A program made the position numbers and the translations under genes. The notes beneath the pieces are model-generated. The model saw only the letters and a list, made by a program, of their open reading frames with translations. It did not search any database and had not been told where the DNA came from. Source: Streptomyces brevispora (GTDB lineage: Bacteria > Actinomycetota > Actinomycetes > Streptomycetales > Streptomycetaceae). Taken from it: a stretch of DNA of 64,000 nucleotides. Each line of letters begins with the position of its first letter. Within the stretch, counting starts at the first letter, position 1. Of this stretch, positions 1 through 64,000 are shown piece by piece. The stretch is from the NCBI RefSeq assembly GCF_007829885.1, contig NZ_VIWW01000001.1, positions 1,612,001 through 1,676,000 on the forward strand, read 5' to 3'.

Positions 1-235
1 GGCGACGCGCACGGACGGGCGGGGCTGCCTCGGGGGTGCTCTCGGTGCTGCTGTCCGACTCTCCGGCGTCAACGGCCGGTATGGCCGGCGCGTCGGCAGC
101 GCCCGGTGCGCCGCCCGACGGCGGGCCGGCCGGGCGGGACGCCGCACGGCGCCTGCGGCGCGGCGGCAGCTTGTCCCCGGGGGTGTTGTTGTCTTCTGCG
201 TTCCCGGTCGTGCCGGGTTCGGTGGGCTCGAGCAT
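1..235 (-). CDS. rne: Ribonuclease E/G, N-terminal fragment (runs off window start)
   Basis: The ATG at 235 opens a reading frame that stays open to the window edge, giving 78 codons. The visible part is only the disordered N-terminal extension: acidic and Pro-rich, with the basic patch PPRRRRR near residue 24, then Ala/Pro-rich sequence. Actinobacterial RNase E/G proteins are very long and begin with such an extension before the S1 and catalytic domains, which lie outside the window. The call rests on this N-terminus and on position: the Streptomyces RNase E/G gene lies directly downstream of the TIGR03936 and TIGR03960 genes seen here. RNase E/G is the main endonuclease for mRNA decay and rRNA/tRNA maturation. 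No catalytic residue can be checked. Confidence 0.75.
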   Translation of the reverse strand, partial: MLEPTEPGTTGNAEDNNTPGDKLPPRRRRRAASRPAGPPSGGAPGAADAPAIPAVDAGESDSSTESTPEAAPPVRARR

Positions 236-468
236 GCGGGCGGTTCTCCCGTCGCGCTCCCGGGCGCCGCGCCTGATTCCGGTCCGGCACGGTCCGCATG
301 ATGTACGCGGTACCGCTCGTCCGGGGCGCGGGCGCCGCACGGGGGCTGAATGTCTGGCTCGCCGGTTCCGTACGCGGTGTGCGCACGGCCTGGCGAAAGT
401 CTTATGGGTCAGCGCGCGGCCCGGACCAGGTGGCTCCCGAGTCCGAGGGCTGCGCTACAACGACCGCC

Positions 469-1251
469 TTACGCGGTTCCCGCACCTTCCGGCGCCGTCG
501 CGACGGCGGTCCCGGTGGCCGCGGGTAGAGCGGCCGGGGCTGCCTCGCGGTCAGGCGCGAGCGGGTCGGTCACCGTGCCGGACTCCTCGTCGAAGAGCCC
601 CTGCGCCAGCCTGGTCACCGCTGCGGGGACCGGCGGCGCCAGGTCGGCCACAACGCGGAGACCGGACAGGACGTCGTCAGGTCGAACGGCAGGTGTCACG
701 TGCCGAACAACCAGCCGCAGTATCGCACAGGCCTTGACCTCGGGCCTATCAGACTGTTGATCAAGGGCCTGCAGCTCCACCACGGCGGACCGGGCGTCGA
801 AGCTGCGCATGCCGTTCTTCGTACGGCGCTGGACCTCGACGGTCTCGGCCGCGTTGAAGGCCGCCACGGCCTTCTCGGCGTCCTCCGCGGACACCCCGTC
901 CAGCCGCATCTCCCAGATAGAGGCGGTCAGCCGGTCCGCGAGACCCGAGGTGCGGGCCTCCACGGCATCGGTGATGTCGAGGCCGTCCGGCAGCGAGTCG
1001 TTGAGCAGTTCCCGCAGGGTTTCGGGGTCCCGCGCCTCGGTGAGGGCGATCTCCAGGAACTCGGCCTCGCTGCCCGTACCGGTGGGGGCGGCATTGGCGT
1101 AGGACACCTTGGGGTGCGGGGTGAAGCCCGCCGAGTAGGCCATGGGCACCTGCGAGCGGCGCAGCGCCCGCTCGAAGGCACGCTGGAAGTCACGGTGGCT
1201 GGTGAACCGGAGGCGGCCGCGCTTGGTGTAGCGCAGACGAATGCGCTGCAC
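469..1251 (-). CDS. TIGR03936 family radical-SAM-associated protein (DUF2344)
   Basis: A 260-residue protein beginning at GTG 1251, where family similarity starts (QRIRLRYTKRGRLRFTSHRD). The frame is open further upstream, but that stretch is Pro-rich and unlike the family. There is no strong Shine-Dalgarno at 1251, so the start is chosen on homology. The family (TIGR03936/DUF2344) is found next to or fused with TIGR03960 radical SAM proteins, as here with the gene ending at 2608. Its biochemical role is not established, and its recurrent location beside RNase E/G suggests RNA or ribosome maintenance. The C-terminal 30 residues are low-complexity Ala/Thr/Pro. Family call firm, function unknown. 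Confidence 0.85.
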   Translation of the reverse strand: MQRIRLRYTKRGRLRFTSHRDFQRAFERALRRSQVPMAYSAGFTPHPKVSYANAAPTGTGSEAEFLEIALTEARDPETLRELLNDSLPDGLDITDAVEARTSGLADRLTASIWEMRLDGVSAEDAEKAVAAFNAAETVEVQRRTKNGMRSFDARSAVVELQALDQQSDRPEVKACAILRLVVRHVTPAVRPDDVLSGLRVVADLAPPVPAAVTRLAQGLFDEESGTVTDPLAPDREAAPAALPAATGTAVATAPEGAGTA

Positions 1252-1375
1252 TGCCGGTGCGGGCGGCGGGCCTTCGGGCTGTCGCTTGCCCAGTGGTTCT
1301 TCTCCTCGGTGCGGGGCGGACGCGGGTGGCACGCCGCCCTCGAAGTACAGGTGGGCCCGGGGTGTCCGCTCCGGC

Positions 1376-2479
1376 TCACCCCTGCTGGGCGGTTTTCTCG
1401 CCGTGCAGGGAGATCTCTGGTTCGGGCGCCGCGCTGGGCACAGTCGTTCCTTGTTGCGTATCACCCAGCCTACGCGCAAGGGGGCTCGCCGGTTCCCGGG
1501 GCTCGGTCACACGTGGCCCGCCGACCAGTGCCCGCCATGCGTCGTGGCGGGCCCGCCGGACGGTTTCGCGGGCCGTGCGCACGGTGTCCCGGGCCGTCCG
1601 GCCCGCGGCGACGGCCGCCCGCCGGGCCGGGGCCCATACGGCGTCGCGCACGAAATGTCCGACGGGGGTGCACATCGTGCGGTAGGCCCAGGCCAGCGGC
1701 GCCCCGACCAGATGCCACGCCAGCCGGGCAAGGGCCCGGCCGACGGCCCGTGAGACGAATCCGGCGACGCGCCAGGCGACGCCGAACGCGGCGGCGATCT
1801 CCCGGCCCACGGGGGTCAGCACCCGCCGGCAGAACCAGACCAGCGGAGTGACGAGAACCACCGCGACGAGCAGGTCGAGACCGGCCCACAGCCACCGGGA
1901 ACCGGCGACGACGCCGCGGGCCAGCAGGTCGAGCAGCCGGGCGACGCCGTGGCCGAGCGGGGTGAGCAGTTGCCGGTACACCCATTCCAGCGGCAGCACG
2001 ATCAGCTGCTCCACCACCCAGGCGGCGGCCGGCCCCAGCGGCACCAGGACGTACCGCCACACGCCCACGACCGGCAGGACGAGGACGACCGTGAGCAGCC
2101 GTCCGACGCCCGTGCGGATTCCGCGCCCGGCGGGGACGAGCAGTGCCCGGTACACCCACCGCAGCCCGTGTCCGAGCGGGGTGAGGACCGCCGTGGCCAG
2201 CCACCGCAGCCCGTGTCCCACCGGGGTCAGCACCCACTCCCACAGCAGGCGGGCCGGGACCACGACGAGGACCTGGAACAGCCAGGAGAGCGCCCGCCCG
2301 AGCGGTCGGAGCAGGGTGCGGTCGGCGGCACGGGCGCAGACGGCGAGGGCGTCCCACACCATCCGGACCGGCAGGACGAGTACGAGGACCACGATCCGCA
2401 CCGGAATCCTGATGAGGACGGTCAGACAGCCGTCCCCGCTCTCGTACCGCGCGGGCGCCTGGCGCTTGTCGGGGTCCAT
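1376..2479 (-). CDS. Repeat-built hydrophobic protein of unknown function (LTPxGH repeats)
   Basis: A 367-residue protein I cannot assign to a functional family, although hypothetical proteins occupy this position in other Streptomyces. It contains eight copies of a [L/C]-x-P-x-G motif (for example LTPVGHGLRW at 84, LTPLGHGLRW at 99, LVPLG at 145, LTPLGHG at 172, LTPVGRE at 221, CTPVGHF at 270). Five belong to a longer module: a hydrophobic run, Pro, an aromatic segment, Arg, then LTPxG, starting near residues 72, 133, 160, 209 and 258. The segments are short, amphipathic and rich in Trp and Arg, unlike ordinary transmembrane helices, which suggests peripheral or re-entrant membrane association. 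The C-terminal 80 residues are basic then disordered. The ATG at 2479 has no clear Shine-Dalgarno, so the start is uncertain. Confidence 0.75.
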   Translation of the reverse strand: MDPDKRQAPARYESGDGCLTVLIRIPVRIVVLVLVLPVRMVWDALAVCARAADRTLLRPLGRALSWLFQVLVVVPARLLWEWVLTPVGHGLRWLATAVLTPLGHGLRWVYRALLVPAGRGIRTGVGRLLTVVLVLPVVGVWRYVLVPLGPAAAWVVEQLIVLPLEWVYRQLLTPLGHGVARLLDLLARGVVAGSRWLWAGLDLLVAVVLVTPLVWFCRRVLTPVGREIAAAFGVAWRVAGFVSRAVGRALARLAWHLVGAPLAWAYRTMCTPVGHFVRDAVWAPARRAAVAAGRTARDTVRTARETVRRARHDAWRALVGGPRVTEPREPASPLARRLGDTQQGTTVPSAAPEPEISLHGEKTAQQG

Positions 2480-2492
2480 GCCGTCAATGACG

Positions 2493-2530
2493 CGAAGGTC
2501 CGGCCCGGGGTTTCCTGGACCGGACCTTCG
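2493..2530 (-). terminator. Inverted repeat downstream of the radical SAM gene
   Basis: Perfect 11-bp arms (CGAAGGTCCGG and its complement) around a 16-nt loop, just beyond the 14-bp repeat array that follows the gene ending at 2608. No T-run, as is usual in Streptomyces. It would separate the radical SAM gene from the repeat protein at 1376-2479. Confidence 0.5.
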
Positions 2531-2565
2531 TCATCGAGATGTCACCCGGCCGGAACCGGGTGGTG

Positions 2566-2607
2566 TCACTTCACGACCGCGACTTCACGGCCGCGACTTC
2601 ACAACCG

Positions 2608-2621
<14 letters not shown>
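2566..2621. repeat. Four tandem 14-bp units at the 3' end of the radical SAM gene
   Basis: Units on the plus strand are TCACTTCACGACCG, CGACTTCACGGCCG, CGACTTCACAACCG and TCACTTCACGACCG. The last unit contains the last codons and stop of the TIGR03960 gene (reading TVVK-stop on the minus strand). The other three lie in the downstream untranslated region and look like copies of the gene's own 3' end. Fourteen is not a multiple of three, so copies change frame. Confidence 0.85.
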
Positions 2622-4533
<1,912 letters not shown>

Positions 4534-4583
4534 CGCGAACTTTCGAGAGCCGGCAAGGATGACCATCCAGCCTACCGCGACGC

Positions 4584-6101
4584 TCAGCCTTCCCGAGCCG
4601 CCCGGATCTCCGCCCGTGACGCCTTCGCCCACACCCCGGGCAGTTCCCGTTCGCGTGCCGCCGCCGTCTCCTTCTCCTGCCCGTACAGCACTCCCCAGGT
4701 GAACGACGGCTCGCCGGCCAGGTATGCCTGTACGGCGAGGGCGCGCAGGGCCTCGCGGGCCACCACGCTGTCGTGGTGGTCGCCCAGGGCGCCCTGTACG
4801 GCCTTCAGTCGCCTGACGGACTTCCGGGCCGGCTTCCCGAGTGCGGGGCGGGCGGCCTCCGCCGCGTACCGTGCGCGTTTCGCCGCCTTGCGCGCCGCGT
4901 GCAGGGCGAGGTCGCGTTCCGGTCCCGGTGGCAGTTCCAGGGCGTGGGCGAGTCGGTGTGCCAGCCGCCGGTGTTCCTTGCGCGCGGCGCGCGGCAGCGC
5001 CTTGCCGGGTGGCGAGGCGGCGGCGGGCAGCAGGGGCGGGGCGGCGAGGAGTGCGTCGAGGGTCCCGAGCAGCGTCAGGTAGCGGCTGCCGTCGAGCAGG
5101 GCGACGATGCGGCGGTGGGAGCCGCTGCGGCGGGCCACCGACCAGATCCGCAGCCGGCCGCGGACCGGGCCGAGGACCAGGGTGCGGGGCAGCCCGTCGA
5201 GCCGGGTGCGCAGCCGTTCGTCGAGGACCTCCTGGTCACGGTCGACACCGAGCTCCGCCGCGAGCCACCGCAGCTCCTCGGCCACGGGGCCGGTGACGGT
5301 CGGGGCGAGAATCCCGCGGTACGTCCTGAAGGCGCTGCGCAGTCTGCGAGTGGCGATCCGCATCCGGTGCACGGAGTCGGGGAGGCCGCGGCGCACGGCC
5401 GGGTCGAGGGCGACGATCGTCTCGATCTGGTCGCGCACGTAGGCCAGGAGGTGGTCGCCCGCGGTGTGCGGTGCGGTCCGTTTGCCGCCAGGTTTCCCGT
5501 TCGGGGCGGTCTCGGCCAGTGCCCGCGCCAGTTTGGACGGTGCCGCGGAGGGCCGGATCCCGGCCTTGCGCAGCCGCCGTTCGACGGCGTCGAGGAACGA
5601 GGGGTCGCCGTCGTCGGCGAGTTCGACCTCGATCTCGGTCCAGGCGGTGCTCCCGCTGCCGCCGTGCAGCAACTCGGCCCGGACCTCGTCCACGCTGAGT
5701 TCGGCGAGCAGCGCGCCGTCGGGGCCGTTCAGGTGGTGGACGTCGCGGGCGGAGCGGAGCCGGACCACGGGGACGACGGCGGCGTCCCGGACCCGGGAGC
5801 GGATCAGTCCGGCGAGCGCGGGCGGCAGGGTGTCGGAGAGGGGGGCCCTGATCTCGTCGCGGACGCCGGTGGCGACCGGGAGCTTGAGGTGCCAGCCGGC
5901 GTCGTCCCCGCCGGTGCGGCGGCGCAGGGTGAGGTGGCCGGCGGCGAGCCGGAGGTCCTGGGTGTCGTAGTAGACGGCGTCGAGTTCGCTGACGCCCCGG
6001 TGGTCGACGGCGGCGACCCCGGCCACCCGGCTCAGGTCGGGCAGCCGGGTGGCGTCGGTGGCTTCGTACTTCCGCTCGATCTCACGTTTCGAGTCCGCCA
6101 T
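4584..6101 (-). CDS. CYTH and CHAD domain-containing protein
   Basis: A 505-residue protein with an N-terminal CYTH (triphosphate tunnel) domain of about 190 residues, marked by the ExExK signature E7-I-E9-R-K11 and a series of charged strands. A C-terminal CHAD domain (about 215-490) is helical and rich in conserved His and Arg (for example the SVHRMRIATRRLRS stretch). CYTH domains bind or hydrolyse triphosphate-bearing substrates and CHAD domains bind polyphosphate. The fusion suggests inorganic polyphosphate binding or turnover in the cytoplasm. The start ATG at 6101 fits CYTH, whose signature always lies near residue 5-10. It lies between the radical SAM gene and rodA, with 50-bp gaps on both sides. 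Confidence 0.92.
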   Translation of the reverse strand: MADSKREIERKYEATDATRLPDLSRVAGVAAVDHRGVSELDAVYYDTQDLRLAAGHLTLRRRTGGDDAGWHLKLPVATGVRDEIRAPLSDTLPPALAGLIRSRVRDAAVVPVVRLRSARDVHHLNGPDGALLAELSVDEVRAELLHGGSGSTAWTEIEVELADDGDPSFLDAVERRLRKAGIRPSAAPSKLARALAETAPNGKPGGKRTAPHTAGDHLLAYVRDQIETIVALDPAVRRGLPDSVHRMRIATRRLRSAFRTYRGILAPTVTGPVAEELRWLAAELGVDRDQEVLDERLRTRLDGLPRTLVLGPVRGRLRIWSVARRSGSHRRIVALLDGSRYLTLLGTLDALLAAPPLLPAAASPPGKALPRAARKEHRRLAHRLAHALELPPGPERDLALHAARKAAKRARYAAEAARPALGKPARKSVRRLKAVQGALGDHHDSVVAREALRALAVQAYLAGEPSFTWGVLYGQEKETAAARERELPGVWAKASRAEIRAAREG

Positions 6102-6152
6102 GAGTCGAATCTAGACGTGATGTGCGCGGATCGGCAGGGTATGCGCAACGGC

Positions 6153-7343
6153 TCAGGCCGTTATCGGCCGTTGCACCCTGATCGACTGGAGCAGTCCGAT
6201 GGCCACCCAGACGGCGAACATCGAGGATCCTCCGTAGGAGACGAACGGCAGCGGCAGTCCGGCGACGGGCATGATGCCGAGCGTCATGCCGATGTTCTCG
6301 AAGGCCTGGAAGGCGAACCAGGCGATGATTCCGGCCGCGACGATCGTGCCGTACAGCTCGGTGGTCTCCCGTGCGATGCGGCAGGCGCGCCACAGGACGA
6401 TGCCGAGCAGGACGAGGATCAGTCCGGCGCCGAGGAAGCCGAGCTCCTCGCCCGCGACGGTGAAGACGAAGTCGGTCTGCTGCTCGGGGACGAACTGGCC
6501 GGTGGTCTGGGTGCCCTGGAAGAGGCCGGTGCCGGAGAGGCCGCCGGAGCCGATCGCGATGCGGGCCTGGTTGGTGTTGTAGCCGACGCCGGCCGGGTCG
6601 AGCGCCGGGTTGGCGAAGGCCGCGAACCGGGCGATCTGGTAGTCGTCGAGCAGTCCGAGCTGCCAGATGGCGACGGCGCCGGCGGTGCCCGCGCCGAGGA
6701 GTCCGAAGATCCAGCGGTTCGAGGCCCCGGAGGCCAGCAGCACGCCGAGCACGATGACGGCCATGACCATCACCGAACCGAGGTCCGGCATCCCCATGAC
6801 GACCGCCATCGGGATCGCCGCCACGCCCAGGGCCTTGGCGACGGACCGGTGGTCGGGGTACAGCTGGTCGCCCGCGTCGACGCGGGCGGCGAGCAGCATC
6901 GCCATGCCGAGAATGATCGTGATCTTGGTGAACTCGGAGGGCTGGAGGGAGAAGCCGCCGCCGATGATGATCCAGGCGTGGGCGCCGTTGACGGTGGCGC
7001 CGAGCGGGGTGAGGACCGCCAGGACGAGGATCACCGACAGGCCGTACAGGATCGGCACCGCGCCGCGCAGGGTGCGGTGGCCGAGCCAGATCGTGCCGAT
7101 CATCAGGCCGAAGCCGATGCCGGTGTTGAGGGCGTGCCGGAAGAAGAAGTAGTACGGGTCGCCGTGGGTGAGCGAGTCCCGTCCCCGGGTCGCCGAGTAG
7201 ACCAGCAGCGAGCCGATGAAGGAGAGCGCGATCGCGGAGCCGAGCAGCGGCCAGTCGAGTCGGCGCACCACGGAGTCCCGGGCGGTGAGCCTGCCCCAGG
7301 CCGAGCGCTCGGGGGCGTACCGCTGGACGGAGAATCCGGCCAT
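6153..7343 (-). CDS. rodA: Rod-shape-determining protein RodA (SEDS glycosyltransferase)
   Basis: A 396-residue polytopic membrane protein of the FtsW/RodA/SpoVE (SEDS) family, with about ten hydrophobic helices and the conserved C-terminal region (GLPLPFVSYGGSSM). SEDS proteins polymerise lipid II into glycan strands and pair with a class B penicillin-binding protein. The partner PBP2 gene is immediately upstream and the two overlap by one base (TGATG at 7343), implying translational coupling. In Streptomyces the homologue at this locus (called sfr) has been linked to sporulation and spore-wall integrity rather than vegetative elongation, which is polar. The start at 7343 follows from the coupling. 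Confidence 0.94.
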   Translation of the reverse strand: MAGFSVQRYAPERSAWGRLTARDSVVRRLDWPLLGSAIALSFIGSLLVYSATRGRDSLTHGDPYYFFFRHALNTGIGFGLMIGTIWLGHRTLRGAVPILYGLSVILVLAVLTPLGATVNGAHAWIIIGGGFSLQPSEFTKITIILGMAMLLAARVDAGDQLYPDHRSVAKALGVAAIPMAVVMGMPDLGSVMVMAVIVLGVLLASGASNRWIFGLLGAGTAGAVAIWQLGLLDDYQIARFAAFANPALDPAGVGYNTNQARIAIGSGGLSGTGLFQGTQTTGQFVPEQQTDFVFTVAGEELGFLGAGLILVLLGIVLWRACRIARETTELYGTIVAAGIIAWFAFQAFENIGMTLGIMPVAGLPLPFVSYGGSSMFAVWVAIGLLQSIRVQRPITA

Positions 7344-9508
7344 CAGTCGCGCCTCCCCAGGATCGCGGCGAGCGTCTGCCCGTCCTGCGGCTTCTGCGAG
7401 TTCGGGTCGTACGGCTTGATCGTCGGGCTCTCGATGGATCCGTCCCGCTCGATCTTCGGCAGGGACTTCTGGGGCGTCGGCAGCAGGGCCTTCTTGAGGT
7501 CCTGCTTGCCCTCGGCGTCGAGGCCGTAGAGCGCGTTGTAGATGTTGCGCACGGCGGGCCCGGACGCGCCGGAGCCCGTACCGCCCTGGGAGATCGTCAT
7601 GACGATCGAGTAGTCCTTGGTGTACGTGGCGAACCAGGAGGTCGTCTGCTTGCCGTAGACCTCGGCCGTGCCCGTCTTGGCGTGCATCGGGATCTTGTCC
7701 TGCGGCCAGCCGCCGAACCGCCAGGCGGCGGAGCCGCGGGTCGCGACGCCCGCGAGGGCCTGGTCGATTTCGTTGCGGGTCTTGGCGGTGAAGGGCAGCT
7801 TGCCGTGCGACTTGGGCTTGATCTGCTGGACGGTCTTGCCGTCGCCGCTGACGATCGCCTTGCCGACGGTGGGGTCGTAGAGCGTGCCGCCGTTGGAGAT
7901 GGCCGCGTAGATGGTCGCCATCTGGATCGGGGTGACGAGGGTGTCGCCCTGGCCGATCGAGTAGTTGACGGAGTCACCGGCGCGCATCTTGTCGCCTTCG
8001 AGGCAGTTCTCGTAGGCGATCTTCTCGACGTACGTGCCGTTCTTCTTGCCCTGCTTGCACCAGGCGTCGTGGTTGGCCTTGGCGAAGTTCTTCTTCCACT
8101 CGCGGTCGGGGACGCGGCCGCTGACCTCGTTGGGGAGGTCGATGCCGGTCTCCTTGCCGAGGCCGAACTGGTGGGCGGTCTTGTAGAACCAGTCGTTGGG
8201 GTGCTTCTTGGGGTTGTTGCCGCCGTCCCTCTGCCACTCCTTGTGCGCGATGCCGTAGTACACGGTGTCGCAGGAGACTTCGAGGGCACGGCCGATGGTG
8301 ATGTCGCCGTATCCCTGGGACTCGAAGTTCTTGAAGGTCTGGCCGCCGACGGAGTACGAGCTGGGGCAGGGGTAGTTGCCGTTGAAGGGGTATCCGGCGT
8401 TGACCGCGGCGGTCGAGGAGATGACCTTGAAGATGGAGCCGGGTGCGGCCTGGCCCTGGATGGCCCGGTTCAGCAGCGGGAAGTTGGAGTTCTTGCCGGT
8501 GAGCTTGGCGTAGTCCTTGCCGGAGATGCCGCCGACCCAGGCGTTGGGGTCGTAATTGGGCAGCGAGGCCATCGAGACGACCCGTCCGGTCTTCGCCTCC
8601 ATGACGACGACGGCGCCGGAGTCGGCCTTGTAGTTCTCGCCCGTGTTGGTGTCGAACTCGGTGCGGGCCGTCTTCATGGCCTGGTTGAGCTCGTACTCGG
8701 CGACGGCCTGGACCCGGGCGTCGATGGAGGTGACGACGCTGGCACCGGGCTCCGCCTCGTCGTTCTTCGCCTCCCCTATGACCCGGCCGAGGTTGTCGAC
8801 CTCGTAGCGGGTGACGCCCGCCTTGCCGCGCAGTTGCTTGTCGTACGTGCGCTCCAGGCCGGACCGGCCGACCTGGTCGGAGCGGAGGTAGGGCGAGTCG
8901 CTGTTCTGGGCCTTGGTGATCTCGTCGTCGGTGACGGGCGAGAGGTAGCCGAGGACCTGGGCGCTGTTGGCCTTGCCGGGTGCGGCGTAGCGGCGTACGG
9001 CGGTGGGTTCGGCGGTGATGCCGGGGAAGTCCTCGGTGCGTTCGCGGATCTGGAGGGCCTGTTGGGTGGTGGCCTCGTCGGTGACCGGGATCGGCTGGTA
9101 GGGCGAACCGTTCCAGCAGGGCTGCGGGGTCTTCGCGTCGCAGAGCCGGACCTTGTCGAGGACGTCCTTGGGCTTCATGCCGAGCACGTCGGCGAGCCGG
9201 GTCAGCACGCCCTTGCCGTCGTCGTCCATCTTCAGCAGCTCGGTGCGGCTGGCGGAGACGACGAGGCGGGTCTCGTTGTCGGCGAGGGGCACGCCGCGTG
9301 CGTCGAGGATGGAACCGCGGGCGGCCGGCTGGACGACCTGCTGGACGTGGTTGTTCTTCGCCTCGTCGGAGTACTCCTGGCCGTTGCGGATCTGGAGGTA
9401 CCAGAGGCGGCCGCCGAGGGTGAGCAGCAGGGAGAAGACGAGGACCTGGATGACGACGAGGCGGATCTGGACCCGCTGGGTCCGGCCCGTCTCGGGGATG
9501 TTGGTCAC
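7343..9508 (-). CDS. mrdA: Penicillin-binding protein 2 (class B transpeptidase)
   Basis: A 721-residue protein with a cytoplasmic N-terminus, one membrane anchor (about residues 17-37), a dimerisation domain and a C-terminal transpeptidase domain. The serine nucleophile is S358 in the S-x-x-K motif SIFK. The second motif reads S412-C-D414, the SxD form seen in PBP2 enzymes. The third is K611-T-G613 in HAKTGTAE. It cross-links peptidoglycan peptides outside the membrane, partnered by RodA, whose start overlaps the stop of this gene. It is followed in the same direction by rodA and preceded by mreD, so rodA-mrdA-mreD-mreC is probably one transcription unit. Confidence 0.94.
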   Translation of the reverse strand: MTNIPETGRTQRVQIRLVVIQVLVFSLLLTLGGRLWYLQIRNGQEYSDEAKNNHVQQVVQPAARGSILDARGVPLADNETRLVVSASRTELLKMDDDGKGVLTRLADVLGMKPKDVLDKVRLCDAKTPQPCWNGSPYQPIPVTDEATTQQALQIRERTEDFPGITAEPTAVRRYAAPGKANSAQVLGYLSPVTDDEITKAQNSDSPYLRSDQVGRSGLERTYDKQLRGKAGVTRYEVDNLGRVIGEAKNDEAEPGASVVTSIDARVQAVAEYELNQAMKTARTEFDTNTGENYKADSGAVVVMEAKTGRVVSMASLPNYDPNAWVGGISGKDYAKLTGKNSNFPLLNRAIQGQAAPGSIFKVISSTAAVNAGYPFNGNYPCPSSYSVGGQTFKNFESQGYGDITIGRALEVSCDTVYYGIAHKEWQRDGGNNPKKHPNDWFYKTAHQFGLGKETGIDLPNEVSGRVPDREWKKNFAKANHDAWCKQGKKNGTYVEKIAYENCLEGDKMRAGDSVNYSIGQGDTLVTPIQMATIYAAISNGGTLYDPTVGKAIVSGDGKTVQQIKPKSHGKLPFTAKTRNEIDQALAGVATRGSAAWRFGGWPQDKIPMHAKTGTAEVYGKQTTSWFATYTKDYSIVMTISQGGTGSGASGPAVRNIYNALYGLDAEGKQDLKKALLPTPQKSLPKIERDGSIESPTIKPYDPNSQKPQDGQTLAAILGRRD

Positions 9509-9569
9509 GGGGTGCCCCCGGTGGTGGTCGGGCAGGGGGCGGGGTGGGCGGCCCCCGGGAAATGCAGCC

Positions 9570-10235
9570 TCACAGTCGCTTGACTCCCTTGATCCGTCCG
9601 GCGCGTGCTGCCCGGTTGCGGGCGGCCCTGACGCGCAGTCCGCCGCGCTGGTTGCCGATCCGCAGCCCGGTGCCGGCCGCGAGCCAGCCCGACGTGGCGT
9701 CGCTGCCGCCGGAGGAGGACTCGGTGAGCGGGTCGTTCACCGTGCGTCTGGCCATCGCCATGATCAGGGGCACGGTGAACGGGGCGAGGAGCAGGTCGTA
9801 GACGGCCGCGGTGAACAGCAGGCTGCCCAGGCCCACATGGCGGGCCGCCGTGTCGCCGACGAGGGCGCCGACTCCCGCGTAGAGCAGGGTCGATCCGATC
9901 GCCGCCGCGACGACCACGGCCATCGGCACGAAGGCCGATTTGAGCTGGCCGTTCTCCGGCTTGGCCAGCCCGGCGAGGTAGCCGATGATGCAGAGGACCA
10001 GGGCGTACCGTCCGGCCGCGTGGTCCGCCGGCGGTGCCAGGTCGGCGAGCAGCCCCGCGCCGAAGCCGATGAGGGCACCGCTGACGTGTCCGTAGACGAA
10101 GGCCAGCCCGACGACGACCATGAGGAGCAGATCGGGTACGGCGCCGGGCAGTTGGAGCCTGGCGAGTACGGAGACCTGGATCACGAGGGCGATCACGACC
10201 AGGGCGATGGAGAGCAGAGTCCGGTTGACGCGCAT
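9570..10235 (-). CDS. mreD: Rod-shape-determining protein MreD
   Basis: A 221-residue membrane protein with about five hydrophobic segments in the first 165 residues and a basic, disordered C-terminal tail. MreD is an integral membrane partner of MreC in the elongation or spore-wall synthesis complex. Identification rests on size, topology and its place between mreC (11 bp upstream) and mrdA; sequence conservation in this family is low. The C-terminal tail after about residue 175 (Ser/Gly then Arg-rich) is longer than in MreD of rod-shaped bacteria. The start ATG at 10235 directly follows the mreC stop. Confidence 0.9.
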   Translation of the reverse strand: MRVNRTLLSIALVVIALVIQVSVLARLQLPGAVPDLLLMVVVGLAFVYGHVSGALIGFGAGLLADLAPPADHAAGRYALVLCIIGYLAGLAKPENGQLKSAFVPMAVVVAAAIGSTLLYAGVGALVGDTAARHVGLGSLLFTAAVYDLLLAPFTVPLIMAMARRTVNDPLTESSSGGSDATSGWLAAGTGLRIGNQRGGLRVRAARNRAARAGRIKGVKRL

Positions 10236-10246
10236 GGGGATCAGCT

Positions 10247-11299
10247 CTACCTCTGTTCGTTTACCGCGTTGTCGGCGTTCGGCGTGGCGTTCCCGCTGGG
10301 GTCGGGGCTCGGGCCGTCGCTGGGGTTCGCGCTCTCGTGGATGTTCCCGACGACGTTGCCACCGGTGTCCACGATGTCGCCGTTGGGCGAGATGGTGACG
10401 GTGACGGTCGGGGTGGGCTTCGGTTTGGCGGGCTTGGCCGGCTTCTTCGGCAGGACCATGTCGCGGGGGTCCTCGCGCGGGGCCTGGACAACGATGCCGA
10501 CGATGTCGAGCTTGGTGAAGCCGACGTACGGGCGGACGTAGACGGTACGGGTCAGGTCGCCGCCGGACGGGTCGACGCGGACGACCTCGCCGACCGGGAC
10601 GCCGGGTACGAACGGCTTGTTCTTGCTGGAGCCGAACGTGACGAGCCGGTCGCCCTTCTTGACCTTGGCCTTGCCGTTCAGGAACTGGACGGCCAGTGGG
10701 CGTGAGCCCTGGCCGGTGGCGAAGCCGAGTTCGTCGGTGGACTCCATCCGGGTGCCGACGGTGAAGTCGGGGTCGTTGGCGAGGAGCACCGTCGCGGTGT
10801 CCGGGCCGACGGTGGTGACCCTGCCGACGAGTCCGTCGCCGTTGAGGACGGTCATGTCGCGCTTGAGGCCGTCCTTGGAGCCCGCGTCGATGGTGACCGT
10901 CCAGGAGAAGCCCTGGGCCGCTCCTATGGCGATGACCTCGGCGGCCTTGATGCCGTACTGTCCGGCGGCCGACTTCTTCAGCATCTTGTCGAGCTCGCGG
11001 ACCCGGTTGCGGTTCTGGTCGTCGCTGCCGAGCTTCGCCTTCAGCGCGGCGTTCTGCTGCTCCAGTGCGGCGATCTTGTCGTGCCGGTCGCCGGATGCGC
11101 GTACCGCCCCTATGGCGTTGCCCACCGGGTCGACGGCTGCCGCGACACCGTTCTCGACTGGTCCGAAGACCGTGGAGGCGGCCTGCCGGGCGCCGTCCAC
11201 CGGCGACGCCTCACCACCGCGGATATCCACCGTGATCAGTGCGAATGCGATGGCGATCAGCAGCACCAGGAGCAGCCGGCTCTCTCGTGTGTCCCTCAC
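10247..11299 (-). CDS. mreC: Rod-shape-determining protein MreC
   Basis: A 350-residue protein with a short cytoplasmic N-terminus, one membrane segment (about 9-24), a coiled coil (about 75-115, including DKIAALEQQNAALKAKL) and a periplasm-facing beta domain to about residue 280. The last 70 residues are Pro/Lys/Asn/Ser-rich and disordered, typical of actinobacterial MreC. MreC scaffolds the PBP2-RodA machinery outside the membrane and connects through MreD to MreB. It lies 11 bp before mreD. A strong inverted repeat at 11353-11385 separates it from mreB, so mreCD may be partly uncoupled from mreB expression. Confidence 0.93.
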   Translation of the reverse strand: MRDTRESRLLLVLLIAIAFALITVDIRGGEASPVDGARQAASTVFGPVENGVAAAVDPVGNAIGAVRASGDRHDKIAALEQQNAALKAKLGSDDQNRNRVRELDKMLKKSAAGQYGIKAAEVIAIGAAQGFSWTVTIDAGSKDGLKRDMTVLNGDGLVGRVTTVGPDTATVLLANDPDFTVGTRMESTDELGFATGQGSRPLAVQFLNGKAKVKKGDRLVTFGSSKNKPFVPGVPVGEVVRVDPSGGDLTRTVYVRPYVGFTKLDIVGIVVQAPREDPRDMVLPKKPAKPAKPKPTPTVTVTISPNGDIVDTGGNVVGNIHESANPSDGPSPDPSGNATPNADNAVNEQR

Positions 11300-11352
11300 G
11301 TGCGACGGCCGTGCCTTCCTCGTAGGAATGTTCGTGCCTGTATATCAACGTT

Positions 11353-11385
11353 CCTCCGCGCGGAGCGGCAGCGTCCGCGCGGAGG
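11353..11385 (-). terminator. Inverted repeat between mreB and mreC
   Basis: Perfect 12-bp GC-rich arms (CCTCCGCGCGGA and complement) around a 9-nt loop, 12 bp after the mreB stop. It is likely a full or partial terminator of the mreB transcript. Confidence 0.7.
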
Positions 11386-11397
11386 GCCGTGGAGTTC

Positions 11398-12417
11398 CTA
11401 CCGTCGGGGCTGGGCGTCCAGCACCTGCTGGAGCGCCTCGAACTCCTCGACGCACTTGCCGGATCCGAGCGCGACGGAGTCCAGCGGGTCCTCGGCGATG
11501 TGGATCGGCATGCCCGTCTCGTGACGGAGCCGCTCGTCCAGTCCGCGCAGCAGCGCGCCGCCGCCGGTGAGGACGATGCCCCGGTCCATGACATCGCCGG
11601 AGAGCTCCGGCGGGCACTTGTCGAGCGTCGTCTTGACCGCGTCGACGATCGCGTTGACCGGCTCCTCGATCGCCTTGCGGACCTCGGTCGCGGAGATGAC
11701 CACGGTCTTGGGCAGACCCGAGACGAGGTCGCGGCCCCGGATCTCGGTGTGCTCGTCCTTCTCCAGCTCGAACGCCGACCCGATGGTGATCTTGATCTGT
11801 TCGGCGCTGCGCTCACCGAGGAGCAGCGAGTACTCCTTCTTGATGTGCTGGATGATCGCGTTGTCCAGCTCGTCACCGGCGACCCGGATCGACTGGGCGG
11901 TGACGATTCCGCCGAGCGAGATGACCGCGACCTCGGTGGTGCCGCCACCGATGTCGACGACCATGTTGCCGGTGGCCTCGTGGACGGGCAGACCGGAGCC
12001 GATGGCCGCCGCCATGGGCTCCTCGATGATGTGCACCTGGCGCGCGCCCGCCTGCGTCGATGCCTCGATGACGGCGCGCCGCTCGACCCCTGTGATGCCG
12101 GAGGGCACACAGACGACGACCCTCGGGCGAGCCAGGTAGCGGCGCTTGTGGATCTTCAGGATGAAGTAGCGGAGCATCCGCTCCGTGATCTCGAAGTCGG
12201 CGATCACGCCGTCCTTCAGCGGCCGTACGGCAACGATGTTGCCCGGTGTACGGCCGATCATCTTCTTGGCCTCGGCGCCGACCGCCAGGATGCCACCGGT
12301 GTTGGTGTTGATGGCCACGACGGACGGCTCGTTCAGAACGATGCCGCGCCCCCTGACGTACACCAGCGTGTTGGCAGTCCCGAGGTCGATAGCCATGTCA
12401 CGGCCGATGAACGACAT
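11398..12417 (-). CDS. mreB: Rod-shape-determining protein MreB (bacterial actin)
   Basis: A 339-residue actin-fold ATPase with the first phosphate motif ([13 protein letters not shown]), second phosphate motif ([16 protein letters not shown]) and adenosine motif ([13 protein letters not shown]). I place the start at ATG 12417 because AAGGGGA lies 6 nt before it. An in-frame ATG at 12438 (adding MGNKGNS) has no Shine-Dalgarno but is used in some annotations. In Streptomyces MreB is not needed for vegetative tip growth and acts in aerial hyphae and spore-wall assembly. The 290-bp region upstream separates it from ndk, whose terminator lies there, so mreB has its own promoter region. Confidence 0.95.
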
Positions 12418-12710
12418 TGAGTTCCCCTTGTTCCCCATGAGGATGCGTCGGGCCTTCCCAAGCGAAAGCGTTGATGGCTTGTTTTGGTAGGCGAGATGAG
12501 CGCTGCGGGCGTGGAAGCTTCCATCGTAGTGCCGGACACACCGACACAGCGCGAGGGTCCTTCGCCATGCTGAGCAGAACGGGTGGCCGTCCCACTCATG
12601 GTGACGTTGCGTCGGAGGAATGCGTTCCCGCGATCGGTGCCCCTATACCGAAGGGCGACCGAATTACTTCGGTCGCCCCAGGTCATGAGCGCTGTTTGGC
12701 GGAGCGGAAG
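12418..12710. other. Intergenic region between ndk and mreB
   Basis: This holds the ndk terminator (12653-12678), the mreB Shine-Dalgarno and presumably the mreB promoter. I could not pick out a convincing -35/-10 pair or a second gene. Confidence 0.6.
12653..12678 (-). terminator. Terminator of ndk
   Basis: Perfect 11-bp arms (GGGCGACCGAA and complement) with a 4-nt loop, 33 bp after the ndk stop at 12711. Confidence 0.8.
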
Positions 12711-13124
12711 TCAGGAAAGTCCCGGAAAGAACAGCTTCAGTTCTCGCTCTGCGGACTCCTCGGAGTCCGAGGCGTGGATGAGGTTCTCCCGGGTAATCGT
12801 GCCGAGGTCGCCACGGATCGATCCGGGCGCGGCGGCGATCGGGTCGGTGGGGCCGGCCAGGGCGCGGACACCCTCGATGACCCGCTCGCCCTCGGCCACC
12901 AGGGCGACGATCGGACCGGACTGCATGAACTCGACGAGCGGCTCGTAGAACGGGCGGCCGACGTGCTCGGCGTAGTGCTGCTCCAGCGTGCCCCGGTCGA
13001 GGGTACGCAGCTCCAGCGCGGTGATCTTCCAGCCGGCCTTGCGCTCGATGCGGCCGACGATCTCGCCGACCAGACCGCGACGGACGGCGTCGGGCTTCAG
13101 AAGAACGAGGGTGCGCTGGGTCAT
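12711..13124 (-). CDS. ndk: Nucleoside diphosphate kinase
   Basis: A 137-residue enzyme of the standard family length. It transfers the gamma phosphate from a nucleoside triphosphate to a nucleoside diphosphate through a phosphohistidine. The catalytic His is in the IHASDS motif near residue 117, where many bacteria have HGSDS; the Ala variant is common in actinobacteria. The N-terminal strand TLVLLKPDAVRRGL is diagnostic. It lies downstream of DUF4233 and folC in the same direction, 115 bp after the DUF4233 stop, and ends in its own hairpin before mreB. Confidence 0.96.
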   Translation of the reverse strand: MTQRTLVLLKPDAVRRGLVGEIVGRIERKAGWKITALELRTLDRGTLEQHYAEHVGRPFYEPLVEFMQSGPIVALVAEGERVIEGVRALAGPTDPIAAAPGSIRGDLGTITRENLIHASDSEESAERELKLFFPGLS

Positions 13125-13239
13125 GTGCGGCTCCTTGCAGGCATACGGGTGCGGTGAAGCGAGATTACAGGGGCACGGTGACGGCCCGGCGGCCGGGTTT
13201 GACCGCCGGTCCGGGGGCGTGCGCCGGTCGCGCGCCGGG

Positions 13240-13596
13240 TCAGCCGCCGACCGGGGCCTGGGCCGCTTCCTGCGCGGCCCAGCGGGCCTTCACCTCGTCG
13301 ATCTTGCGGCCGTAGTGCACCGAGGCCCACCACAGGCCGCCGAAGACCAGGCCGAGGATGAACATCATCGGCACCACGAAGCCGCTGACGACCAGGGCGA
13401 CCTGGAGCGCCCAGCCGAGCTGTATGCCACCGGGGCGGGTGATCATCCCGCAGAGCAGTACGGAGAGCAGCATGCCGATGCCGCAGACCGTCCACACGGT
13501 GGCGGACGACAGGTCGTCGGACTTCATCGCGACGAGCCCGGCGAAACCGATGACGAAGAACTCGCCGATCAGTGTCGATGCACAGAGCGTACGCAC
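13240..13596 (-). CDS. DUF4233 membrane protein
   Basis: A 118-residue protein with about three hydrophobic segments, starting at GTG 13596 only 5 bp after the folC stop, so it is probably translationally coupled to folC. DUF4233 proteins are small actinobacterial membrane proteins found next to folC, with no known function. The segments are roughly residues 10-30, 35-52 and 60-85, and the C-terminus is charged and cytoplasmic-looking. Nothing in it suggests an enzyme. Confidence 0.88.
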   Translation of the reverse strand: MRTLCASTLIGEFFVIGFAGLVAMKSDDLSSATVWTVCGIGMLLSVLLCGMITRPGGIQLGWALQVALVVSGFVVPMMFILGLVFGGLWWASVHYGRKIDEVKARWAAQEAAQAPVGG

Positions 13597-13601
13597 GTGG
13601 G

Positions 13602-15125
13602 TCAGCGCCTTCCCAGAAGCAGCCGGGCCTCGCCGACCGTGATCACGGATCCGGTCACCAGCACCCCGGCGCCCGCGTACTCGTCCTCTTCCTCGGCGAG
13701 GGTGATCGCCGCCTCCAGCGCGTCGTCGAGACGGGGTTCGACCTGGACCCGTTCGTTGCCGAAGACCTCGACGGCGACGGCGGCCAGGGCGTCGGCGTCC
13801 ATCGCGCGGCCGCTGGAGTTCTGCGTGACGACGACCTCGGCGAAGAGCGGCTCGAAGGCCTCCAGGAGCCCCCGGACGTCCTTGTCGCCGCTGGCACCGA
13901 CCACGCCGATCAGCCGGGAGAAGCCGAACGCCTCGGAGATCCCCTCGGCCGCGGCGCGGGCGCCGGCCGGGTTGTGGGCGGCGTCCAGGACGACGGTCGG
14001 GCTGGAGCGGACGACTTCGAGGCGGCCGGGCGAGATCACCGCGGCAAACGCCTTGCGGACGATGTCGGCGTCGAGCGATCCGCTCTGTTCGGCGCCGATA
14101 CCGAAGAACGCCTCGACGGCGCAGAGCGCCACCACGGCGTTGTGCGCCTGGTGGGCGCCGTACAGCGGAAGGAAGATGTTGTCGTACTCGCCGCCGAGAC
14201 CGCGCAGCGTCAGCAGCTGCCCGCCGACCGCGACCTCCCGGGAGACGACACCGAACTCCATGCCCTCGCGGGCCACCGTCGCATCGGCCGCGACGGCCTT
14301 CTTCAGCATCACCTGTGCGGCGTCGACCGGCTGCTGGGCCAGGATGACCGTCGCACCCTGCTTGATGATCCCGGCCTTCTCCGCCGCGATCTCGCCCGGC
14401 GTGGAGCCCAGCCGGTCGGTGTGGTCCAGGGAGATCGGGGTGACGACCGCGACCGTGGCGTCGATGACGTTGGTCGCGTCCCAGCTGCCGCCCATGCCGA
14501 CCTCGACGACGGCGACATCGACCGGCGCGTCGGCGAACGCCGCGTACGCCATGCCGGTGAGCACCTCGAAGAAGGAGAGCCGGTAGGGCTGCTGCGCGTC
14601 GACCATCTCGACGTACGGCTTGATGTCCTGGTACGTCTCGACGAACCGCTCCGGGTCCATCGGGGCGCCGTCCAGGCTGATCCGCTCGGTGATCGACTGG
14701 ACGTGCGGCGAGGTGTAGCGGCCGGTACGCAGGTCGAAGGCGCCGAGCAGGCCCTCGATCATGCGGGCCGTGCTCGTCTTGCCGTTGGTACCGGTGATGT
14801 GGATGGAGGGGTACGCGCGCTGCGGGTCACCGAGCACGTCCATCAGCGCGGCGATGCGCGCCACGGACGGCTCCAGCTTCGTCTCGCCCCAGCGTCCGGC
14901 GAGCTCCTGCTCCACCGCGCGCAGCGCCTTGTCCACCTCCGGATCGGCGGGGCGGGCGGGGACCTCGTCACTCTGCGGCGGCCCGGAGGCGGCGCGCAGC
15001 GTCCGGCTCCCGGCCTCGATCACCGCCAGGTCGGGGTCGCGCTGGGTCGCTTCGTCGACGATCTCCGCGAAGGTCTCATCGGAGTCGGACGCGTCGTGCC
15101 GGTCGGAAGGGCGGGGCTCACTCAC
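13602..15125 (-). CDS. folC: Folylpolyglutamate synthase / dihydrofolate synthase
   Basis: A 507-residue member of the Mur ligase-like family. The P-loop ITGTNGKTSTARMI (about residue 130) binds ATP, and the following YTSPHVQSITERI stretch is the folate-binding region. FolC adds glutamate residues to folates (and to dihydropteroate in bifunctional forms), retaining them in the cell. The N-terminal 70 residues are acidic, Ser/Asp-rich and longer than in E. coli FolC, as is usual for Streptomyces. The start is GTG 15125. It is upstream of DUF4233 and ndk in the same direction. The Mur-ligase central and C-terminal domains are complete. Confidence 0.94.
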   Translation of the reverse strand: MSEPRPSDRHDASDSDETFAEIVDEATQRDPDLAVIEAGSRTLRAASGPPQSDEVPARPADPEVDKALRAVEQELAGRWGETKLEPSVARIAALMDVLGDPQRAYPSIHITGTNGKTSTARMIEGLLGAFDLRTGRYTSPHVQSITERISLDGAPMDPERFVETYQDIKPYVEMVDAQQPYRLSFFEVLTGMAYAAFADAPVDVAVVEVGMGGSWDATNVIDATVAVVTPISLDHTDRLGSTPGEIAAEKAGIIKQGATVILAQQPVDAAQVMLKKAVAADATVAREGMEFGVVSREVAVGGQLLTLRGLGGEYDNIFLPLYGAHQAHNAVVALCAVEAFFGIGAEQSGSLDADIVRKAFAAVISPGRLEVVRSSPTVVLDAAHNPAGARAAAEGISEAFGFSRLIGVVGASGDKDVRGLLEAFEPLFAEVVVTQNSSGRAMDADALAAVAVEVFGNERVQVEPRLDDALEAAITLAEEEDEYAGAGVLVTGSVITVGEARLLLGRR

Positions 15126-15221
15126 GGGGCCAGTCTACGGATGGGCACGGACATCGTGCGCAGCACCCGGACCGAAACACCCGCAATGCCCTGGTGTCGG
15201 CACAACACCCGCAGCGGGCGC

Positions 15222-15769
15222 ATGGTGGGAGATGTGCGCCCCGTACCCCTGATCCTGATCGCCGCCCCGGACGGCCCGCACCCGGCCCTGGCCGGATCGC
15301 CCGGCACGCGCACTACCGGACACTGGTTGTCCACAGCGGTGAGAGCGTGCTGCGCGCCCTGAACGAATACCGCCCCGACAGCCTGATCCTCAGCCTGCGG
15401 CTGCCCGGTCTCGACCCGTGGGAAGTGCTCAGCCGGGTCCGCAACATAAGCGATCTGCCGATCGCGGTCAGGACGTGGAGCACCGGGTGCCGGAAGCGGT
15501 CCGCGCCCTGAACGCCGGGGCGGACGACTACCTGACGCCAGAGCTTCCGCAACGGCTGTACGAGCCGCTGATACGGGCGCGGCTGCGGCGCAGCACCACG
15601 GGAGCGGTGGAAGTGGTGTCGGTCATCGAGGACGGGCGGATCAGTCTGGACCTGGGCACCCATCTCGGCGCGGGCGTTCGTCCGTACCCTGCGCGGCCGC
15701 AACGGCTGGGCCAAGACCCGGCGCGACGCGGAGCCGCCGACCGCGGGTCCGGTGGCGCTGGAGAGGTGA
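15222..15769 (+). pseudogene. Decayed OmpR-type response regulator, split over three frames
   Basis: Receiver-domain sequence runs across three plus-strand frames. An N-terminal strand (VRPVPLILIAAPD, from about 15234) lies in one frame. Next comes YRTLVVHSGESVLRALNEYR through LRLPGLDPWEVLSRVRNIS and DLPIAV (about 15313-15471) in a second. Then VPEAVRALNAGADDYLTPEL and LIRARLRRST with VVSVIEDGRISLDLGTH (about 15487-15663) in a third. The last part, to the stop at 15767, reads as a short C-terminal remnant (GRNGWAKTRRDAEPP). The phosphoacceptor Asp position reads Ser in ILSLRLPG, and the switch Lys after YLT is lost. The winged-helix DNA-binding domain is almost gone. It is non-functional by at least two frameshifts plus lost key residues. 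Confidence 0.75.
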
Positions 15770-15785
15770 GGCCCGCGTGCACGAC

Positions 15786-15825
15786 GAAGCCCCCGTATCC
15801 CTCCTGAGAGGGGTACGGGGGCTTC
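15786..15825. terminator. Terminator of valS
   Basis: Perfect 12-bp arms (GAAGCCCCCGTA and complement) with an internal CCCTC/GAGGG extension and a CTGA loop, 9 bp after the valS stop at 15834. It can also act on the plus-strand pseudogene ending at 15769. Confidence 0.88.
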
Positions 15826-15833
15826 CTGCGGTC

Positions 15834-18455
15834 TCAGCCCTGCGGCAGGCCGGCCAGTTGGTTGGTGATCCGCTCGATGTCGGCCTCGGCCTTGGCGAGC
15901 CGGCCACGGATCTTGTCGACCACGTTGTCCGGGGCCTTGGCCAGGAACGCCTCGTTGCCGAGCTTCCCGGTGGCCTGCGCCTTCTCCTTCTGCGCCGCCT
16001 CCAGGTCCTTCGTCAGGCGCTTGCGCTCGGCGGCGACGTCGATGGTGCCGGACAGGTCGAGCGCGACCGTGGCGCCCGCGACCGGCAGCGACGCGGTGGC
16101 GTGGAAGCCGTCCCCGGCGGGCTGGAGGCGCAGCAGCTGACGGATGGCCGCCTCGTGCGCGGCGAGCTGCGTACCGGTCAGGGTCAGCTCGGCCGGGACC
16201 TTCTGGCCGGGCTGGAGGCCCTGGTCGGAGCGGAAGCGGCGGACCTCGGTGACGACCTGCTGGACCAGCTCGATCTCCTTCTCGGCGGCGTCGTCACGGA
16301 AGCCGCTGTCCGTGGGCCAGTCTGCGATGACGACGGACTCGCGGCCGGTGAGCGCGGTCCACAGCGTCTCCGTGACGAACGGGACGACCGGGTGCAGGAG
16401 TCGCAGCATCACGTCGAGGACCTCGCCCAGGACCCGGCCCGAGACCTCGGCCGGCCTGCCGCCGCCGAAGAACGTGGTCTTGGACAGTTCGACGTACCAG
16501 TCGAAGACCTCGTCCCAGGCGAAGTGCCGCAGCGCCTCGCTGAGCTTGGAGAACTGGAAGTCGTCGTAGTACGCGTCGACTTCGGCGACGGTCTTGTTGA
16601 GCCGGGACAGGATCCAGCGGTCGGTCACCGACATCTCGTCGGCGGCCGGCAGCTCGCCCTCGATGGTGGCGCCGTTCATCAGGGCGAAGCGGGTGGCGTT
16701 CCAGATCTTGTTGGAGAACTTGGCGGAACCCTGGACCCACTCCTCGCCGATCGGGACGTCGACGCCGGGGTTGGCGCCGCGCGCCAGGGTGAAACGGAGC
16801 GCGTCGGAGCCGTACTTGTCCATCCAGTCCAGCGGGTTGACCACGTTGCCGAAGGACTTCGACATCTTCTTGCCGTGCTCGTCGCGGACCATCCCGTGCA
16901 GCACGATCGTCTCGAACGGCGGGACGCCGTCGTTGACGTACAGGCCGAACATCATCATCCGGGCGACCCAGAAGAAGAGGATGTCGTAGCCGGTGACCAG
17001 GACGGAGTTCGGGTAGAACTTCGCGAGGCTGTCGGTCTGTTCGGGCCAGCCGAGCGTGGAGAAGGGCCACAGGCCGGAGGAGAACCAGGTGTCCAGGACA
17101 TCGCTGTCCTGCGTCCAGCCCTCGCCGGTGGGTGCCTCGTCGTCCGGTCCGACGCAGACGACCTCTCCGTTCGGGCCGTACCAGACGGGGATGCGGTGGC
17201 CCCACCAGAGCTGGCGCGAGATCGTCCAGTCGTGGAGGTTGTCGACCCAGTCGAAGTAGCGCTTCTCCATCTCCTGCGGATGGATCTTGACCTTGCCGTC
17301 GCGGACGGCGTCACCGGCCGCCTTGGCGAGCGGCTCGACCTTGACCCACCACTGGAGGGAGAGGCGCGGCTCGATGGTCGTCTTGCAGCGCGAGCAGTGC
17401 CCGACGGAGTGGACGTACGGACGCTTCTCGGCGACGATCCGGCCCTCGGCGCGCAGGGCGGCGACGATGGCGGAGCGGGCCTCCAGCCGGTCCAGTCCCT
17501 GGAAGGGGCCGGGGACGGTGATGACGGCGCGCTCGTCCAGGACGGTGAGGAACGGCAGGTCGTGGCGCTTGCCGATCTCGAAGTCGTTCGGGTCGTGCGC
17601 CGGGGTCACCTTGACGGCGCCGGTGCCGAACTCGGGGTCGACGTGGTGGTCGGCGACGACCGGGATCGTACGGTCGGTCAGCGGCAGTCTGATCTGCTTG
17701 CCGACCAGGTGCTTGTAGCGCTCGTCGTCGGGGTGGACGGCGACGGCGGTGTCTCCGAGCATCGTCTCGGCGCGGGTGGTGGCCACGACGATGGTCTCGT
17801 CGCCGTCGCCGTACTTCATGGAGACGAGCTCGCCGTCGTCCTCCTGGTACTCGACCTCGATGTCCGAGATCGCGGTGAGGCAGCGCGGGCACCAGTTGAT
17901 GATGCGCTCGGCGCGGTAGACAAGCCCGTCGTCGTACATCCGCTTGAAGACGGTCTGGACGGCCTTGGACAGGCCCTCGTCCATGGTGAACCGCTCACGG
18001 GACCAGGCGACGCCCTCGCCGAGGCGGCGCATCTGGCCGGAGATCTGGCCGCCGGACTCGTCCTTCCACTGCCAGACGCGCTCGACGAAGGCCTCGCGGC
18101 CCAGGTCGTGGCGGGACTTGCCCTCCTTGCCGAGTTCGCGCTCGACGACGTTCTGGGTGGCGATGCCGGCGTGGTCCATACCGGGCTGGTAGAGCGCCTC
18201 GAAGCCCTGCATCCGCTTGCGGCGGACGAGCGCGTCGATCAGCGTGTGCTCGAAGGCGTGTCCCAGGTGCAGGGAGCCGGTGACGTTGGGCGGCGGGATG
18301 ACGATGGAGTACGGCGGTTTGTCGCTGTGCTCGTCGGCCTCGAAGTAGCCGCGCTCCACCCAGCGCTCATACAGCTCCCCCTCTACCTCGGCCGGCGTGT
18401 ACTGGGTCGGCAGTTCGGGGTTGCTGGCTGGCTGCTGCGCTGCGTTCTCGGTCAC
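15834..18455 (-). CDS. valS: Valine-tRNA ligase
   Basis: An 873-residue class I aminoacyl-tRNA synthetase. GTG 18455 is the start, closely preceded by GGGG and giving MTENAAQQ; 11 further codons are open upstream but lack family similarity. The HIGH signature is HLGH in [15 protein letters not shown] and the KMSKS loop is intact (KKMSKSFGN). A CP1 editing domain lies between them. The C-terminal coiled coil (about 800-873) starts after [18 protein letters not shown]. ValS charges tRNA-Val and edits misactivated threonine. It is followed by a strong terminator and preceded by a divergent gene at 18606. Confidence 0.96.
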
Positions 18456-18605
18456 GCCCCACAGTTTAGGGCCGTCACAGTCGTGCACTGAAACCGGTTT
18501 GTTCAGTAACGGTGTCCCTCCCGGTGCCCCACCCCCGCGGGCCTTCCGTCAGGATGTTCGGAACGCAGAGAAACACATGAGCATGACGAACAGGGGAATC
18601 CGCAG

Positions 18606-19610
18606 ATGAGCTTCAACCAGCCGGGCCCGTACGACGGTCAGCCGCCCCAGGGCCGGCCCGGACCGTACGGCCAGCAGCCGGGCCCGTACGGCGGCCCGCC
18701 GCCGCAGGGCCAGCCGCAGGGGCAGCCCGGTTACGGGTACCCGCAGCAGGCCCCCCAGGGTGTCCCGCCGCAGCAGCAGCCCCCGCAGCCGGGCTACGGC
18801 TACCCGCAGGCCCAGCAGCCCGGCCCGTACGGCCAGCAGCCCCCCACTCCCCCGTACGGCGGCCAGCCGGTCTACGGCCAGCAGCCCGGGTTCCCCCCGG
18901 CCCAGCCGCCGAAGAAGAAGACCGGCCTGATCATCGGCGGCGTGATCGTGGCGCTGGCGGTCATCGGCGGCGGCGTGTACCTCCTTACGTCGGGCGGGGG
19001 CGCGAGCAACAGCGATGTCGCGGACTCCACGAAGGGGTACAAGCTGACACCGGCGGCGACGCTGGACGGCTACAAGAAGGCCCCCTCCGCCGCGGCGGCT
19101 TCAGGGCCGGCCACCGGCGAGGCCAAGACCCGGTACGAGAACCTGGGGATCAAGGACCCCCAGCAGGCAGGCGCCACCTATCAGTCGGGCGCCGCGGACA
19201 ATCCCGCCTCGGTCAAGTCCGTCACGCTCATGGGCATCTGGGGCGACGTCACCGATCCCGCGAAGGTCATCGACACCGCCTTCAACGGCGCGGAGGAGAA
19301 CTTCAAGAAGGGCGCCGAAGGGATGGAAGTCCAGCGCATCGGCAGCCCCAAGGCCCTCACACCGGACGGTTTCAAGGGCGCCCTCATGAAGTGCCAGGAC
19401 CTGAAGGTGCTGAACAAGGAGAGCGACGGCACCGTCGCCAAGGGACCGAAGGAATTCGTCATCCCCGTCTGCGTCTGGGCCGACTACAGCACGGTCGGCA
19501 CCGTGCTCGGAGTCGACGTGGCCCTGTCCATGACCGGCAAGGGGATGCCGCAGGAGGAGGCGGCGGCCATCACCGCCAAGCTCTACAACACCTCCCGCAC
19601 CAAGATCTGA
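18606..19610 (+). CDS. Pro/Gly/Gln/Tyr-rich single-pass membrane protein of unknown function
   Basis: A 334-residue protein. Residues 1-100 are a low-complexity tract of PGPYG, PQGQP and GYGYPQ repeats, predicted disordered and cytoplasmic. A basic PPKKK patch and one transmembrane helix (about 107-125, GLIIGGVIVALAVIGGGVYLL) follow, then a 200-residue extracellular domain. Its two Cys residues (MKCQDLK and VCVWAD) may form a disulfide. The layout matches many Streptomyces hypothetical membrane proteins whose PG-rich tails resemble those of DUF4190-type proteins. The function of the outer domain is not recognised. The gene is divergent from valS and convergent with clpX, sharing a bidirectional terminator. 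A GGGGAATCCGCAG stretch before ATG 18606 supplies the ribosome-binding site. Confidence 0.85.
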   Translation: MSFNQPGPYDGQPPQGRPGPYGQQPGPYGGPPPQGQPQGQPGYGYPQQAPQGVPPQQQPPQPGYGYPQAQQPGPYGQQPPTPPYGGQPVYGQQPGFPPAQPPKKKTGLIIGGVIVALAVIGGGVYLLTSGGGASNSDVADSTKGYKLTPAATLDGYKKAPSAAAASGPATGEAKTRYENLGIKDPQQAGATYQSGAADNPASVKSVTLMGIWGDVTDPAKVIDTAFNGAEENFKKGAEGMEVQRIGSPKALTPDGFKGALMKCQDLKVLNKESDGTVAKGPKEFVIPVCVWADYSTVGTVLGVDVALSMTGKGMPQEEAAAITAKLYNTSRTKI

Positions 19611-19620
19611 TCCGGGCAAC

Positions 19621-19665
19621 GCGAAGGGGCGCCCAGCCGGTTCATCCGGGCGGGCGCCCCTTCGC
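19621..19665. terminator. Bidirectional terminator between the plus-strand membrane protein and clpX
   Basis: Perfect 14-bp arms (GCGAAGGGGCGCCC and complement) with a 17-nt loop, lying between convergent stops at 19610 and 19685. Confidence 0.88.
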
Positions 19666-19684
19666 GTACGTACCTACATCACCG

Positions 19685-20983
<1,299 letters not shown>

Positions 20984-21140
20984 GAGGTGCTTCCCCTTCG
21001 CCTGGGAGACGCCTGGTTCAGCGGCTCCTGGTGCCTCTATCCGACGGTACCTTGCCTGGCCCCCCGTTCGGGCCCCCCTTGGCACGGTTCACACGGCCGA
21101 GGCCGGGTGACCCTGCCGTACCAAGGGGTAAAGGCCGACG

Positions 21141-21824
21141 TCAGACGGCCGCTCCGGCCGCGGTCTTGCGCGTCGCGACGATCTGGTCGACCAGACCGTA
21201 TGCCAGGGCGTCGTCGGCGGTCAGGATCTTGTCCCGCTCGATGTCGTCGCGGATCTTCTCGATCGGCGTGGTGGAGTGCTTCGCCAGCAGTTCCTCGAGC
21301 TGGCTCCGCATCCGCAGGATCTCGTTGGCCGCGATCTCCAGGTCGGAGAGCTGCTCGCGGCCGGTCTGCGACGACGGCTGGTGGATCAGGATACGCGCGT
21401 TCGGCAGCGCCAGACGCTTGCCCGGCGCGCCCGCGGCGAGCAGCACGGCCGCGGCGGAGGCCGCCTGGCCCATGCAGACCGTCTGGATGTCCGGCTTCAC
21501 GAACTGCATCGTGTCGTAGATCGCGGTGAGCGCGGTGAACGAGCCGCCGGGGCTGTTGATGTAGATCGAGATGTCCCGGTCCGGGTCCATCGACTCCAGG
21601 CACAGCAGCTGCGCCATGACGTCGTTGGCGGAGGCGTCGTCGATCTGCACCCCGAGGAAGATCACGCGCTCCTCGAAGAGCTTCGCGTACGGGTCGTACT
21701 CACGCACGCCCTGCGAGGTGCGCTCCACGAAGCGCGGCACGATGTAGCGGTTGTCCACCTGCGGGCCGTTGTAGAGGCCGCTCGCGGAGGCGCCGGGGAA
21801 GTTGTTCATGTGGGTGTTCACCAT
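21141..21824 (-). CDS. clpP2: ATP-dependent Clp protease proteolytic subunit ClpP2
   Basis: A 227-residue serine peptidase with the triad Ser in [12 protein letters not shown], His in ILIHQPS and Asp in the [10 protein letters not shown] region. An N-terminal propeptide-like stretch ([16 protein letters not shown]) precedes the mature start, and ATG 21809 (MNNFPG) is an alternative start. It forms mixed tetradecamers with ClpP1 in Streptomyces, and ClpX is the cognate unfoldase. It is the second cistron after clpP1 (82-bp gap), giving the conserved actinobacterial clpP1-clpP2 operon. The Ala-rich loop after the catalytic Ser differs from ClpP1 and is typical of the second subunit. Confidence 0.95.
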
Positions 21825-21906
21825 CCTGGTGGCGTTCTGTGGCTGGGTGTCTCGGCGTACGAGAGATGCGCGGCGCGGGTGCGGCGCGGTCCGGTGCGAA
21901 GCCGGA

Positions 21907-22524
21907 TCAGGCGCCGGTGCCGCCGCCGCCCGGAACGCCCGACGCGATCGTGATGATCTCGTCGATGAGGCCGTAGTCCTTGGCCTCCTCCGCGGTGTAC
22001 CAGCGGTCGCGGTCGCCGTCGCGGATGATCGTCTCCACGGTCTGGCCGGAGTGGCGGGCGGTGATCTCCGCCATCCGCTGCTTGGTGCGCAGCAGGTACT
22101 GGGCCTGGATCTTGATGTCCGAGGCCGTACCGCCGATACCGGCCGAACCCTGGTGCATGAGGATGTCGGTGTTCGGGAGCGCGAAGCGCTTGCCCGCGGT
22201 GCCGCCGGTGAGCAGGAACTGGCCCATCGAGGCCGCCATGCCCATACCGATGGTGACCACGTCGTTCGGGATGTACTGCATGGTGTCGTAGACCGCCATG
22301 CCGGCCGTCACCGAACCGCCGGGGCTGTTGATGTAGAGGTAGATGTCCTTGTCCGGGTCGGCGGCAAGGAGAAGCAGCTGTGCGGTGATCTTGTTGGCGA
22401 TGTCATCGTCGACCTGCTGGCCGAGGAAGATGATGCGCTCGCCGAGCAGTCGGCTGTAGACCTGGTCACCGAGGCCTCCACCGAGGGACGGCTCTCCGGC
22501 GGCGTAGGGCATCAGATTCGTCAC
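21907..22524 (-). CDS. clpP1: ATP-dependent Clp protease proteolytic subunit ClpP1
   Basis: A 205-residue ClpP with the triad Ser in [11 protein letters not shown], His in [12 protein letters not shown] and Asp in [10 protein letters not shown]. It is the first cistron of the clpP1-clpP2 operon. A ClgR-like operator (22658-22673) lies about 135 bp upstream of the ATG, consistent with the known activation of clpP1P2 by ClgR in Streptomyces. In S. lividans, clpP1 mutants are blocked in aerial mycelium formation, so the gene is developmentally important. The Gly-rich C-terminal tail ([10 protein letters not shown]) is usual for this subunit. Confidence 0.95.
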
Positions 22525-22657
22525 GTATCCACCTGCTCGTCTCTGACGGCTCCGGCCGTCTCAGCGTCTTCGTACCGGGTGGGCCGGGACTCCCCGACCC
22601 TTCCTATTCATGGACCCTAACGCGCAGGTGGGACAACGCCATCCCGCTTCCGCAACT

Positions 22658-22673
22658 GTTCGCTGGGAGCGCA
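22658..22673 (-). promoter_or_regulatory. Predicted ClgR operator upstream of clpP1P2
   Basis: GTTCGCTGGGAGCGCA contains CGC-T-NNN-A-GCG, the dyad of the ClgR consensus reported in Streptomyces and Corynebacterium. One central position differs from the Corynebacterium motif. It sits between the tig terminator and the clpP1 start, where the activator site is expected. The regulator gene is not in the window. Confidence 0.7.
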
Positions 22674-22715
22674 AGCTCCGCAGTCCGCACGCGGGTTGTG
22701 GGGATGTCCACCGAT

Positions 22716-22758
22716 ACGACGACGGGCCCCGGACGCATGTGCGTCCGGAGCCCGTCGT
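22716..22758 (-). terminator. Terminator of tig
   Basis: A long hairpin with arms ACGACGGGC and CCGGACGCA and their complements, one bulged A and a minimal TG loop, 19 bp after the tig stop. It insulates tig from the clpP1P2 promoter. Confidence 0.88.
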
Positions 22759-22776
22759 ACGGGTTCAGCGCGAGGC

Positions 22777-24174
22777 TCAGGCCTCGGTCTTCTCCTCGGC
22801 CGGGGCGTCGGAGGCGCCCTCTGCGGCCTCGACCACCTCGGTGGCCTCCTCCGCCACGTCCTCGTCGTCCTCCAGCTCGACGACCTCACCGTTGGTGTCG
22901 ACGACCTTGGCGGCCTCGACGACCACGGCCAGCGCCTTGCCGCGGGCGACCTCGCCGACGAGCATCGGCACCTGGCCACCCTCGACGACGGCCTGGGCGA
23001 ACTGGTCGGGGCTCATGCCGGAGGACTGCGCGCGCCGCATGAGGTGCTCGGTGAGCTCCTCCTGGTTGACGTTCAGCTTCTCCTTGTTGACGAGCTCGTC
23101 AAGGATGAACTGGGTCTTGATGCCCTTGATGGCCTGCTCGGACGTCTCCGCCTCGAACTCCTCAAGGGTCTTGCCCTGGATCTCCAGGTACTTCTCCAGG
23201 TCGAGACCCATCTGGCCGAGCTGGTGGTGCTCCAGGTTGTGCTTGCGGGTCTGGACCTCGTCCGCGAGCAGCTTCTCGGGGATCGGGACCTCGGCGAGCT
23301 TCAGCAGCTCCTCCAGGACGCGCTCCTGGGCCTGCGTGGCCTGGTCGTACTGCTTGCTGTTCTCAAGGCGCTTGCGGCTGTCGGCCTTGAGCTCGTCGAG
23401 CGTGTCGAACTCGCTCGCCATCTGGGCGAACTCGTCGTCCAGCTCGGGAAGCTCACGGGCGGCGACGGCGGTGACCTTGACGGTGACCTCGGCCTCCTTG
23501 CCCTCGGCGGAGCCGCCCTTCAGCTCGGAGGTGAAGGTGGCCTCGCCACCCGCCTCCAGGCCGGTGACGGCGTCGTCGATGCCTTCGAGGAGCTCGCCGG
23601 AACCGATGGTGTACGAAACACCCTCGGCTACGCCGTCCTCCAGGACCTCGCCTTCGACCTTGGCGGTCAGGTCGATCGTGACGACGTCGCCGTCGGCGGC
23701 GGCGCGCTCGACCGGGTTGGTCGAGGCGAAGCGCTCACGGAGCTGCTCCACGGCCTTCTCGACGTCCTCGTCGCTGACCTCAAGGGCGTCGACGGTGACC
23801 TCGATGCCGGAGTAGTCCGGAATCTCGATCTCGGGGCGTACGTCAACCTCGGCGGTGAAGGCCAGCAGTTCGCCGTCCTTCAGTTCCGTGATGTCGACCT
23901 CCGGCTGGCCGAGGACGTTGAGCTCTCCCTCGTTGACGGCCTCGGTGTAGAACTTCGGGAGCGCGTCGTTGACGGCCTCCTCCAGCACAGCACCACGGCC
24001 GAACCGCTGGTCGATGACCCGGTTGGGGATCTTGCCCTTGCGGAACCCCTTCACCGTGACCTGCTGGTTGATCTTCTTGTACGCCGCGTCGAGGCTGTCC
24101 TTGAGCTCCTCGAAGGGCACCTCAATGCTGAGCCGAACCCGAGTCGGGTTCAGGGTCTCCACGGCGCTCTTCAC
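22777..24174 (-). CDS. tig: Trigger factor (ribosome-bound chaperone)
   Basis: A 465-residue protein starting at GTG 24174, with AAGGAGACCGAACC directly before it; the upstream open frame lacks similarity. The N-terminal ribosome-docking domain carries the GFRKGK signature (about 43-48). An FKBP-type prolyl isomerase domain (about 155-245) follows, then a helical C-terminal substrate-cradle domain. The last 40 residues are an acidic Glu/Val/Ala tail. It binds nascent chains at the ribosomal exit tunnel. Its position just upstream of clpP1-clpP2 and clpX is conserved, but the strong hairpin at 22716-22758 makes it a separate transcript. Confidence 0.95.
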
Positions 24175-24324
24175 GGTTCGGTCTCCTTGTGGCTGACTTC
24201 TAGGGGTTCTGCTCCACCGCACAGGTGGCGGCTTCGCGGACCGAGCCCGGTACATCAGACACACGGGCACGCATTTTGCATAGTAACGGCAAGGGGGAGA
24301 ACTCCCACAATGCGATCTTGCCGA

Positions 24325-24401
24325 TGGTCGGGGTGGCCGGATTCGAACCGACGACCTTCCGCTCCCAAAGCGGACGCGCTACCAAGCTGCGCCACACCCC
24401 G
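24325..24401 (-). tRNA. tRNA-Pro(TGG)
   Basis: A 77-nt cloverleaf with acceptor arms CGGGGTG and CACCCCG, the D-loop stretch AGCTTGGTAGCGC, anticodon loop TTTGGGA giving TGG, T-loop GGTTCGAATCC, and an encoded CCA end at 24325-24327. The stems pair fully. It lies alone on the minus strand between tig and tRNA-Gly. Confidence 0.96.
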
Positions 24402-24566
24402 TCGGTGCGACACGTAGGGTACATGCAGACCGAGGGTGCGTCGGCCGCTTTTGCGCGGCGGCGCGCAACTCGGCACCTGGTGTCGCGATCGAGTGTGCGG
24501 GCAACGCCCGTGACCCGCTACGATGCTTCTCGTGCCGCGGTCCTCGTGACCTGCGGTGCGTTGCAT

Positions 24567-24640
24567 GCGGGCGTAGCTCAATGGTAGAGCCCTAGTCTTC
24601 CAAACTAGCTACGCGGGTTCGATTCCCGTCGCCCGCTCCA
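24567..24640 (+). tRNA. tRNA-Gly(TCC)
   Basis: A 74-nt cloverleaf with acceptor arms GCGGGCG and CGCCCGC, D-loop AGCTCAATGGTAGAGC, anticodon stem CTAGT/ACTAG with loop CTTCCAA giving TCC, T-loop GGGTTCGATTCCC, and an encoded CCA end. It diverges from tRNA-Pro and is followed by a hairpin. Confidence 0.96.
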
Positions 24641-24647
24641 TGCCTCG

Positions 24648-24693
24648 GGCCCGGCCCGGCGACATCCTTCTCGGATGGTTGCCGGACCGGGCC
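24648..24693 (+). terminator. Terminator after tRNA-Gly
   Basis: A GC-rich imperfect inverted repeat (GGCCCGG ... CCGGGCC with ATCC/GGAT nearer the TTCTC loop) starting 8 bp after the tRNA. Confidence 0.7.
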
Positions 24694-24716
24694 TTTCGCG
24701 TTTCTGCGCACGGAGC

Positions 24717-24763
24717 GGCCGCGGATCAGCTTCTGATCCGCGGCCCCGGATCAGAAGCTGATC
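24717..24763 (-). repeat. Two overlapping perfect inverted repeats at the end of the small membrane-protein gene
   Basis: One hairpin has 13-bp arms (GGCCGCGGATCAG at 24717 and complement at 24733) with a CTT loop. A second uses GATCAGCTTCTGATCCG at 24724-24740 and its exact complement at 24747-24763. They share sequence and are mutually exclusive. The second includes the last codons and stop of the gene ending at 24751. One or both probably terminate that transcript. Confidence 0.75.
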
Positions 24764-24945
24764 TGGTTGATGCTCTGCGCTATCGAGTCCATGAACTTCT
24801 GGATCGACGGCGCCATGCCGGTCGATGCCAGGAAGAAGCCGAAGAGCACCGCGACGACCGCGGGTCCGGCCTTGATGGAGCCACCTCGGATCAGGACCAC
24901 CAGGATGATCGCCAAAAGAAGCACCACAGACAGTGAAATGGCCAC
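24751..24945 (-). CDS. Small two-helix membrane protein of unknown function
   Basis: A 64-residue protein with two hydrophobic helices (about 3-20 and 28-45) joined by the basic turn IRGGSIKAGP, ending in a polar helix (APSIQKFMDSIAQSINQISF). Similar small proteins occur widely in Streptomyces, some in integrated elements, without known function. It sits next to tRNA genes, but I see no integrase or attachment-site duplication here. The ATG at 24945 fits the helix start. Its 3' end takes part in two strong hairpins (24717-24763). Confidence 0.7.
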   Translation of the reverse strand: MAISLSVVLLLAIILVVLIRGGSIKAGPAVVAVLFGFFLASTGMAPSIQKFMDSIAQSINQISF

Positions 24946-25380
24946 GACTGATCACACCCTCGGTCGGTCCGCCTTGCCGGCCCGGAGGCGTGCGGCCGCG
25001 CACTCCTCCGTTGACGTCCATCGTGCCACCAACTCCCCTGTGGTCGCTGCCAGGTGACGAATGGACCGGTCGGTATCGCGCCATCTTGCGCAGCGTGCGC
25101 GCCGGCGCGCGACGTCCGGGCGCGGCCCGTCGGCCCGGTGGCCGCACGGCGGGTGCGGGAAGACGCCCGGGGCAATGCCCGATGAACGGGAATGATCCAC
25201 AACGGTGATCGTTTCCTTATCCACACACTTTATTCACATGCAATTCCCAGGGTCGAATGCGACGTAACTCTCCTCCCTCAATCGCCTGGCGATATGCACC
25301 ATTTAAGGAGGATCAACATGCCCATACCGGGCAAAAGTTGAGGGTTTGACTTTCGTTCAGCCGGGCACACGCGATATTCG
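24946..25380. other. Intergenic region before the acyltransferase gene
   Basis: 435 bp between divergent genes. The first 200 bp are ordinary GC-rich sequence. From about 25200 the DNA is distinctly more AT-rich and holds a single TTATCCACA (25217-25225), a near-perfect AAGGAGGA ribosome-binding site with a 7-codon ORF (25318-25341), and a TTGACT (25346-25351) without a well-spaced -10. It probably carries the promoter and leader of the acyltransferase gene. Confidence 0.6.
25318..25341 (+). CDS. Candidate 7-residue leader peptide (MPIPGKS)
   Basis: AAGGAGGA at 25305-25312 is one of the strongest Shine-Dalgarno sequences in the window. It lies 5 nt before an ATG followed by six sense codons and TGA. 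It ends 84 bp before the preferred acyltransferase start at 25426 (39 bp before the alternative start). No attenuator hairpin is evident. Translation is inferred only from the ribosome-binding site, and the peptide may be regulatory rather than functional. Confidence 0.4.
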   Translation: MPIPGKS

Positions 25381-25425
25381 ATGGCGGTTTTACGAAATGC
25401 AATCGAGACGTCTAGGGTGCTTGAG

Positions 25426-26604
25426 ATGTTCCACGCTCCGAACGTATTTCAGAGGGACCCGCTCCCACCGGCGACCCGGGAGTCGGAGCCCGAACGCCAG
25501 GCGCCCGCAGGGGTGGCGGTAGCGGAACGACCTGCGCAGAACGCGCCTGCGAACGCGCCTGCGAAGAACGAGCCTGCGAAGAACGAGCCTGCGAAGAAGC
25601 GTGACGCCTACTTCGACAACGCCAAGTACCTGGCCATCGTGCTGGTCGCGGTGGCGCACTCATGGGTACCGGTCATGGAGGGAAGCCGGGCGGCCCGCGC
25701 GCTGTACATGGTGACGTACACCTTCCACATGCCGGCCTTCATCATCATTTCCGGCTATTTCTCACGCTCGTTCAGCCCGACCCCCGCCAAGGTGAAGCGC
25801 CTGGTCACCGGGGTCGCTGTGCCGTATGTGGTGTTCGAGACGGCGTACTCGCTGTTCCGGCGGTACGCGAACGACTCGCCCGACGCGGCGATCAGCCTGC
25901 TGGAGCCCTGGTACCTGACCTGGTTCCTGGCCGCGCTGTTCATCTGGCGGATCACCACGCCGATCTGGCAGAACCTGCGTCACCCGCTGGCGGTCTCGCT
26001 CGTCATCGCCGTCCTCGCCTCGCTCACCCCCGGCATCGGCGACGATCTCGACCTGCCGCGCGTTCTGCAGTTCCTGCCGTTCTTCGTGCTCGGACTCCAG
26101 CTCAGGCCCGAGCACTTCCGGCTGGTCCAGCGGCGCGAGGTACGGCTGCTCGCCCTGCCGCTGTTCGCCGGCGCGGCGGTCTTCGCCTACTGGGCGGCGC
26201 CCCGGATGCAACTGGGCTGGTTCCTGCGCGACTCCAGCGCCCAGGACATGAACGCCCCATGGTGGTCCGGCGCGGTGATGACGCTCGCGCTGTTCGGCTG
26301 CGCGACGCTGCTGACCATCGGGTTCCTGGCGTGGGTGCCGCGCCGCCCCATGTGGTTCACGGTGCTGGGCGCCGGGACGATCTGCGGCTATCTGCTGCAC
26401 GGCTTCCTGGTGAAGGGCGCCGACTACGCCGGGATCTTCGACCGGAACGAGTGGCTGGTCTCGCCGACCGGTCTGGTGCTCGTCACCCTGGTCGCCACGG
26501 CCGGCGTGACGCTGCTGTGCACGCCGCCGGTGCGGCGGGCCCTGCGGTGCGTGACCGAGCCGGACATGAACTGGGCGTTCCGGCGGGACTCCGCAAGGAT
26601 CTGA
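25426..26604 (+). CDS. Acyltransferase-3 family membrane protein
   Basis: A 392-residue polytopic protein from ATG 25426, with AGGG about 10 nt upstream; an in-frame ATG at 25381 would add 15 residues. The N-terminal 50 residues are a disordered Pro/Ala/Lys/Asn tract with a repeated AKNEP pentapeptide. The membrane domain of about ten helices has the family signature YFDNAKYLAIVLVAVAHSW near the first helix, with the conserved His, and FHMPAFIIISGYF in the second. Acyltransferase-3 enzymes O-acylate extracellular glycans or other envelope substrates; the substrate here is unknown. It is monocistronic, with a terminator right after the stop. Confidence 0.88.
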   Translation: MFHAPNVFQRDPLPPATRESEPERQAPAGVAVAERPAQNAPANAPAKNEPAKNEPAKKRDAYFDNAKYLAIVLVAVAHSWVPVMEGSRAARALYMVTYTFHMPAFIIISGYFSRSFSPTPAKVKRLVTGVAVPYVVFETAYSLFRRYANDSPDAAISLLEPWYLTWFLAALFIWRITTPIWQNLRHPLAVSLVIAVLASLTPGIGDDLDLPRVLQFLPFFVLGLQLRPEHFRLVQRREVRLLALPLFAGAAVFAYWAAPRMQLGWFLRDSSAQDMNAPWWSGAVMTLALFGCATLLTIGFLAWVPRRPMWFTVLGAGTICGYLLHGFLVKGADYAGIFDRNEWLVSPTGLVLVTLVATAGVTLLCTPPVRRALRCVTEPDMNWAFRRDSARI

Positions 26605-26608
26605 GATG

Positions 26609-26644
26609 CGGCGAGGCCCCGTCCGGATGGGCGGGGCCTCGCCG
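26609..26644. terminator. Bidirectional terminator between acyltransferase and HD-domain gene
   Basis: Strong arms CGGCGAGGCCCCG and complement with a short loop, between convergent stops at 26604 and 26652. Confidence 0.88.
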
Positions 26645-26651
26645 TGTTGGC

Positions 26652-27137
26652 TCAATCCCGCTGTTCGGTGGGCGATTTCGGTGCGGTGAGCCCGAGCAGG
26701 CTCCGTACCTGCGCATACTTCTCGGCCAGCCGGGTACGGGTCGCCGGGTCCAGCGCCGCGAGGCGGGCCGGGTCGGCGTTGTGCGCGAGATCGGACTCCT
26801 TGATCAGCAGCGCGCCCGGGGTCGCAAGGATGCGGCGTGTGTACGTCGGCAGGTCCTCACCGTCCCGCTTGGTGACCGCGAGGACCATGTCCTTGACCTG
26901 CTGCGGCAGCGCGGCCCCGGCCAGCCATCGCGCCGACAGCGCGTCGTCCTCGACCGCGTCGTGCAGCCAGGCGGCGGCGATCTGCTCGTCGCTGCCGCCC
27001 CGGGCGCGCACGCCCTCGGCGACGGCCGCGAGATGTTCGGTGTACGGCCGGCCCGCCTTGTCCCGCTGACCGGCGTGGGCCTCGCGGGCGATGCGCTCGA
27101 CTTCGGCCAGGGTCAGCTGTGCGCGGGGTGCTGTCAT
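26652..27137 (-). CDS. Small HD-domain phosphohydrolase
   Basis: A 161-residue protein whose metal-binding residues fit a RelA/SpoT-type HD fold: the first His in REAHAGQRDKAGRPYTEHL and the HD pair in AAWLHDAVEDD. The length equals a bare hydrolase domain with no synthetase, TGS or ACT domains, as in small alarmone hydrolases of the Mesh1 type. Hydrolysis of (p)ppGpp is an inference; HD_4 proteins of this size also cleave other nucleotides. It stands alone, convergent with the acyltransferase gene and divergent from the antiporter. Confidence 0.85.
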   Translation of the reverse strand: MTAPRAQLTLAEVERIAREAHAGQRDKAGRPYTEHLAAVAEGVRARGGSDEQIAAAWLHDAVEDDALSARWLAGAALPQQVKDMVLAVTKRDGEDLPTYTRRILATPGALLIKESDLAHNADPARLAALDPATRTRLAEKYAQVRSLLGLTAPKSPTEQRD

Positions 27138-27238
27138 GGCCCGACTCTACGGACGGACCGGCACAGTTGGGGATCTCGGCGGTGGTGGCGAGGGCGCCCG
27201 GCGCAGGCGAAATGCTTGCAACGTCAATCATTCGGTAA

Positions 27239-27273
27239 ACTAATTACTGACTAATTCTTGACGCGTTCTTGAC
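27239..27273 (+). promoter_or_regulatory. Two direct repeats with 11-bp period upstream of the antiporter
   Basis: ACTAATT occurs at 27239 and 27250, and TTCTTGAC at 27255 and 27266, each pair spaced 11 bp, about one helical turn. The AT-rich block lies about 50-80 bp before the antiporter ATG. It looks like a tandem binding site for a regulator on one DNA face; the regulator is unknown. Part could also be promoter. Confidence 0.5.
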
Positions 27274-27319
27274 CTAAAGAAGGACCGGGCTCATCGGACA
27301 CGCAGACACGCTCATCGCC

Positions 27320-28483
27320 ATGGGCGGCGCATTCCTCGCCGCCGCCGTTCTCGCCCGCGTCGGCAGCCGCATCGGACTGCCGACCATCCCCCTGTTCATC
27401 CTGGCCGGAATCCTGCTCGGCCCGCACACCCCCGGCATCGTCCTCGTCGCCGACCCGCACGACCTGGAGATGCTCTCCGCGCTCGGCCTGGTGCTGCTGC
27501 TCTTTTACCTCGGCCTGGAGTTCCACCTCGACGACCTCAAGGCGGGCGGGCGCAAGATGGCGCTCGCCGTGGGCGCCTATCTCGCTCTGAACGTCGGCGC
27601 CGGACTCGGCTTCGGTTTCGCGCTGGGCTGGGGCACGTCGGAGGCACTGGTGCTCGCCGGGGTGCTCGGCATCTCGTCGTCGGCCATCGTCACCAAGGTC
27701 CTGGTCGACCTGGGCCGGATCGGCAATCCGGAGACCAAGCCGATCCTCGGCATCATCGTCGTCGAGGACGTGTTCCTCGCGCTGTACCTGGCAGCCCTCC
27801 AGCCCATCCTCTCGGGCGCCGACAGCCTCGCCGCGGCGGCGGTCGACGGCGGCAAGGCCTTCGGATTCCTGCTGGTGCTCGCCCTGGTCGCCCGGTTCGG
27901 CACCAAACTCATCAGCAAGCTGATCAACACCCGGGACGACGAACTGCTCGTCATCTCCTTCCTCGGTGCCGCGGTCCTGGTGGCCGGCATCTCGGAGTGG
28001 TTCGGGGTCGCGGACGCCATCGGCGCCTTCATGGTGGGCCTGATGCTCGGCAGCACCACCTCGGGGACACGCATCCTGAAGCTGGTCCATCCGCTGCGCG
28101 ACGCCTTCGGCGCGATCTTCTTCTTCGCCTTCGGCCTCTCCATCGACCCCGGCGATCTGCCGATCGTGCTGTGGGCGGTACTGGCCGCCGTCGCGCTGAC
28201 CCTCGCCATGAACGTCCTCGCGGGAGTCGCCACGGCCAAGCTGTACGGGTTCGGCCCGCAGGCCACGGCGAACATCTCCACCACCCTGGTGGCACGCGGC
28301 GAGTTCGCGCTCATCCTCGCCACGATGGCGGCGGGCGCGGGACTGGACGAGCGGCTGGCACCGTTCATCGCCGGATACGTCCTCGTCCTCGCGGTCCTGG
28401 CACCGCTGGTGGCCGGACGCTCGCACTGGCTGGCCCAAATCCTTCCGGGCGGACGCGATGCCGCACTCACCCCGATCCGGTGA
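27320..28483 (+). CDS. CPA2-family cation/proton antiporter (Kef/NapA-like)
   Basis: A 387-residue membrane protein of about 12 helices. Family features include PTIPLFILAGILLGP, LLLFYLGLEFHLDD, GISSSAIVTKVLVD and ANISTTLVARGEFALILA. There is no C-terminal TrkA-N/TrkA-C domain and none in a neighbouring gene. It exchanges Na+ or K+ for H+ across the membrane. The first ATG (27320) has no Shine-Dalgarno. Codons upstream back to 27290 (LIGHADTLIA) continue the typical N-terminal sequence, while AAGAAGGA sits at 27277-27284, so the true start may be a non-standard codon just before 27320. A TAA at 27275 limits the extension. Confidence 0.88.
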   Translation: MGGAFLAAAVLARVGSRIGLPTIPLFILAGILLGPHTPGIVLVADPHDLEMLSALGLVLLLFYLGLEFHLDDLKAGGRKMALAVGAYLALNVGAGLGFGFALGWGTSEALVLAGVLGISSSAIVTKVLVDLGRIGNPETKPILGIIVVEDVFLALYLAALQPILSGADSLAAAAVDGGKAFGFLLVLALVARFGTKLISKLINTRDDELLVISFLGAAVLVAGISEWFGVADAIGAFMVGLMLGSTTSGTRILKLVHPLRDAFGAIFFFAFGLSIDPGDLPIVLWAVLAAVALTLAMNVLAGVATAKLYGFGPQATANISTTLVARGEFALILATMAAGAGLDERLAPFIAGYVLVLAVLAPLVAGRSHWLAQILPGGRDAALTPIR

Positions 28484-28533
28484 CGGACCGAACCCCGTTG
28501 ACGCACGCCCGATTCGAACCGGTTGCGTACGGT

Positions 28534-29679
28534 TCAGGATTTGCGTGACAACAGCAGCAGTGCCCGGTCGTCGTTGACGTCCTTGGCGCACGCCTCGATG
28601 AGGTGCCAGGCCGCGCCCTCGAAGCCCGTCGAGACATAGCGGTCGGCCTCGCCGGTCAGCCGGTCGATGCCCTCCGCCATGTCCCGGTCGGACGTCTCCA
28701 CCAGTCCGTCGGTGAACAGCATCAGCACGTCCCCGGGGGCCAGCGAGCCCTTCACGGCGTCGAACTGCGCCCCGTCGTACACCCCGAGCAGGGGACCCCC
28801 CGCGGCCTTCTCCTCCCACCGGCCGCTGCCGGCGTGGAGCTGGAGGGCGGGGGGATGGCCTGCCGAGAGGATTTCGTAGTCGCCCGATTCGAGGTCCAGG
28901 ACCAGATGGATCGAGGTGGCGAAGCCCTCGTCCCAGTCCTGCCGCAGCAGATAGCCGTTGGCGGCGGGCAGGAAGCCGTGCGGCGGCAGCGATCCGAGGA
29001 GCCCGCCGAAGGCGCCGGACAGCAGCAGGGCACGGGAGCCCGCGTCCATGCCCTTGCCCGACACATCGGTGAGCACGGCCTCCAGGGTGCGGCCGCCGTT
29101 GGTGCGGGCCGCGACGACGAAGTCGCCGGAGAAGGACTGCCCGCCCGCCGGGCGCAGCGACATCTCCCGGTGCCAGCCCTGCGGGAGCCGGGGCAGCGCA
29201 CTCTGGACCCGGATGCGTTCGCGCAGGTCGAAGAGCATCGTGCCGCCGCGTCGCCACGGCACGCCGACCCTGGCCCGGAACTGGGCGAGCACCAGCCCGA
29301 AGAAGCCGCAGGCCGCGACCGTCAGCACGGTTCCGGGGGTGACCCCGACCGTGCCGTCCTTGAACGGGCCGAGCCAGATGGACTCGACGATCAGGGCCGT
29401 GGCGGCGGCCGCGTACAGGCCGAGCAGGCTGGCGGGCCGCAGCAGCAGGCCGCCCGCGACGATCGGCAGGACGAGTGCGGCCGGTGAGCACCACACGGGG
29501 TTGAGGAGAGTGCCGCAGGTGATGGCCGGGATGACCATCAGCAGGGCGGCCAGGGCGATCCAGTCGGAGCCGTCACCGCGGAAGTAGTCGACTCCGGATC
29601 TGCGCAGCGTGCTGCGTACCCGGTGTGCCGATTTCCTCAATCGGGCCGGGTATGTCTCTGCTCCTGCGCGTCGGGCCAT
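28534..29679 (-). CDS. Membrane-bound SpoIIE/PP2C-type serine phosphatase
   Basis: A 381-residue protein from ATG 29679; the frame is open further upstream but that part is shadow sequence of the divergent gene. Residues 1-140 hold a basic N-terminus and four or five transmembrane helices. The rest is a PP2C-like SpoIIE phosphatase domain with metal-ligand motifs SGDFVVAA, VLTDVSGKGMDA and AGHPPALQL, and DVLMLFTDGLVE near the end. In Streptomyces such enzymes dephosphorylate anti-anti-sigma factors and so control alternative sigma factors. No anti-sigma gene is nearby, so the target is unknown. There is no PAS or GAF sensor domain; the membrane part may sense. Confidence 0.9.
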   Translation of the reverse strand: MARRAGAETYPARLRKSAHRVRSTLRRSGVDYFRGDGSDWIALAALLMVIPAITCGTLLNPVWCSPAALVLPIVAGGLLLRPASLLGLYAAAATALIVESIWLGPFKDGTVGVTPGTVLTVAACGFFGLVLAQFRARVGVPWRRGGTMLFDLRERIRVQSALPRLPQGWHREMSLRPAGGQSFSGDFVVAARTNGGRTLEAVLTDVSGKGMDAGSRALLLSGAFGGLLGSLPPHGFLPAANGYLLRQDWDEGFATSIHLVLDLESGDYEILSAGHPPALQLHAGSGRWEEKAAGGPLLGVYDGAQFDAVKGSLAPGDVLMLFTDGLVETSDRDMAEGIDRLTGEADRYVSTGFEGAAWHLIEACAKDVNDDRALLLLSRKS

Positions 29680-29785
29680 TGCGGGGACCTTATCCACCCG
29701 ACGGCCTTCGGTGCAGGGGGACCCCTGTGACAATGCGTTCGAAAACGGGTCGCTCGGCCGCCGTCGCCCCTGGTAGGAATGGCAT

Positions 29786-31018
29786 ATGACTACAGAGCTC
29801 CGCGTATTGCAGCCGTCCGAATGGAACGAATGGTTCGAGTGCCTGGAGCTCGCCTTCGGAGGGGTGGCCGAGGCTCCCGAGGAGCGCGAGCTGGTGGAGT
29901 CGCTGACCGAGCACGAGCGGTCGTTGGGGGTTTGGGACGGCACGGATGTGGTGGCCACGTCAGGGGCTTTCAGCTTCCGGCTGGCCGTGCCGGGCGGGGC
30001 CCTGGTGCCGGCCGCGGGTGTGACGATGGTGAGTGTCGCCGCCACGCACCGCAGGCGTGGGCTGCTGACCTCGATGATGCGCCGCCAGCTCGACGACGTT
30101 CGGGCGCTGGGTGAGCCGATCGCCGTGCTCACGGCGTCGGAGCCGGCGATCTACGGCCGCTACGGGTACGGGGCGGCGAGCCGCCAGATGTCCCTGACGA
30201 TCGACACGGACCGGGTGCGGCTGAACGTTCCGGAGGGTACGGACGAGGTCCGGCTGCGGTACGCGAAGAAGGACGAGGCGGTCGCGGCGTGCGAGAGCGT
30301 GTACGCGCGTCTGGTGCCGGGCCGGCCCGGCACTCCGGCCCACGGTCCGGGCTGGGAGCGCAAGTCGCTCGTCGATCCGGTGAGTTCACGGCAGGGCGGT
30401 TCGGCGTTGCAGTGCCTGCTGGCCGAGCGGGACGGGGAGGTGGTGGGCTACACGACGTACCACATCAAACCGGAATGGGAGGCGTCGGGCCCCAAGGGCC
30501 GGATCGTGGTGGGCGATCTGGCGGCGCTGGATCCCGCGGGGTACGCGGCGCTGTGGCGGTTCCTCTTCGCGATCGACCTGACGTCGACGGTCGAGGCACG
30601 CAACCGGCCGGCGGACGACGCGGTGCTGCATCTGGTATCGGACGTACGGCGCTGCGAGATCCGGATCCGGGACTCGCTCCATGTGCGGCTGGTTGACGTG
30701 GGCGCGGCACTGGAGGCGCGGAGCTACCGGGCGCCGATGGATGTGGTGTTCGAGATCGAGGACGCGTTCTGCCCCTGGAACGAGGGGCGTTGGCGGCTGA
30801 CGGCCGACGCGAAGGGCGGTGCGTCGTGCAAGCGCACCGAGGAGGCGGCAGATCTGGCGCTGTCGGTGCGGGAGCTGGGGTCCGCGTATCTGGGCGGCGA
30901 GTCGATGGGCGCGCTGGCCCTGGCCGGGCGGGTGCGGGAGCTTCGGGCGGGGGCGGTGGCGGAGGTGTCGTCGGCGTTCCTGTCGGACGTGGCGCCGTGG
31001 CTGCCGCGGGGGTTCTGA
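29786..31018 (+). CDS. Eis-like GNAT N-acetyltransferase
   Basis: A 410-residue protein with an N-terminal GNAT domain (acetyl-CoA motif VSVAATHRRRGLLTSMMRR at about 77-95), a second GNAT-like domain, and a C-terminal sterol-carrier-protein-like domain. This is the three-domain layout of Eis (enhanced intracellular survival), a hexameric acetyltransferase that can modify aminoglycosides or peptides at several amines. The C-terminal carboxylate required in Eis corresponds to the final Phe (PRGF). It diverges from the phosphatase gene. The substrate in Streptomyces is unknown, and resistance to aminoglycosides cannot be assumed. Confidence 0.9.
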   Translation: MTTELRVLQPSEWNEWFECLELAFGGVAEAPEERELVESLTEHERSLGVWDGTDVVATSGAFSFRLAVPGGALVPAAGVTMVSVAATHRRRGLLTSMMRRQLDDVRALGEPIAVLTASEPAIYGRYGYGAASRQMSLTIDTDRVRLNVPEGTDEVRLRYAKKDEAVAACESVYARLVPGRPGTPAHGPGWERKSLVDPVSSRQGGSALQCLLAERDGEVVGYTTYHIKPEWEASGPKGRIVVGDLAALDPAGYAALWRFLFAIDLTSTVEARNRPADDAVLHLVSDVRRCEIRIRDSLHVRLVDVGAALEARSYRAPMDVVFEIEDAFCPWNEGRWRLTADAKGGASCKRTEEAADLALSVRELGSAYLGGESMGALALAGRVRELRAGAVAEVSSAFLSDVAPWLPRGF

Positions 31019-31046
31019 GGTTCCGGGGCTTCCCGCGGTCGGTTTC

Positions 31047-31183
31047 GTCCTCAGCGCCGGACTGGCTGGAAATCAAGCCCGTCCGGCGCCTTGAGGACGT
31101 CAGCGGCCCGTCCGGCGCTTGAGGACACAGAGAGCCCTGTCCGGCGCTCGAGGACACCGGGAGCCCGTCCGGCGCATGAGGAC
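31047..31183. repeat. Interspersed repeat family: four direct copies and one inverted copy
   Basis: A 21-22-bp core (GCCCGTCCGGCGCTTGAGGAC with small changes) occurs at 31077, 31106, 31134 and 31163, with period 28-29 bp. An inverted copy lies at 31047-31068. The core is a known high-copy intergenic sequence in Streptomyces genomes. The inverted pair could fold into a terminator for the acetyltransferase gene ending at 31018, and the GCCGGAC core recurs in the hairpin after pepN at 44998-45041. Confidence 0.85.
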
Positions 31184-31193
31184 GCGGGTGCGG

Positions 31194-32003
31194 TCAGTGG
31201 GACTGGCATCCCGGGCACCAGAACAGGTTGCGGGAGGCCAGGTCCGCCGTGCGGATCTCCGTGCCGCAGATGTGGCACGCCTGCCGGGCGCGCCGGTAGA
31301 CGTACACCTCGCCGCCGTGGTCGTCCACCCGCGGCGGGCGGCCCATCGCCTCGGGCAGGTGCGCGGGGCGGACCGTGTCGATGCGGTTGTTGCGTACGCC
31401 CTCGCGCATCAGCTCGCCCAGGTCCGCCCAGATCGCGTCCCACTCGCGGCGTGTGAGGTCCCTGCCGGGCCGGTACGGGTCGATGCCGTGCCGGAACAGC
31501 ACCTCCGCGCGGTACACGTTGCCCACGCCCGCGACGACCCTCTGGTCCATCAGCAGGGCGGCGACGGTGATCCGGCTCCGGGAGATCCGCAGCCACGCGC
31601 GCTCGCCGTCCTCGTCGGAGCGCAGCGGGTCGGGGCCCAGCCGGTCGTGTATCGCCTGCTTCTCGGCGTCGGTGATCAGTGCGCAGGTGGTGGGGCCGCG
31701 CAGATCCGCGTGGTGCTCGTCGGTCAGCAGGCGCAGCCGGACCGTGTCGGTGGGCGGCGGGGCCGGGGCCGTACCGAATCCCAGCTTGCCGAACAGGCCG
31801 AGGTGGACATGGACCCAGCCGGTCCCCTCGAAGCCGAGGAAGAGGTGCTTGCCGTGCGCGTCCACCGCGTCGAGCACCCGGCCGTCGAGCAGGACGGCAC
31901 TGTCGGAGAACTTGCCCTGCGGGCTGCTCACCCGCACCGGCCGGCCGGCGAACCTGTCCCGGTGGTCCGCCGCGAGGCGGTGGATCGTGTGTCCCTCGGG
32001 CAC
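31194..32003 (-). CDS. Fpg/Nei family DNA glycosylase (Nei type)
   Basis: A 269-residue base-excision repair enzyme. The catalytic N-terminus is Pro2-Glu3 in PEGHTIHRLA, the form seen in actinobacterial Nei. The HGKHLFLGF strand carries the conserved Lys, and the C-terminal zinc finger has CHIC and CPGC pairs. The helix-two-turn-helix DVVAGVGN-type motif reads VVAGVGNVYRAEVLF. It removes oxidised pyrimidines or purines and nicks by beta/delta elimination. It lies directly downstream of rpiB, with a hairpin between them at 32043-32073. Confidence 0.92.
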   Translation of the reverse strand: MPEGHTIHRLAADHRDRFAGRPVRVSSPQGKFSDSAVLLDGRVLDAVDAHGKHLFLGFEGTGWVHVHLGLFGKLGFGTAPAPPPTDTVRLRLLTDEHHADLRGPTTCALITDAEKQAIHDRLGPDPLRSDEDGERAWLRISRSRITVAALLMDQRVVAGVGNVYRAEVLFRHGIDPYRPGRDLTRREWDAIWADLGELMREGVRNNRIDTVRPAHLPEAMGRPPRVDDHGGEVYVYRRARQACHICGTEIRTADLASRNLFWCPGCQSH

Positions 32004-32042
32004 GGCGGCGGCTCTCCTGGGTAAGGCGGTGGCGCGGACATG

Positions 32043-32073
32043 GCTGTGCCGCCGGGGGCGCCGGCGGCACAGC
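32043..32073 (-). terminator. Terminator of rpiB
   Basis: Perfect 13-bp arms (GCTGTGCCGCCGG and complement) with a 5-nt loop, 15 bp after the rpiB stop. Confidence 0.85.
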
Positions 32074-32087
32074 GGGAAGTGAGGCGG

Positions 32088-32576
32088 TCAGCCCTGCTGC
32101 GGGTGGTGGGCCGGGACCGGGGGGAGCTCGCCGGTGTTCTCGTACGCCGTGAGCATCGCGATGCGGCGGGAGTGCCGCTCCTCGCCGGAGTACGGGGTGG
32201 TGAGGAAGATCTCGACGAACTTCGTGCACTCCTCCTCCGTGTGCATCCGGCCGCCGATGGAGATCACGTTGGCGTCGTTGTGCTCGCGGCCCAGCGCGGC
32301 GGTCTGCTCGCTCCAGGCGAGTGCGGCGCGGACGCCCTTGACCTTGTTCGCGGCCATCTGCTCGCCGTTGCCGGAGCCGCCGATGACGATGCCGAGGCTG
32401 TCCGGGTCGGCGGCCGTCTTCTCGGCGGCGCGCAGGCAGAACGGCGGATAGTCGTCCTGGGCGTCATAGATGTGGGGACCACAGTCGACGGCCTCGTGGC
32501 CTTGGGCCTTGAGCCACTCGACGAGGTGGTTCTTGAGTTCGTAACCGGCATGGTCGGAGCCGAGGTACACGCGCAT
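32088..32576 (-). CDS. rpiB: Ribose-5-phosphate isomerase B
   Basis: A 162-residue enzyme starting at ATG 32576 (MRVYLGSDHAGYELK), with no strong Shine-Dalgarno; the longer open frame is not family sequence. It interconverts ribulose 5-phosphate and ribose 5-phosphate in the pentose phosphate pathway. The catalytic loop reads GGSGNGEQMAANK. As in the mycobacterial enzyme, a Glu in GEQ acts as base where E. coli RpiB has a Cys. The phosphate-binding Arg and His residues near HNDANVISIGGR are present. The C-terminus is slightly extended. Confidence 0.93.
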   Translation of the reverse strand: MRVYLGSDHAGYELKNHLVEWLKAQGHEAVDCGPHIYDAQDDYPPFCLRAAEKTAADPDSLGIVIGGSGNGEQMAANKVKGVRAALAWSEQTAALGREHNDANVISIGGRMHTEEECTKFVEIFLTTPYSGEERHSRRIAMLTAYENTGELPPVPAHHPQQG

Positions 32577-32805
32577 GGGAGGAGTGTGGCACGAGCTTCG
32601 CCGGGTAGCCGACGACGGGGTGCGGTGTGGCCCTGGTGTGCGGAGTCTGTGTGCGCGAAGCCGCTGAGGCGATGATCTTGTCAACGATGCGGAGGTAGGG
32701 GTTCCGCTTTCAGGGCCGGCCGGGCTTCAATACAACGCTCGCCGCTCACCACCGTGCGGCGGCGGGACACGCAACCGAGTGACCGACAACGTGAGGATTC
32801 AGTCC

Positions 32806-34266
32806 ATGACGTCGCAGACGACTCTGGCCGGACCGGGCCGGCCGCCCGAGGGACCGGACCGTTCGGACCGGACAGGGCCCGAGGAGGGGCTCCAGGCCGG
32901 TCTCAAGAACCGTCACCTCTCGATGATCGCGATCGGCGGCGTGATCGGAGCGGGCCTCTTCGTGGGTTCGAGCGCGGGCATCGCGGCCGCCGGACCCGCC
33001 ATCCTGCTGTCGTACGCGCTGGTCGGCCTGATGGTCGTCTTCGTGATGCGGATGCTCGGTGAGATGGCGGCCGCGCGTCCGGCGTCGGGTTCCTTCTCCG
33101 CCTACGCCGACCAGGCGCTGGGCCGCTGGGCCGGATTCTCGATCGGCTGGCTCTACTGGTTCTTCTGGGTCGTGGTGCTCGCCGTCGAGGCCACGGCGGG
33201 TGCCAAGATCCTGGAGAACTGGGTGCCGGGCGTCCCGCAGTGGGCTTGGGCGCTGATCGTGATGCTGGTGCTGACCGCGACGAACCTGGTCTCTGTCGGC
33301 TCGTACGGCGAGTTCGAGTTCTGGTTCGCCGGGATCAAGGTGGTCGCGATCGGCGCCTTCGTGCTCATCGGTCTGCTCGCCGTCTTCGGCGTGCTGCCCG
33401 GTTCGGACAACGCCGGTTCGGGGCTGGCCCATCTCACCGACACCGGCGGCTTCTTCCCCAAGGGGCCGGGCGCCATCCTCACCGGGGTGCTGATGGTGGT
33501 CTTCTCCTTCATGGGCAGCGAGATCGTGACGCTGGCGGCCGGCGAGTCGGAGAATCCGCAGCGCGCCGTCCAGAAGGCCACCAACAGCGTGATCTGGCGG
33601 ATCGCCGTCTTCTACCTGGGCTCGATCCTCGTCGTGCTGACCCTGCTCCCGTGGAACGACCCGTCGATCCTCGAAAAGGGCAGCTACGTCGCCGCGCTCG
33701 ACTCGATCGGCATCCCGCACGCCGGTCAGGTGATGGACGTCATCGTGCTGACGGCCGTCCTGTCCTGCCTCAACTCCGGCCTCTACACGGCCTCCCGGAT
33801 GGCCTTCTCGCTCGGCCACCGCGGTGACGCCCCGAAGGCGTTCGCCCGGACCAACAAGCGGGGCGTGCCGCAGGCGGCCATCCTCTCCTCGGTCGTCTTC
33901 GGCTTCGTCGCCGTCTTCTTCAACTACCAGTGGCCGGACACCGTCTTCGCGTTCCTGCTGAACTCCTCCGGCGCGGTCGCCCTGTTCGTCTGGCTGGTCA
34001 TCTGCTTCACCCAGCTGCGGATGCGCGCCATCATCCTGCGCGAGTCGCCCGAGAAGCTGGTCGTTCGGATGTGGCTCTTCCCGTATCTGACCTGGGCGAC
34101 CATCGCGATGATCTCGTTCGTACTGGTCTACATGCTGACCGACGACGCGGGACGCGAGCAGGTGCTGCTCTCGCTGCTGGTCGCGGTCCTGGTGGTGGCC
34201 GTCTCGCTGGTGCGCGAGGCGCGCCGGCGCCGCGGCGACGTCCCGGCCGGGACCGTCGACAGTTGA
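32806..34266 (+). CDS. Amino acid permease (APC superfamily, GabP/AroP-like), copy 1
   Basis: A 486-residue, 12-helix transporter. I choose ATG 32806 because GTGAGGA lies 8 nt upstream; an in-frame GTG at 32779 lacks a ribosome-binding site. The first helix carries the substrate-site signature GGVIGAGLFVGSSAGIAAAG, and LGEMAAARPASGSFSAYAD follows. It is closest in pattern to the amino-acid transporter (AAT) branch for gamma-aminobutyrate, aromatic or neutral amino acids. The N-terminal 40 residues are disordered. A close relative lies at 35441, separated by bioY on the opposite strand. A perfect-stem terminator follows at 34389. Confidence 0.9.
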   Translation: MTSQTTLAGPGRPPEGPDRSDRTGPEEGLQAGLKNRHLSMIAIGGVIGAGLFVGSSAGIAAAGPAILLSYALVGLMVVFVMRMLGEMAAARPASGSFSAYADQALGRWAGFSIGWLYWFFWVVVLAVEATAGAKILENWVPGVPQWAWALIVMLVLTATNLVSVGSYGEFEFWFAGIKVVAIGAFVLIGLLAVFGVLPGSDNAGSGLAHLTDTGGFFPKGPGAILTGVLMVVFSFMGSEIVTLAAGESENPQRAVQKATNSVIWRIAVFYLGSILVVLTLLPWNDPSILEKGSYVAALDSIGIPHAGQVMDVIVLTAVLSCLNSGLYTASRMAFSLGHRGDAPKAFARTNKRGVPQAAILSSVVFGFVAVFFNYQWPDTVFAFLLNSSGAVALFVWLVICFTQLRMRAIILRESPEKLVVRMWLFPYLTWATIAMISFVLVYMLTDDAGREQVLLSLLVAVLVVAVSLVREARRRRGDVPAGTVDS

Positions 34267-34388
34267 TGTCCCCCGCCTGACCGGGGCCGTCGTACCGCTC
34301 GCGTGCGGATCGCTCGCCGTGCACCGTTCACCGGACTTCTCCTCAGGCGGCGGGACCGCACCGAGGGCTTCCCCGACGCGCGGACACA

Positions 34389-34439
34389 CGAAGAGGCTCG
34401 CCGGTCTGGTGTCGCACTGCGACCCGGCGAGCCTCTTCG
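34389..34439. terminator. Bidirectional terminator between permease copy 1 and bioY
   Basis: Perfect 16-bp arms (CGAAGAGGCTCGCCGG and complement) with a 19-nt loop, between the stops at 34266 and 34455. Confidence 0.85.
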
Positions 34440-34454
34440 AAGGGCGTTACGGCA

Positions 34455-35051
34455 TCAGCCGCGACGGCCGACGAGCCTCCAGGACGCGGGCAGCGCGCCC
34501 ATGGCGAGCGCAGCCTTGAGCGCGTCGCCGAGCAGGAACGGCGTCAGGCCGGCCGCGATCGCGGCGCTCGCCGACATGCCGGTGGACAGCGCCAGGTAGG
34601 GCACGCCGACCGCGTAGATGATCGCCGAGCCGAGCACCATGGTGCCCGCCGTACGCAGCACGGAGCGGTCGCCGCCGCGGCGGGCGAGGCCGCCGACCAC
34701 GGTGGCGGCGAGCAGCATGCCGAGCACATAGCCGAACGAGGCACCGCCCGCGCCGGAGCTGCCGGCCGAGAACCACGGCATGCCCGCCATGCCGACGAGC
34801 GCGTACACGGCGAGGGCGAGGAAGCCGCGGCGGGCGCCGAGCGCGGTGCCGACGAGGAGCGCGGCGAAGGTCTGGCCGGTGACCGGGACCGGGGAGCCGG
34901 GGACCGGCACGGCGATCTGGGCGGCTATGCCGGTGAGCGCGGCGCCGCCGAGCACCAGGGCGGTGTCCACCGCGTAGCGGTGCCGGGCGGCGGGCAGCAG
35001 GTCGGCGAGGACCGCTCCGGTACGGACGGGGGCGGCGGCAGCAGTGCTCAT
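34455..35051 (-). CDS. bioY: Biotin transporter BioY (S component)
   Basis: A 198-residue membrane protein of about six helices and the substrate-binding subunit of the biotin ECF transporter. The conserved region PVPGSPVPVTGQTFAALLVG (about 48-67) and the GYVLG motif in the fourth helix are diagnostic. It works with a shared energising module (EcfA/EcfA'/EcfT) that is not in the window, so it is either solitary-type or uses unlinked components. GGAG lies 7 nt before ATG 35051. It sits between two amino-acid permeases on the opposite strand and is unrelated in function to them. Confidence 0.92.
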   Translation of the reverse strand: MSTAAAAPVRTGAVLADLLPAARHRYAVDTALVLGGAALTGIAAQIAVPVPGSPVPVTGQTFAALLVGTALGARRGFLALAVYALVGMAGMPWFSAGSSGAGGASFGYVLGMLLAATVVGGLARRGGDRSVLRTAGTMVLGSAIIYAVGVPYLALSTGMSASAAIAAGLTPFLLGDALKAALAMGALPASWRLVGRRG

Positions 35052-35440
35052 CGGGACTCCGCGAGGTGAGGGCAGGGTGGGGACAGGGCTGAGCCTGACG
35101 TTAGCCGACGGAGCAATGCTCGATCACCGTCAGCGGCCCACAAAGCGGCGGTTGAGGGATTGGTGGGATTCATACAAGGAACGGCACGCAATCATCCTCG
35201 GGCGTGACACTCGTCACTGAGGTGAGAGGGGATCAGCCACCCGCGGACCGAGTAGGGCGCCGGGATTCGACTGTCGATTCCCTCTAAAAGGCCGATCCGC
35301 GCGAGAGACCCGCTCCACGCGGTGGTGTGTGCGCCTCGTGTGAGCATGGTGACCGTATAACGGACATCCGTTCCGTCTGAGCGATGTGCGTGTTCAGACT
35401 GGTACACATCCCCCAGTCACCGAACGAACAGAGCTCGTCC
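35052..35440. other. Intergenic region between bioY and permease copy 2
   Basis: 389 bp between divergent genes. It holds a perfect 14-bp palindrome, AACGGACATCCGTT, at 35359-35372 (69 bp before the permease start) and a smaller GTGAC/GTCAC dyad at 35203-35216. I see no gene in it. Both promoters should be here, but no clear hexamers stand out. Confidence 0.55.
35359..35372 (+). promoter_or_regulatory. Palindrome upstream of permease copy 2
   Basis: AACGGA-CA-TCCGTT is a perfect dyad, 69 bp before the ATG at 35441. It is a candidate operator for the permease; the regulator is unknown. Confidence 0.4.
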
Positions 35441-36889
35441 ATGCCTCGGACCTCCGTGCCTCCCCCCACCGGCACCCCGGCCGCCACCTCCGACAACGGG
35501 ACCGATTCGGCCCTCACCCACGGACTCAAACAGCGCCATCTGTCGATGATCGCCCTCGGCGGTGTCATCGGCGCCGGACTGTTCGTCGGCTCCGGCGCGG
35601 GTATCGCCGCGGCCGGCCCCTCGGTCGTCATCGCGTACGCCGTCTCCGGGCTGCTGGTCATGCTCGTGATGCGGATGCTCGGCGAGATGTCGGCGGCCAA
35701 TCCGGCATCCGGTTCCTTCTCCGTGCACGCCGAGCGGGCGATAGGCCCATGGGCGGGGTTCACGGCGGGCTGGGCGTTCTGGGTGCTGCTCTGCGTCGCC
35801 GTCGGCCTCGAGGGGATCGGTGCGGCGAAGATCGTCACCGGCTGGCTGCCCGGGACTCCGGAGTGGGCCTGGGTGGCGCTGTTCATGGTGGTGTTCCTGG
35901 GGACGAACCTGGCCTCGGTGACGAAGTTCGGCGAGTTCGAGTTCTGGTTCGCCGCGCTCAAGGTCGTCGCGATCACACTGTTCCTGGTGCTGGGCGTGCT
36001 GGCGATCCTGGGAGTGCTCCCGGACACGGACGCCCCCGGCACCGCCAACCTCGACGGCGGGGGCGGCTTCATGCCGAACGGCTCCGAGGGGCTGGTCATC
36101 GGACTGCTCGCCTCCGTCTTCGCGTACGGCGGCCTGGAGACCGTCACCATCGCCGCGGCCGAGTCCGAGGACCCGGTGCGGGGTGTCGCGAAGGCCGTGC
36201 GGACGGCGATGTGGCGGATCGCGCTCTTCTACGTGGGCTCGATGGCGGTCATCGTCACGCTCGTCCCGTGGGACGACCCGAAGGTCGTGGAGGTCGGTCC
36301 CTTCTACGCGGCCCTGGACCACCTAGGCATCAGCGGCGCCGCCGAGATCATGAACGTGGTCATCCTGGTGGCCCTGCTCTCGGCGATGAACGCCAACGTC
36401 TACGGCGCCTCGCGCATGGCCTGCTCCCTGGTCGCCCGCGGCCAGGGCCCGAAGCGGCTCGGCAGGGTCTCGTCCGGCGTGCCGCGCGGCGCGGTCCTGG
36501 CCTCGTCCGCGTTCGGCTTCCTGTGCGTGCTGCTGAGCTACTGGCGCCCGGACGACGTGTTCCCCTGGCTGCTCAACATGACCGGCGCGGTGATCCTGGT
36601 CGTCTGGATCTTCATCGCCGTCTCCCAGCTGATCCTGCGCGGCCGGCTGGAGCGCGAGGAGCCGCAGAAGCTGGTGGTCCGGATGTGGCTGTTCCCGGCC
36701 CTGACGGTGGCGGCCCTCCTCGCCATGGCCGCCATCTTCTTCCTGATGCTCCGCCAGCCCGACACCCGCGACCAGCTGCTGGCGACGGGCGCGCTCACGG
36801 CGGTCCTGATCGCCATCGGCGTCGTACGGCAGCGGCGCTCCGGAGAAACAGGGACGACGGACGCGGGGAGCGCCCGGGCGCCCTCCTAG
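35441..36889 (+). CDS. Amino acid permease (APC superfamily), copy 2
   Basis: A 482-residue, 12-helix transporter from ATG 35441 (MPRTSVPP). The frame opens 19 codons earlier, but a Shine-Dalgarno-like GAG and the paralogue alignment favour 35441. It shares with copy 1 the first-helix signature GGVIGAGLFVGSGAGIAAAG and the C-terminal EPQKLVVRMWLFPALT. Differences in the middle helices (AYGGLETVTIAAAES for FMGSEIVTLAAGES) suggest another substrate. A 35-residue disordered N-terminus precedes the membrane domain. It is followed by the strongest terminator in the area. Confidence 0.9.
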   Translation: MPRTSVPPPTGTPAATSDNGTDSALTHGLKQRHLSMIALGGVIGAGLFVGSGAGIAAAGPSVVIAYAVSGLLVMLVMRMLGEMSAANPASGSFSVHAERAIGPWAGFTAGWAFWVLLCVAVGLEGIGAAKIVTGWLPGTPEWAWVALFMVVFLGTNLASVTKFGEFEFWFAALKVVAITLFLVLGVLAILGVLPDTDAPGTANLDGGGGFMPNGSEGLVIGLLASVFAYGGLETVTIAAAESEDPVRGVAKAVRTAMWRIALFYVGSMAVIVTLVPWDDPKVVEVGPFYAALDHLGISGAAEIMNVVILVALLSAMNANVYGASRMACSLVARGQGPKRLGRVSSGVPRGAVLASSAFGFLCVLLSYWRPDDVFPWLLNMTGAVILVVWIFIAVSQLILRGRLEREEPQKLVVRMWLFPALTVAALLAMAAIFFLMLRQPDTRDQLLATGALTAVLIAIGVVRQRRSGETGTTDAGSARAPS

Positions 36890-36904
36890 CCACCCGCTCC
36901 CGGT

Positions 36905-36942
36905 ACGCCGGGCGGGCCGGACCACTCCGGCCCGCCCGGCGT
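36905..36942 (+). terminator. Terminator of permease copy 2
   Basis: Perfect 17-bp arms (ACGCCGGGCGGGCCGGA and complement) with a 4-nt CCAC loop, 16 bp after the stop. Confidence 0.9.
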
Positions 36943-37062
36943 TCTCGTGCGCCCGGAAAGCCGGAAGGGCGGTCGCGAGGCTCCCCCGTGACCGCCTGCC
37001 CGGCCGGAGTCCTACGCCGAAGGGCTGATCCCCCCTCAGCGCTTACTGCTGTTAGCCTGCTC

Positions 37063-37079
37063 TTGCATATAGATTGCAA
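37063..37079 (+). promoter_or_regulatory. Predicted Nur (nickel-responsive Fur family) box of sodF
   Basis: TTGCAT-ATAGA-TTGCAA matches the Nur consensus reported for Streptomyces (TTGCAA-N5-TTGCAA type) at all but one base. It ends 33 bp before the sodF ATG, in a short AT-rich island. Nur with bound nickel is known to repress sodF in S. coelicolor, where the nickel enzyme SodN replaces it. Confidence 0.8.
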
Positions 37080-37112
37080 TAACAACAGGACGGCAGTTGG
37101 AGGGTTCGAACC

Positions 37113-37754
37113 ATGGCCACGTACACGCTCCCGGAACTCCCGTACGACTACGCGGCGCTCGAACCGGTCATCAATCCGCAGATCGTCGAGCTCCACCACG
37201 ACAAGCACCACGCCGCGTACGTCAAGGGCGCGAACGACACCCTGGAGCAGTTGGAGGAGGCCCGCGACAAGGAGGCCTGGGGAGCGATCAACGGGCTCCA
37301 GAAGAACCTCGCGTTCCACCTCTCCGGCCACATCCTGCACTCGATCTACTGGCACAACATGACCGGCGACGGCGGCGGCGAGCCCCTCGCCGCGGACGGC
37401 GTCGGCGACCTCGCGGACGCGATCACCGACTCCTTCGGCTCCTTCGCGGGCTTCAAGTCCCAGCTGACGAAGGCCGCGGCCACCACACAGGGCTCCGGCT
37501 GGGGCGTCCTCGCGTACGAGCCGGTCAGCGGCAAGCTGATCGTCGAGCAGGTCTACGACCACCAGGGCAACGTGGGCCAGGGCTCGGTCCCGGTCCTCGT
37601 CTTCGACGCCTGGGAGCACGCCTTCTACCTGCAGTACAAGAACCAGAAGGTCGACTTCATCGAGGCGATGTGGCGCGTCGTCAACTGGCAGGACGTGGCG
37701 AAGCGGTACGCGGCCGCCAAGGAGCGCGCGGACGTACTGCTGCTCGCCCCCTGA
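37113..37754 (+). CDS. sodF: Iron superoxide dismutase
   Basis: A 213-residue Fe/Mn-family enzyme that converts superoxide to oxygen and hydrogen peroxide in the cytoplasm. Metal ligands are H28 ([12 protein letters not shown]), H76 (HILHSIYW), D165 and H169 ([13 protein letters not shown]). The [10 protein letters not shown] stretch places a Gly-rich loop where Fe/Mn preference is decided. Identity as the Fe form follows from its Streptomyces counterpart and from the Nur-like box 33 bp upstream, which fits nickel-dependent switching between SodF and SodN. GGAGG lies before ATG 37113. A strong terminator at 37823 ends it. Confidence 0.95.
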
Positions 37755-37822
37755 GCGAGGGGCACCCTGATCGTCCTGCCTCGTGATCGTCTTCTCAACC
37801 TTCACCGGGCAGGCGGATGAAC

Positions 37823-37861
37823 GAGGGGTCCTCGCCCGGACATGACGGGCGAGGACCCCTC
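37823..37861. terminator. Terminator of sodF
   Basis: Perfect 15-bp arms (GAGGGGTCCTCGCCC and complement) with a 9-nt loop, 69 bp after the stop. Confidence 0.88.
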
Positions 37862-37874
37862 TTCAGGTCCGGCG

Positions 37875-37997
37875 TGACATGGCCGGCGCGACAGGGCCGG
37901 TGTGCCGGGGCCAGTATGCCGGGGCCAGTGCGACAGGGCCGGCGCGACAGGGCCGGGCAGGTTTCGGCGACCGCCGCGGTTTTGGCGACCGCCGCGG
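37875..37997. repeat. Tandem 14-bp array (6 units) followed by two 18-bp units
   Basis: Units from 37875: TGACATGGCCGGCG, CGACAGGGCCGGTG, TGCCGGGGCCAGTA, TGCCGGGGCCAGTG, CGACAGGGCCGGCG, CGACAGGGCCGGGC. A second array, TTTCGGCGACCGCCGCGG and TTTTGGCGACCGCCGCGG, fills 37962-37997. Together they occupy most of the space between the sodF terminator and the O-methyltransferase stop (38007), in the 3' untranslated region of the latter. Confidence 0.85.
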
Positions 37998-38006
37998 CCT
38001 CGGCGG

Positions 38007-38675
38007 CTAGCCGGTGACGAGGATCGCCATCAGCCCGTCGTACCCCTTGCTGCCGACCGTCTGCAGAGCGGTCGCGGTCAAGGTCGGCTCGGCCGCGACG
38101 AGTTCGGTGAACCGGCGCACTCCCCGCACCTTCGGGTCCTCGCTCGTGGCGTCGACCACCTCTCCGTCGCGCACGACGTTGTCGGCGACGATCAGGCTCC
38201 CGGGCCGGGTCAGCTTCAGCGACCAGGCCAGGTAGTCGGGGTTGCTCGGCTTGTCGGCGTCGATGAACACGACGTCGAACGGCCCGTATCCCTGCTCCGC
38301 GAGCTCCGGCAGCGTGTCGAGGGCCAGGCCGACCCGGATCTCCACGACATCCGCCAGGCCGGCGCGTTCGATGTTCCGGCGCGCCACCTCGGCGCACTCC
38401 GGATCGGCTTCGAGCGTGACGAGCCTGCCGCCCTCGGGCAGCGCGCGGGCCAGCCAGATGGTGCTGTACCCGCCCAGGGTCCCGATCTCCAGGACGGTCC
38501 GCGCCCCCTGGAGCCGGGCCAGCAGGTTCAGCAGCTTCCCCTGGTTGGCTGCGACCTGGATCGCCGGCAGCCCGGCCTTCTCGCTGGCCTCCACGGCCGC
38601 GTCCAGGGCCTCGTCCGAGCCCACCAGCAGAGCGTTGAAGTAGTCGTCGACCTCGGCCCACCGCGCCTGCGTCAT
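38007..38675 (-). CDS. SAM-dependent O-methyltransferase (cation-dependent class I type)
   Basis: A 222-residue enzyme from ATG 38675, with AGAGGGG 8 nt upstream. The SAM-binding motif is VLEIGTLGGYSTIWLA (about 63-78), and FIDADKPSNPDYL (about 135) provides the metal-binding Asp of the caffeoyl-CoA/catechol O-methyltransferase group. NVVRDG is the second metal-side motif. It methylates a hydroxyl, probably on a catechol or similar phenolic; the actual substrate is unknown. It shares the intergenic region and palindrome at 38701-38721 with the divergent MOSC gene, so the two may be co-regulated. Confidence 0.9.
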   Translation of the reverse strand: MTQARWAEVDDYFNALLVGSDEALDAAVEASEKAGLPAIQVAANQGKLLNLLARLQGARTVLEIGTLGGYSTIWLARALPEGGRLVTLEADPECAEVARRNIERAGLADVVEIRVGLALDTLPELAEQGYGPFDVVFIDADKPSNPDYLAWSLKLTRPGSLIVADNVVRDGEVVDATSEDPKVRGVRRFTELVAAEPTLTATALQTVGSKGYDGLMAILVTG

Positions 38676-38700
38676 GGCATGATCCCCTCTCGGCACCGAT

Positions 38701-38721
38701 TAAGTTCCTAAAAGGAACTTA
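38701..38721. promoter_or_regulatory. Perfect palindrome in the divergent O-methyltransferase/MOSC promoter region
   Basis: TAAGTTCC-TAAAA-GGAACTTA: 8-bp arms with an AT-rich 5-bp spacer, 26 bp before the methyltransferase start and 59 bp before the MOSC start. The size and AT-rich centre fit an HxlR- or MarR-type dimer operator. No such regulator gene is in the window. Confidence 0.65.
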
Positions 38722-38779
38722 CCCCATGTGAGGCGAATGGGATGATGGCGGCATCAGCATTTCCCCCGGAGAGGACATC

Positions 38780-39619
38780 ATGACGATCACCGTGCGAGAG
38801 CTGGTGTACTACCCGGTCAAGGGCTGCGCGGGAACTTCGGTCGGCTCGGCGCAGGTCATCGGTACCGGCCTTGAGCACGACCGGACGTTCATGGTGGTGG
38901 ACGCGGCGGACGGCGCCTTCCGCAGTCAGCGCACGCACCCCGCGATGGCCGCGATCAGGGTCGACGTCCTGCGCTCAGGCGCGGTGCTGGCACTCTCCGC
39001 AGAGGGCGTGGAGCCCCTGCGTCTGGACGTCGACCGGGACGGCCCGCGCCGCGAAGTCAGCATGTTCGACCGCCCACTCGGCGCGGCCGTCGACCAGGGG
39101 GAAACGGTCGCGGAATGGTTCTCCGACGTACTCGGGGCCAAGTCCCGCCTGGTGCGGGCGGCCCCCGGCTTCGACCGGGACGGCTGGGGCGACACCCCCG
39201 GCAAGGTCAACTTCGCCGACGCGCACGCGGTGCTGGTCACCTCGACGGCCTCCCTGGACGACCTCAACGCCCGGATCGCGGCACGAGGCGACTCCGACGC
39301 CGTCCCGATGGACCGCTTCCGCCCCAACATCGTCCTGACCGGCAAGGACGAACCGCACTTCGAGGACCGGGTGCGGCGGATGACCATGGGCTCCGTCGAA
39401 CTCGCCCACTCGGTACGGGCGACGCGGTGCAGCGTCCCGCTCGTCGACCAGAGCACCGGCCGCCGCAAGGGCCCGGAACCGGTCAGGACCCTGGCGACGT
39501 ACCGGCGCGAGGCGGAGTACGGGAACCGGGTCAGCTTCGGCGTGAAGAACGCGGTGGTCTGCGACGGCGTGGTGAACGTCGGCGACCCGGTCACGGTCCA
39601 CAGCCTGGTCGGCCCGTAG
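38780..39619 (+). CDS. MOSC domain-containing protein
   Basis: A 279-residue protein with an N-terminal MOSC beta-barrel domain (begins [20 protein letters not shown]) and a C-terminal MOSC domain similar to the sulfur-carrier domain of molybdenum-cofactor sulfurase and mARC. Cofactor-binding features include [13 protein letters not shown] (about 180) and the Cys in [13 protein letters not shown]. It may be a molybdenum-dependent N-reductase like mARC/YcbX or a sulfur carrier. GGAGAGGACATC precedes ATG 38780. Divergent from the O-methyltransferase gene. Confidence 0.9.
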
Positions 39620-39770
39620 AAGCCCCTGCCGCTCCCCCGCCCCCGCCCCTCTCCGTCAACGCACCGAAACCCACCTGACCGCAGCGCGCAAGTCGCCTAT
39701 CGTCGAAGCCATTTGCCGGTACGGGACCTCGGCCCCGGCCGGTCCGGTAACGATGACGTGGAGGATGGTT

Positions 39771-40736
39771 GTGCGCTATCGCGAGCTGGGACGCAGTGGG
39801 CTGTCGGTGTCCGAGATCGGTTACGGCGCGTGGGGCATCGGTGAGTCCAGCTGGGTGGGTGCGAGGGAGGACGAATCCGTTCGCGCGCTCAACCGGGCCG
39901 TCGACCTCGGCGTGAACTTCATCGACACGGCGCGCGGCTACGGCGAGAGCGAGCGCATCGTCGGGCAGGTCGTGCGGGAGCGGACCGGTGACGACGTACT
40001 GGTCGCGACCAAGGTGCCGCCGAAGAACGGGGTGTGGCCGCCGGCGGACGGCACCGACCCGGCGGAGGTGTTCCCGGGCGAGCACATCCGTACCAGCCTG
40101 GAGACCAGTCTGTCCGCGTCCGGGCTGGACCACTTCGACGTGTTGCAGTTCCACGTCTGGCACGACGAGTGGGTGGGGCGGGGGGACTGGCTGGAGACGG
40201 TCGCCGAGCTGAAGCGGGAGGGCAAGATCCGTCTGTTCGGGGTCTCCGTCAACGACCACCGGCCCGAGAGCGCGCTCGCACTGGTCCGCAGCGGTGCGGT
40301 GGACAGCGTCCAGGTCATCTACAACGTGTTCGACCAGTCACCGGCCGACGAACTGCTGCCGGCCTGCGAGGAGCACGGTGTCGGGGTCATCGTCCGGGTC
40401 GCCCTGGACGAGGGCGGGCTGACCGGCCGGATCACCGCCGGCACGACGTTCCCGGAGGGCGACTGGCGCAACCGCTACTTCCGCGACGACCGTCCGGCCC
40501 AGGTCGAACAGCGGGTGGCGGCGATCGTCGCGGACCTGGGCATCGAGCAGGACGCCGTCGCGGAGCACGCGCTGCGGTTCGTGCTGAGTTCGCCCGCGGT
40601 CTCCACCGTCATCCCCGGCATGCGCAGCGTGCGCAACGTGGAGCGCAACACCGCGCTGAGCGACGGGCGTCCGCTCACCGCGGACCAGCTCGGCGTGCTG
40701 GCCAAGCACCGGTGGCAGCGGGACTTCTACGCCTGA
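39771..40736 (+). CDS. Aldo/keto reductase
   Basis: A 321-residue TIM-barrel oxidoreductase. GTG 39771 is preferred because GGAGG lies 6 nt upstream and gives [10 protein letters not shown]; an in-frame ATG at 39753 would add six residues. The catalytic tetrad is D52, Y57, K81 and H128. It uses NADPH to reduce aldehydes or ketones; the substrate is unknown. The closest known group by pattern is the YajO/perakine-reductase-like branch. It is followed immediately by a 14-bp tandem array and a hairpin. Confidence 0.92.
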
Positions 40737-40744
40737 GCCGTACA

Positions 40745-40800
40745 GGAGCGAAGGTCCGGGAGCGAAGGTCCGGGAGCGAAGGTCCGGGACCGCGGGTCCG
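40745..40800. repeat. Four tandem 14-bp units after the aldo/keto reductase
   Basis: GGAGCGAAGGTCCG three times without change (40745-40786), then GGACCGCGGGTCCG. The array starts 8 bp after the stop codon and merges into the terminator, whose left arm is made from the last unit. Confidence 0.88.
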
Positions 40801-40824
40801 GGAGCGTGAGAAAGCTCCCGGACC
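40795..40824 (+). terminator. Terminator after the aldo/keto reductase
   Basis: Perfect 11-bp arms (GGTCCGGGAGC and complement) with an 8-nt loop. The left arm is repeat-unit sequence. Confidence 0.75.
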
Positions 40825-40971
40825 GGCGGTCCGCGGCCCGTTGAACGGGTCCCGGCAGCCGGACAGAACAACTGCAGGACAGCCCAGCAGGGCGTCAGTC
40901 AGACCCTGAGCCACGACCACCGGAACCCGCTACGAGTATCAATGTCAGACCTTTGCTGCATGCTGCACCGT

Positions 40972-41505
40972 ATGGACACCAAGGACTTCTGGAAGCTGAT
41001 CGACGACGCCCGGGCCCTGGTCACGGACCCGGCGGACGTGGAGGACGTGGCCGACCGGATCTCGGACCTGCTCACCGAGCGGCCGGCCCACGACATCGTC
41101 GTGGCGCAGCAGTTGCTGTGGGACCTGATGGCGGCTTCCTACCGGGCGCCGCTCTGGGCCGCCGCGTACACGATAAACGGCGGCTGCTCGGACGACGGGT
41201 TCGACTACTTCCGGGGCTGGCTCATCGGACAGGGCCGTGACGTGTTCGAGCGGGTGATCGGGGACCCGGACACGCTGGCGGAGCTGCCGTCGGTCAAGGA
41301 GGTCGCGGCCGACTACGAGGAGCTGGAGTGCGAGCGGATGCTCGGGGTGGTGTGGGCCGCGTACCGCCGGGTGACGGGCGAGCAGTTGCCCCGAGGCTCG
41401 TTCACGGTCGACTTCCCCGCTCTGGACCCCGCGTGGGACTTCGACTTCGACGACGAGGAGGAAATGGCGCGGCGGCTGCCGAAGCTGGACGCGCTGTACG
41501 CGTGA
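40972..41505 (+). CDS. DUF4240 domain-containing protein
   Basis: A 177-residue cytoplasmic protein from ATG 40972 (MDTKDFWKLIDDAR), where DUF4240 proteins begin; a longer start at 40942 adds ten residues including two adjacent Cys. Conserved patches are the N-terminal FW motif, the central YTINGGCSDDGFDYFRGWLI and the acidic C-terminus. DUF4240 proteins are predicted to be helical and are common in Streptomyces; some lie near WGR-domain genes. No function is known and the neighbours here give no hint. No good Shine-Dalgarno precedes either start. Confidence 0.85.
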   Translation: MDTKDFWKLIDDARALVTDPADVEDVADRISDLLTERPAHDIVVAQQLLWDLMAASYRAPLWAAAYTINGGCSDDGFDYFRGWLIGQGRDVFERVIGDPDTLAELPSVKEVAADYEELECERMLGVVWAAYRRVTGEQLPRGSFTVDFPALDPAWDFDFDDEEEMARRLPKLDALYA

Positions 41506-41512
41506 GACAGCC

Positions 41513-41547
41513 GGGTGCGGGCCCCGTGACGCACGGGGCCCGCACCC
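41513..41547. terminator. Bidirectional terminator between DUF4240 and nitroreductase-family genes
   Basis: Perfect 16-bp arms (GGGTGCGGGCCCCGTG and complement) with a 3-nt loop, between stops at 41505 and 41554. Confidence 0.9.
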
Positions 41548-41553
41548 TCGCGG

Positions 41554-42204
41554 TCAGGAGAAGTCGGGCCCGGCCGTCCGGGTCCGCTTGATCTCGTAGA
41601 AGCCGGGGACCGACGCGACCAGCAGCGTGCCGTCCCACAGCTTCGCCGCCTCCTCGCCCTTCGGGGCGGGGGTGACGACCGGGCCGAAGAAGGCGATCTG
41701 CTCGCCGTCCGCGCCGGGCACGGCGATGACCGGGGTACCGACGTCCTGGCCGACCTTGTCGATGCCGTCCTTGTGGGAGGCGCGCAGCTCGGTGTCGTAC
41801 GCGTCGGAGTCCGCGTACTCCACGAGCTCGGCCGGCAGGCCGACGTCCTTCAGCGCGCCCACGATCGCCTCACGGGTGGGGCCCTCGCCCTCGTTGTGGA
41901 AGCGGGTGCCGAGCGCCGTGTAAAGGGGGCCGACGATGTCGTCGCCGTGCTTCTGCTGGGCGGCGATCACCACGCGGACCGGGCCCCAGGCCTGGTTCTC
42001 CAGCATGTCGCGGTACTCCTCGGGCAGCTCGTCCAGCCGGTCCTCGTTGAGTACGGCCAGGCTCATCACGTGCCAGCGGATCTCGACATCGCGGACCTTC
42101 TCGACCTCCAGCATCCAGCGGGAGGTCATCCAGGCCCAGGGACAGAGCGGGTCGAACCAGAAATCGGCGGGGATCTTGCGGGCTGCCGTGCTGTTGTCAG
42201 ACAT
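41554..42204 (-). CDS. DsbA-fold protein of the mycothiol-dependent nitroreductase (Rv2466c) family
   Basis: A 216-residue thioredoxin-fold protein from ATG 42204, with GAGGAGAGAC just before it. The active-site region is FWFDPLCPWAWMTSRW, with a single Cys21. The position that is a second Cys in the mycobacterial CPWC enzyme is Ala24, so it can only work by a monothiol mechanism, probably with mycothiol. Helical insert domain about 60-140. It probably acts as a mycothiol-linked reductase in the cytoplasm. Divergent from pepN copy 1. Confidence 0.88.
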   Translation of the reverse strand: MSDNSTAARKIPADFWFDPLCPWAWMTSRWMLEVEKVRDVEIRWHVMSLAVLNEDRLDELPEEYRDMLENQAWGPVRVVIAAQQKHGDDIVGPLYTALGTRFHNEGEGPTREAIVGALKDVGLPAELVEYADSDAYDTELRASHKDGIDKVGQDVGTPVIAVPGADGEQIAFFGPVVTPAPKGEEAAKLWDGTLLVASVPGFYEIKRTRTAGPDFS

Positions 42205-42351
42205 GTCTCTCCTCAACCGGACCGATCTCCATCTGTGCGCGAGATCTCTGCGCGAGAACACCGACGGACGCTCCGGCCATTCCCGCATGCCCGGCCGGGA
42301 GGCGGCATGGGAGGATCAAAGTATTCGAACGTGACACAAAGGAGTGTGCTC

Positions 42352-44955
42352 GTGCCCGGTGAAAACCTGTCCCGCGACGAGGCCCGCGAGCGGGCCGAGC
42401 TGCTGACCGTCGACGGTTACGACGTCGAGCTGGACGTCCGGTCCGCCATCGGCGAGCCCGACGGGGACGGCGAGCGGGGCTCCGGTCCGCGGACGTTCCG
42501 CTCGGTGACCACGATCCGGTTCCGCACGGCACGCGCCGGTGCGTCGACCTTCGCCGATCTGATCGCACCTGCCGTGAACGCGGTGACGCTGAACGGCACG
42601 GCGCTGGACCCGGCGGCCGTCTTCGACGGGACCCGGGTGGCGCTGTCGGACCTGCCGGAGGGCAGCCACGTCCTGGTGGTCGACGCGCAGTGCGCGTACA
42701 GCCGGACCGGCGAGGGAATGCACCGGTTCGTCGACCCCGAGGACGGCGAGGTCTACCTCTACACGCAGTACGAGCCGGCGGACTCCAGGCGCGTCTTCGC
42801 CAACTTCGAGCAGCCCGATCTGAAGGCCCCCTTCCGCTTCCGGGTGACGGCGCCCGAGGCGTGGACGGTCTGGAGCAACGGGGCCGAGGAGTCCCGTGAC
42901 GGCGGGGTGTGGCGGTTCGCCGAGACGAAGCCGATCTCCACGTACATCACGGCGGTCGTGGCCGGTCCGTACCACTACGTGACCGACTCCTACACCCGTA
43001 CCTTCGACGACGGCACGGAGCTGGAGATCCCGCTCGGCGCGCTGTGCCGCAAGGGGCTCGCCCGGCATTTCGACGCCGACGACGTCTTCCTGATCACCAA
43101 GCAGGGCCTGGACTTCTTCCACGACAACTTCGACTACCCGTACCCGTTCGGGAAGTACGACCAGGCGTTCGTGCCCGAGTACAACCTCGGCGCGATGGAG
43201 AACCCGGGCTGTGTCACGTTCCGTGAGGAGTACATCTTCCGCGGGAAGGTGACGCAGGCGGCGTACGAGAGCCGGGCCAACGTCATCCTGCACGAGATGG
43301 CGCACATGTGGTTCGGCGACCTCGTCACCATGCAGTGGTGGGACGACCTGTGGCTCAAGGAGTCGTTCGCCGACTTCATGGGCGTCTTCGCCATGGTGGA
43401 GTCGACCCGTTTCGAGGACGGCTGGATCACCTTCGCCAACAACCGCAAGTCCTGGGCCTACCGCGCCGACCAGCTGCCGTCCACGCACCCGATCACGGCC
43501 GACATCCGTGACCTGGAGGACGCCAAGCTCAACTTCGACGGCATCACCTACGCCAAGGGCGCCTCGGTGCTCAAGCAGCTGGTGGCGTACGTGGGACGGG
43601 ACGCGTTCCTGGAGGGCGCCCGGCGCTACTTCAAGAAGCACGCGTACGGCAACACCCAGCTGGGCGATCTGCTGTCGGTGCTGGCCGAGACGTCCGGTCG
43701 GGACATGACCGGCTGGTCGCGCTCCTGGCTGCAGACCGCGGGCGTCAACTCGCTGACGCCGCTCGTGACATACGACGCCGCGGACCGGATCACCGAGCTG
43801 GCGGTCCTCCAGGAGGCCGCGCAGTCGCACCCGGAGCTGCGCCCGCACCGGGTCGCGGTCGGCCTGTACCGGCGCACCTCCGGCGGCGACCTGGTGCGTT
43901 ACGCACGGGCCGAGGTCGACGTGGCGGGGCCGCGCACGGTGATCGGGGAGCTGGCCGGGGCCGAGCGGCCCGAGCTGATCCTCGTCAACGACGACGACCT
44001 GACGTACTGCAAGGTCCGGTTCGACGAGGTGTCGCTGACCACGCTGCGCGCGCACCTCGGTGACATCACGGATCCGCTCGCGCGGGCGCTGTGCTGGTCC
44101 GCGCTGTGGAACCTGACCCGGGACGGGCTGATGCCGACCCGCGACTTCGTCTCGCTGGTCCTGGACTTCTCCGGCCGGGAGACGGACATCGGCGTCCTGC
44201 AGATGCTGCACGCCTGGGCCCGGACCGCGCTGGTGCATTACGCGGCGCCCGCGTGGCGCGAGGAGGGCGGCCGGGCGCTGGCCGAGGGCGCGCTGCGTGA
44301 GCTGCGGCTCGCGGCGCCGGGCAGTGAGCACCAGCTGGCCTGGGCCCGGTTCTTCGCGGCGGTCGCCGCGTCGGACACGGACTTCCAGCTGCTGTCCGGG
44401 CTGCTCGGCGGAACGGCCCGGATCGACGGGCTCGACGTCGACCAGGAGCTCCGGTGGGCGTTCCTGTCCCCGCTGGCCTCGCACGGGCTCGCCGACGAGT
44501 CGGTGATCGATGCCGAGCTGGCCCGCGACGACACCGCGTCCGGCAAGCGCCACCAGGTGCGCTGCCTGGCCTCGCGGCCGTCGGCCGCCGTCAAGGCGCA
44601 GGCGTGGGCGGGTGTCGTGGAGTCGGACGCGCTGTCCAACGCGCTGGTGGAGGCCACCATCCTGGGCTTCGCGCAGTCGTCGCAGCGGGAGCTGCTCGCG
44701 CCGTACTCGGGCACGTACTTCGAGGTGATCGAGCGGGTGTGGGCAGAGCGGTCGATCCAGATCGGGATGGCCGTGGTGAAGGGCCTGTTCCCGGCCCTGC
44801 AGGACGACCCGTCGACGCTTGCGGCGACGGACGCGTGGCTGGCGGCGCACGCGGACTCGGCACCGGCGCTGCGGCGGCTGGTGCTGGAGGCCCGGGACGA
44901 CCTCGCGCGCGGGCTGCGGGCGCAGGAGTGCGACGCGACGGCGGCAGCCGTCTGA
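42352..44955 (+). CDS. pepN: M1 family aminopeptidase N, copy 1
   Basis: An 867-residue zinc aminopeptidase from GTG 42352, with AAAGGAG 7 nt before it; 190 codons of open frame upstream are shadow of the opposite gene. Substrate motif GAMEN at 280-284. Zinc ligands HEMAH at 314-318 and E337 (HExxH-x18-E) in WDDLWLKESFADF. It removes N-terminal residues from peptides in the cytoplasm. A C-terminal ERAP1-like helical domain completes it. A paralogue lies at 51239. Differences such as WDD/KES for WND/NES and the TVWSNGAEES loop indicate an old duplication. Confidence 0.93.
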   Translation: MPGENLSRDEARERAELLTVDGYDVELDVRSAIGEPDGDGERGSGPRTFRSVTTIRFRTARAGASTFADLIAPAVNAVTLNGTALDPAAVFDGTRVALSDLPEGSHVLVVDAQCAYSRTGEGMHRFVDPEDGEVYLYTQYEPADSRRVFANFEQPDLKAPFRFRVTAPEAWTVWSNGAEESRDGGVWRFAETKPISTYITAVVAGPYHYVTDSYTRTFDDGTELEIPLGALCRKGLARHFDADDVFLITKQGLDFFHDNFDYPYPFGKYDQAFVPEYNLGAMENPGCVTFREEYIFRGKVTQAAYESRANVILHEMAHMWFGDLVTMQWWDDLWLKESFADFMGVFAMVESTRFEDGWITFANNRKSWAYRADQLPSTHPITADIRDLEDAKLNFDGITYAKGASVLKQLVAYVGRDAFLEGARRYFKKHAYGNTQLGDLLSVLAETSGRDMTGWSRSWLQTAGVNSLTPLVTYDAADRITELAVLQEAAQSHPELRPHRVAVGLYRRTSGGDLVRYARAEVDVAGPRTVIGELAGAERPELILVNDDDLTYCKVRFDEVSLTTLRAHLGDITDPLARALCWSALWNLTRDGLMPTRDFVSLVLDFSGRETDIGVLQMLHAWARTALVHYAAPAWREEGGRALAEGALRELRLAAPGSEHQLAWARFFAAVAASDTDFQLLSGLLGGTARIDGLDVDQELRWAFLSPLASHGLADESVIDAELARDDTASGKRHQVRCLASRPSAAVKAQAWAGVVESDALSNALVEATILGFAQSSQRELLAPYSGTYFEVIERVWAERSIQIGMAVVKGLFPALQDDPSTLAATDAWLAAHADSAPALRRLVLEARDDLARGLRAQECDATAAAV

Positions 44956-44997
44956 CGGCCCGGTCCGGGGTCGGCAGCGGTGCGGTGGGCCGGTCCC

Positions 44998-45041
44998 GGC
45001 CCGTCCGGCGAGGGGTTCGGTCCCTGAACGCCGGACGGGCC
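44998..45041 (+). terminator. Terminator of pepN copy 1
   Basis: Arms GGCCCGTCCGGCG and complement with an 18-nt loop, 42 bp after the stop. The arms share the GTCCGGCG core with the repeat family at 31047-31183. Confidence 0.75.
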
Positions 45042-45223
45042 GGGGGTGTGGGCGGGAGGCGCGCGACGGGGGTGGGCGCGCCCCCTGCGGCCGGTTCGCA
45101 ATCCCGGCGGGCCGGGCCTTTTCGGCTGTCGAACGTCTGTACTTTAGGACGGCGTTGTCCTGGAATGTCGACGGGCCTGTAACAGGGGTTACGCCCCCTG
45201 TCGCGAGCGGGATATCCCGGAGC

Positions 45224-46291
45224 ATGACCCAGAACGCCCCGCTCCCTCCCTGCCACTTCCGCGTCACCTCCGATGTGCGGCAACGCGTACTGTCCGCAGC
45301 CCAGTTGAAGGCCCGCGGCATCTCCGCCGCGCAGGCCGCCGGGCAGTGCGGGACCGGTGGTCCGTGGCAGCGGCCGCTGCCCGGTGTCTACGTGCTGCAT
45401 CCGGGGCCGCTCAGCGACCGGGAGCGGCTGCGGTCCGCCCTGCTGCACGCGGGACGGCCACCGGCCTCCGGACGGCGGGCCGGGCCCGCGCGGACCGGTG
45501 GCACCGACCCCGCGTACGGCGAGGCGATGGTCACCGGACTGGCCGCGCTCTCGCTGTACGGGTTCGCCGCCGCGCCGCCCGCGATCTCCCTGGACCGCAT
45601 CGACGTGCTGGTGCCCCGGGTCCGCCGGCCGCGGTCGGCCGGGTACGTCCGGCTGGTGCGGACGCCCGAGCTGCCGGAGCCCGAGCTGCTGGACGGGCTG
45701 CCGGTGGCCCCGGTGGCCCGTGCGCTGGCGGATGCCGTCGCCGGACTCGCCGACGCCTTCGCCGTACGCCGGCTGCTCACCGAGGCGGTCCGCGCCGGTC
45801 ACTGCGAACCGGCCGTCGTGGTCGGCGAACTGAACCGGGTCAAGGCCCTGGGCCGCCCCCAGGTGGCGAACGCGGTGGACTCGCTGCTCGCCGAGGGCCG
45901 GGCACTGGCGGAGGACCGGCTGTACGACCTGGTGCGGGGGCACGGCCTCCCGGAACCGCTGTGGAACGTGGACCTGCGGCTCCCGGGCGGCACGCCTCTG
46001 GGCGGGGCCGACGCCTACTGGCCCGGGGAGGCGGTCGCCCTGGAGCTGGACACCAGGGCGCCGCGGTACAGCCGGCTCGGCGACGACCGCCCGCAGAAGG
46101 AGCACGAGGCGGAGTGGTCCGCGTACGCCGCCCGGCGCGAGCACCTGGAACGGCTCGGGATCACCGTCGTCCACCTCTCCCCCAAGAAACTGCGCGTCTC
46201 ACTGGAGGAGCAGGCGGCCGTGGTGCGGACGGCGCTGATGGCGGCTGCCGCCCGTGAACCGGCCGCGTACGTGATGATCCTGCCCCGGTGA
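45224..46291 (+). CDS. AbiEi-like protein with a DUF559-type endonuclease domain
   Basis: A 355-residue protein. The N-terminal 60 residues resemble the winged-helix AbiEi antitoxin domain (LKARGISAAQAAGQCGTGG, then WQRPLPGVYVLHPG). The C-terminal part (about 230-350) has the pattern of PD-(D/E)xK endonucleases of the DUF559/Vsr type: Asp in GGADAYWPGEAVALELD, then the ExD, and a terminal helix-strand (ITVVHLSPKKLRVSL). Many actinobacteria carry such solitary genes with no cognate AbiEii toxin, as here. It may be DNA-binding or nucleolytic. Start at ATG 45224 with GGAG close by; the longer frame is not similar to the family. Confidence 0.75.
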   Translation: MTQNAPLPPCHFRVTSDVRQRVLSAAQLKARGISAAQAAGQCGTGGPWQRPLPGVYVLHPGPLSDRERLRSALLHAGRPPASGRRAGPARTGGTDPAYGEAMVTGLAALSLYGFAAAPPAISLDRIDVLVPRVRRPRSAGYVRLVRTPELPEPELLDGLPVAPVARALADAVAGLADAFAVRRLLTEAVRAGHCEPAVVVGELNRVKALGRPQVANAVDSLLAEGRALAEDRLYDLVRGHGLPEPLWNVDLRLPGGTPLGGADAYWPGEAVALELDTRAPRYSRLGDDRPQKEHEAEWSAYAARREHLERLGITVVHLSPKKLRVSLEEQAAVVRTALMAAAAREPAAYVMILPR

Positions 46292-46473
46292 GGCTCCCGG
46301 TGGCTGCTTATCGACCGTTTCATCCCGCGTGACGCTTCGGTACCGGTGGCGAAAGTCCGCCATGTTCACAACTCTCACACCACAACTCTCCACAAACCCC
46401 TGTCCTTTACGAAAGGGTGAGCGGTCATCCGGTACCGATTTCCGGACTCTCACTTTCACATACAGGGATGCTG

Positions 46474-49400
46474 ATGACCTCCGAATCCCCCGGTTACATA
46501 CCCGGAGCGAGACGCGTGGCCCGAGTCGCCGCCGCAGCCGGTCTGGTGGCCGCGCTGGCCGCCACGGGTGTCGCCCCCGTCTTCGCCGCCGACGACCCGG
46601 CCACCGCCCCGGTCAAGGCCGCCGCCGGCAACGCCACGGCGGACAAGCTCGGCACGGCCGACGCCGATCTGCTCGCCAAGGCGCGGGCCAAGGGCGAGAA
46701 GAACATCACGATGATGGTCGCCACCGCACCCGGTGCGACCGCGCAGGTCACCAAGCAACTGGACGCCGTCAAGGGCTCCGTGCTGGGGCGTGCGTACGAC
46801 AAGCTCGGGTACGTACGGGCGACCGTGCCGACCGCGACCGCCGAGGCCACCATCAAGGCGGCGTCGAAGCTGACCTCCGTCCACGGCATCGATCTCAAGC
46901 AGGAGATCATGCTGGACGACCCGACTCCCGCGGCCGACCGGGCGACCGGCGCCAAGACCACGGCGAAGTCGACCGGCACCTACCCGGCACCGGACAAGAA
47001 GACTCCGGCGAAGAACCCGTACAACCCGTCGTTCGAGACGGGTGCGGTCGACTTCGTGAAGCAGCACCCGAAGGCCGACGGCCGGGGCGTGACCATCGGC
47101 ATTCTGGACGCGGGCGTCGACATCGCTCACCCGGCCCTCCAGAAGACCACCACCGGCGAGCGCAAGATCACCGACTGGGTGACGGCCACCGACCCGGTCA
47201 GTGACGGCGACGGCACCTGGCTGCGGATGACGGACGCCGTGTCCGGTCCGACGTTCACCTACAAGGGCCGCACCTACTCCGCGCCCAAGGGCTCGTACAG
47301 GATCAGCCTGTTCGCCGAGGCCGCCACCAAGGGCGGCGACATGGCGGGCGACCTGAACCGCGACGGCGACACCACCGACGTGTGGGCCGTGCTGTACGAC
47401 CCGGTCACCGGCACCACCCGGGTGGACCTGAACAACAACGCGGACTTCTCCGACGACGACGTCCTGAATCCGTACAAGGAGAAGCACCAGGTCTCCTACT
47501 TCGGCACGGACGACCCGCGCACCGATGTCGTCGAGCGCATCCCGTTCGTCGTCGAGACCCGCAAGAACGTGGTGTACAACGCGGCCGGGAACACCTCCGA
47601 CTACGTCAGCATCGGTGTCATCGAGTCCGAGCACGGCACACACGTCGCGGGCATCACCGCCGCGAACGGCCTGTTCGGCGGCAAGATGAACGGTGCCGCG
47701 CCCGGCGCGAAGATCGTCTCCTCGCGCGCCTGCACCTGGTCCGGCGGCTGCACCAACATCGCGCTCACCGAGGGCATGATCGACCTCGTCGTGAACCGCG
47801 GTGTCGATGTCGTCAACATGTCGATCGGCGGCCTGCCGGCCCTCAACGACGGCAACAACGCGCGTGCCGAGCTCTACAAGCGCCTCATCGACATCTACGG
47901 CGTCCAGCTGATCATCTCGGCCGGCAACAACGGTCCGGGCGTCAACACCATCGGTGACCCCGGCCTGGCCGACCACGTCATCTCGGTCGGCGCGTCCGTC
48001 TCCAAGGAGACCTGGGCCGCCAACTACGGCTCCGGCGTCACCAAGAAGTACGACATGATGCCGTTCTCCTCGCGCGGTCCGCGTGAGGACGGCGGCTTCA
48101 CGCCGACGCTGTCGGCGCCCGGTGCGTCGATCAACTCGACGCAGACCTGGTTGCCCGGTTCGCCGGTCAAGGAGGCGGGCTACTCGCTTCCGGCCGGTTA
48201 CTCCATGCTCCAGGGCACGTCGATGGCCTCGCCGCAGGCCGCCGGTGCGACGGCGCTGCTGCTGTCCGCCGCGAAGCAGAAGCACATCGAGCTGCCCCCG
48301 GCCGATCTGCGCACCGCGCTGACCAGCACCGCCACCGAGATCAAGGGGGTGCCCGCGCACGCCCAGGGTGCCGGTCTGATCGACATCATCGGCGCCTGGA
48401 AGCAGATCCAGAAGCAGGGCGCCCCGGCGCACGAGTACACGGTCAAGGCCCCGGTCGACACCGCGATCGACTTCGCGCTGAAGACCCCGGGCTTCGGCAC
48501 CGGTCTGTACGACCGTGAGGGCGGCCTCCGGGCCGGCCAGACGAAGTCGTACGACGTCACGGTCACCCGCACCACGGGCGCGGACAAGAACGTCACGCAC
48601 AAGCTGTCGTGGAAGTACAACGACGGCACCTTCAAGCTGACCGGTCCGTCGACCGTCTCGCTGCCGCTCGGCAAGCCGGTGACGGTCAAGGTCCAGGCGA
48701 AGCCGGGCAGCGCGGGCGTGCACAGCGCGATCCTCCAGCTCGACGACGCGAAGACCTCCGGGGTGGACCAGCAGATCCTCGCCACGGTCGTCGTCGCCAA
48801 GGACCTGCTGAAGCCCACCTACGCCTTCACGGCGTCCGGTTCGGTGCAGCGCAACAGCACCACGTCGTACTTCGTGAACGTGCCGGAGGGCGCCAGGACC
48901 CTTGAGGTCGCGATGAGCGCCCTGCGCTCGGGCAGCCAGACCCGCTTCATCTCCATCCACCCGTACGGCGTGCAGGTGGAGAACGGCGGGACGCCGTACT
49001 GCTACCCGAACTACGAGAACCCGGCCAACACCTGCCGCCCCGACGCGCGCTCGTACGCCAAGCCGCAGGCCGGTGTCTGGGAGATCGAGGTCGAGGCCCG
49101 GCGTACGTCGCCGCTGCTGGACAACCCGTACAAGCTGGATGTCTCGTTGCTCGGAGCGACCTTCGACCCGGCGGTGCAGACCATCGCCGAGGCGAAGATC
49201 GGCACCCCGGCCGCGGTGAACTGGACCGTCACCAACAACGCGGGTGACCTGGCGGGCAAGCTCAAGGGCGGCTCGCTGGGCTCGGCCGAGGTCGAGCGTC
49301 CGTCGATCTCCACCGGTGGCCAGTACGCCAAGGAGGTCACCATCGGCGCGGGCGTCGAGAAGCTGGACATCGCCATCGGCGGTACTTCGGACACCAACGC

Positions 49401-49779
49401 CGACCTCGACCTGTACGTCTTCCGGGGAGCGACCCAGGTGGGCGCCTCCACCACGGCGGGCTCCGAGGAGGCCGTCAGTCTGCTGAAGCCGGCCGCCGGT
49501 ACGTACACGATCGTCATCGACGGGTACGACGTACCGGCCGGGACGACCGAGTACGACTTCCGCGACGTGTACTACGCGCCGTCGCTCGGCACGATCGCCG
49601 TCGACGAGTCGAAGGCCGTCAACCTGGCCCCCGGCGCGTCGGCCCAGGTCGGCGCCCAGGTCGTGGTCGCCGGGGCGGCCCCCGAGGGCCGGCAGTTCTT
49701 CGGCGAGATCCAGCTGGTGAACGCACGCGGCACCGCGGCGGGCACCGGCAGCGTCGTGATCCAGAAGGTCGCGCCGTAG
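46474..49779 (+). CDS. Large secreted subtilisin-like serine protease (S8)
   Basis: A 1101-residue protein with a signal peptide (basic n-region GARRVARV, hydrophobic core about 17-37, cleavage near VFA-AD). ATG 46474 is chosen over 46468 because AGGGA lies 6 nt upstream. An inhibitor-like propeptide of about 150 residues is followed by the catalytic domain: D212 (ILDAGVDIAHP), H387 (EHGTHVAG), oxyanion N485 (SAGNNG) and S583 (QGTSMASPQ). The Asp-to-His interval of 175 residues is far longer than in subtilisin (32) and resembles tripeptidyl-peptidase II-type subtilases. The C-terminal 500 residues are beta-rich and include pre-peptidase-type domains (LDLYVFRGATQ). Secreted; probably degrades extracellular protein. 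Confidence 0.92.
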   Translation: MTSESPGYIPGARRVARVAAAAGLVAALAATGVAPVFAADDPATAPVKAAAGNATADKLGTADADLLAKARAKGEKNITMMVATAPGATAQVTKQLDAVKGSVLGRAYDKLGYVRATVPTATAEATIKAASKLTSVHGIDLKQEIMLDDPTPAADRATGAKTTAKSTGTYPAPDKKTPAKNPYNPSFETGAVDFVKQHPKADGRGVTIGILDAGVDIAHPALQKTTTGERKITDWVTATDPVSDGDGTWLRMTDAVSGPTFTYKGRTYSAPKGSYRISLFAEAATKGGDMAGDLNRDGDTTDVWAVLYDPVTGTTRVDLNNNADFSDDDVLNPYKEKHQVSYFGTDDPRTDVVERIPFVVETRKNVVYNAAGNTSDYVSIGVIESEHGTHVAGITAANGLFGGKMNGAAPGAKIVSSRACTWSGGCTNIALTEGMIDLVVNRGVDVVNMSIGGLPALNDGNNARAELYKRLIDIYGVQLIISAGNNGPGVNTIGDPGLADHVISVGASVSKETWAANYGSGVTKKYDMMPFSSRGPREDGGFTPTLSAPGASINSTQTWLPGSPVKEAGYSLPAGYSMLQGTSMASPQAAGATALLLSAAKQKHIELPPADLRTALTSTATEIKGVPAHAQGAGLIDIIGAWKQIQKQGAPAHEYTVKAPVDTAIDFALKTPGFGTGLYDREGGLRAGQTKSYDVTVTRTTGADKNVTHKLSWKYNDGTFKLTGPSTVSLPLGKPVTVKVQAKPGSAGVHSAILQLDDAKTSGVDQQILATVVVAKDLLKPTYAFTASGSVQRNSTTSYFVNVPEGARTLEVAMSALRSGSQTRFISIHPYGVQVENGGTPYCYPNYENPANTCRPDARSYAKPQAGVWEIEVEARRTSPLLDNPYKLDVSLLGATFDPAVQTIAEAKIGTPAAVNWTVTNNAGDLAGKLKGGSLGSAEVERPSISTGGQYAKEVTIGAGVEKLDIAIGGTSDTNADLDLYVFRGATQVGASTTAGSEEAVSLLKPAAGTYTIVIDGYDVPAGTTEYDFRDVYYAPSLGTIAVDESKAVNLAPGASAQVGAQVVVAGAAPEGRQFFGEIQLVNARGTAAGTGSVVIQKVAP

Positions 49780-49812
49780 CGGCGTCGCACTGATCATGTG
49801 ATCTGCACAACA

Positions 49813-49845
49813 GCGGGGCGGGAGCTCGATGAGCTCCCGCCCCGC
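49813..49845 (+). terminator. Terminator of the S8 protease gene
   Basis: Perfect 15-bp arms (GCGGGGCGGGAGCTC and complement) with a 3-nt loop, 33 bp after the stop. Confidence 0.9.
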
Positions 49846-49853
49846 CGTGCTGA

Positions 49854-51008
<1,155 letters not shown>

Positions 51009-51033
51009 CGGGCTGACGCGACGGGAACAGGGG

Positions 51034-51072
51034 GAAGGGCGGCTGCCGCGCGGGACGCGGCAGCCGCCCTTC
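51034..51072 (+). terminator. Terminator of asd
   Basis: Perfect 17-bp arms (GAAGGGCGGCTGCCGCG and complement) with a 5-nt loop, 25 bp after the stop. Confidence 0.9.
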
Positions 51073-51238
51073 GCCTGTCCGCCGGAGAGCGAGGTGCCGT
51101 CGCGGAGCAGCGTCGATTTCGGCCATGCGCCGGCGCGGGACCATCGACGCTCCCGCCGGTGGCACGTCACAGCCACTTCACTTGGGTGTCCGGCATGGAA
51201 GGATGGCCGGAAACGTCACATAGCAAGGAGATGACCGC

Positions 51239-53812
51239 GTGCCTGGCACGAACCTGACCCGCGAAGAGGCACAAGAGCGGGCGCGCCTGCTGACCGTGGA
51301 CGCGTACGAGATCGATCTCGACCTCTCCGGAGCGCAGGACGGTGGAACCTACCGGTCCGTCACCACCGTGCGCTTCGACTCCGCCGAAGCCGGTGCGGAG
51401 ACCTTCATCGACCTCATCGCCCCGGCCGTGCACGAGGTCGAGCTGAACGGCAAGGCCCTGGACGTCGCGGCCGTGTTCCGCGACTCGAGGATCGCCCTGC
51501 CGCACCTGGTGGCCGGATCCAACGAGCTGAAGGTCGTCGCCGACTGCTCGTACACCAACACGGGCGAGGGCCTGCACCGCTTCGTCGACCCGGTCGACCA
51601 GCAGGCCTACCTCTACACCCAGTTCGAGGTCCCGGACGCGCGCCGGGTCTTCGCGAGCTTCGAGCAGCCCGACCTGAAGGCGACCTTCCGGTTCACCGTG
51701 AAGGCCCCGTCCGGCTGGACGGTGATCTCCAACTCGCCGACGCCGGAGCCCAGTGACGACGTCTGGTCGTTCGAGCCGACGCCGCGCATCTCCACCTACA
51801 TCACCGCGCTGATCGTCGGCCCGTACCACTCGGTGCACAGCAGCTACGAGAAGGACGGCCAGTCCGTCCCGCTCGGCATCTACTGCCGTCCCTCGCTCGC
51901 CGAGTACCTCGACGCGGACGCGATCTTCGACGTGACCCGTCAGGGCTTCGACTGGTTCCAGGAGAAGTTCGACTACGCGTACCCGTTCGCCAAGTACGAC
52001 CAGCTGTTCGTACCGGAGTTCAACGCGGGCGCGATGGAGAACGCGGGTGCGGTCACCATCCGTGACCAGTACGTCTTCCGCTCCAAGGTGACGGACGCGG
52101 CGTACGAGACGCGGGCCGAGACGATCCTGCACGAGCTGGCCCACATGTGGTTCGGCGACCTCGTCACCATGCAGTGGTGGAACGACCTGTGGCTGAACGA
52201 GTCGTTCGCCACCTACACCTCGATCGCCTGCCTGGCGTACGCCGACGGCTCGCGGTGGCCGCACTCCTGGACCACGTTCGCCAACTCCATGAAGACCTGG
52301 GCGTACCGGCAGGACCAGCTGCCGTCGACGCACCCGATCATGGCCGACATCCGTGACCTGGACGACGTCCTGGTCAACTTCGACGGCATCACGTACGCCA
52401 AGGGCGCCTCGGTCCTGAAGCAGTTGGTGGCGTATGTCGGCATGGACGAGTTCTTCAAGGGCGTCCAGGCCTACTTCAAGGCGCACGCCTTCGGCAACAC
52501 CCAGCTGTCGGACCTGCTGGGCGCGCTGGAGGAGACCTCCGGGCGTGATCTGAAGACCTGGTCGAAGGCTTGGCTCGAAACGGCCGGCATCAACATCCTG
52601 CGCCCGGAGATCGAGACGGACGGCGACGGCCGTGTCACCTCGTTCACCGTGCTCCAGGAGGCGCCCGCGCTGCCCGCCGGGGCGAAGGGCGAGCCGACGC
52701 TGCGGCCGCACCGCATCGCCATCGGCTGCTACGACCTCGACGCGTCCGGGAAGCTGGTCCGTACGGACCGGATCGAGCTGGACGTCGACGGCGAGCGCAC
52801 CACCGTGCCGTTCCCGGCCGGCACCGCGCGTCCCGCCGTCGTGCTGCTCAACGACGACGACCTGTCGTACGCGAAGGTCCGGCTCGACGAGGACTCGCTG
52901 CGGGTCGTCACCGAGCACCTGGGTGACTTCACGGAGTCCCTCCCGCGCGCCCTGTGCTGGGCCTCCGCCTGGGACATGACCCGGGACGGCGAACTGGCCA
53001 CGCGGGACTACCTGTCGCTCGTCCTGTCCGGCATCGGCAAGGAGTCGGACATCGGCGTCGTCCAGTCGCTGCACCGTCAGGTGAAGATGGCGCTGGAACT
53101 GTACGCGGCGCCCCAGTGGCGCGAGGCGGGGCTGACCCAGTGGACCGAGGCGACGCTCGCGCACCTGCGCGCGGCGGAGCCGGGCAGCGACCACCAGCTG
53201 GCCTGGGCCCGTGCCTTCGCGGCGACGGCCCGCAACCCCCATCAGCTCGATCTGCTCCAGTCGCTGCTCGACGGCACCCAGGTGGTCGAGGGCCTGGCCG
53301 TCGACACCGAGCTGCGCTGGGCCTTCGTCCAGCGGCTGGCCGCGACGGGGCTGCTGGACGACGACGAGATCGCCGCCGAGTACGAGCGCGACCGGACGGC
53401 GGCGGGCGAGCGCCACGCGGCCTCCGCCCGTGCGGCACGTCCCTCCGAGGAGGCGAAGGCGGCGGCCTGGGCCTCGGTCGTCGAGTCCGACAAGCTGCCG
53501 AACTCCCTCCAGGAGGCGGTCATCGACGGGTTCGTCCAGACCGACCAGCGCGAGCTGCTGGCTCCGTACACGGAGAAGTTCTTCGCCTCGGTGAAGGACG
53601 TCTGGGACTCGCGCAGCCACGAGATGGCCCAGCAGGTCGCCGTCGGTCTCTACCCGGCGCTCCAGGTCTCGCAGGAGACCCTGGACGCCACGGACGCCTG
53701 GCTGGCCGCGGCCGAGCCGAGCGCCGGTCTGCGCCGGCTGATGTCGGAGTCCCGTTCGGGTGTGGAGCGGGCGCTGAGGGCCCGTGCGGCGGACGCGGCG
53801 GCGACCGCGTAA
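51239..53812 (+). CDS. pepN: M1 family aminopeptidase N, copy 2
   Basis: An 857-residue zinc aminopeptidase from GTG 51239, with AAGGAG 8 nt upstream. GAMEN at 264-268, HELAH at 298-302 and E321 in WNDLWLNESFATY, the canonical form. It is the closer match to the PepN that was characterised in Streptomyces lividans as the major aminopeptidase. It shares the layout of copy 1 throughout, including the N-terminal LTREEAQERARLLTVDAYE. Cytoplasmic peptide turnover. A hairpin follows at 53826. Confidence 0.94.
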   Translation: MPGTNLTREEAQERARLLTVDAYEIDLDLSGAQDGGTYRSVTTVRFDSAEAGAETFIDLIAPAVHEVELNGKALDVAAVFRDSRIALPHLVAGSNELKVVADCSYTNTGEGLHRFVDPVDQQAYLYTQFEVPDARRVFASFEQPDLKATFRFTVKAPSGWTVISNSPTPEPSDDVWSFEPTPRISTYITALIVGPYHSVHSSYEKDGQSVPLGIYCRPSLAEYLDADAIFDVTRQGFDWFQEKFDYAYPFAKYDQLFVPEFNAGAMENAGAVTIRDQYVFRSKVTDAAYETRAETILHELAHMWFGDLVTMQWWNDLWLNESFATYTSIACLAYADGSRWPHSWTTFANSMKTWAYRQDQLPSTHPIMADIRDLDDVLVNFDGITYAKGASVLKQLVAYVGMDEFFKGVQAYFKAHAFGNTQLSDLLGALEETSGRDLKTWSKAWLETAGINILRPEIETDGDGRVTSFTVLQEAPALPAGAKGEPTLRPHRIAIGCYDLDASGKLVRTDRIELDVDGERTTVPFPAGTARPAVVLLNDDDLSYAKVRLDEDSLRVVTEHLGDFTESLPRALCWASAWDMTRDGELATRDYLSLVLSGIGKESDIGVVQSLHRQVKMALELYAAPQWREAGLTQWTEATLAHLRAAEPGSDHQLAWARAFAATARNPHQLDLLQSLLDGTQVVEGLAVDTELRWAFVQRLAATGLLDDDEIAAEYERDRTAAGERHAASARAARPSEEAKAAAWASVVESDKLPNSLQEAVIDGFVQTDQRELLAPYTEKFFASVKDVWDSRSHEMAQQVAVGLYPALQVSQETLDATDAWLAAAEPSAGLRRLMSESRSGVERALRARAADAAATA

Positions 53813-53825
53813 CCCTGTTCGGAAG

Positions 53826-53869
53826 CCGCCCGGCGGGCAGGCGCGTTCGCGCAGCCGTCCGCCGGGCGG
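53826..53869. terminator. Terminator between pepN copy 2 and the allantoicase gene
   Basis: 11-bp perfect arms (CCGCCCGGCGG and complement) with a 22-nt loop, between convergent stops at 53812 and 53891. Confidence 0.75.
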
Positions 53870-53890
53870 GAACAGGGGCGCCGAACGGTT

Positions 53891-55036
53891 CTACGCGCCC
53901 GACTCCTCGTAGCGGGCGGCCAGTTCGGCCGCTCCGGACTCGGTCAGCGAGCCGTGCAGGCGCATCCTGGCCACCCCGCCGTCGGGGAAGGCGTCCAGCC
54001 GGACGTGGGTGACCACGGCCTGGGCGCGGAGCGGGAAGCGGTGGGGGGTGTCGGGCCGGAGCCGGGTGCGGGGGATGATCTCGAACCATTCGCCCGTCTC
54101 GCCGTCGCGGCCCTGGAGGGCGATCCAGCCGGCCGCGTTCCCCAGGAGGTAGGCCGTGTCGATCTCGACCGCGCGGACCGCGCCCTGGGCGGGCAGCCGG
54201 AAGCGCACCCAGTCGTTGGTGTCGCGGACCCGGCGGCGGCGGTTCTCCCAGCCGTCGTCCATCTTGCGGGAGGTGCCGGGCAGGATGATCTGGGTCGGCG
54301 AGGAGTAGAAGCGGTCGGACGCGTCCTCGTAGCTGCCGCCGTTCAGGACCGAGATCAGGTCGAACGTGCCGAGCGCCGCGAGCCAGGACGGGTCGGGGAC
54401 CACCTCGCCGTGCACCCGGAGGCGGGCGACGCCGCCGTCGGGGTGCTGGCAGAGGCGCAGATGGGTGTAGCGGCGGCCGCCGGTGATCTCGAAGCCGTTG
54501 GCGGCGTGGCCGCGTACGGGGGTCGGCGGGACGATCTCGTCCCACTTGACGTCGTCGGCGAGGAGCTCCTCGGGACCGGGCGAGCCCTGCACCGATGTCG
54601 CCAGGACCGAGACGCGCTGCGGGTAGTTGCCGCGGAAGTGGGCGGTGTCGACGACGATGCCGCGGATGATTCCGGGGGCGCCGAGGCGGATCAGGGCCCA
54701 GTCGTGCTCGTCGGGGGCCGGGAACGGACGGGCGGCGTCCGCGCCGCGGCGGCGGCGGGTCTCCCAGCCGTCCATGATCTTGCCCTTGTGGCCGAAGCGC
54801 TCGGGGTCGAAGACCGCGCGCTCCCTGACGAGGAGGTTCTCGCGCTGCGCGAAGAACTCGTCGTTGGCGGCGATCACGCCCGCCCCGAGGCGCCGGTCGG
54901 CGAGGTCCACCAGCTCGGTGAAGGTTCCGGTGAAGGTGCGGTAGTCGGCGTACGGGTCACCGCCGCCGTACGGGGCCGCGTCGTTGGCGTGGGGGTCGTC
55001 GTCCAGGGCGGGGGCATCGCTCGCGTCGAAGGTCAT
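53891..55036 (-). CDS. alc: Allantoicase
   Basis: A 381-residue protein from ATG 55036 (MTFDASDAPALDDD); 55060 is an alternative start. It has the two-fold allantoicase repeat. The first half carries GKIMDGWETRRRR, the DW patch in EHDWALIRLG, and VDTAHFRGNYP. The second half carries RKMDDGWENRRRR, TNDWVRFRLP and IDTAYLLGNAAG. It hydrolyses allantoate to ureidoglycolate and urea in purine-ring catabolism. No allantoinase or uricase gene is nearby, so the pathway is split in this genome. A LysR gene lies directly upstream in the same direction, with a palindrome and repeats between them. Confidence 0.93.
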   Translation of the reverse strand: MTFDASDAPALDDDPHANDAAPYGGGDPYADYRTFTGTFTELVDLADRRLGAGVIAANDEFFAQRENLLVRERAVFDPERFGHKGKIMDGWETRRRRGADAARPFPAPDEHDWALIRLGAPGIIRGIVVDTAHFRGNYPQRVSVLATSVQGSPGPEELLADDVKWDEIVPPTPVRGHAANGFEITGGRRYTHLRLCQHPDGGVARLRVHGEVVPDPSWLAALGTFDLISVLNGGSYEDASDRFYSSPTQIILPGTSRKMDDGWENRRRRVRDTNDWVRFRLPAQGAVRAVEIDTAYLLGNAAGWIALQGRDGETGEWFEIIPRTRLRPDTPHRFPLRAQAVVTHVRLDAFPDGGVARMRLHGSLTESGAAELAARYEESGA

Positions 55037-55094
55037 GTGCCCACTGTCGTACGGGCCCATCCATCAGGTCCATCGAAAGTTTTCGCACGTTTCA

Positions 55095-55109
55095 TTCAGT
55101 TCAACTGAA
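55095..55109 (-). promoter_or_regulatory. Perfect palindrome upstream of the allantoicase gene
   Basis: TTCAGTT-C-AACTGAA, 59 bp before the start at 55036. It also fits the T-N11-A pattern of LysR-type sites. The adjacent LysR regulator (55197-56117) is the natural candidate to bind it. Confidence 0.55.
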
Positions 55110-55139
55110 CGATTCTCCCAACCGGACGACCGGACGTCC

Positions 55140-55207
55140 CCCTCAAGTGGACGTCCTCCCTCAACTGGATGCCCGCTCCTGGCCGAACGCCCTCCCTCAG
55201 CTGAACG
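55140..55207. repeat. Four 18-bp tandem units spanning the end of the LysR gene
   Basis: Units begin at 55140, 55158, 55176 (diverged) and 55194 with core CCCTCARSTGGAYG. The last contains the LysR stop codon. The others lie in the 3' untranslated region, between the LysR stop and the allantoicase palindrome. Confidence 0.75.
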
Positions 55208-56117
55208 ACGCCTCGCGTGCGGCGCCGACCTCCTTGAGCGCGGCGAGCACCCGGGCCACCGCCGGACCGGCCTCGGCCCCCTGCCGTACCGCCGCCACCA
55301 CATGGCGCCGGGGCAGGTCGGCACCGAGAACGCGCAGGGCCACGCCCTTGCGGCGTTCCGCCGACGCCATCCTCGGGATCAGTGCGACGCCCATGCCGGC
55401 CTCCACCATGGCCAGGATCGCGGTCCATCCGGAGGCGCTGTGGGCCTGCTCGGGGACGAACCCGGCGGCCTCGCAGGCGGCGGTGGTGATCTCCGACCAC
55501 GGGCCCGAGCCGCCGAAGATCCAGGGCTCGGCGGCGAGGTCGGCCAGCCGGAGCCCGGGGGCGGCGGCCAGCGGGTGCCCGACCGGGAGGGCGACGTCGA
55601 GGGGGTCGGCGAGCAGCGGCAGCAGGGCGAACCGGGTGTCGCGCGCCGTCGGCGCGTGCGCGGCGAGCGAGAGCGCGAGGTCGACGTCACCGCCGGAGAG
55701 GAGTTCGTACGCCTCAGCGGCCTCGGCCTCCCGCACCCGCACGTCGGGGCCCGGCCGTCCGTCGGCGCGCAGCAGTTGGACCGCCGGTACAACGAGGGCG
55801 GGCACGGCGGTCGAGAACGCCCCGACCCGCACCTCCCCCGCCTCGCCCCGCAGATACCCGGCCAACTCGGCTTCGGCGCGCTCCAGTTGGGCGAACACCG
55901 CTTCGGCGTGGCGGAGTACGAGGTGCGCGGCGTCGGTGAGCCGGACCCGTCTGCCCTGCGCCTCCAGCAGTGGCACACCGAGCTGTCTGCCCAGGTTCGA
56001 CAGCTGCTGGGACACCGCGGAGGGGGTCATCAGCAGCGCATCGGCCGTCGCCGTGACGGTCCCGCGCTCGCTCAGCACCCGCAGGATCCGGAGCTTCTTG
56101 ATGTCCCACTCGGTCAT
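55197..56117 (-). CDS. LysR family transcriptional regulator
   Basis: A 306-residue protein with an N-terminal winged helix-turn-helix (MTEWDIKKLRILRVLSERGT, recognition helix around MTPSAVSQQLSNL, residues about 30-42) and a periplasmic-binding-like effector domain (about 95-295). It forms tetramers that bind T-N11-A sites and respond to small molecules. It is encoded just upstream of allantoicase in the same direction, unlike the divergent layout usual for LysR genes and targets. Control of allantoicase is plausible through the 55095-55109 palindrome but not shown. Confidence 0.92.
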   Translation of the reverse strand: MTEWDIKKLRILRVLSERGTVTATADALLMTPSAVSQQLSNLGRQLGVPLLEAQGRRVRLTDAAHLVLRHAEAVFAQLERAEAELAGYLRGEAGEVRVGAFSTAVPALVVPAVQLLRADGRPGPDVRVREAEAAEAYELLSGGDVDLALSLAAHAPTARDTRFALLPLLADPLDVALPVGHPLAAAPGLRLADLAAEPWIFGGSGPWSEITTAACEAAGFVPEQAHSASGWTAILAMVEAGMGVALIPRMASAERRKGVALRVLGADLPRRHVVAAVRQGAEAGPAVARVLAALKEVGAAREASFS

Positions 56118-56172
56118 GTCCGCACACTAGACCGACCCGCGACCGGGGCGGGTCCTCGGGGCAACGCGAACA

Positions 56173-56210
56173 GGGCGTCCCGATGTGTGCTTGCGCACAT
56201 CAAGACGCCC
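56173..56210. terminator. Hairpin upstream of the LysR gene
   Basis: Arms GGGCGTC and GATGTG and their complements, with small internal mismatches. It lies between the small membrane-protein gene (stop at 56262) and the LysR start (56117). A second hairpin nearer the stop is listed separately. Confidence 0.6.
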
Positions 56211-56227
56211 GGGGTGCGGAGCCGGTG

Positions 56228-56258
56228 GAGCCGCGCGGCGCCTGGTGCCGCGCGGCTC
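56228..56258 (-). terminator. Terminator of the small membrane-protein gene
   Basis: Perfect 12-bp arms (GAGCCGCGCGGC and complement) with a 7-nt loop, 3 bp after the stop at 56262. Confidence 0.8.
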
Positions 56259-56261
56259 GGA

Positions 56262-56492
56262 TCAGACCTGCTTCTTGGACTTGTCGAGGACCATGACCAG
56301 GCCGGCGATGACCCCGAACAGCACAATGGGGGCCACGACGAACAGGCCGATCGTGTCGATCGCGCTCAGGCCGGTGCCCGGGTCGTCGCCGTCGTCGCGG
56401 GTGAGCGCGAGCGCGGGGGACGTCATGAGCAGCATCATCAGCGTCGTTCCGGCAGCGACGGCGCCGGCGCGCATAGCGTTCTTCTTGTCCAC
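56262..56492 (-). CDS. Small secreted or membrane protein with one C-terminal helix
   Basis: A 76-residue protein from GTG 56492. It has a signal-like N-terminus (KKNAMRAGAVAAGTTLMMLL, possible cleavage after ALA near residue 29), a short acidic linker (TRDDGDDPGTG) and a transmembrane helix (about 45-68) ending in basic KSKKQV. Topology is therefore outside loop, inside tail. Not recognised; similar small proteins sit near malQ in other Streptomyces. It lies 20 bp after the malQ stop (56513) and may be its last cistron. Confidence 0.7.
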   Translation of the reverse strand: MDKKNAMRAGAVAAGTTLMMLLMTSPALALTRDDGDDPGTGLSAIDTIGLFVVAPIVLFGVIAGLVMVLDKSKKQV

Positions 56493-56512
56493 GGTGCAAA
56501 CGTAGCGAACGG

Positions 56513-58825
56513 CTACGAGGGCCGCGCGCCCGGGGGTGCCGTACGGGTCCTCGGAGGCTCCTGGCGAGGCCTGAAGACCTCCATCAGCCTGTGCAGCCGG
56601 GGGGAGGCGGCCAGCTCCTCCAGGGTGACCGGGTGGCCCTCGGCGTCGGCGATGGGCAGCCGCCAGTTGGGGTACTCGTCCCAGGTGCCCGGCAGGTTCT
56701 GCGGGCGGCGGTCGCCGATCGTGTCGGGCAGCCAGACCCCGGTCATCCGGGCGGGGGTGCGCAGCAGGAAGCGGTGGACGGCGCGGACGGCCGCCTCCTC
56801 GTCACCGCCGCCCTCCGGGAGCACGCCGAGCCGTAAGAGCACGCGGAGCCACTCCACGGTGTCGGCGCGGGCCTCCATGCGCTCCTGGTCCAGCGGGCGG
56901 GCGAGCAGGCCGAGGCGGTGGCGCAGCGTCACGTGGTCGCCGGTCAGCCGGGCCGCGGTGGAGGGCAGATCGTGGGTGGTGGCGGTGGCCAGGCAGCCCT
57001 CGCGCCAGTCCTCGGGGGCCAGCGGGCGGCCGGTGCCCGACCAGTCCCGCTCGAACCAGAGCACGGAGGTGCCGAGGACGCCGCGGCGGGCGAGCGCCTC
57101 GCGGACGCCGGGTTCGACGGTGCCGAGGTCCTCCCCCATGACGACGGCGCCCGCCCGGTGGGCCTCCAGGACGAGGACGGCGAGCATCGCCTCGGCGTCG
57201 TGGCTGACATAGGTGCCCTCGGCGGGCGGGCGCCCCTCGGGCACCCACCAGAGCCGGAACAGGCCCATGACGTGGTCGATGCGCAGGGCGCCGGCCCGGC
57301 CGAGGATCCCGCGCAGCAGTCCGCGGTACGGGGCGTAGCCGGACGCGGCGAGGACGTCGGGGCGCCAGGGCGGCAGCCCCCAGTCCTGGCCCCGTGCGTT
57401 GAAGGCGTCCGGGGGTGCGCCGACGGACATGCCGTGCGCGAAGGCGTCCTGCTGGGCCCAGCTGTCGGCGCCGCCGGGGTGCACGCCGACGGCGAGGTCG
57501 TGGACGATCCCGACGGCCATCCCGGCGTCCCGGGCGGCGCGCTGGGCGTCGGCGAGCTGAGTGTCGGTCAGCCAGGCGAGCCGGCAGTGGAAGTCGATCC
57601 GGTCGAGCAGTGCGGCACGGGCGCGGGCGGTCTCCCTGGAGCGGGGATCGCGCAGTGCGGGCGGCCAGTTGTGCCAGTCGGAGCCGTGCACCTCGGCAAG
57701 GGCGCACCACAGGGCGTGGTCCTCCAGGGCCTGTCCCTGTTCGGCGAGGAAGTCGCAGTAGGCGGCGCGGCGACCGGGTGTGAGCGGGACCTCGACGAGG
57801 ATGGCGAGGGCCTGCCGCTTGAGCTCCCAGACGGCGTCGCGGTTGATCAGGGCGCCCTTGTCGAGGACGGCGTCGCTCAGCTCTCCGGCTCTGCGGCGCA
57901 GATCGTCCAGTGCGGCCCGGTCGGGCGCGTGCCCGTACTCCGGGACGGACTCGATGCGCAGGTGCACGGGGTCGGGGAAGCGCCGCGAGGACGGGCGGTA
58001 GGGCGACGGGTCGGTGGGGCTGCCCAGGACCGCGGCGTGCAGCGGATTGACCTGGACGAAGCCGGCGCCGAGGCTGCGCCCGGACCAGGAGGCGAGGTCG
58101 GCGAGGTCACCGAGGTCGCCCATGCCCCAGGAGCGGGCGGAGAGCAGCGAGTAGAGCTGCACGAGGAAGCCGTGGCTGCGGGAGGGCGGCTGCGGGACGC
58201 CGGCCGGGGCGACGACGAGCGTGCAGGACTCGACGGGCCGCTCCGGCGCCCGGACGGTCAGCCGGTGCACCCCAAGCGGTGGTTCGGCCCACCAGCCGGG
58301 CACGGGCGCACCGCCCACCGGGCCGTCCGCCGGACCTGGTGCACCGTTCGCCAAGCCGTTCGCCGGGCCGGGCGCGCCGTTCGCCAAGCCGTTCGCCGGG
58401 CCGGGCGCGCCGTTCGCCAAGCCGTTCGCCGGGCCGGGCGCGCCGTTCGCCAAGCCGTTCGCCGGGCCGGGCGCGCCGGAAACGGCCGGATCCGTATCCC
58501 CGGCCGGGGTCCGCATCCGGGCCGGCGGAGCCGATCCGGCCTCCTCGGGCCGGACGGTCAGCTCCGTGCCGGGCGGCAGCGCGGTCAGGGCCCGGGGCAG
58601 CGGCTCCCCCGTCCACACCACCAGGGTGGGCGGGAGCAGCCGGGAGCCGGCCGCGGACTCGGCGGCGGCGAGCGCCTTCCGTAGCGCCTCGGGTGTGGCG
58701 GCGTCGACACCGAGCGCGGCGAGCACCGCGACGACCGTGCCGTCGGGGACGGGCACCGTGACGTCGGCGGACGGGGAGTAGGAGGTGGCGACGCCGTGCA
58801 GCGCGGCAAGCCGGGACAAGCCCAT
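56513..58825 (-). CDS. malQ: 4-alpha-glucanotransferase (amylomaltase, GH77) with an internal repeat expansion
   Basis: A 770-residue GH77 enzyme. Nucleophile D517 (RIDHVMG), acid/base E565 (GEDLG) and stabiliser D619 (TTHDLPS) are all present. It transfers alpha-1,4-glucan chains between maltodextrins in the cytoplasm. It has an extra N-terminal domain compared with plant-type enzymes, with a low-complexity insert at about 117-166 made of GAPGPANGLAN 11-residue repeats. The insert is absent or different in relatives and lies outside the catalytic barrel. CAGGAG precedes ATG 58825, which directly follows the stop of the small ORF at 58826 (TGAATG), so it is translationally coupled. Confidence 0.93.
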   Translation of the reverse strand: MGLSRLAALHGVATSYSPSADVTVPVPDGTVVAVLAALGVDAATPEALRKALAAAESAAGSRLLPPTLVVWTGEPLPRALTALPPGTELTVRPEEAGSAPPARMRTPAGDTDPAVSGAPGPANGLANGAPGPANGLANGAPGPANGLANGAPGPANGLANGAPGPADGPVGGAPVPGWWAEPPLGVHRLTVRAPERPVESCTLVVAPAGVPQPPSRSHGFLVQLYSLLSARSWGMGDLGDLADLASWSGRSLGAGFVQVNPLHAAVLGSPTDPSPYRPSSRRFPDPVHLRIESVPEYGHAPDRAALDDLRRRAGELSDAVLDKGALINRDAVWELKRQALAILVEVPLTPGRRAAYCDFLAEQGQALEDHALWCALAEVHGSDWHNWPPALRDPRSRETARARAALLDRIDFHCRLAWLTDTQLADAQRAARDAGMAVGIVHDLAVGVHPGGADSWAQQDAFAHGMSVGAPPDAFNARGQDWGLPPWRPDVLAASGYAPYRGLLRGILGRAGALRIDHVMGLFRLWWVPEGRPPAEGTYVSHDAEAMLAVLVLEAHRAGAVVMGEDLGTVEPGVREALARRGVLGTSVLWFERDWSGTGRPLAPEDWREGCLATATTHDLPSTAARLTGDHVTLRHRLGLLARPLDQERMEARADTVEWLRVLLRLGVLPEGGGDEEAAVRAVHRFLLRTPARMTGVWLPDTIGDRRPQNLPGTWDEYPNWRLPIADAEGHPVTLEELAASPRLHRLMEVFRPRQEPPRTRTAPPGARPS
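58323..58478. repeat. 33-bp minisatellite inside malQ
   Basis: Three identical 33-bp units (58356-58388, 58389-58421, 58422-58454), a partial fourth (to 58478) and a diverged copy in front (58323-58355). All keep the malQ frame and encode GAPGPANGLAN. Complete identity between copies indicates recent expansion, so copy number may vary between strains. Confidence 0.93.
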
Positions 58826-59092
58826 TCAGACTCCTGGGGACTCCATGCCCCAAGCGCTGCCGGAAGAAGCCGGCTCGCTGGTCAGCGGGGCGGGAACGGC
58901 GAGCGGGGGCTCACTGGTCAGGGGTGTGGCGTCGGCGAGCGGGGGCTCACTGGTCAGAGGTATGCCGTCGGCCGACGGCGCTTCGCTGGTGAGCGGGCCG
59001 GGGACGGTGGCCGGGCATGCGCTGATCAGCGGGGCGGGAACCGGCACCTGTTCGGTCAGGGCGGAGAGCAGGAGCTGCGCGGCAGCGGGCAT
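58826..59092 (-). CDS. 88-residue repeat peptide ORF directly before malQ
   Basis: ATG 59092 is preceded by AGGAGG with a 5-nt gap, one of the best ribosome-binding sites in the region. The protein begins MPAAAQLLLSALTEQVPVPA and then has five 12-residue units with core P-L-T-S-E (about 20-31, 32-43, 44-55, 56-67, 68-79). The stop abuts the malQ ATG (TGAATG). No domain is recognised, there is no signal peptide, and it is Pro/Ser/Ala-rich. It may be a regulatory or coupling ORF rather than a stable protein. The DNA also has an open frame on the other strand because of the repeats. Confidence 0.55.
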   Translation of the reverse strand: MPAAAQLLLSALTEQVPVPAPLISACPATVPGPLTSEAPSADGIPLTSEPPLADATPLTSEPPLAVPAPLTSEPASSGSAWGMESPGV

Positions 59093-59403
59093 GGTGGCCT
59101 CCTGGCCGTGGAGAGCAGGACACAGCAGACCTACCCAGCGGACGCATCCGCAGACGTAGGCGTTACGACAACGAGTTCAACGTGCTCTGGGTCACAATCC
59201 GTTCCCTGGAGGCCGGTTCCCCGTAAGACATCCGTCAATTTCGGCCATTCGGCGTCATCTTTCGCGTGCCGCGACGACCACCGAGCGCGCCCGACCCCAT
59301 CCGCCACATCGGGCATTTGCACCACAACGACCACCCGCATTGACACCCTCGCGCGCGGGTGGTGGGCTCTGGGCTCACTGGTGGGAGCGAAGGGAGAACG
59401 GGC
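59093..59403. other. Intergenic region between the malQ operon and the GH84-like gene
   Basis: 311 bp between divergent genes. It holds the AGGAGG of the 58826-59092 ORF, a TTGACA at 59340-59345 with only a weak -10 (TGGGCT) at 17 bp, and an inverted repeat ACCACCCGC/GCGGGTGGT (59330-59338 and 59355-59363) that brackets the TTGACA. No gene is seen. The repeat could be an operator for the glycosidase gene. Confidence 0.5.
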
Positions 59404-62400
59404 ATGCAGCTCAGGCGCAGGAAGCACGCGGCAGCGGTCGCCGTGGCCGTGCTGGGCGGACTGCTCTCCGCGGGAGCCCCGGCCGCCTTCGCCGCCCCTC
59501 CGGTGCCCGGTACGCCCGCCGCGAGCTCCCCCGACCGCACGGACGACGCCTCGCTGCCCTCCGTGTGGCCCCGGCCGCAGAGCATCAAGGCGTCCGGGTC
59601 CGCGGTCCACCTCTCCGGCGAGGTCACGCTCGTCGCCGACGCGCAGGCCGACCCGTACGCCGTCGCCGCGCTCCGTCAGGTCCTGCGCGACGCGGGCGTG
59701 CTGACCGTCCACGAAGCCCTGCCGGGCCGCGGCCCGGTCATCCGGCTCGGCGGCGACGGGGCCATGGACGCGCTGCGCACGCTGCGCACGCCCGACCGTG
59801 CCGATCTGCCCCTCGGCGGATACCGGATCGCGGCCGGCCCGGTCGCGGGCCGGGACACCGTCGCCGTGGACGGCCTCGGGGACGACGGGCTCTTCCACGC
59901 GGTGCAGACCCTGCGTCAGCTGATCCGGGGCGGCAGTGTCGCCGGGGTCACCGTCCGGGACTGGCCCTCCAGCGCCGTGCGCGGGATGACCGAGGGGTTC
60001 TACGGGCAGCCCTGGACCCAGGAGGAGCGGCTCTCCCAGCTCGGCTTCATGGGGCGCACGAAGCAGAACAGGTATCTGTACGCGGCGGGCGACGACCCCT
60101 ACCGGCAGGCCCGCTGGCGCGAGCCGTACCCCGCCGAGCGGCGTGCCGACTTCCGCGCGCTGGCCGAGCGGGCCGCCGCCGAACACGTGACGCTCGGCTG
60201 GGCCGTGGCACCCGGTCAGTCGATGTGCCTGTCCTCGGACCGCGACGTGAAGGCGCTGACGAAGAAGATCGACGCGATGTGGGCCCTGGGGGTGCGCGTC
60301 TTCCAGGTGCAGTTCCAGGACGTCAGCTACAGCGAGTGGCACTGCTCGGCCGACGCCGAAGCCTTCGGCGACGGCCCGCAGGCGGCCGCCAGGGCGCAGG
60401 CCCGCGTCGTGAGCGCGGTGGCCCAGCACCTCGCGGACCGCCACCCGGGTTCGCAGCCGCTGTCGATGATGCCGACGGAGTTCTACCAGGACGGGGCGAC
60501 CGACTACCGCACGGCGCTCGCCAAGGAGCTGGACGACCGGGTACAGGTCGCCTGGACCGGTGTCGGGGTCGTACCGAGGACCATCACCGGCGGCGAACTG
60601 GCCGGTGCGCGATCCGCGTTCCGCCATCCGCTGGTCACGATGGACAACTACCCGGTCAACGACTACGCGCAGGACCGGATCTTCCTCGGCCCGTACACCG
60701 GACGCGAACCGGCGGTCGCCATCGGTTCGGCGGCGCTGCTGGCCAATGCGATGGAGCAGCCGTCCGCCTCCCGGATCCCGCTGTTCACCGCCGCCGACTT
60801 CGCCTGGAACCCGCGGGGGTACCAGCCGCAGGAGTCCTGGCAGGCGGCCATCGACGACCTCGCGGGCGAGGACACCGGCAGCCGGGACGCGCTGCGCGCA
60901 CTGGCCGGGAACAGCGCGGCCTCCGTGCTGGGCGGTGACGAGTCGGCGTATCTGCGACCGCTGCTCGTCGCCTTCTGGAAGTCCCGTGAGGGGACGGACA
61001 CCGCCGCACGCGACGAGGCGGCGCGCCGGCTGCGGGCCGCCTTCACCGTGATGCGGGAGGCCCCGCAGCGGCTGGCCGGACTCGCCGACGGGCGCCTCGA
61101 CGACGAAGTGCGGCCGTGGACCGAGCAGTTGTCCCGGTACGGCAGGGCGGGCGAACTGGCCGTCGACCTGCTCCAGTCCCAGGCGCGCGGCGACGGGGCG
61201 GCCGCCTGGCAGACGTCGCTGGCCCTGGAGCCGGTGCGCAAGGCCGTGAAGGCGAGCGGTGCGACGGTCGGCAAGGGGGTGCTCGGCCCGTTCCTGGACC
61301 GGGCGCGCGAGGAGGCCGACTCCTGGACCGGGACGGACCGCGACAACGGCACGGTGACCGAGGCCCAGGGCAGCTATACGGTGCGGCTGAGCCGGGCCCG
61401 TCCGCTGGAGGCCGTCACCGCGACGGCCGTGCCGGGCAGCGGCGCCGCGGAGGCGACGGTTCAGGCCCATGTGCCCGGTGAGGGCTGGCACAGCCTCGGC
61501 CCACTGTCGGCGAGCGGCTGGACCCAGACGCGGGGGCGGGGCCTGTGGGCCGACGCGGTCCGGATCAGCTGGCCGACCACCACCCCGTCGGTCACCGGTG
61601 CGCCGCCCCTGATCATCCCTCCGCTCGCGGGCGCGGCCCCGTCCGCCGGAACGGCGCCCCGGGTGCGCTCGCTCGTGCCGTGGTTCGGCGACGAGCCCGC
61701 CGCCCGGCTCGACCTCGTGCGCGGGGAGACGGACGCCGAGATCGGCGGCAAGCCGCAGCGGGTCGCGGCCCGGCTGTCGGCGGGCCGGCCGGCCGAGGTG
61801 CGCGGCGCACTCACCGCGAAGGCCCCCAAGGGCATCGAGGTGCGGGTCCCCAAGCAGACGACCGTCCCGCGCGGTTCCCGTACCGACGTGCCCGTGGAGA
61901 TCACCGTCCCCGCGGACACCCCTGCGGGCGAGTACGAGGTGCCGTTCTCCTTCGGTGCCGAGGAGACCACCCTGACCGTCCGGGCCTACCCGCGCACCGC
62001 GGGCCCCGACCTGCTGCGCACGGCCACCGCCTCCTCGTCGGGCGACGAGACCGCGGACTTCCCGGCGGACGCCGCGTCGGACGGCGACCCGGGGACCCGC
62101 TGGTCCTCACCGGCCGAGGACGGCGCCTGGTGGCAGGCGGAACTGCCCGCCCCGGTCCGGGTGGGCCAGGTGGTGCTGGACTGGCAGGACGCGTACGCCT
62201 CCAGCTACCGCATACAGGTCTCCTCGGACGGCCGCAGCTGGCGCACGGCGGCCACCGTCCGGGACGGCCGGGGCGGGCACGAGTCGGTCCGGATGGACGC
62301 GAAGGACACCCGGTTCATCAGGGTTCAGGGCGACAGGCGGGCCACCGAGTACGGCTACTCGCTCTGGTCGGTACAGGCATACGCCGTGGCCGCGCAGGAC

Positions 62401-62406
62401 GAGTAA
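59404..62406 (+). CDS. Secreted GH84-like beta-N-acetylglucosaminidase/hyaluronidase with C-terminal F5/8-type domain
   Basis: A 1000-residue protein with a signal peptide (about 1-30, cleaved near AFA-AP) and AGGGAGAA before ATG 59404. A GH20/GH84-type N-terminal alpha/beta domain (about 50-185) precedes the TIM barrel (about 190-480), which begins GMTEGFYGQPW, a GH84 hallmark. At the place of the catalytic Asp-Asp pair the sequence reads Q305-D306 (VQFQDVSYSEWHC). Helical, NEW3-like (KQTTVPRGSRTDVPVEIT) and C-terminal discoidin/CBM32 (about 865-995) domains follow. It probably releases N-acetylglucosamine from external glycans. If the Gln replacement is real, the mechanism or activity may differ. 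Confidence 0.88.
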   Translation: MQLRRRKHAAAVAVAVLGGLLSAGAPAAFAAPPVPGTPAASSPDRTDDASLPSVWPRPQSIKASGSAVHLSGEVTLVADAQADPYAVAALRQVLRDAGVLTVHEALPGRGPVIRLGGDGAMDALRTLRTPDRADLPLGGYRIAAGPVAGRDTVAVDGLGDDGLFHAVQTLRQLIRGGSVAGVTVRDWPSSAVRGMTEGFYGQPWTQEERLSQLGFMGRTKQNRYLYAAGDDPYRQARWREPYPAERRADFRALAERAAAEHVTLGWAVAPGQSMCLSSDRDVKALTKKIDAMWALGVRVFQVQFQDVSYSEWHCSADAEAFGDGPQAAARAQARVVSAVAQHLADRHPGSQPLSMMPTEFYQDGATDYRTALAKELDDRVQVAWTGVGVVPRTITGGELAGARSAFRHPLVTMDNYPVNDYAQDRIFLGPYTGREPAVAIGSAALLANAMEQPSASRIPLFTAADFAWNPRGYQPQESWQAAIDDLAGEDTGSRDALRALAGNSAASVLGGDESAYLRPLLVAFWKSREGTDTAARDEAARRLRAAFTVMREAPQRLAGLADGRLDDEVRPWTEQLSRYGRAGELAVDLLQSQARGDGAAAWQTSLALEPVRKAVKASGATVGKGVLGPFLDRAREEADSWTGTDRDNGTVTEAQGSYTVRLSRARPLEAVTATAVPGSGAAEATVQAHVPGEGWHSLGPLSASGWTQTRGRGLWADAVRISWPTTTPSVTGAPPLIIPPLAGAAPSAGTAPRVRSLVPWFGDEPAARLDLVRGETDAEIGGKPQRVAARLSAGRPAEVRGALTAKAPKGIEVRVPKQTTVPRGSRTDVPVEITVPADTPAGEYEVPFSFGAEETTLTVRAYPRTAGPDLLRTATASSSGDETADFPADAASDGDPGTRWSSPAEDGAWWQAELPAPVRVGQVVLDWQDAYASSYRIQVSSDGRSWRTAATVRDGRGGHESVRMDAKDTRFIRVQGDRRATEYGYSLWSVQAYAVAAQDE

Positions 62407-62444
62407 CCGCGCGCCGGCCCCGGGGACGGAAGAGGCCCGGGCGT

Positions 62445-62981
62445 TCAGGCGGAGATGCCATCGATCCGGGCCATCGCGTCGTCCGCTCCGAACGGTTGCA
62501 AGTAGGGCAGCCAGCGCGGGTCGCGGTGGCCCGTGCCGATGATCCGCCAGGCCAGTCCGGTCGGCGGTGCGGGCTGCTGGTGCAGCCGCCAGCCGAGCTC
62601 GGGCAGATGGCGGTCGGCCTTGACGTGGTTGCAGCGGCGGCAGGCCGCCACCACGTTCTCCCAGGCGTGCAGTCCGCCGCGGCTGCGCGGAATGACGTGG
62701 TCGACGCTGGTCGCGGCGGCGCCGCAGTACATGCAGCGCCCGCCGTCCCTGGCGAAGAGCGCCCGGCGGGTCAGCGGGACGGGCCCCCGGTAGGGGACGC
62801 GCACGAACCGCTTCAGGCGGACGACGCTGGGGGCCGGGACGGCACGGGTGGCACTGTGCATGAAGGCGCCGGACTCCTCGAGGCAAATGGCCTTGTTCTC
62901 GAGGACGAGGACGAGCGCGCGGCGGAGCGGTACGACGCCGAGCGGCTCGTACGACGCGTTGAGAACCAGGACATGCGGCAC
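62445..62981 (-). CDS. HNH endonuclease domain protein
   Basis: A 178-residue protein from GTG 62981, with AAGGAGG 8 nt upstream. A 60-residue N-terminal domain (VLVLNASYEPLGVVPLRRAL) is followed by an HNH finger: C83 and C86, D94-H95 (SVDHVIPRSRGG), N109, C114 and C117, H119. This architecture is common and conserved in actinobacteria as a stand-alone gene, without an intron or restriction partner. Its cellular role is unknown; DNA nicking or repair is possible. Convergent with the GH84-like gene. Confidence 0.92.
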   Translation of the reverse strand: MPHVLVLNASYEPLGVVPLRRALVLVLENKAICLEESGAFMHSATRAVPAPSVVRLKRFVRVPYRGPVPLTRRALFARDGGRCMYCGAAATSVDHVIPRSRGGLHAWENVVAACRRCNHVKADRHLPELGWRLHQQPAPPTGLAWRIIGTGHRDPRWLPYLQPFGADDAMARIDGISA

Positions 62982-63336
62982 GGTTGATGCCTCCTTGTAC
63001 GCCGGCGGCGCGTGGCTCGCGCCGGGACGATCCGATGTCAGTCTCCCCTCTGGCCTGGCAGAAGCGCCACCACGTGCGGGTAACGGGCTGGAAGGATTTT
63101 CCTCCGCCCGAGCCGTTCGTACGCCGGGAAACGCACCGGAACAGGCGCTTCAGGGGCCCTGCCGCGCACCGCCGCGCCCTGTGTGCGATCGGCCACACGC
63201 ACTGCCGCCGGCCGGGTCCCTTACCTGCTCCATATCCCCGGGTGAGCCGTGTCTCTCCCCTCGATCACGGCAACGGAGGACGTCCGATGCCCCGTTAGTG
63301 TGGTTGTTCAGCGCTCGCCCAACTGGAGGTTTCACC
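62982..63336. other. Intergenic region between HNH and MscS genes
   Basis: 355 bp between divergent genes. I see the two ribosome-binding sites and nothing else identifiable: no repeat, hairpin or clear promoter hexamers. Confidence 0.5.
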
Positions 63337-64000
63337 GTGTCCCCGTCCGCCCTGTTGGCCGCAGTTCAGTCACCCGAGCCGGGTGGCTCGCTGGACGAAG
63401 CCGCGAAGCAGGCAGGCAACGCCGCGGGCTGGGTCGAGGAGAACTGGTCCATCTGGCTGAACACCGGTCTGCGGATCGTGCTCATCGCCGCCATCGCGAT
63501 CGCGTTGCGCATCGCGGTCCGCCGTGCCCTGACCAAGCTCATCGACCGCATGAACCGCAGCGCCCAGGCGGTGGAGGGCACCGCGCTGGGCGGTCTGCTG
63601 GTCAACGCGGAGCGGCGCCGCCAGCGCTCGGAGGCGATCGGTTCGGTACTCCGCTCGGTGGCCTCGTTCCTGATCCTCGGTACCGCCGCCCTGATGATCC
63701 TGGGCGCGTTCCAGATCAACCTGGCGCCGCTGCTGGCCTCGGCCGGGGTCGCCGGGGTGGCGCTCGGTTTCGGCGCCCGCAACCTGGTCACCGACTTCCT
63801 CTCCGGTGTCTTCATGATCCTGGAGGACCAGTACGGCGTCGGCGACACCGTCGACGCGGGCGTCGCCTGCGGCGAGGTCATCGAGGTCGGCCTGCGGGTC
63901 ACGAAGCTGCGCGGCGACCACGGCGAGATCTGGTATGTCCGCAACGGCGAGGTGAAGCGGATCGGCAACCTCAGCCAGGGCTGGTCCACCGCGGGCGTCG
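63337..64000 (+). CDS. MscS-family mechanosensitive ion channel (truncated by window end)
   Basis: GTG 63337, with GGAGG 8 nt before it, opens a frame that runs to the window edge (221 codons). Helices at about 45-62 and 107-130 precede the pore helix LASAGVAGVALGFGARNLV (about 132-150) and the FLSGVFMILEDQYGVGD stretch that opens the beta domain. This is the core MscS fold with a short N-terminus. It relieves turgor under hypo-osmotic shock. The C-terminal cytoplasmic domain is not visible. Confidence 0.92.
   Translation, partial: MSPSALLAAVQSPEPGGSLDEAAKQAGNAAGWVEENWSIWLNTGLRIVLIAAIAIALRIAVRRALTKLIDRMNRSAQAVEGTALGGLLVNAERRRQRSEAIGSVLRSVASFLILGTAALMILGAFQINLAPLLASAGVAGVALGFGARNLVTDFLSGVFMILEDQYGVGDTVDAGVACGEVIEVGLRVTKLRGDHGEIWYVRNGEVKRIGNLSQGWSTAGV

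Follow-up and report, generated by a model that had tools for sequence, protein, structure and literature searches.

The small ORF that directly precedes malQ in the window (the whole stretch of DNA that was analysed, 64,000 nucleotides) encodes a member of a genuine family of small proteins found in Streptomyces and its close relatives; the status of this group as a new family without known relatives is well supported. The reading of its product that we favour, and regard as fairly probable, is that of a multivalent linear-motif protein that would be expressed under stress or during development, would act in trans and, in most species, would be co-expressed with malQ. The first-pass annotation of this DNA had described an 88-codon ORF with an AGGAGG and a stop codon touching the malQ ATG, and this arrangement was confirmed at 59092..58826 on the minus strand, where the ORF opens with an ATG and its TGA abuts the malQ ATG at 58825 (Table 1). 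On the same strand it is followed by malQ, then SMP, a LysR regulator and allantoicase, and a gene for a GH84 N-acetylglucosaminidase lies nearby on the opposite strand.

Table 1. Positions of the small ORF, its repeat units, the associated signals and the neighbouring genes in the window
Feature	Positions	Strand	Remarks
Small-protein ORF, 88 aa	58826..59092	-	First gene of the ORF-malQ-SMP unit; conserved family; coding selection
AGGAGG, Shine-Dalgarno of the ORF	59098..59103	-	
AGGAG, Shine-Dalgarno of malQ	58831..58835	-	Within the last ORF codons
N-terminal segment MPAAAQLLLSALTE	59051..59092	-	Family consensus MAAxAxLLLxALSK; sole predicted helix, residues 3-12
Five 12-residue units	58874..59032	-	PLISA (degenerate) at residue 21; exact PLTSE at 33, 45, 57 and 69
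malQ, 4-alpha-glucanotransferase (GH77), 770 aa	56513..58825	-	Usual second gene of the unit
SMP, 76 aa	56262..56492	-	Third gene; by eye, signal peptide and one TM segment; conserved DDGDDPG motif
Promoter-like GTCTG-N14-GGGTAGG (GNNT-N15-GGGTAG)	59130..59155	-	SigB-type; -10 GGGTAG at 59136..59131

Conservation and coding character of the small ORF

In a 30-row alignment of the family 18 columns are invariant; the N-terminus is conserved (consensus in Table 1), the linker varies, and three motifs are nearly invariant. These three PLTSEPPL-type motifs, spaced about 12 residues apart, form the core of the family, whose members are approximately 60-125 aa long and rich in Pro, Ala, Leu, Ser, Thr and Glu. 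A profile of the ORF matches in 363 of the 392 genomes sampled from the genus (E<=0.001), with S. griseus, S. globisporus, S. noursei, S. atratus and S. microflavus among the named species that carry it; the first-pass annotation had named, as part of what would refute its reading, the lack of an ORF ahead of malQ in close relatives, and the ORF is instead widespread in the genus. The 29 genomes without a match, 23 of which have malQ, indicate that the ORF is not essential.

Beyond the genus the phyletic pattern narrows rapidly. In a first search of 61 relatives, strong matches occurred within the genus alone, the best match outside it having an E of 0.0028. A family-level sample yielded matches in 51 of 150 genomes at E<=0.01. 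The genus itself accounts for 37 of these and seven further genera for 11 (E<=2.8e-6), each of the 11 having malQ a short way downstream in the same orientation; the remaining three matches are weak (E 0.006-0.008). At the order level 171 of 197 genomes matched, the sole one outside the genus being weak (E 4e-4), and a profile search of the sequence surrounding an earlier weak match in that genome gave no match. The 13 matches among 296 genomes at the phylum level comprise nine from the genus and four weak ones, and no plasmid match was found for the ORF.

The family has no match at the curated cut-offs of Pfam or NCBIfam and none in the PDB at E<=1; below threshold, four Pfam families and one NCBIfam family are each touched by a single one of the 30 members (best E 0.008, 0.078). 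The strings LTSEPP and PLTSEPPL are absent from the open-access full-text literature searched in one library, where the occurrences of PLTSE are unrelated by title. Within the range SCO2648-SCO2650 the open-access literature mentions only SCO2649, as a 4-alpha-glucanotransferase, and the ORF is not described among the matches listed for an open-access search on small ORFs and malQ in Streptomyces.

The pattern of substitutions was analysed in a set of 146 ORFs, with window duplicates, re-fetched loci, ORFs containing N and ORFs shorter than 60 aa dropped. The frame of the ORF has a pN/pS of 0.29 across 350 close gap-free pairs, compared with 0.47, 1.2, 1.9, 2.4 and 2.5 in the other five frames, and the substitutions at codon positions 1, 2 and 3 of close pairs stand at 2164:1593:5691, placing 60% of them (5691/9448) at third positions. 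Since the ORF frame has the lowest pN/pS of the six, antisense or other-frame coding was rejected as the source of this pattern. The three-motif core has a pN/pS of 0.206. When all usable pairs (10,097) are taken together, the median pN/pS of the whole ORF is 0.565 (dN/dS 0.446) and that of the N-terminal 14 codons 0.576; by these comparisons the core is tightly held and the rest of the protein weakly constrained. With the start picked in each case by the best SD match, all 142 distinct ORFs show an SD-like match of 4-7 bases ahead of a GTG (73) or an ATG (69). Judged by its pattern of change, the ORF is translated. The earlier suggestion of an unrecognised small repeat protein is thus borne out by the recurring SD and start, the coding-type substitutions, the genus-wide conservation and the lack of a known family.

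The same data bear on the notion that the functional entity is the nucleic acid itself, acting as a direct-repeat binding site or a structured RNA or persisting as a neutral minisatellite, with the ORF being incidental. The 36-bp direct repeats, which TRF independently reported as an array, in three rows scoring 109, 123 and 131 that fall within 58872-58990, would fit such an element, as would the serine codons of the LTSE units, which are AGC or AGT in every tabulated unit and never TCN. The latter feature is accounted for by common descent, because a transition from AGY to TCN requires two changes. The excess of third-position substitutions, the lower pN/pS of the ORF frame relative to every other frame, the variation at the wobble bases of the repeat codons and the lack of an Rfam match all argue against it, making this the least credible of the explanations considered, with a negligible chance of being correct.

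Linkage to malQ and the downstream SMP gene

malQ is found downstream of the ORF in 140 of the 142 distinct loci. When duplicates are included the linkage holds in 148 of 155 loci, the seven exceptions being two malQ-less genomes counted twice each and three weak matches that lack LTSE. With malQ starts picked by script, the 142 distinct loci yielded 126 resolved and 14 unresolved junctions, the other two having no malQ downstream. The stop and start codons abut in 88 of the resolved junctions and share a base in 10 (98/126), while the remaining 28 have gaps of 1-50 nt (22) or more than 50 nt (six), up to 277 nt. This geometry, along with the location of the malQ SD inside the last ORF codons in the window, is what might be expected of a leader ORF that mainly sets the translation of malQ, with terminating ribosomes re-initiating at the malQ start codon that abuts or overlaps the stop and, possibly, modulation through pausing at the Glu-Pro-Pro motifs. 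Several observations render this scenario unlikely. The 28 junctions with gaps imply that coupling to malQ is not universal. The region around the malQ start shows no unusual RNA fold (z +0.91; 169 of 200 shuffles at least as stable), which together with the absence of an Rfam match also led to the rejection of a structured RNA. Most importantly, each gene occurs without the other, and the ORF has a low pN/pS within closely related pairs of malQ-less genomes.

A PF02446 (GH77) match is missing in 20 of the 392 genus genomes, several of which are fragmented assemblies. If both searches are taken as covering one set of 392 genomes, ORF and malQ are both present in 349, malQ alone in 23, the ORF alone in 14 and neither in six. 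Ten of the ORF-only loci were inspected (L206-L213, L047 and L190) and have no Ns and no malQ match at E<=1e-3; in the other four genomes (G123, G243, G265 and G284) the contig ends within 0.9 kb downstream of the ORF, so that malQ could be missed. The genomes with neither match (G074, G126, G163, G171, G176 and G192) consist of 640-1,770 contigs in five cases and of 120 in the sixth. Among the 23 genomes with malQ alone, the region upstream of malQ was inspected in G014, G018 and G035, and in G028 the start of malQ sits at the edge of its contig.

The ORFs of the malQ-less loci retain the hallmarks of the family. Closely related malQ-less pairs have pN/pS values of 0.10 (19 synonymous and 5 nonsynonymous changes), 0.14 (8 and 3) and 0.19 (2 and 1), the last of which rests on three changes in total; other pairs in the largest malQ-less group range from 0.34 to 0.52, and for L213, the malQ-less copy that diverges most, comparisons with the other copies give 0.56-1.01. 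A clear SD is present in nine of the ten and none is seen at the assumed start of L213, and GGGTA with GNNT occurs 40-52 nt before the assumed start in all ten. Judged by the nearest ORF relatives among the fetched loci, at least three independent losses of malQ appear likely, given that two malQ-less ORFs have malQ-bearing nearest relatives (85% and 72% identity) and five group together. malQ has thus probably been lost several times while the ORF stayed. Because the ORF outlives malQ, the proposal of a leader ORF fails as a complete explanation. Its retention without malQ, and the purifying selection in closely related malQ-less pairs, indicate that tuning of malQ is at most secondary and cannot be its only role; the ORF probably has its own job, separate from malQ. 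Where the two genes abut, the synthesis of MalQ may nonetheless depend on the ORF.

SMP, for which no confident Pfam family was found, follows malQ in all 68 named loci over 11 kb, and in all ten inspected malQ-less loci it lies downstream of the ORF at a distance of 67 to 1,192 nt, with another possible ORF between the two in L208. Of 80 genomes selected chiefly because they lack the ORF, 66 also have SMP, on which ground SMP was rejected as a partner dependent on the ORF. All seven order-level relatives tested possess SMP, which is beside malQ in five of them, the other two being without a malQ match. From its presence in ORF-less genomes and its position in these five relatives, malQ-SMP is, on this comparative evidence, the older pair, to which the ORF was added upstream and from which malQ can drop out in between.

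Repeat motifs and the proposed mode of action of the product

The first-pass annotation had counted five PLTSE units in the ORF. All five keep an exact 12-residue period, although strictly four of them are exact and the first is degenerate (Table 1), and the last three align with the near-invariant core of the family. The number of LTSE units in the 146 ORFs is three in 93, four in 48 and two in five. MalQ has a separate 33-bp minisatellite at 58295-58478, with GPANGLANGAP units, located in the linker between its N-domain and the GH77 domain; this linker is hypervariable in length and sequence, and the minisatellite was not seen among the 15 relatives examined. The idea that the ORF repeat is a fresh second expansion beside this minisatellite had to be abandoned, in that the conserved three-motif core is old, the linker of MalQ is itself hypervariable, and relatives have the ORF without the minisatellite. 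The MalQ minisatellite is unrelated to the ORF repeat.

The product could also be read as a RiPP-like precursor, in which an N-terminal leader would precede three or four core repeats of 12 residues with abundant Thr, Ser and Glu; both the leader-linker-repeat layout and the varying repeat number (two to four LTSE units) are compatible with this. The neighbours to which Pfam gives an identity, over the interval from about 53.9 to 63.0 kb, are, however, allantoicase, LysR, MalQ, GH84 and HNH, with no modifying enzyme among them; SMP lies in the same interval without a confident family. Moreover, no RiPP model in Pfam or NCBIfam matches, and the near-core distribution in the genus and the fixed place by malQ and SMP would be unlike a biosynthetic cluster. 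A RiPP-like origin is hence even harder to sustain than a leader ORF and appears highly improbable.

The AF2 model of the ORF product has low confidence (mean pLDDT 60, pTM 0.14) and contains one short helix, in keeping with disorder, and the protein is predicted to be disordered. The combination of a disordered protein with a strictly conserved part consisting of a short motif, present thrice at near-fixed spacing, suggests multivalent docking. The favoured multivalent linear-motif protein would accordingly consist of a short helix at the N-terminus and, after a variable linker, three PLTSEPPL-type motifs that are nearly identical, and would be encoded by the first gene of an operon-like ORF-malQ-SMP unit downstream of a SigB-type promoter-like element. 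It would be made under the control of the SigB family, in osmotic stress or development, and the repeat pattern suggests that its three identical motifs might dock in trans on a partner. The overlap with malQ in most species would then serve co-expression by coupled translation, rather than a dedicated leader-peptide switch.

The upstream promoter-like element and comparison with known systems

The pentamer GGGTA is found 15-110 nt before the start in 136 of 140 distinct upstream regions, which are related sequences, and in 8.9% of shuffled sequence. The base after it is G in 99%, and at the GNNT positions 15 nt upstream the G and the T are each conserved in 96%. Within the 64-kb window the full pattern occurs once (59155..59130), and less strict versions are present at a few further sites. 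The classical SigB-type consensus is GNNT-N14-16-GGGTAY, with C or T as its final base, whereas the -10 of the ORF element ends in G; on account of this difference and of the looser patterns elsewhere in the window, the assignment of a sigma factor is unproven. The S. coelicolor SigB-family promoters, as presented in PMC8346170, include osmotic-stress members that use GNNT and some -10 boxes that read GGGTAG, with three such boxes among the rows shown of Table 2. With these promoters the ORF element shares the GNNT -35, the GGGTA -10 and a similar spacing.

A second conserved upstream block, TGTGACC-N-ACGTTG, is located at 59178-59196 (minus strand), in the interval that separates the ORF from the divergent GH84 gene, and is present in many of 35 aligned regions; it might be an operator or else the promoter of the GH84 gene.

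Upstream of malQ genes that lack the ORF (n=22), an element similar to the SigB-type one is present within 260 nt in six cases and absent in 16; the six include three of the five genomes of genus g20, with the element at 69-70 nt. The presence of such an element ahead of malQ in ORF-less genomes makes it possible that the promoter is older than the ORF. A more specific and correspondingly more tentative version of our favoured reading, which we would regard as a doubtful but workable proposal, is that of a near-core, disordered, SigB-controlled adaptor of stress or development, whose gene, with its three LTSEPPL docking motifs, might have been inserted between an older promoter and malQ-SMP.

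Streptomyces is a main source of antibiotics, and about nine of ten sampled species carry this protein, which has no Pfam or NCBIfam entry. The functions of malQ and the ORF are already separated in nature, and by virtue of this separability a simple deletion of the ORF would reveal its role.

In translationally coupled leader ORFs the stop codon abuts or overlaps the downstream start and the downstream SD lies inside the ORF. The present ORF resembles them in its abutting stop and start and in the malQ SD within it, but differs in that its coupling is not family-wide and in that it outlives the downstream gene, malQ. This serves as a caution that an ORF abutting a downstream start need not be a leader peptide. 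Another parallel might be TrpM (SCO2038) of S. coelicolor, the deletion of which, according to PMC5036795, affected metabolism, growth and differentiation, with PepA reported as a partner. Both are small ORFs in a Streptomyces metabolic operon with a protein that acts in trans, or, in the case of our ORF, would do so. The likeness is drawn without any claim of relationship: TrpM belongs to the trp locus and has PepA as its reported partner, whereas the product of the present ORF is built from repeats and is encoded beside malQ.
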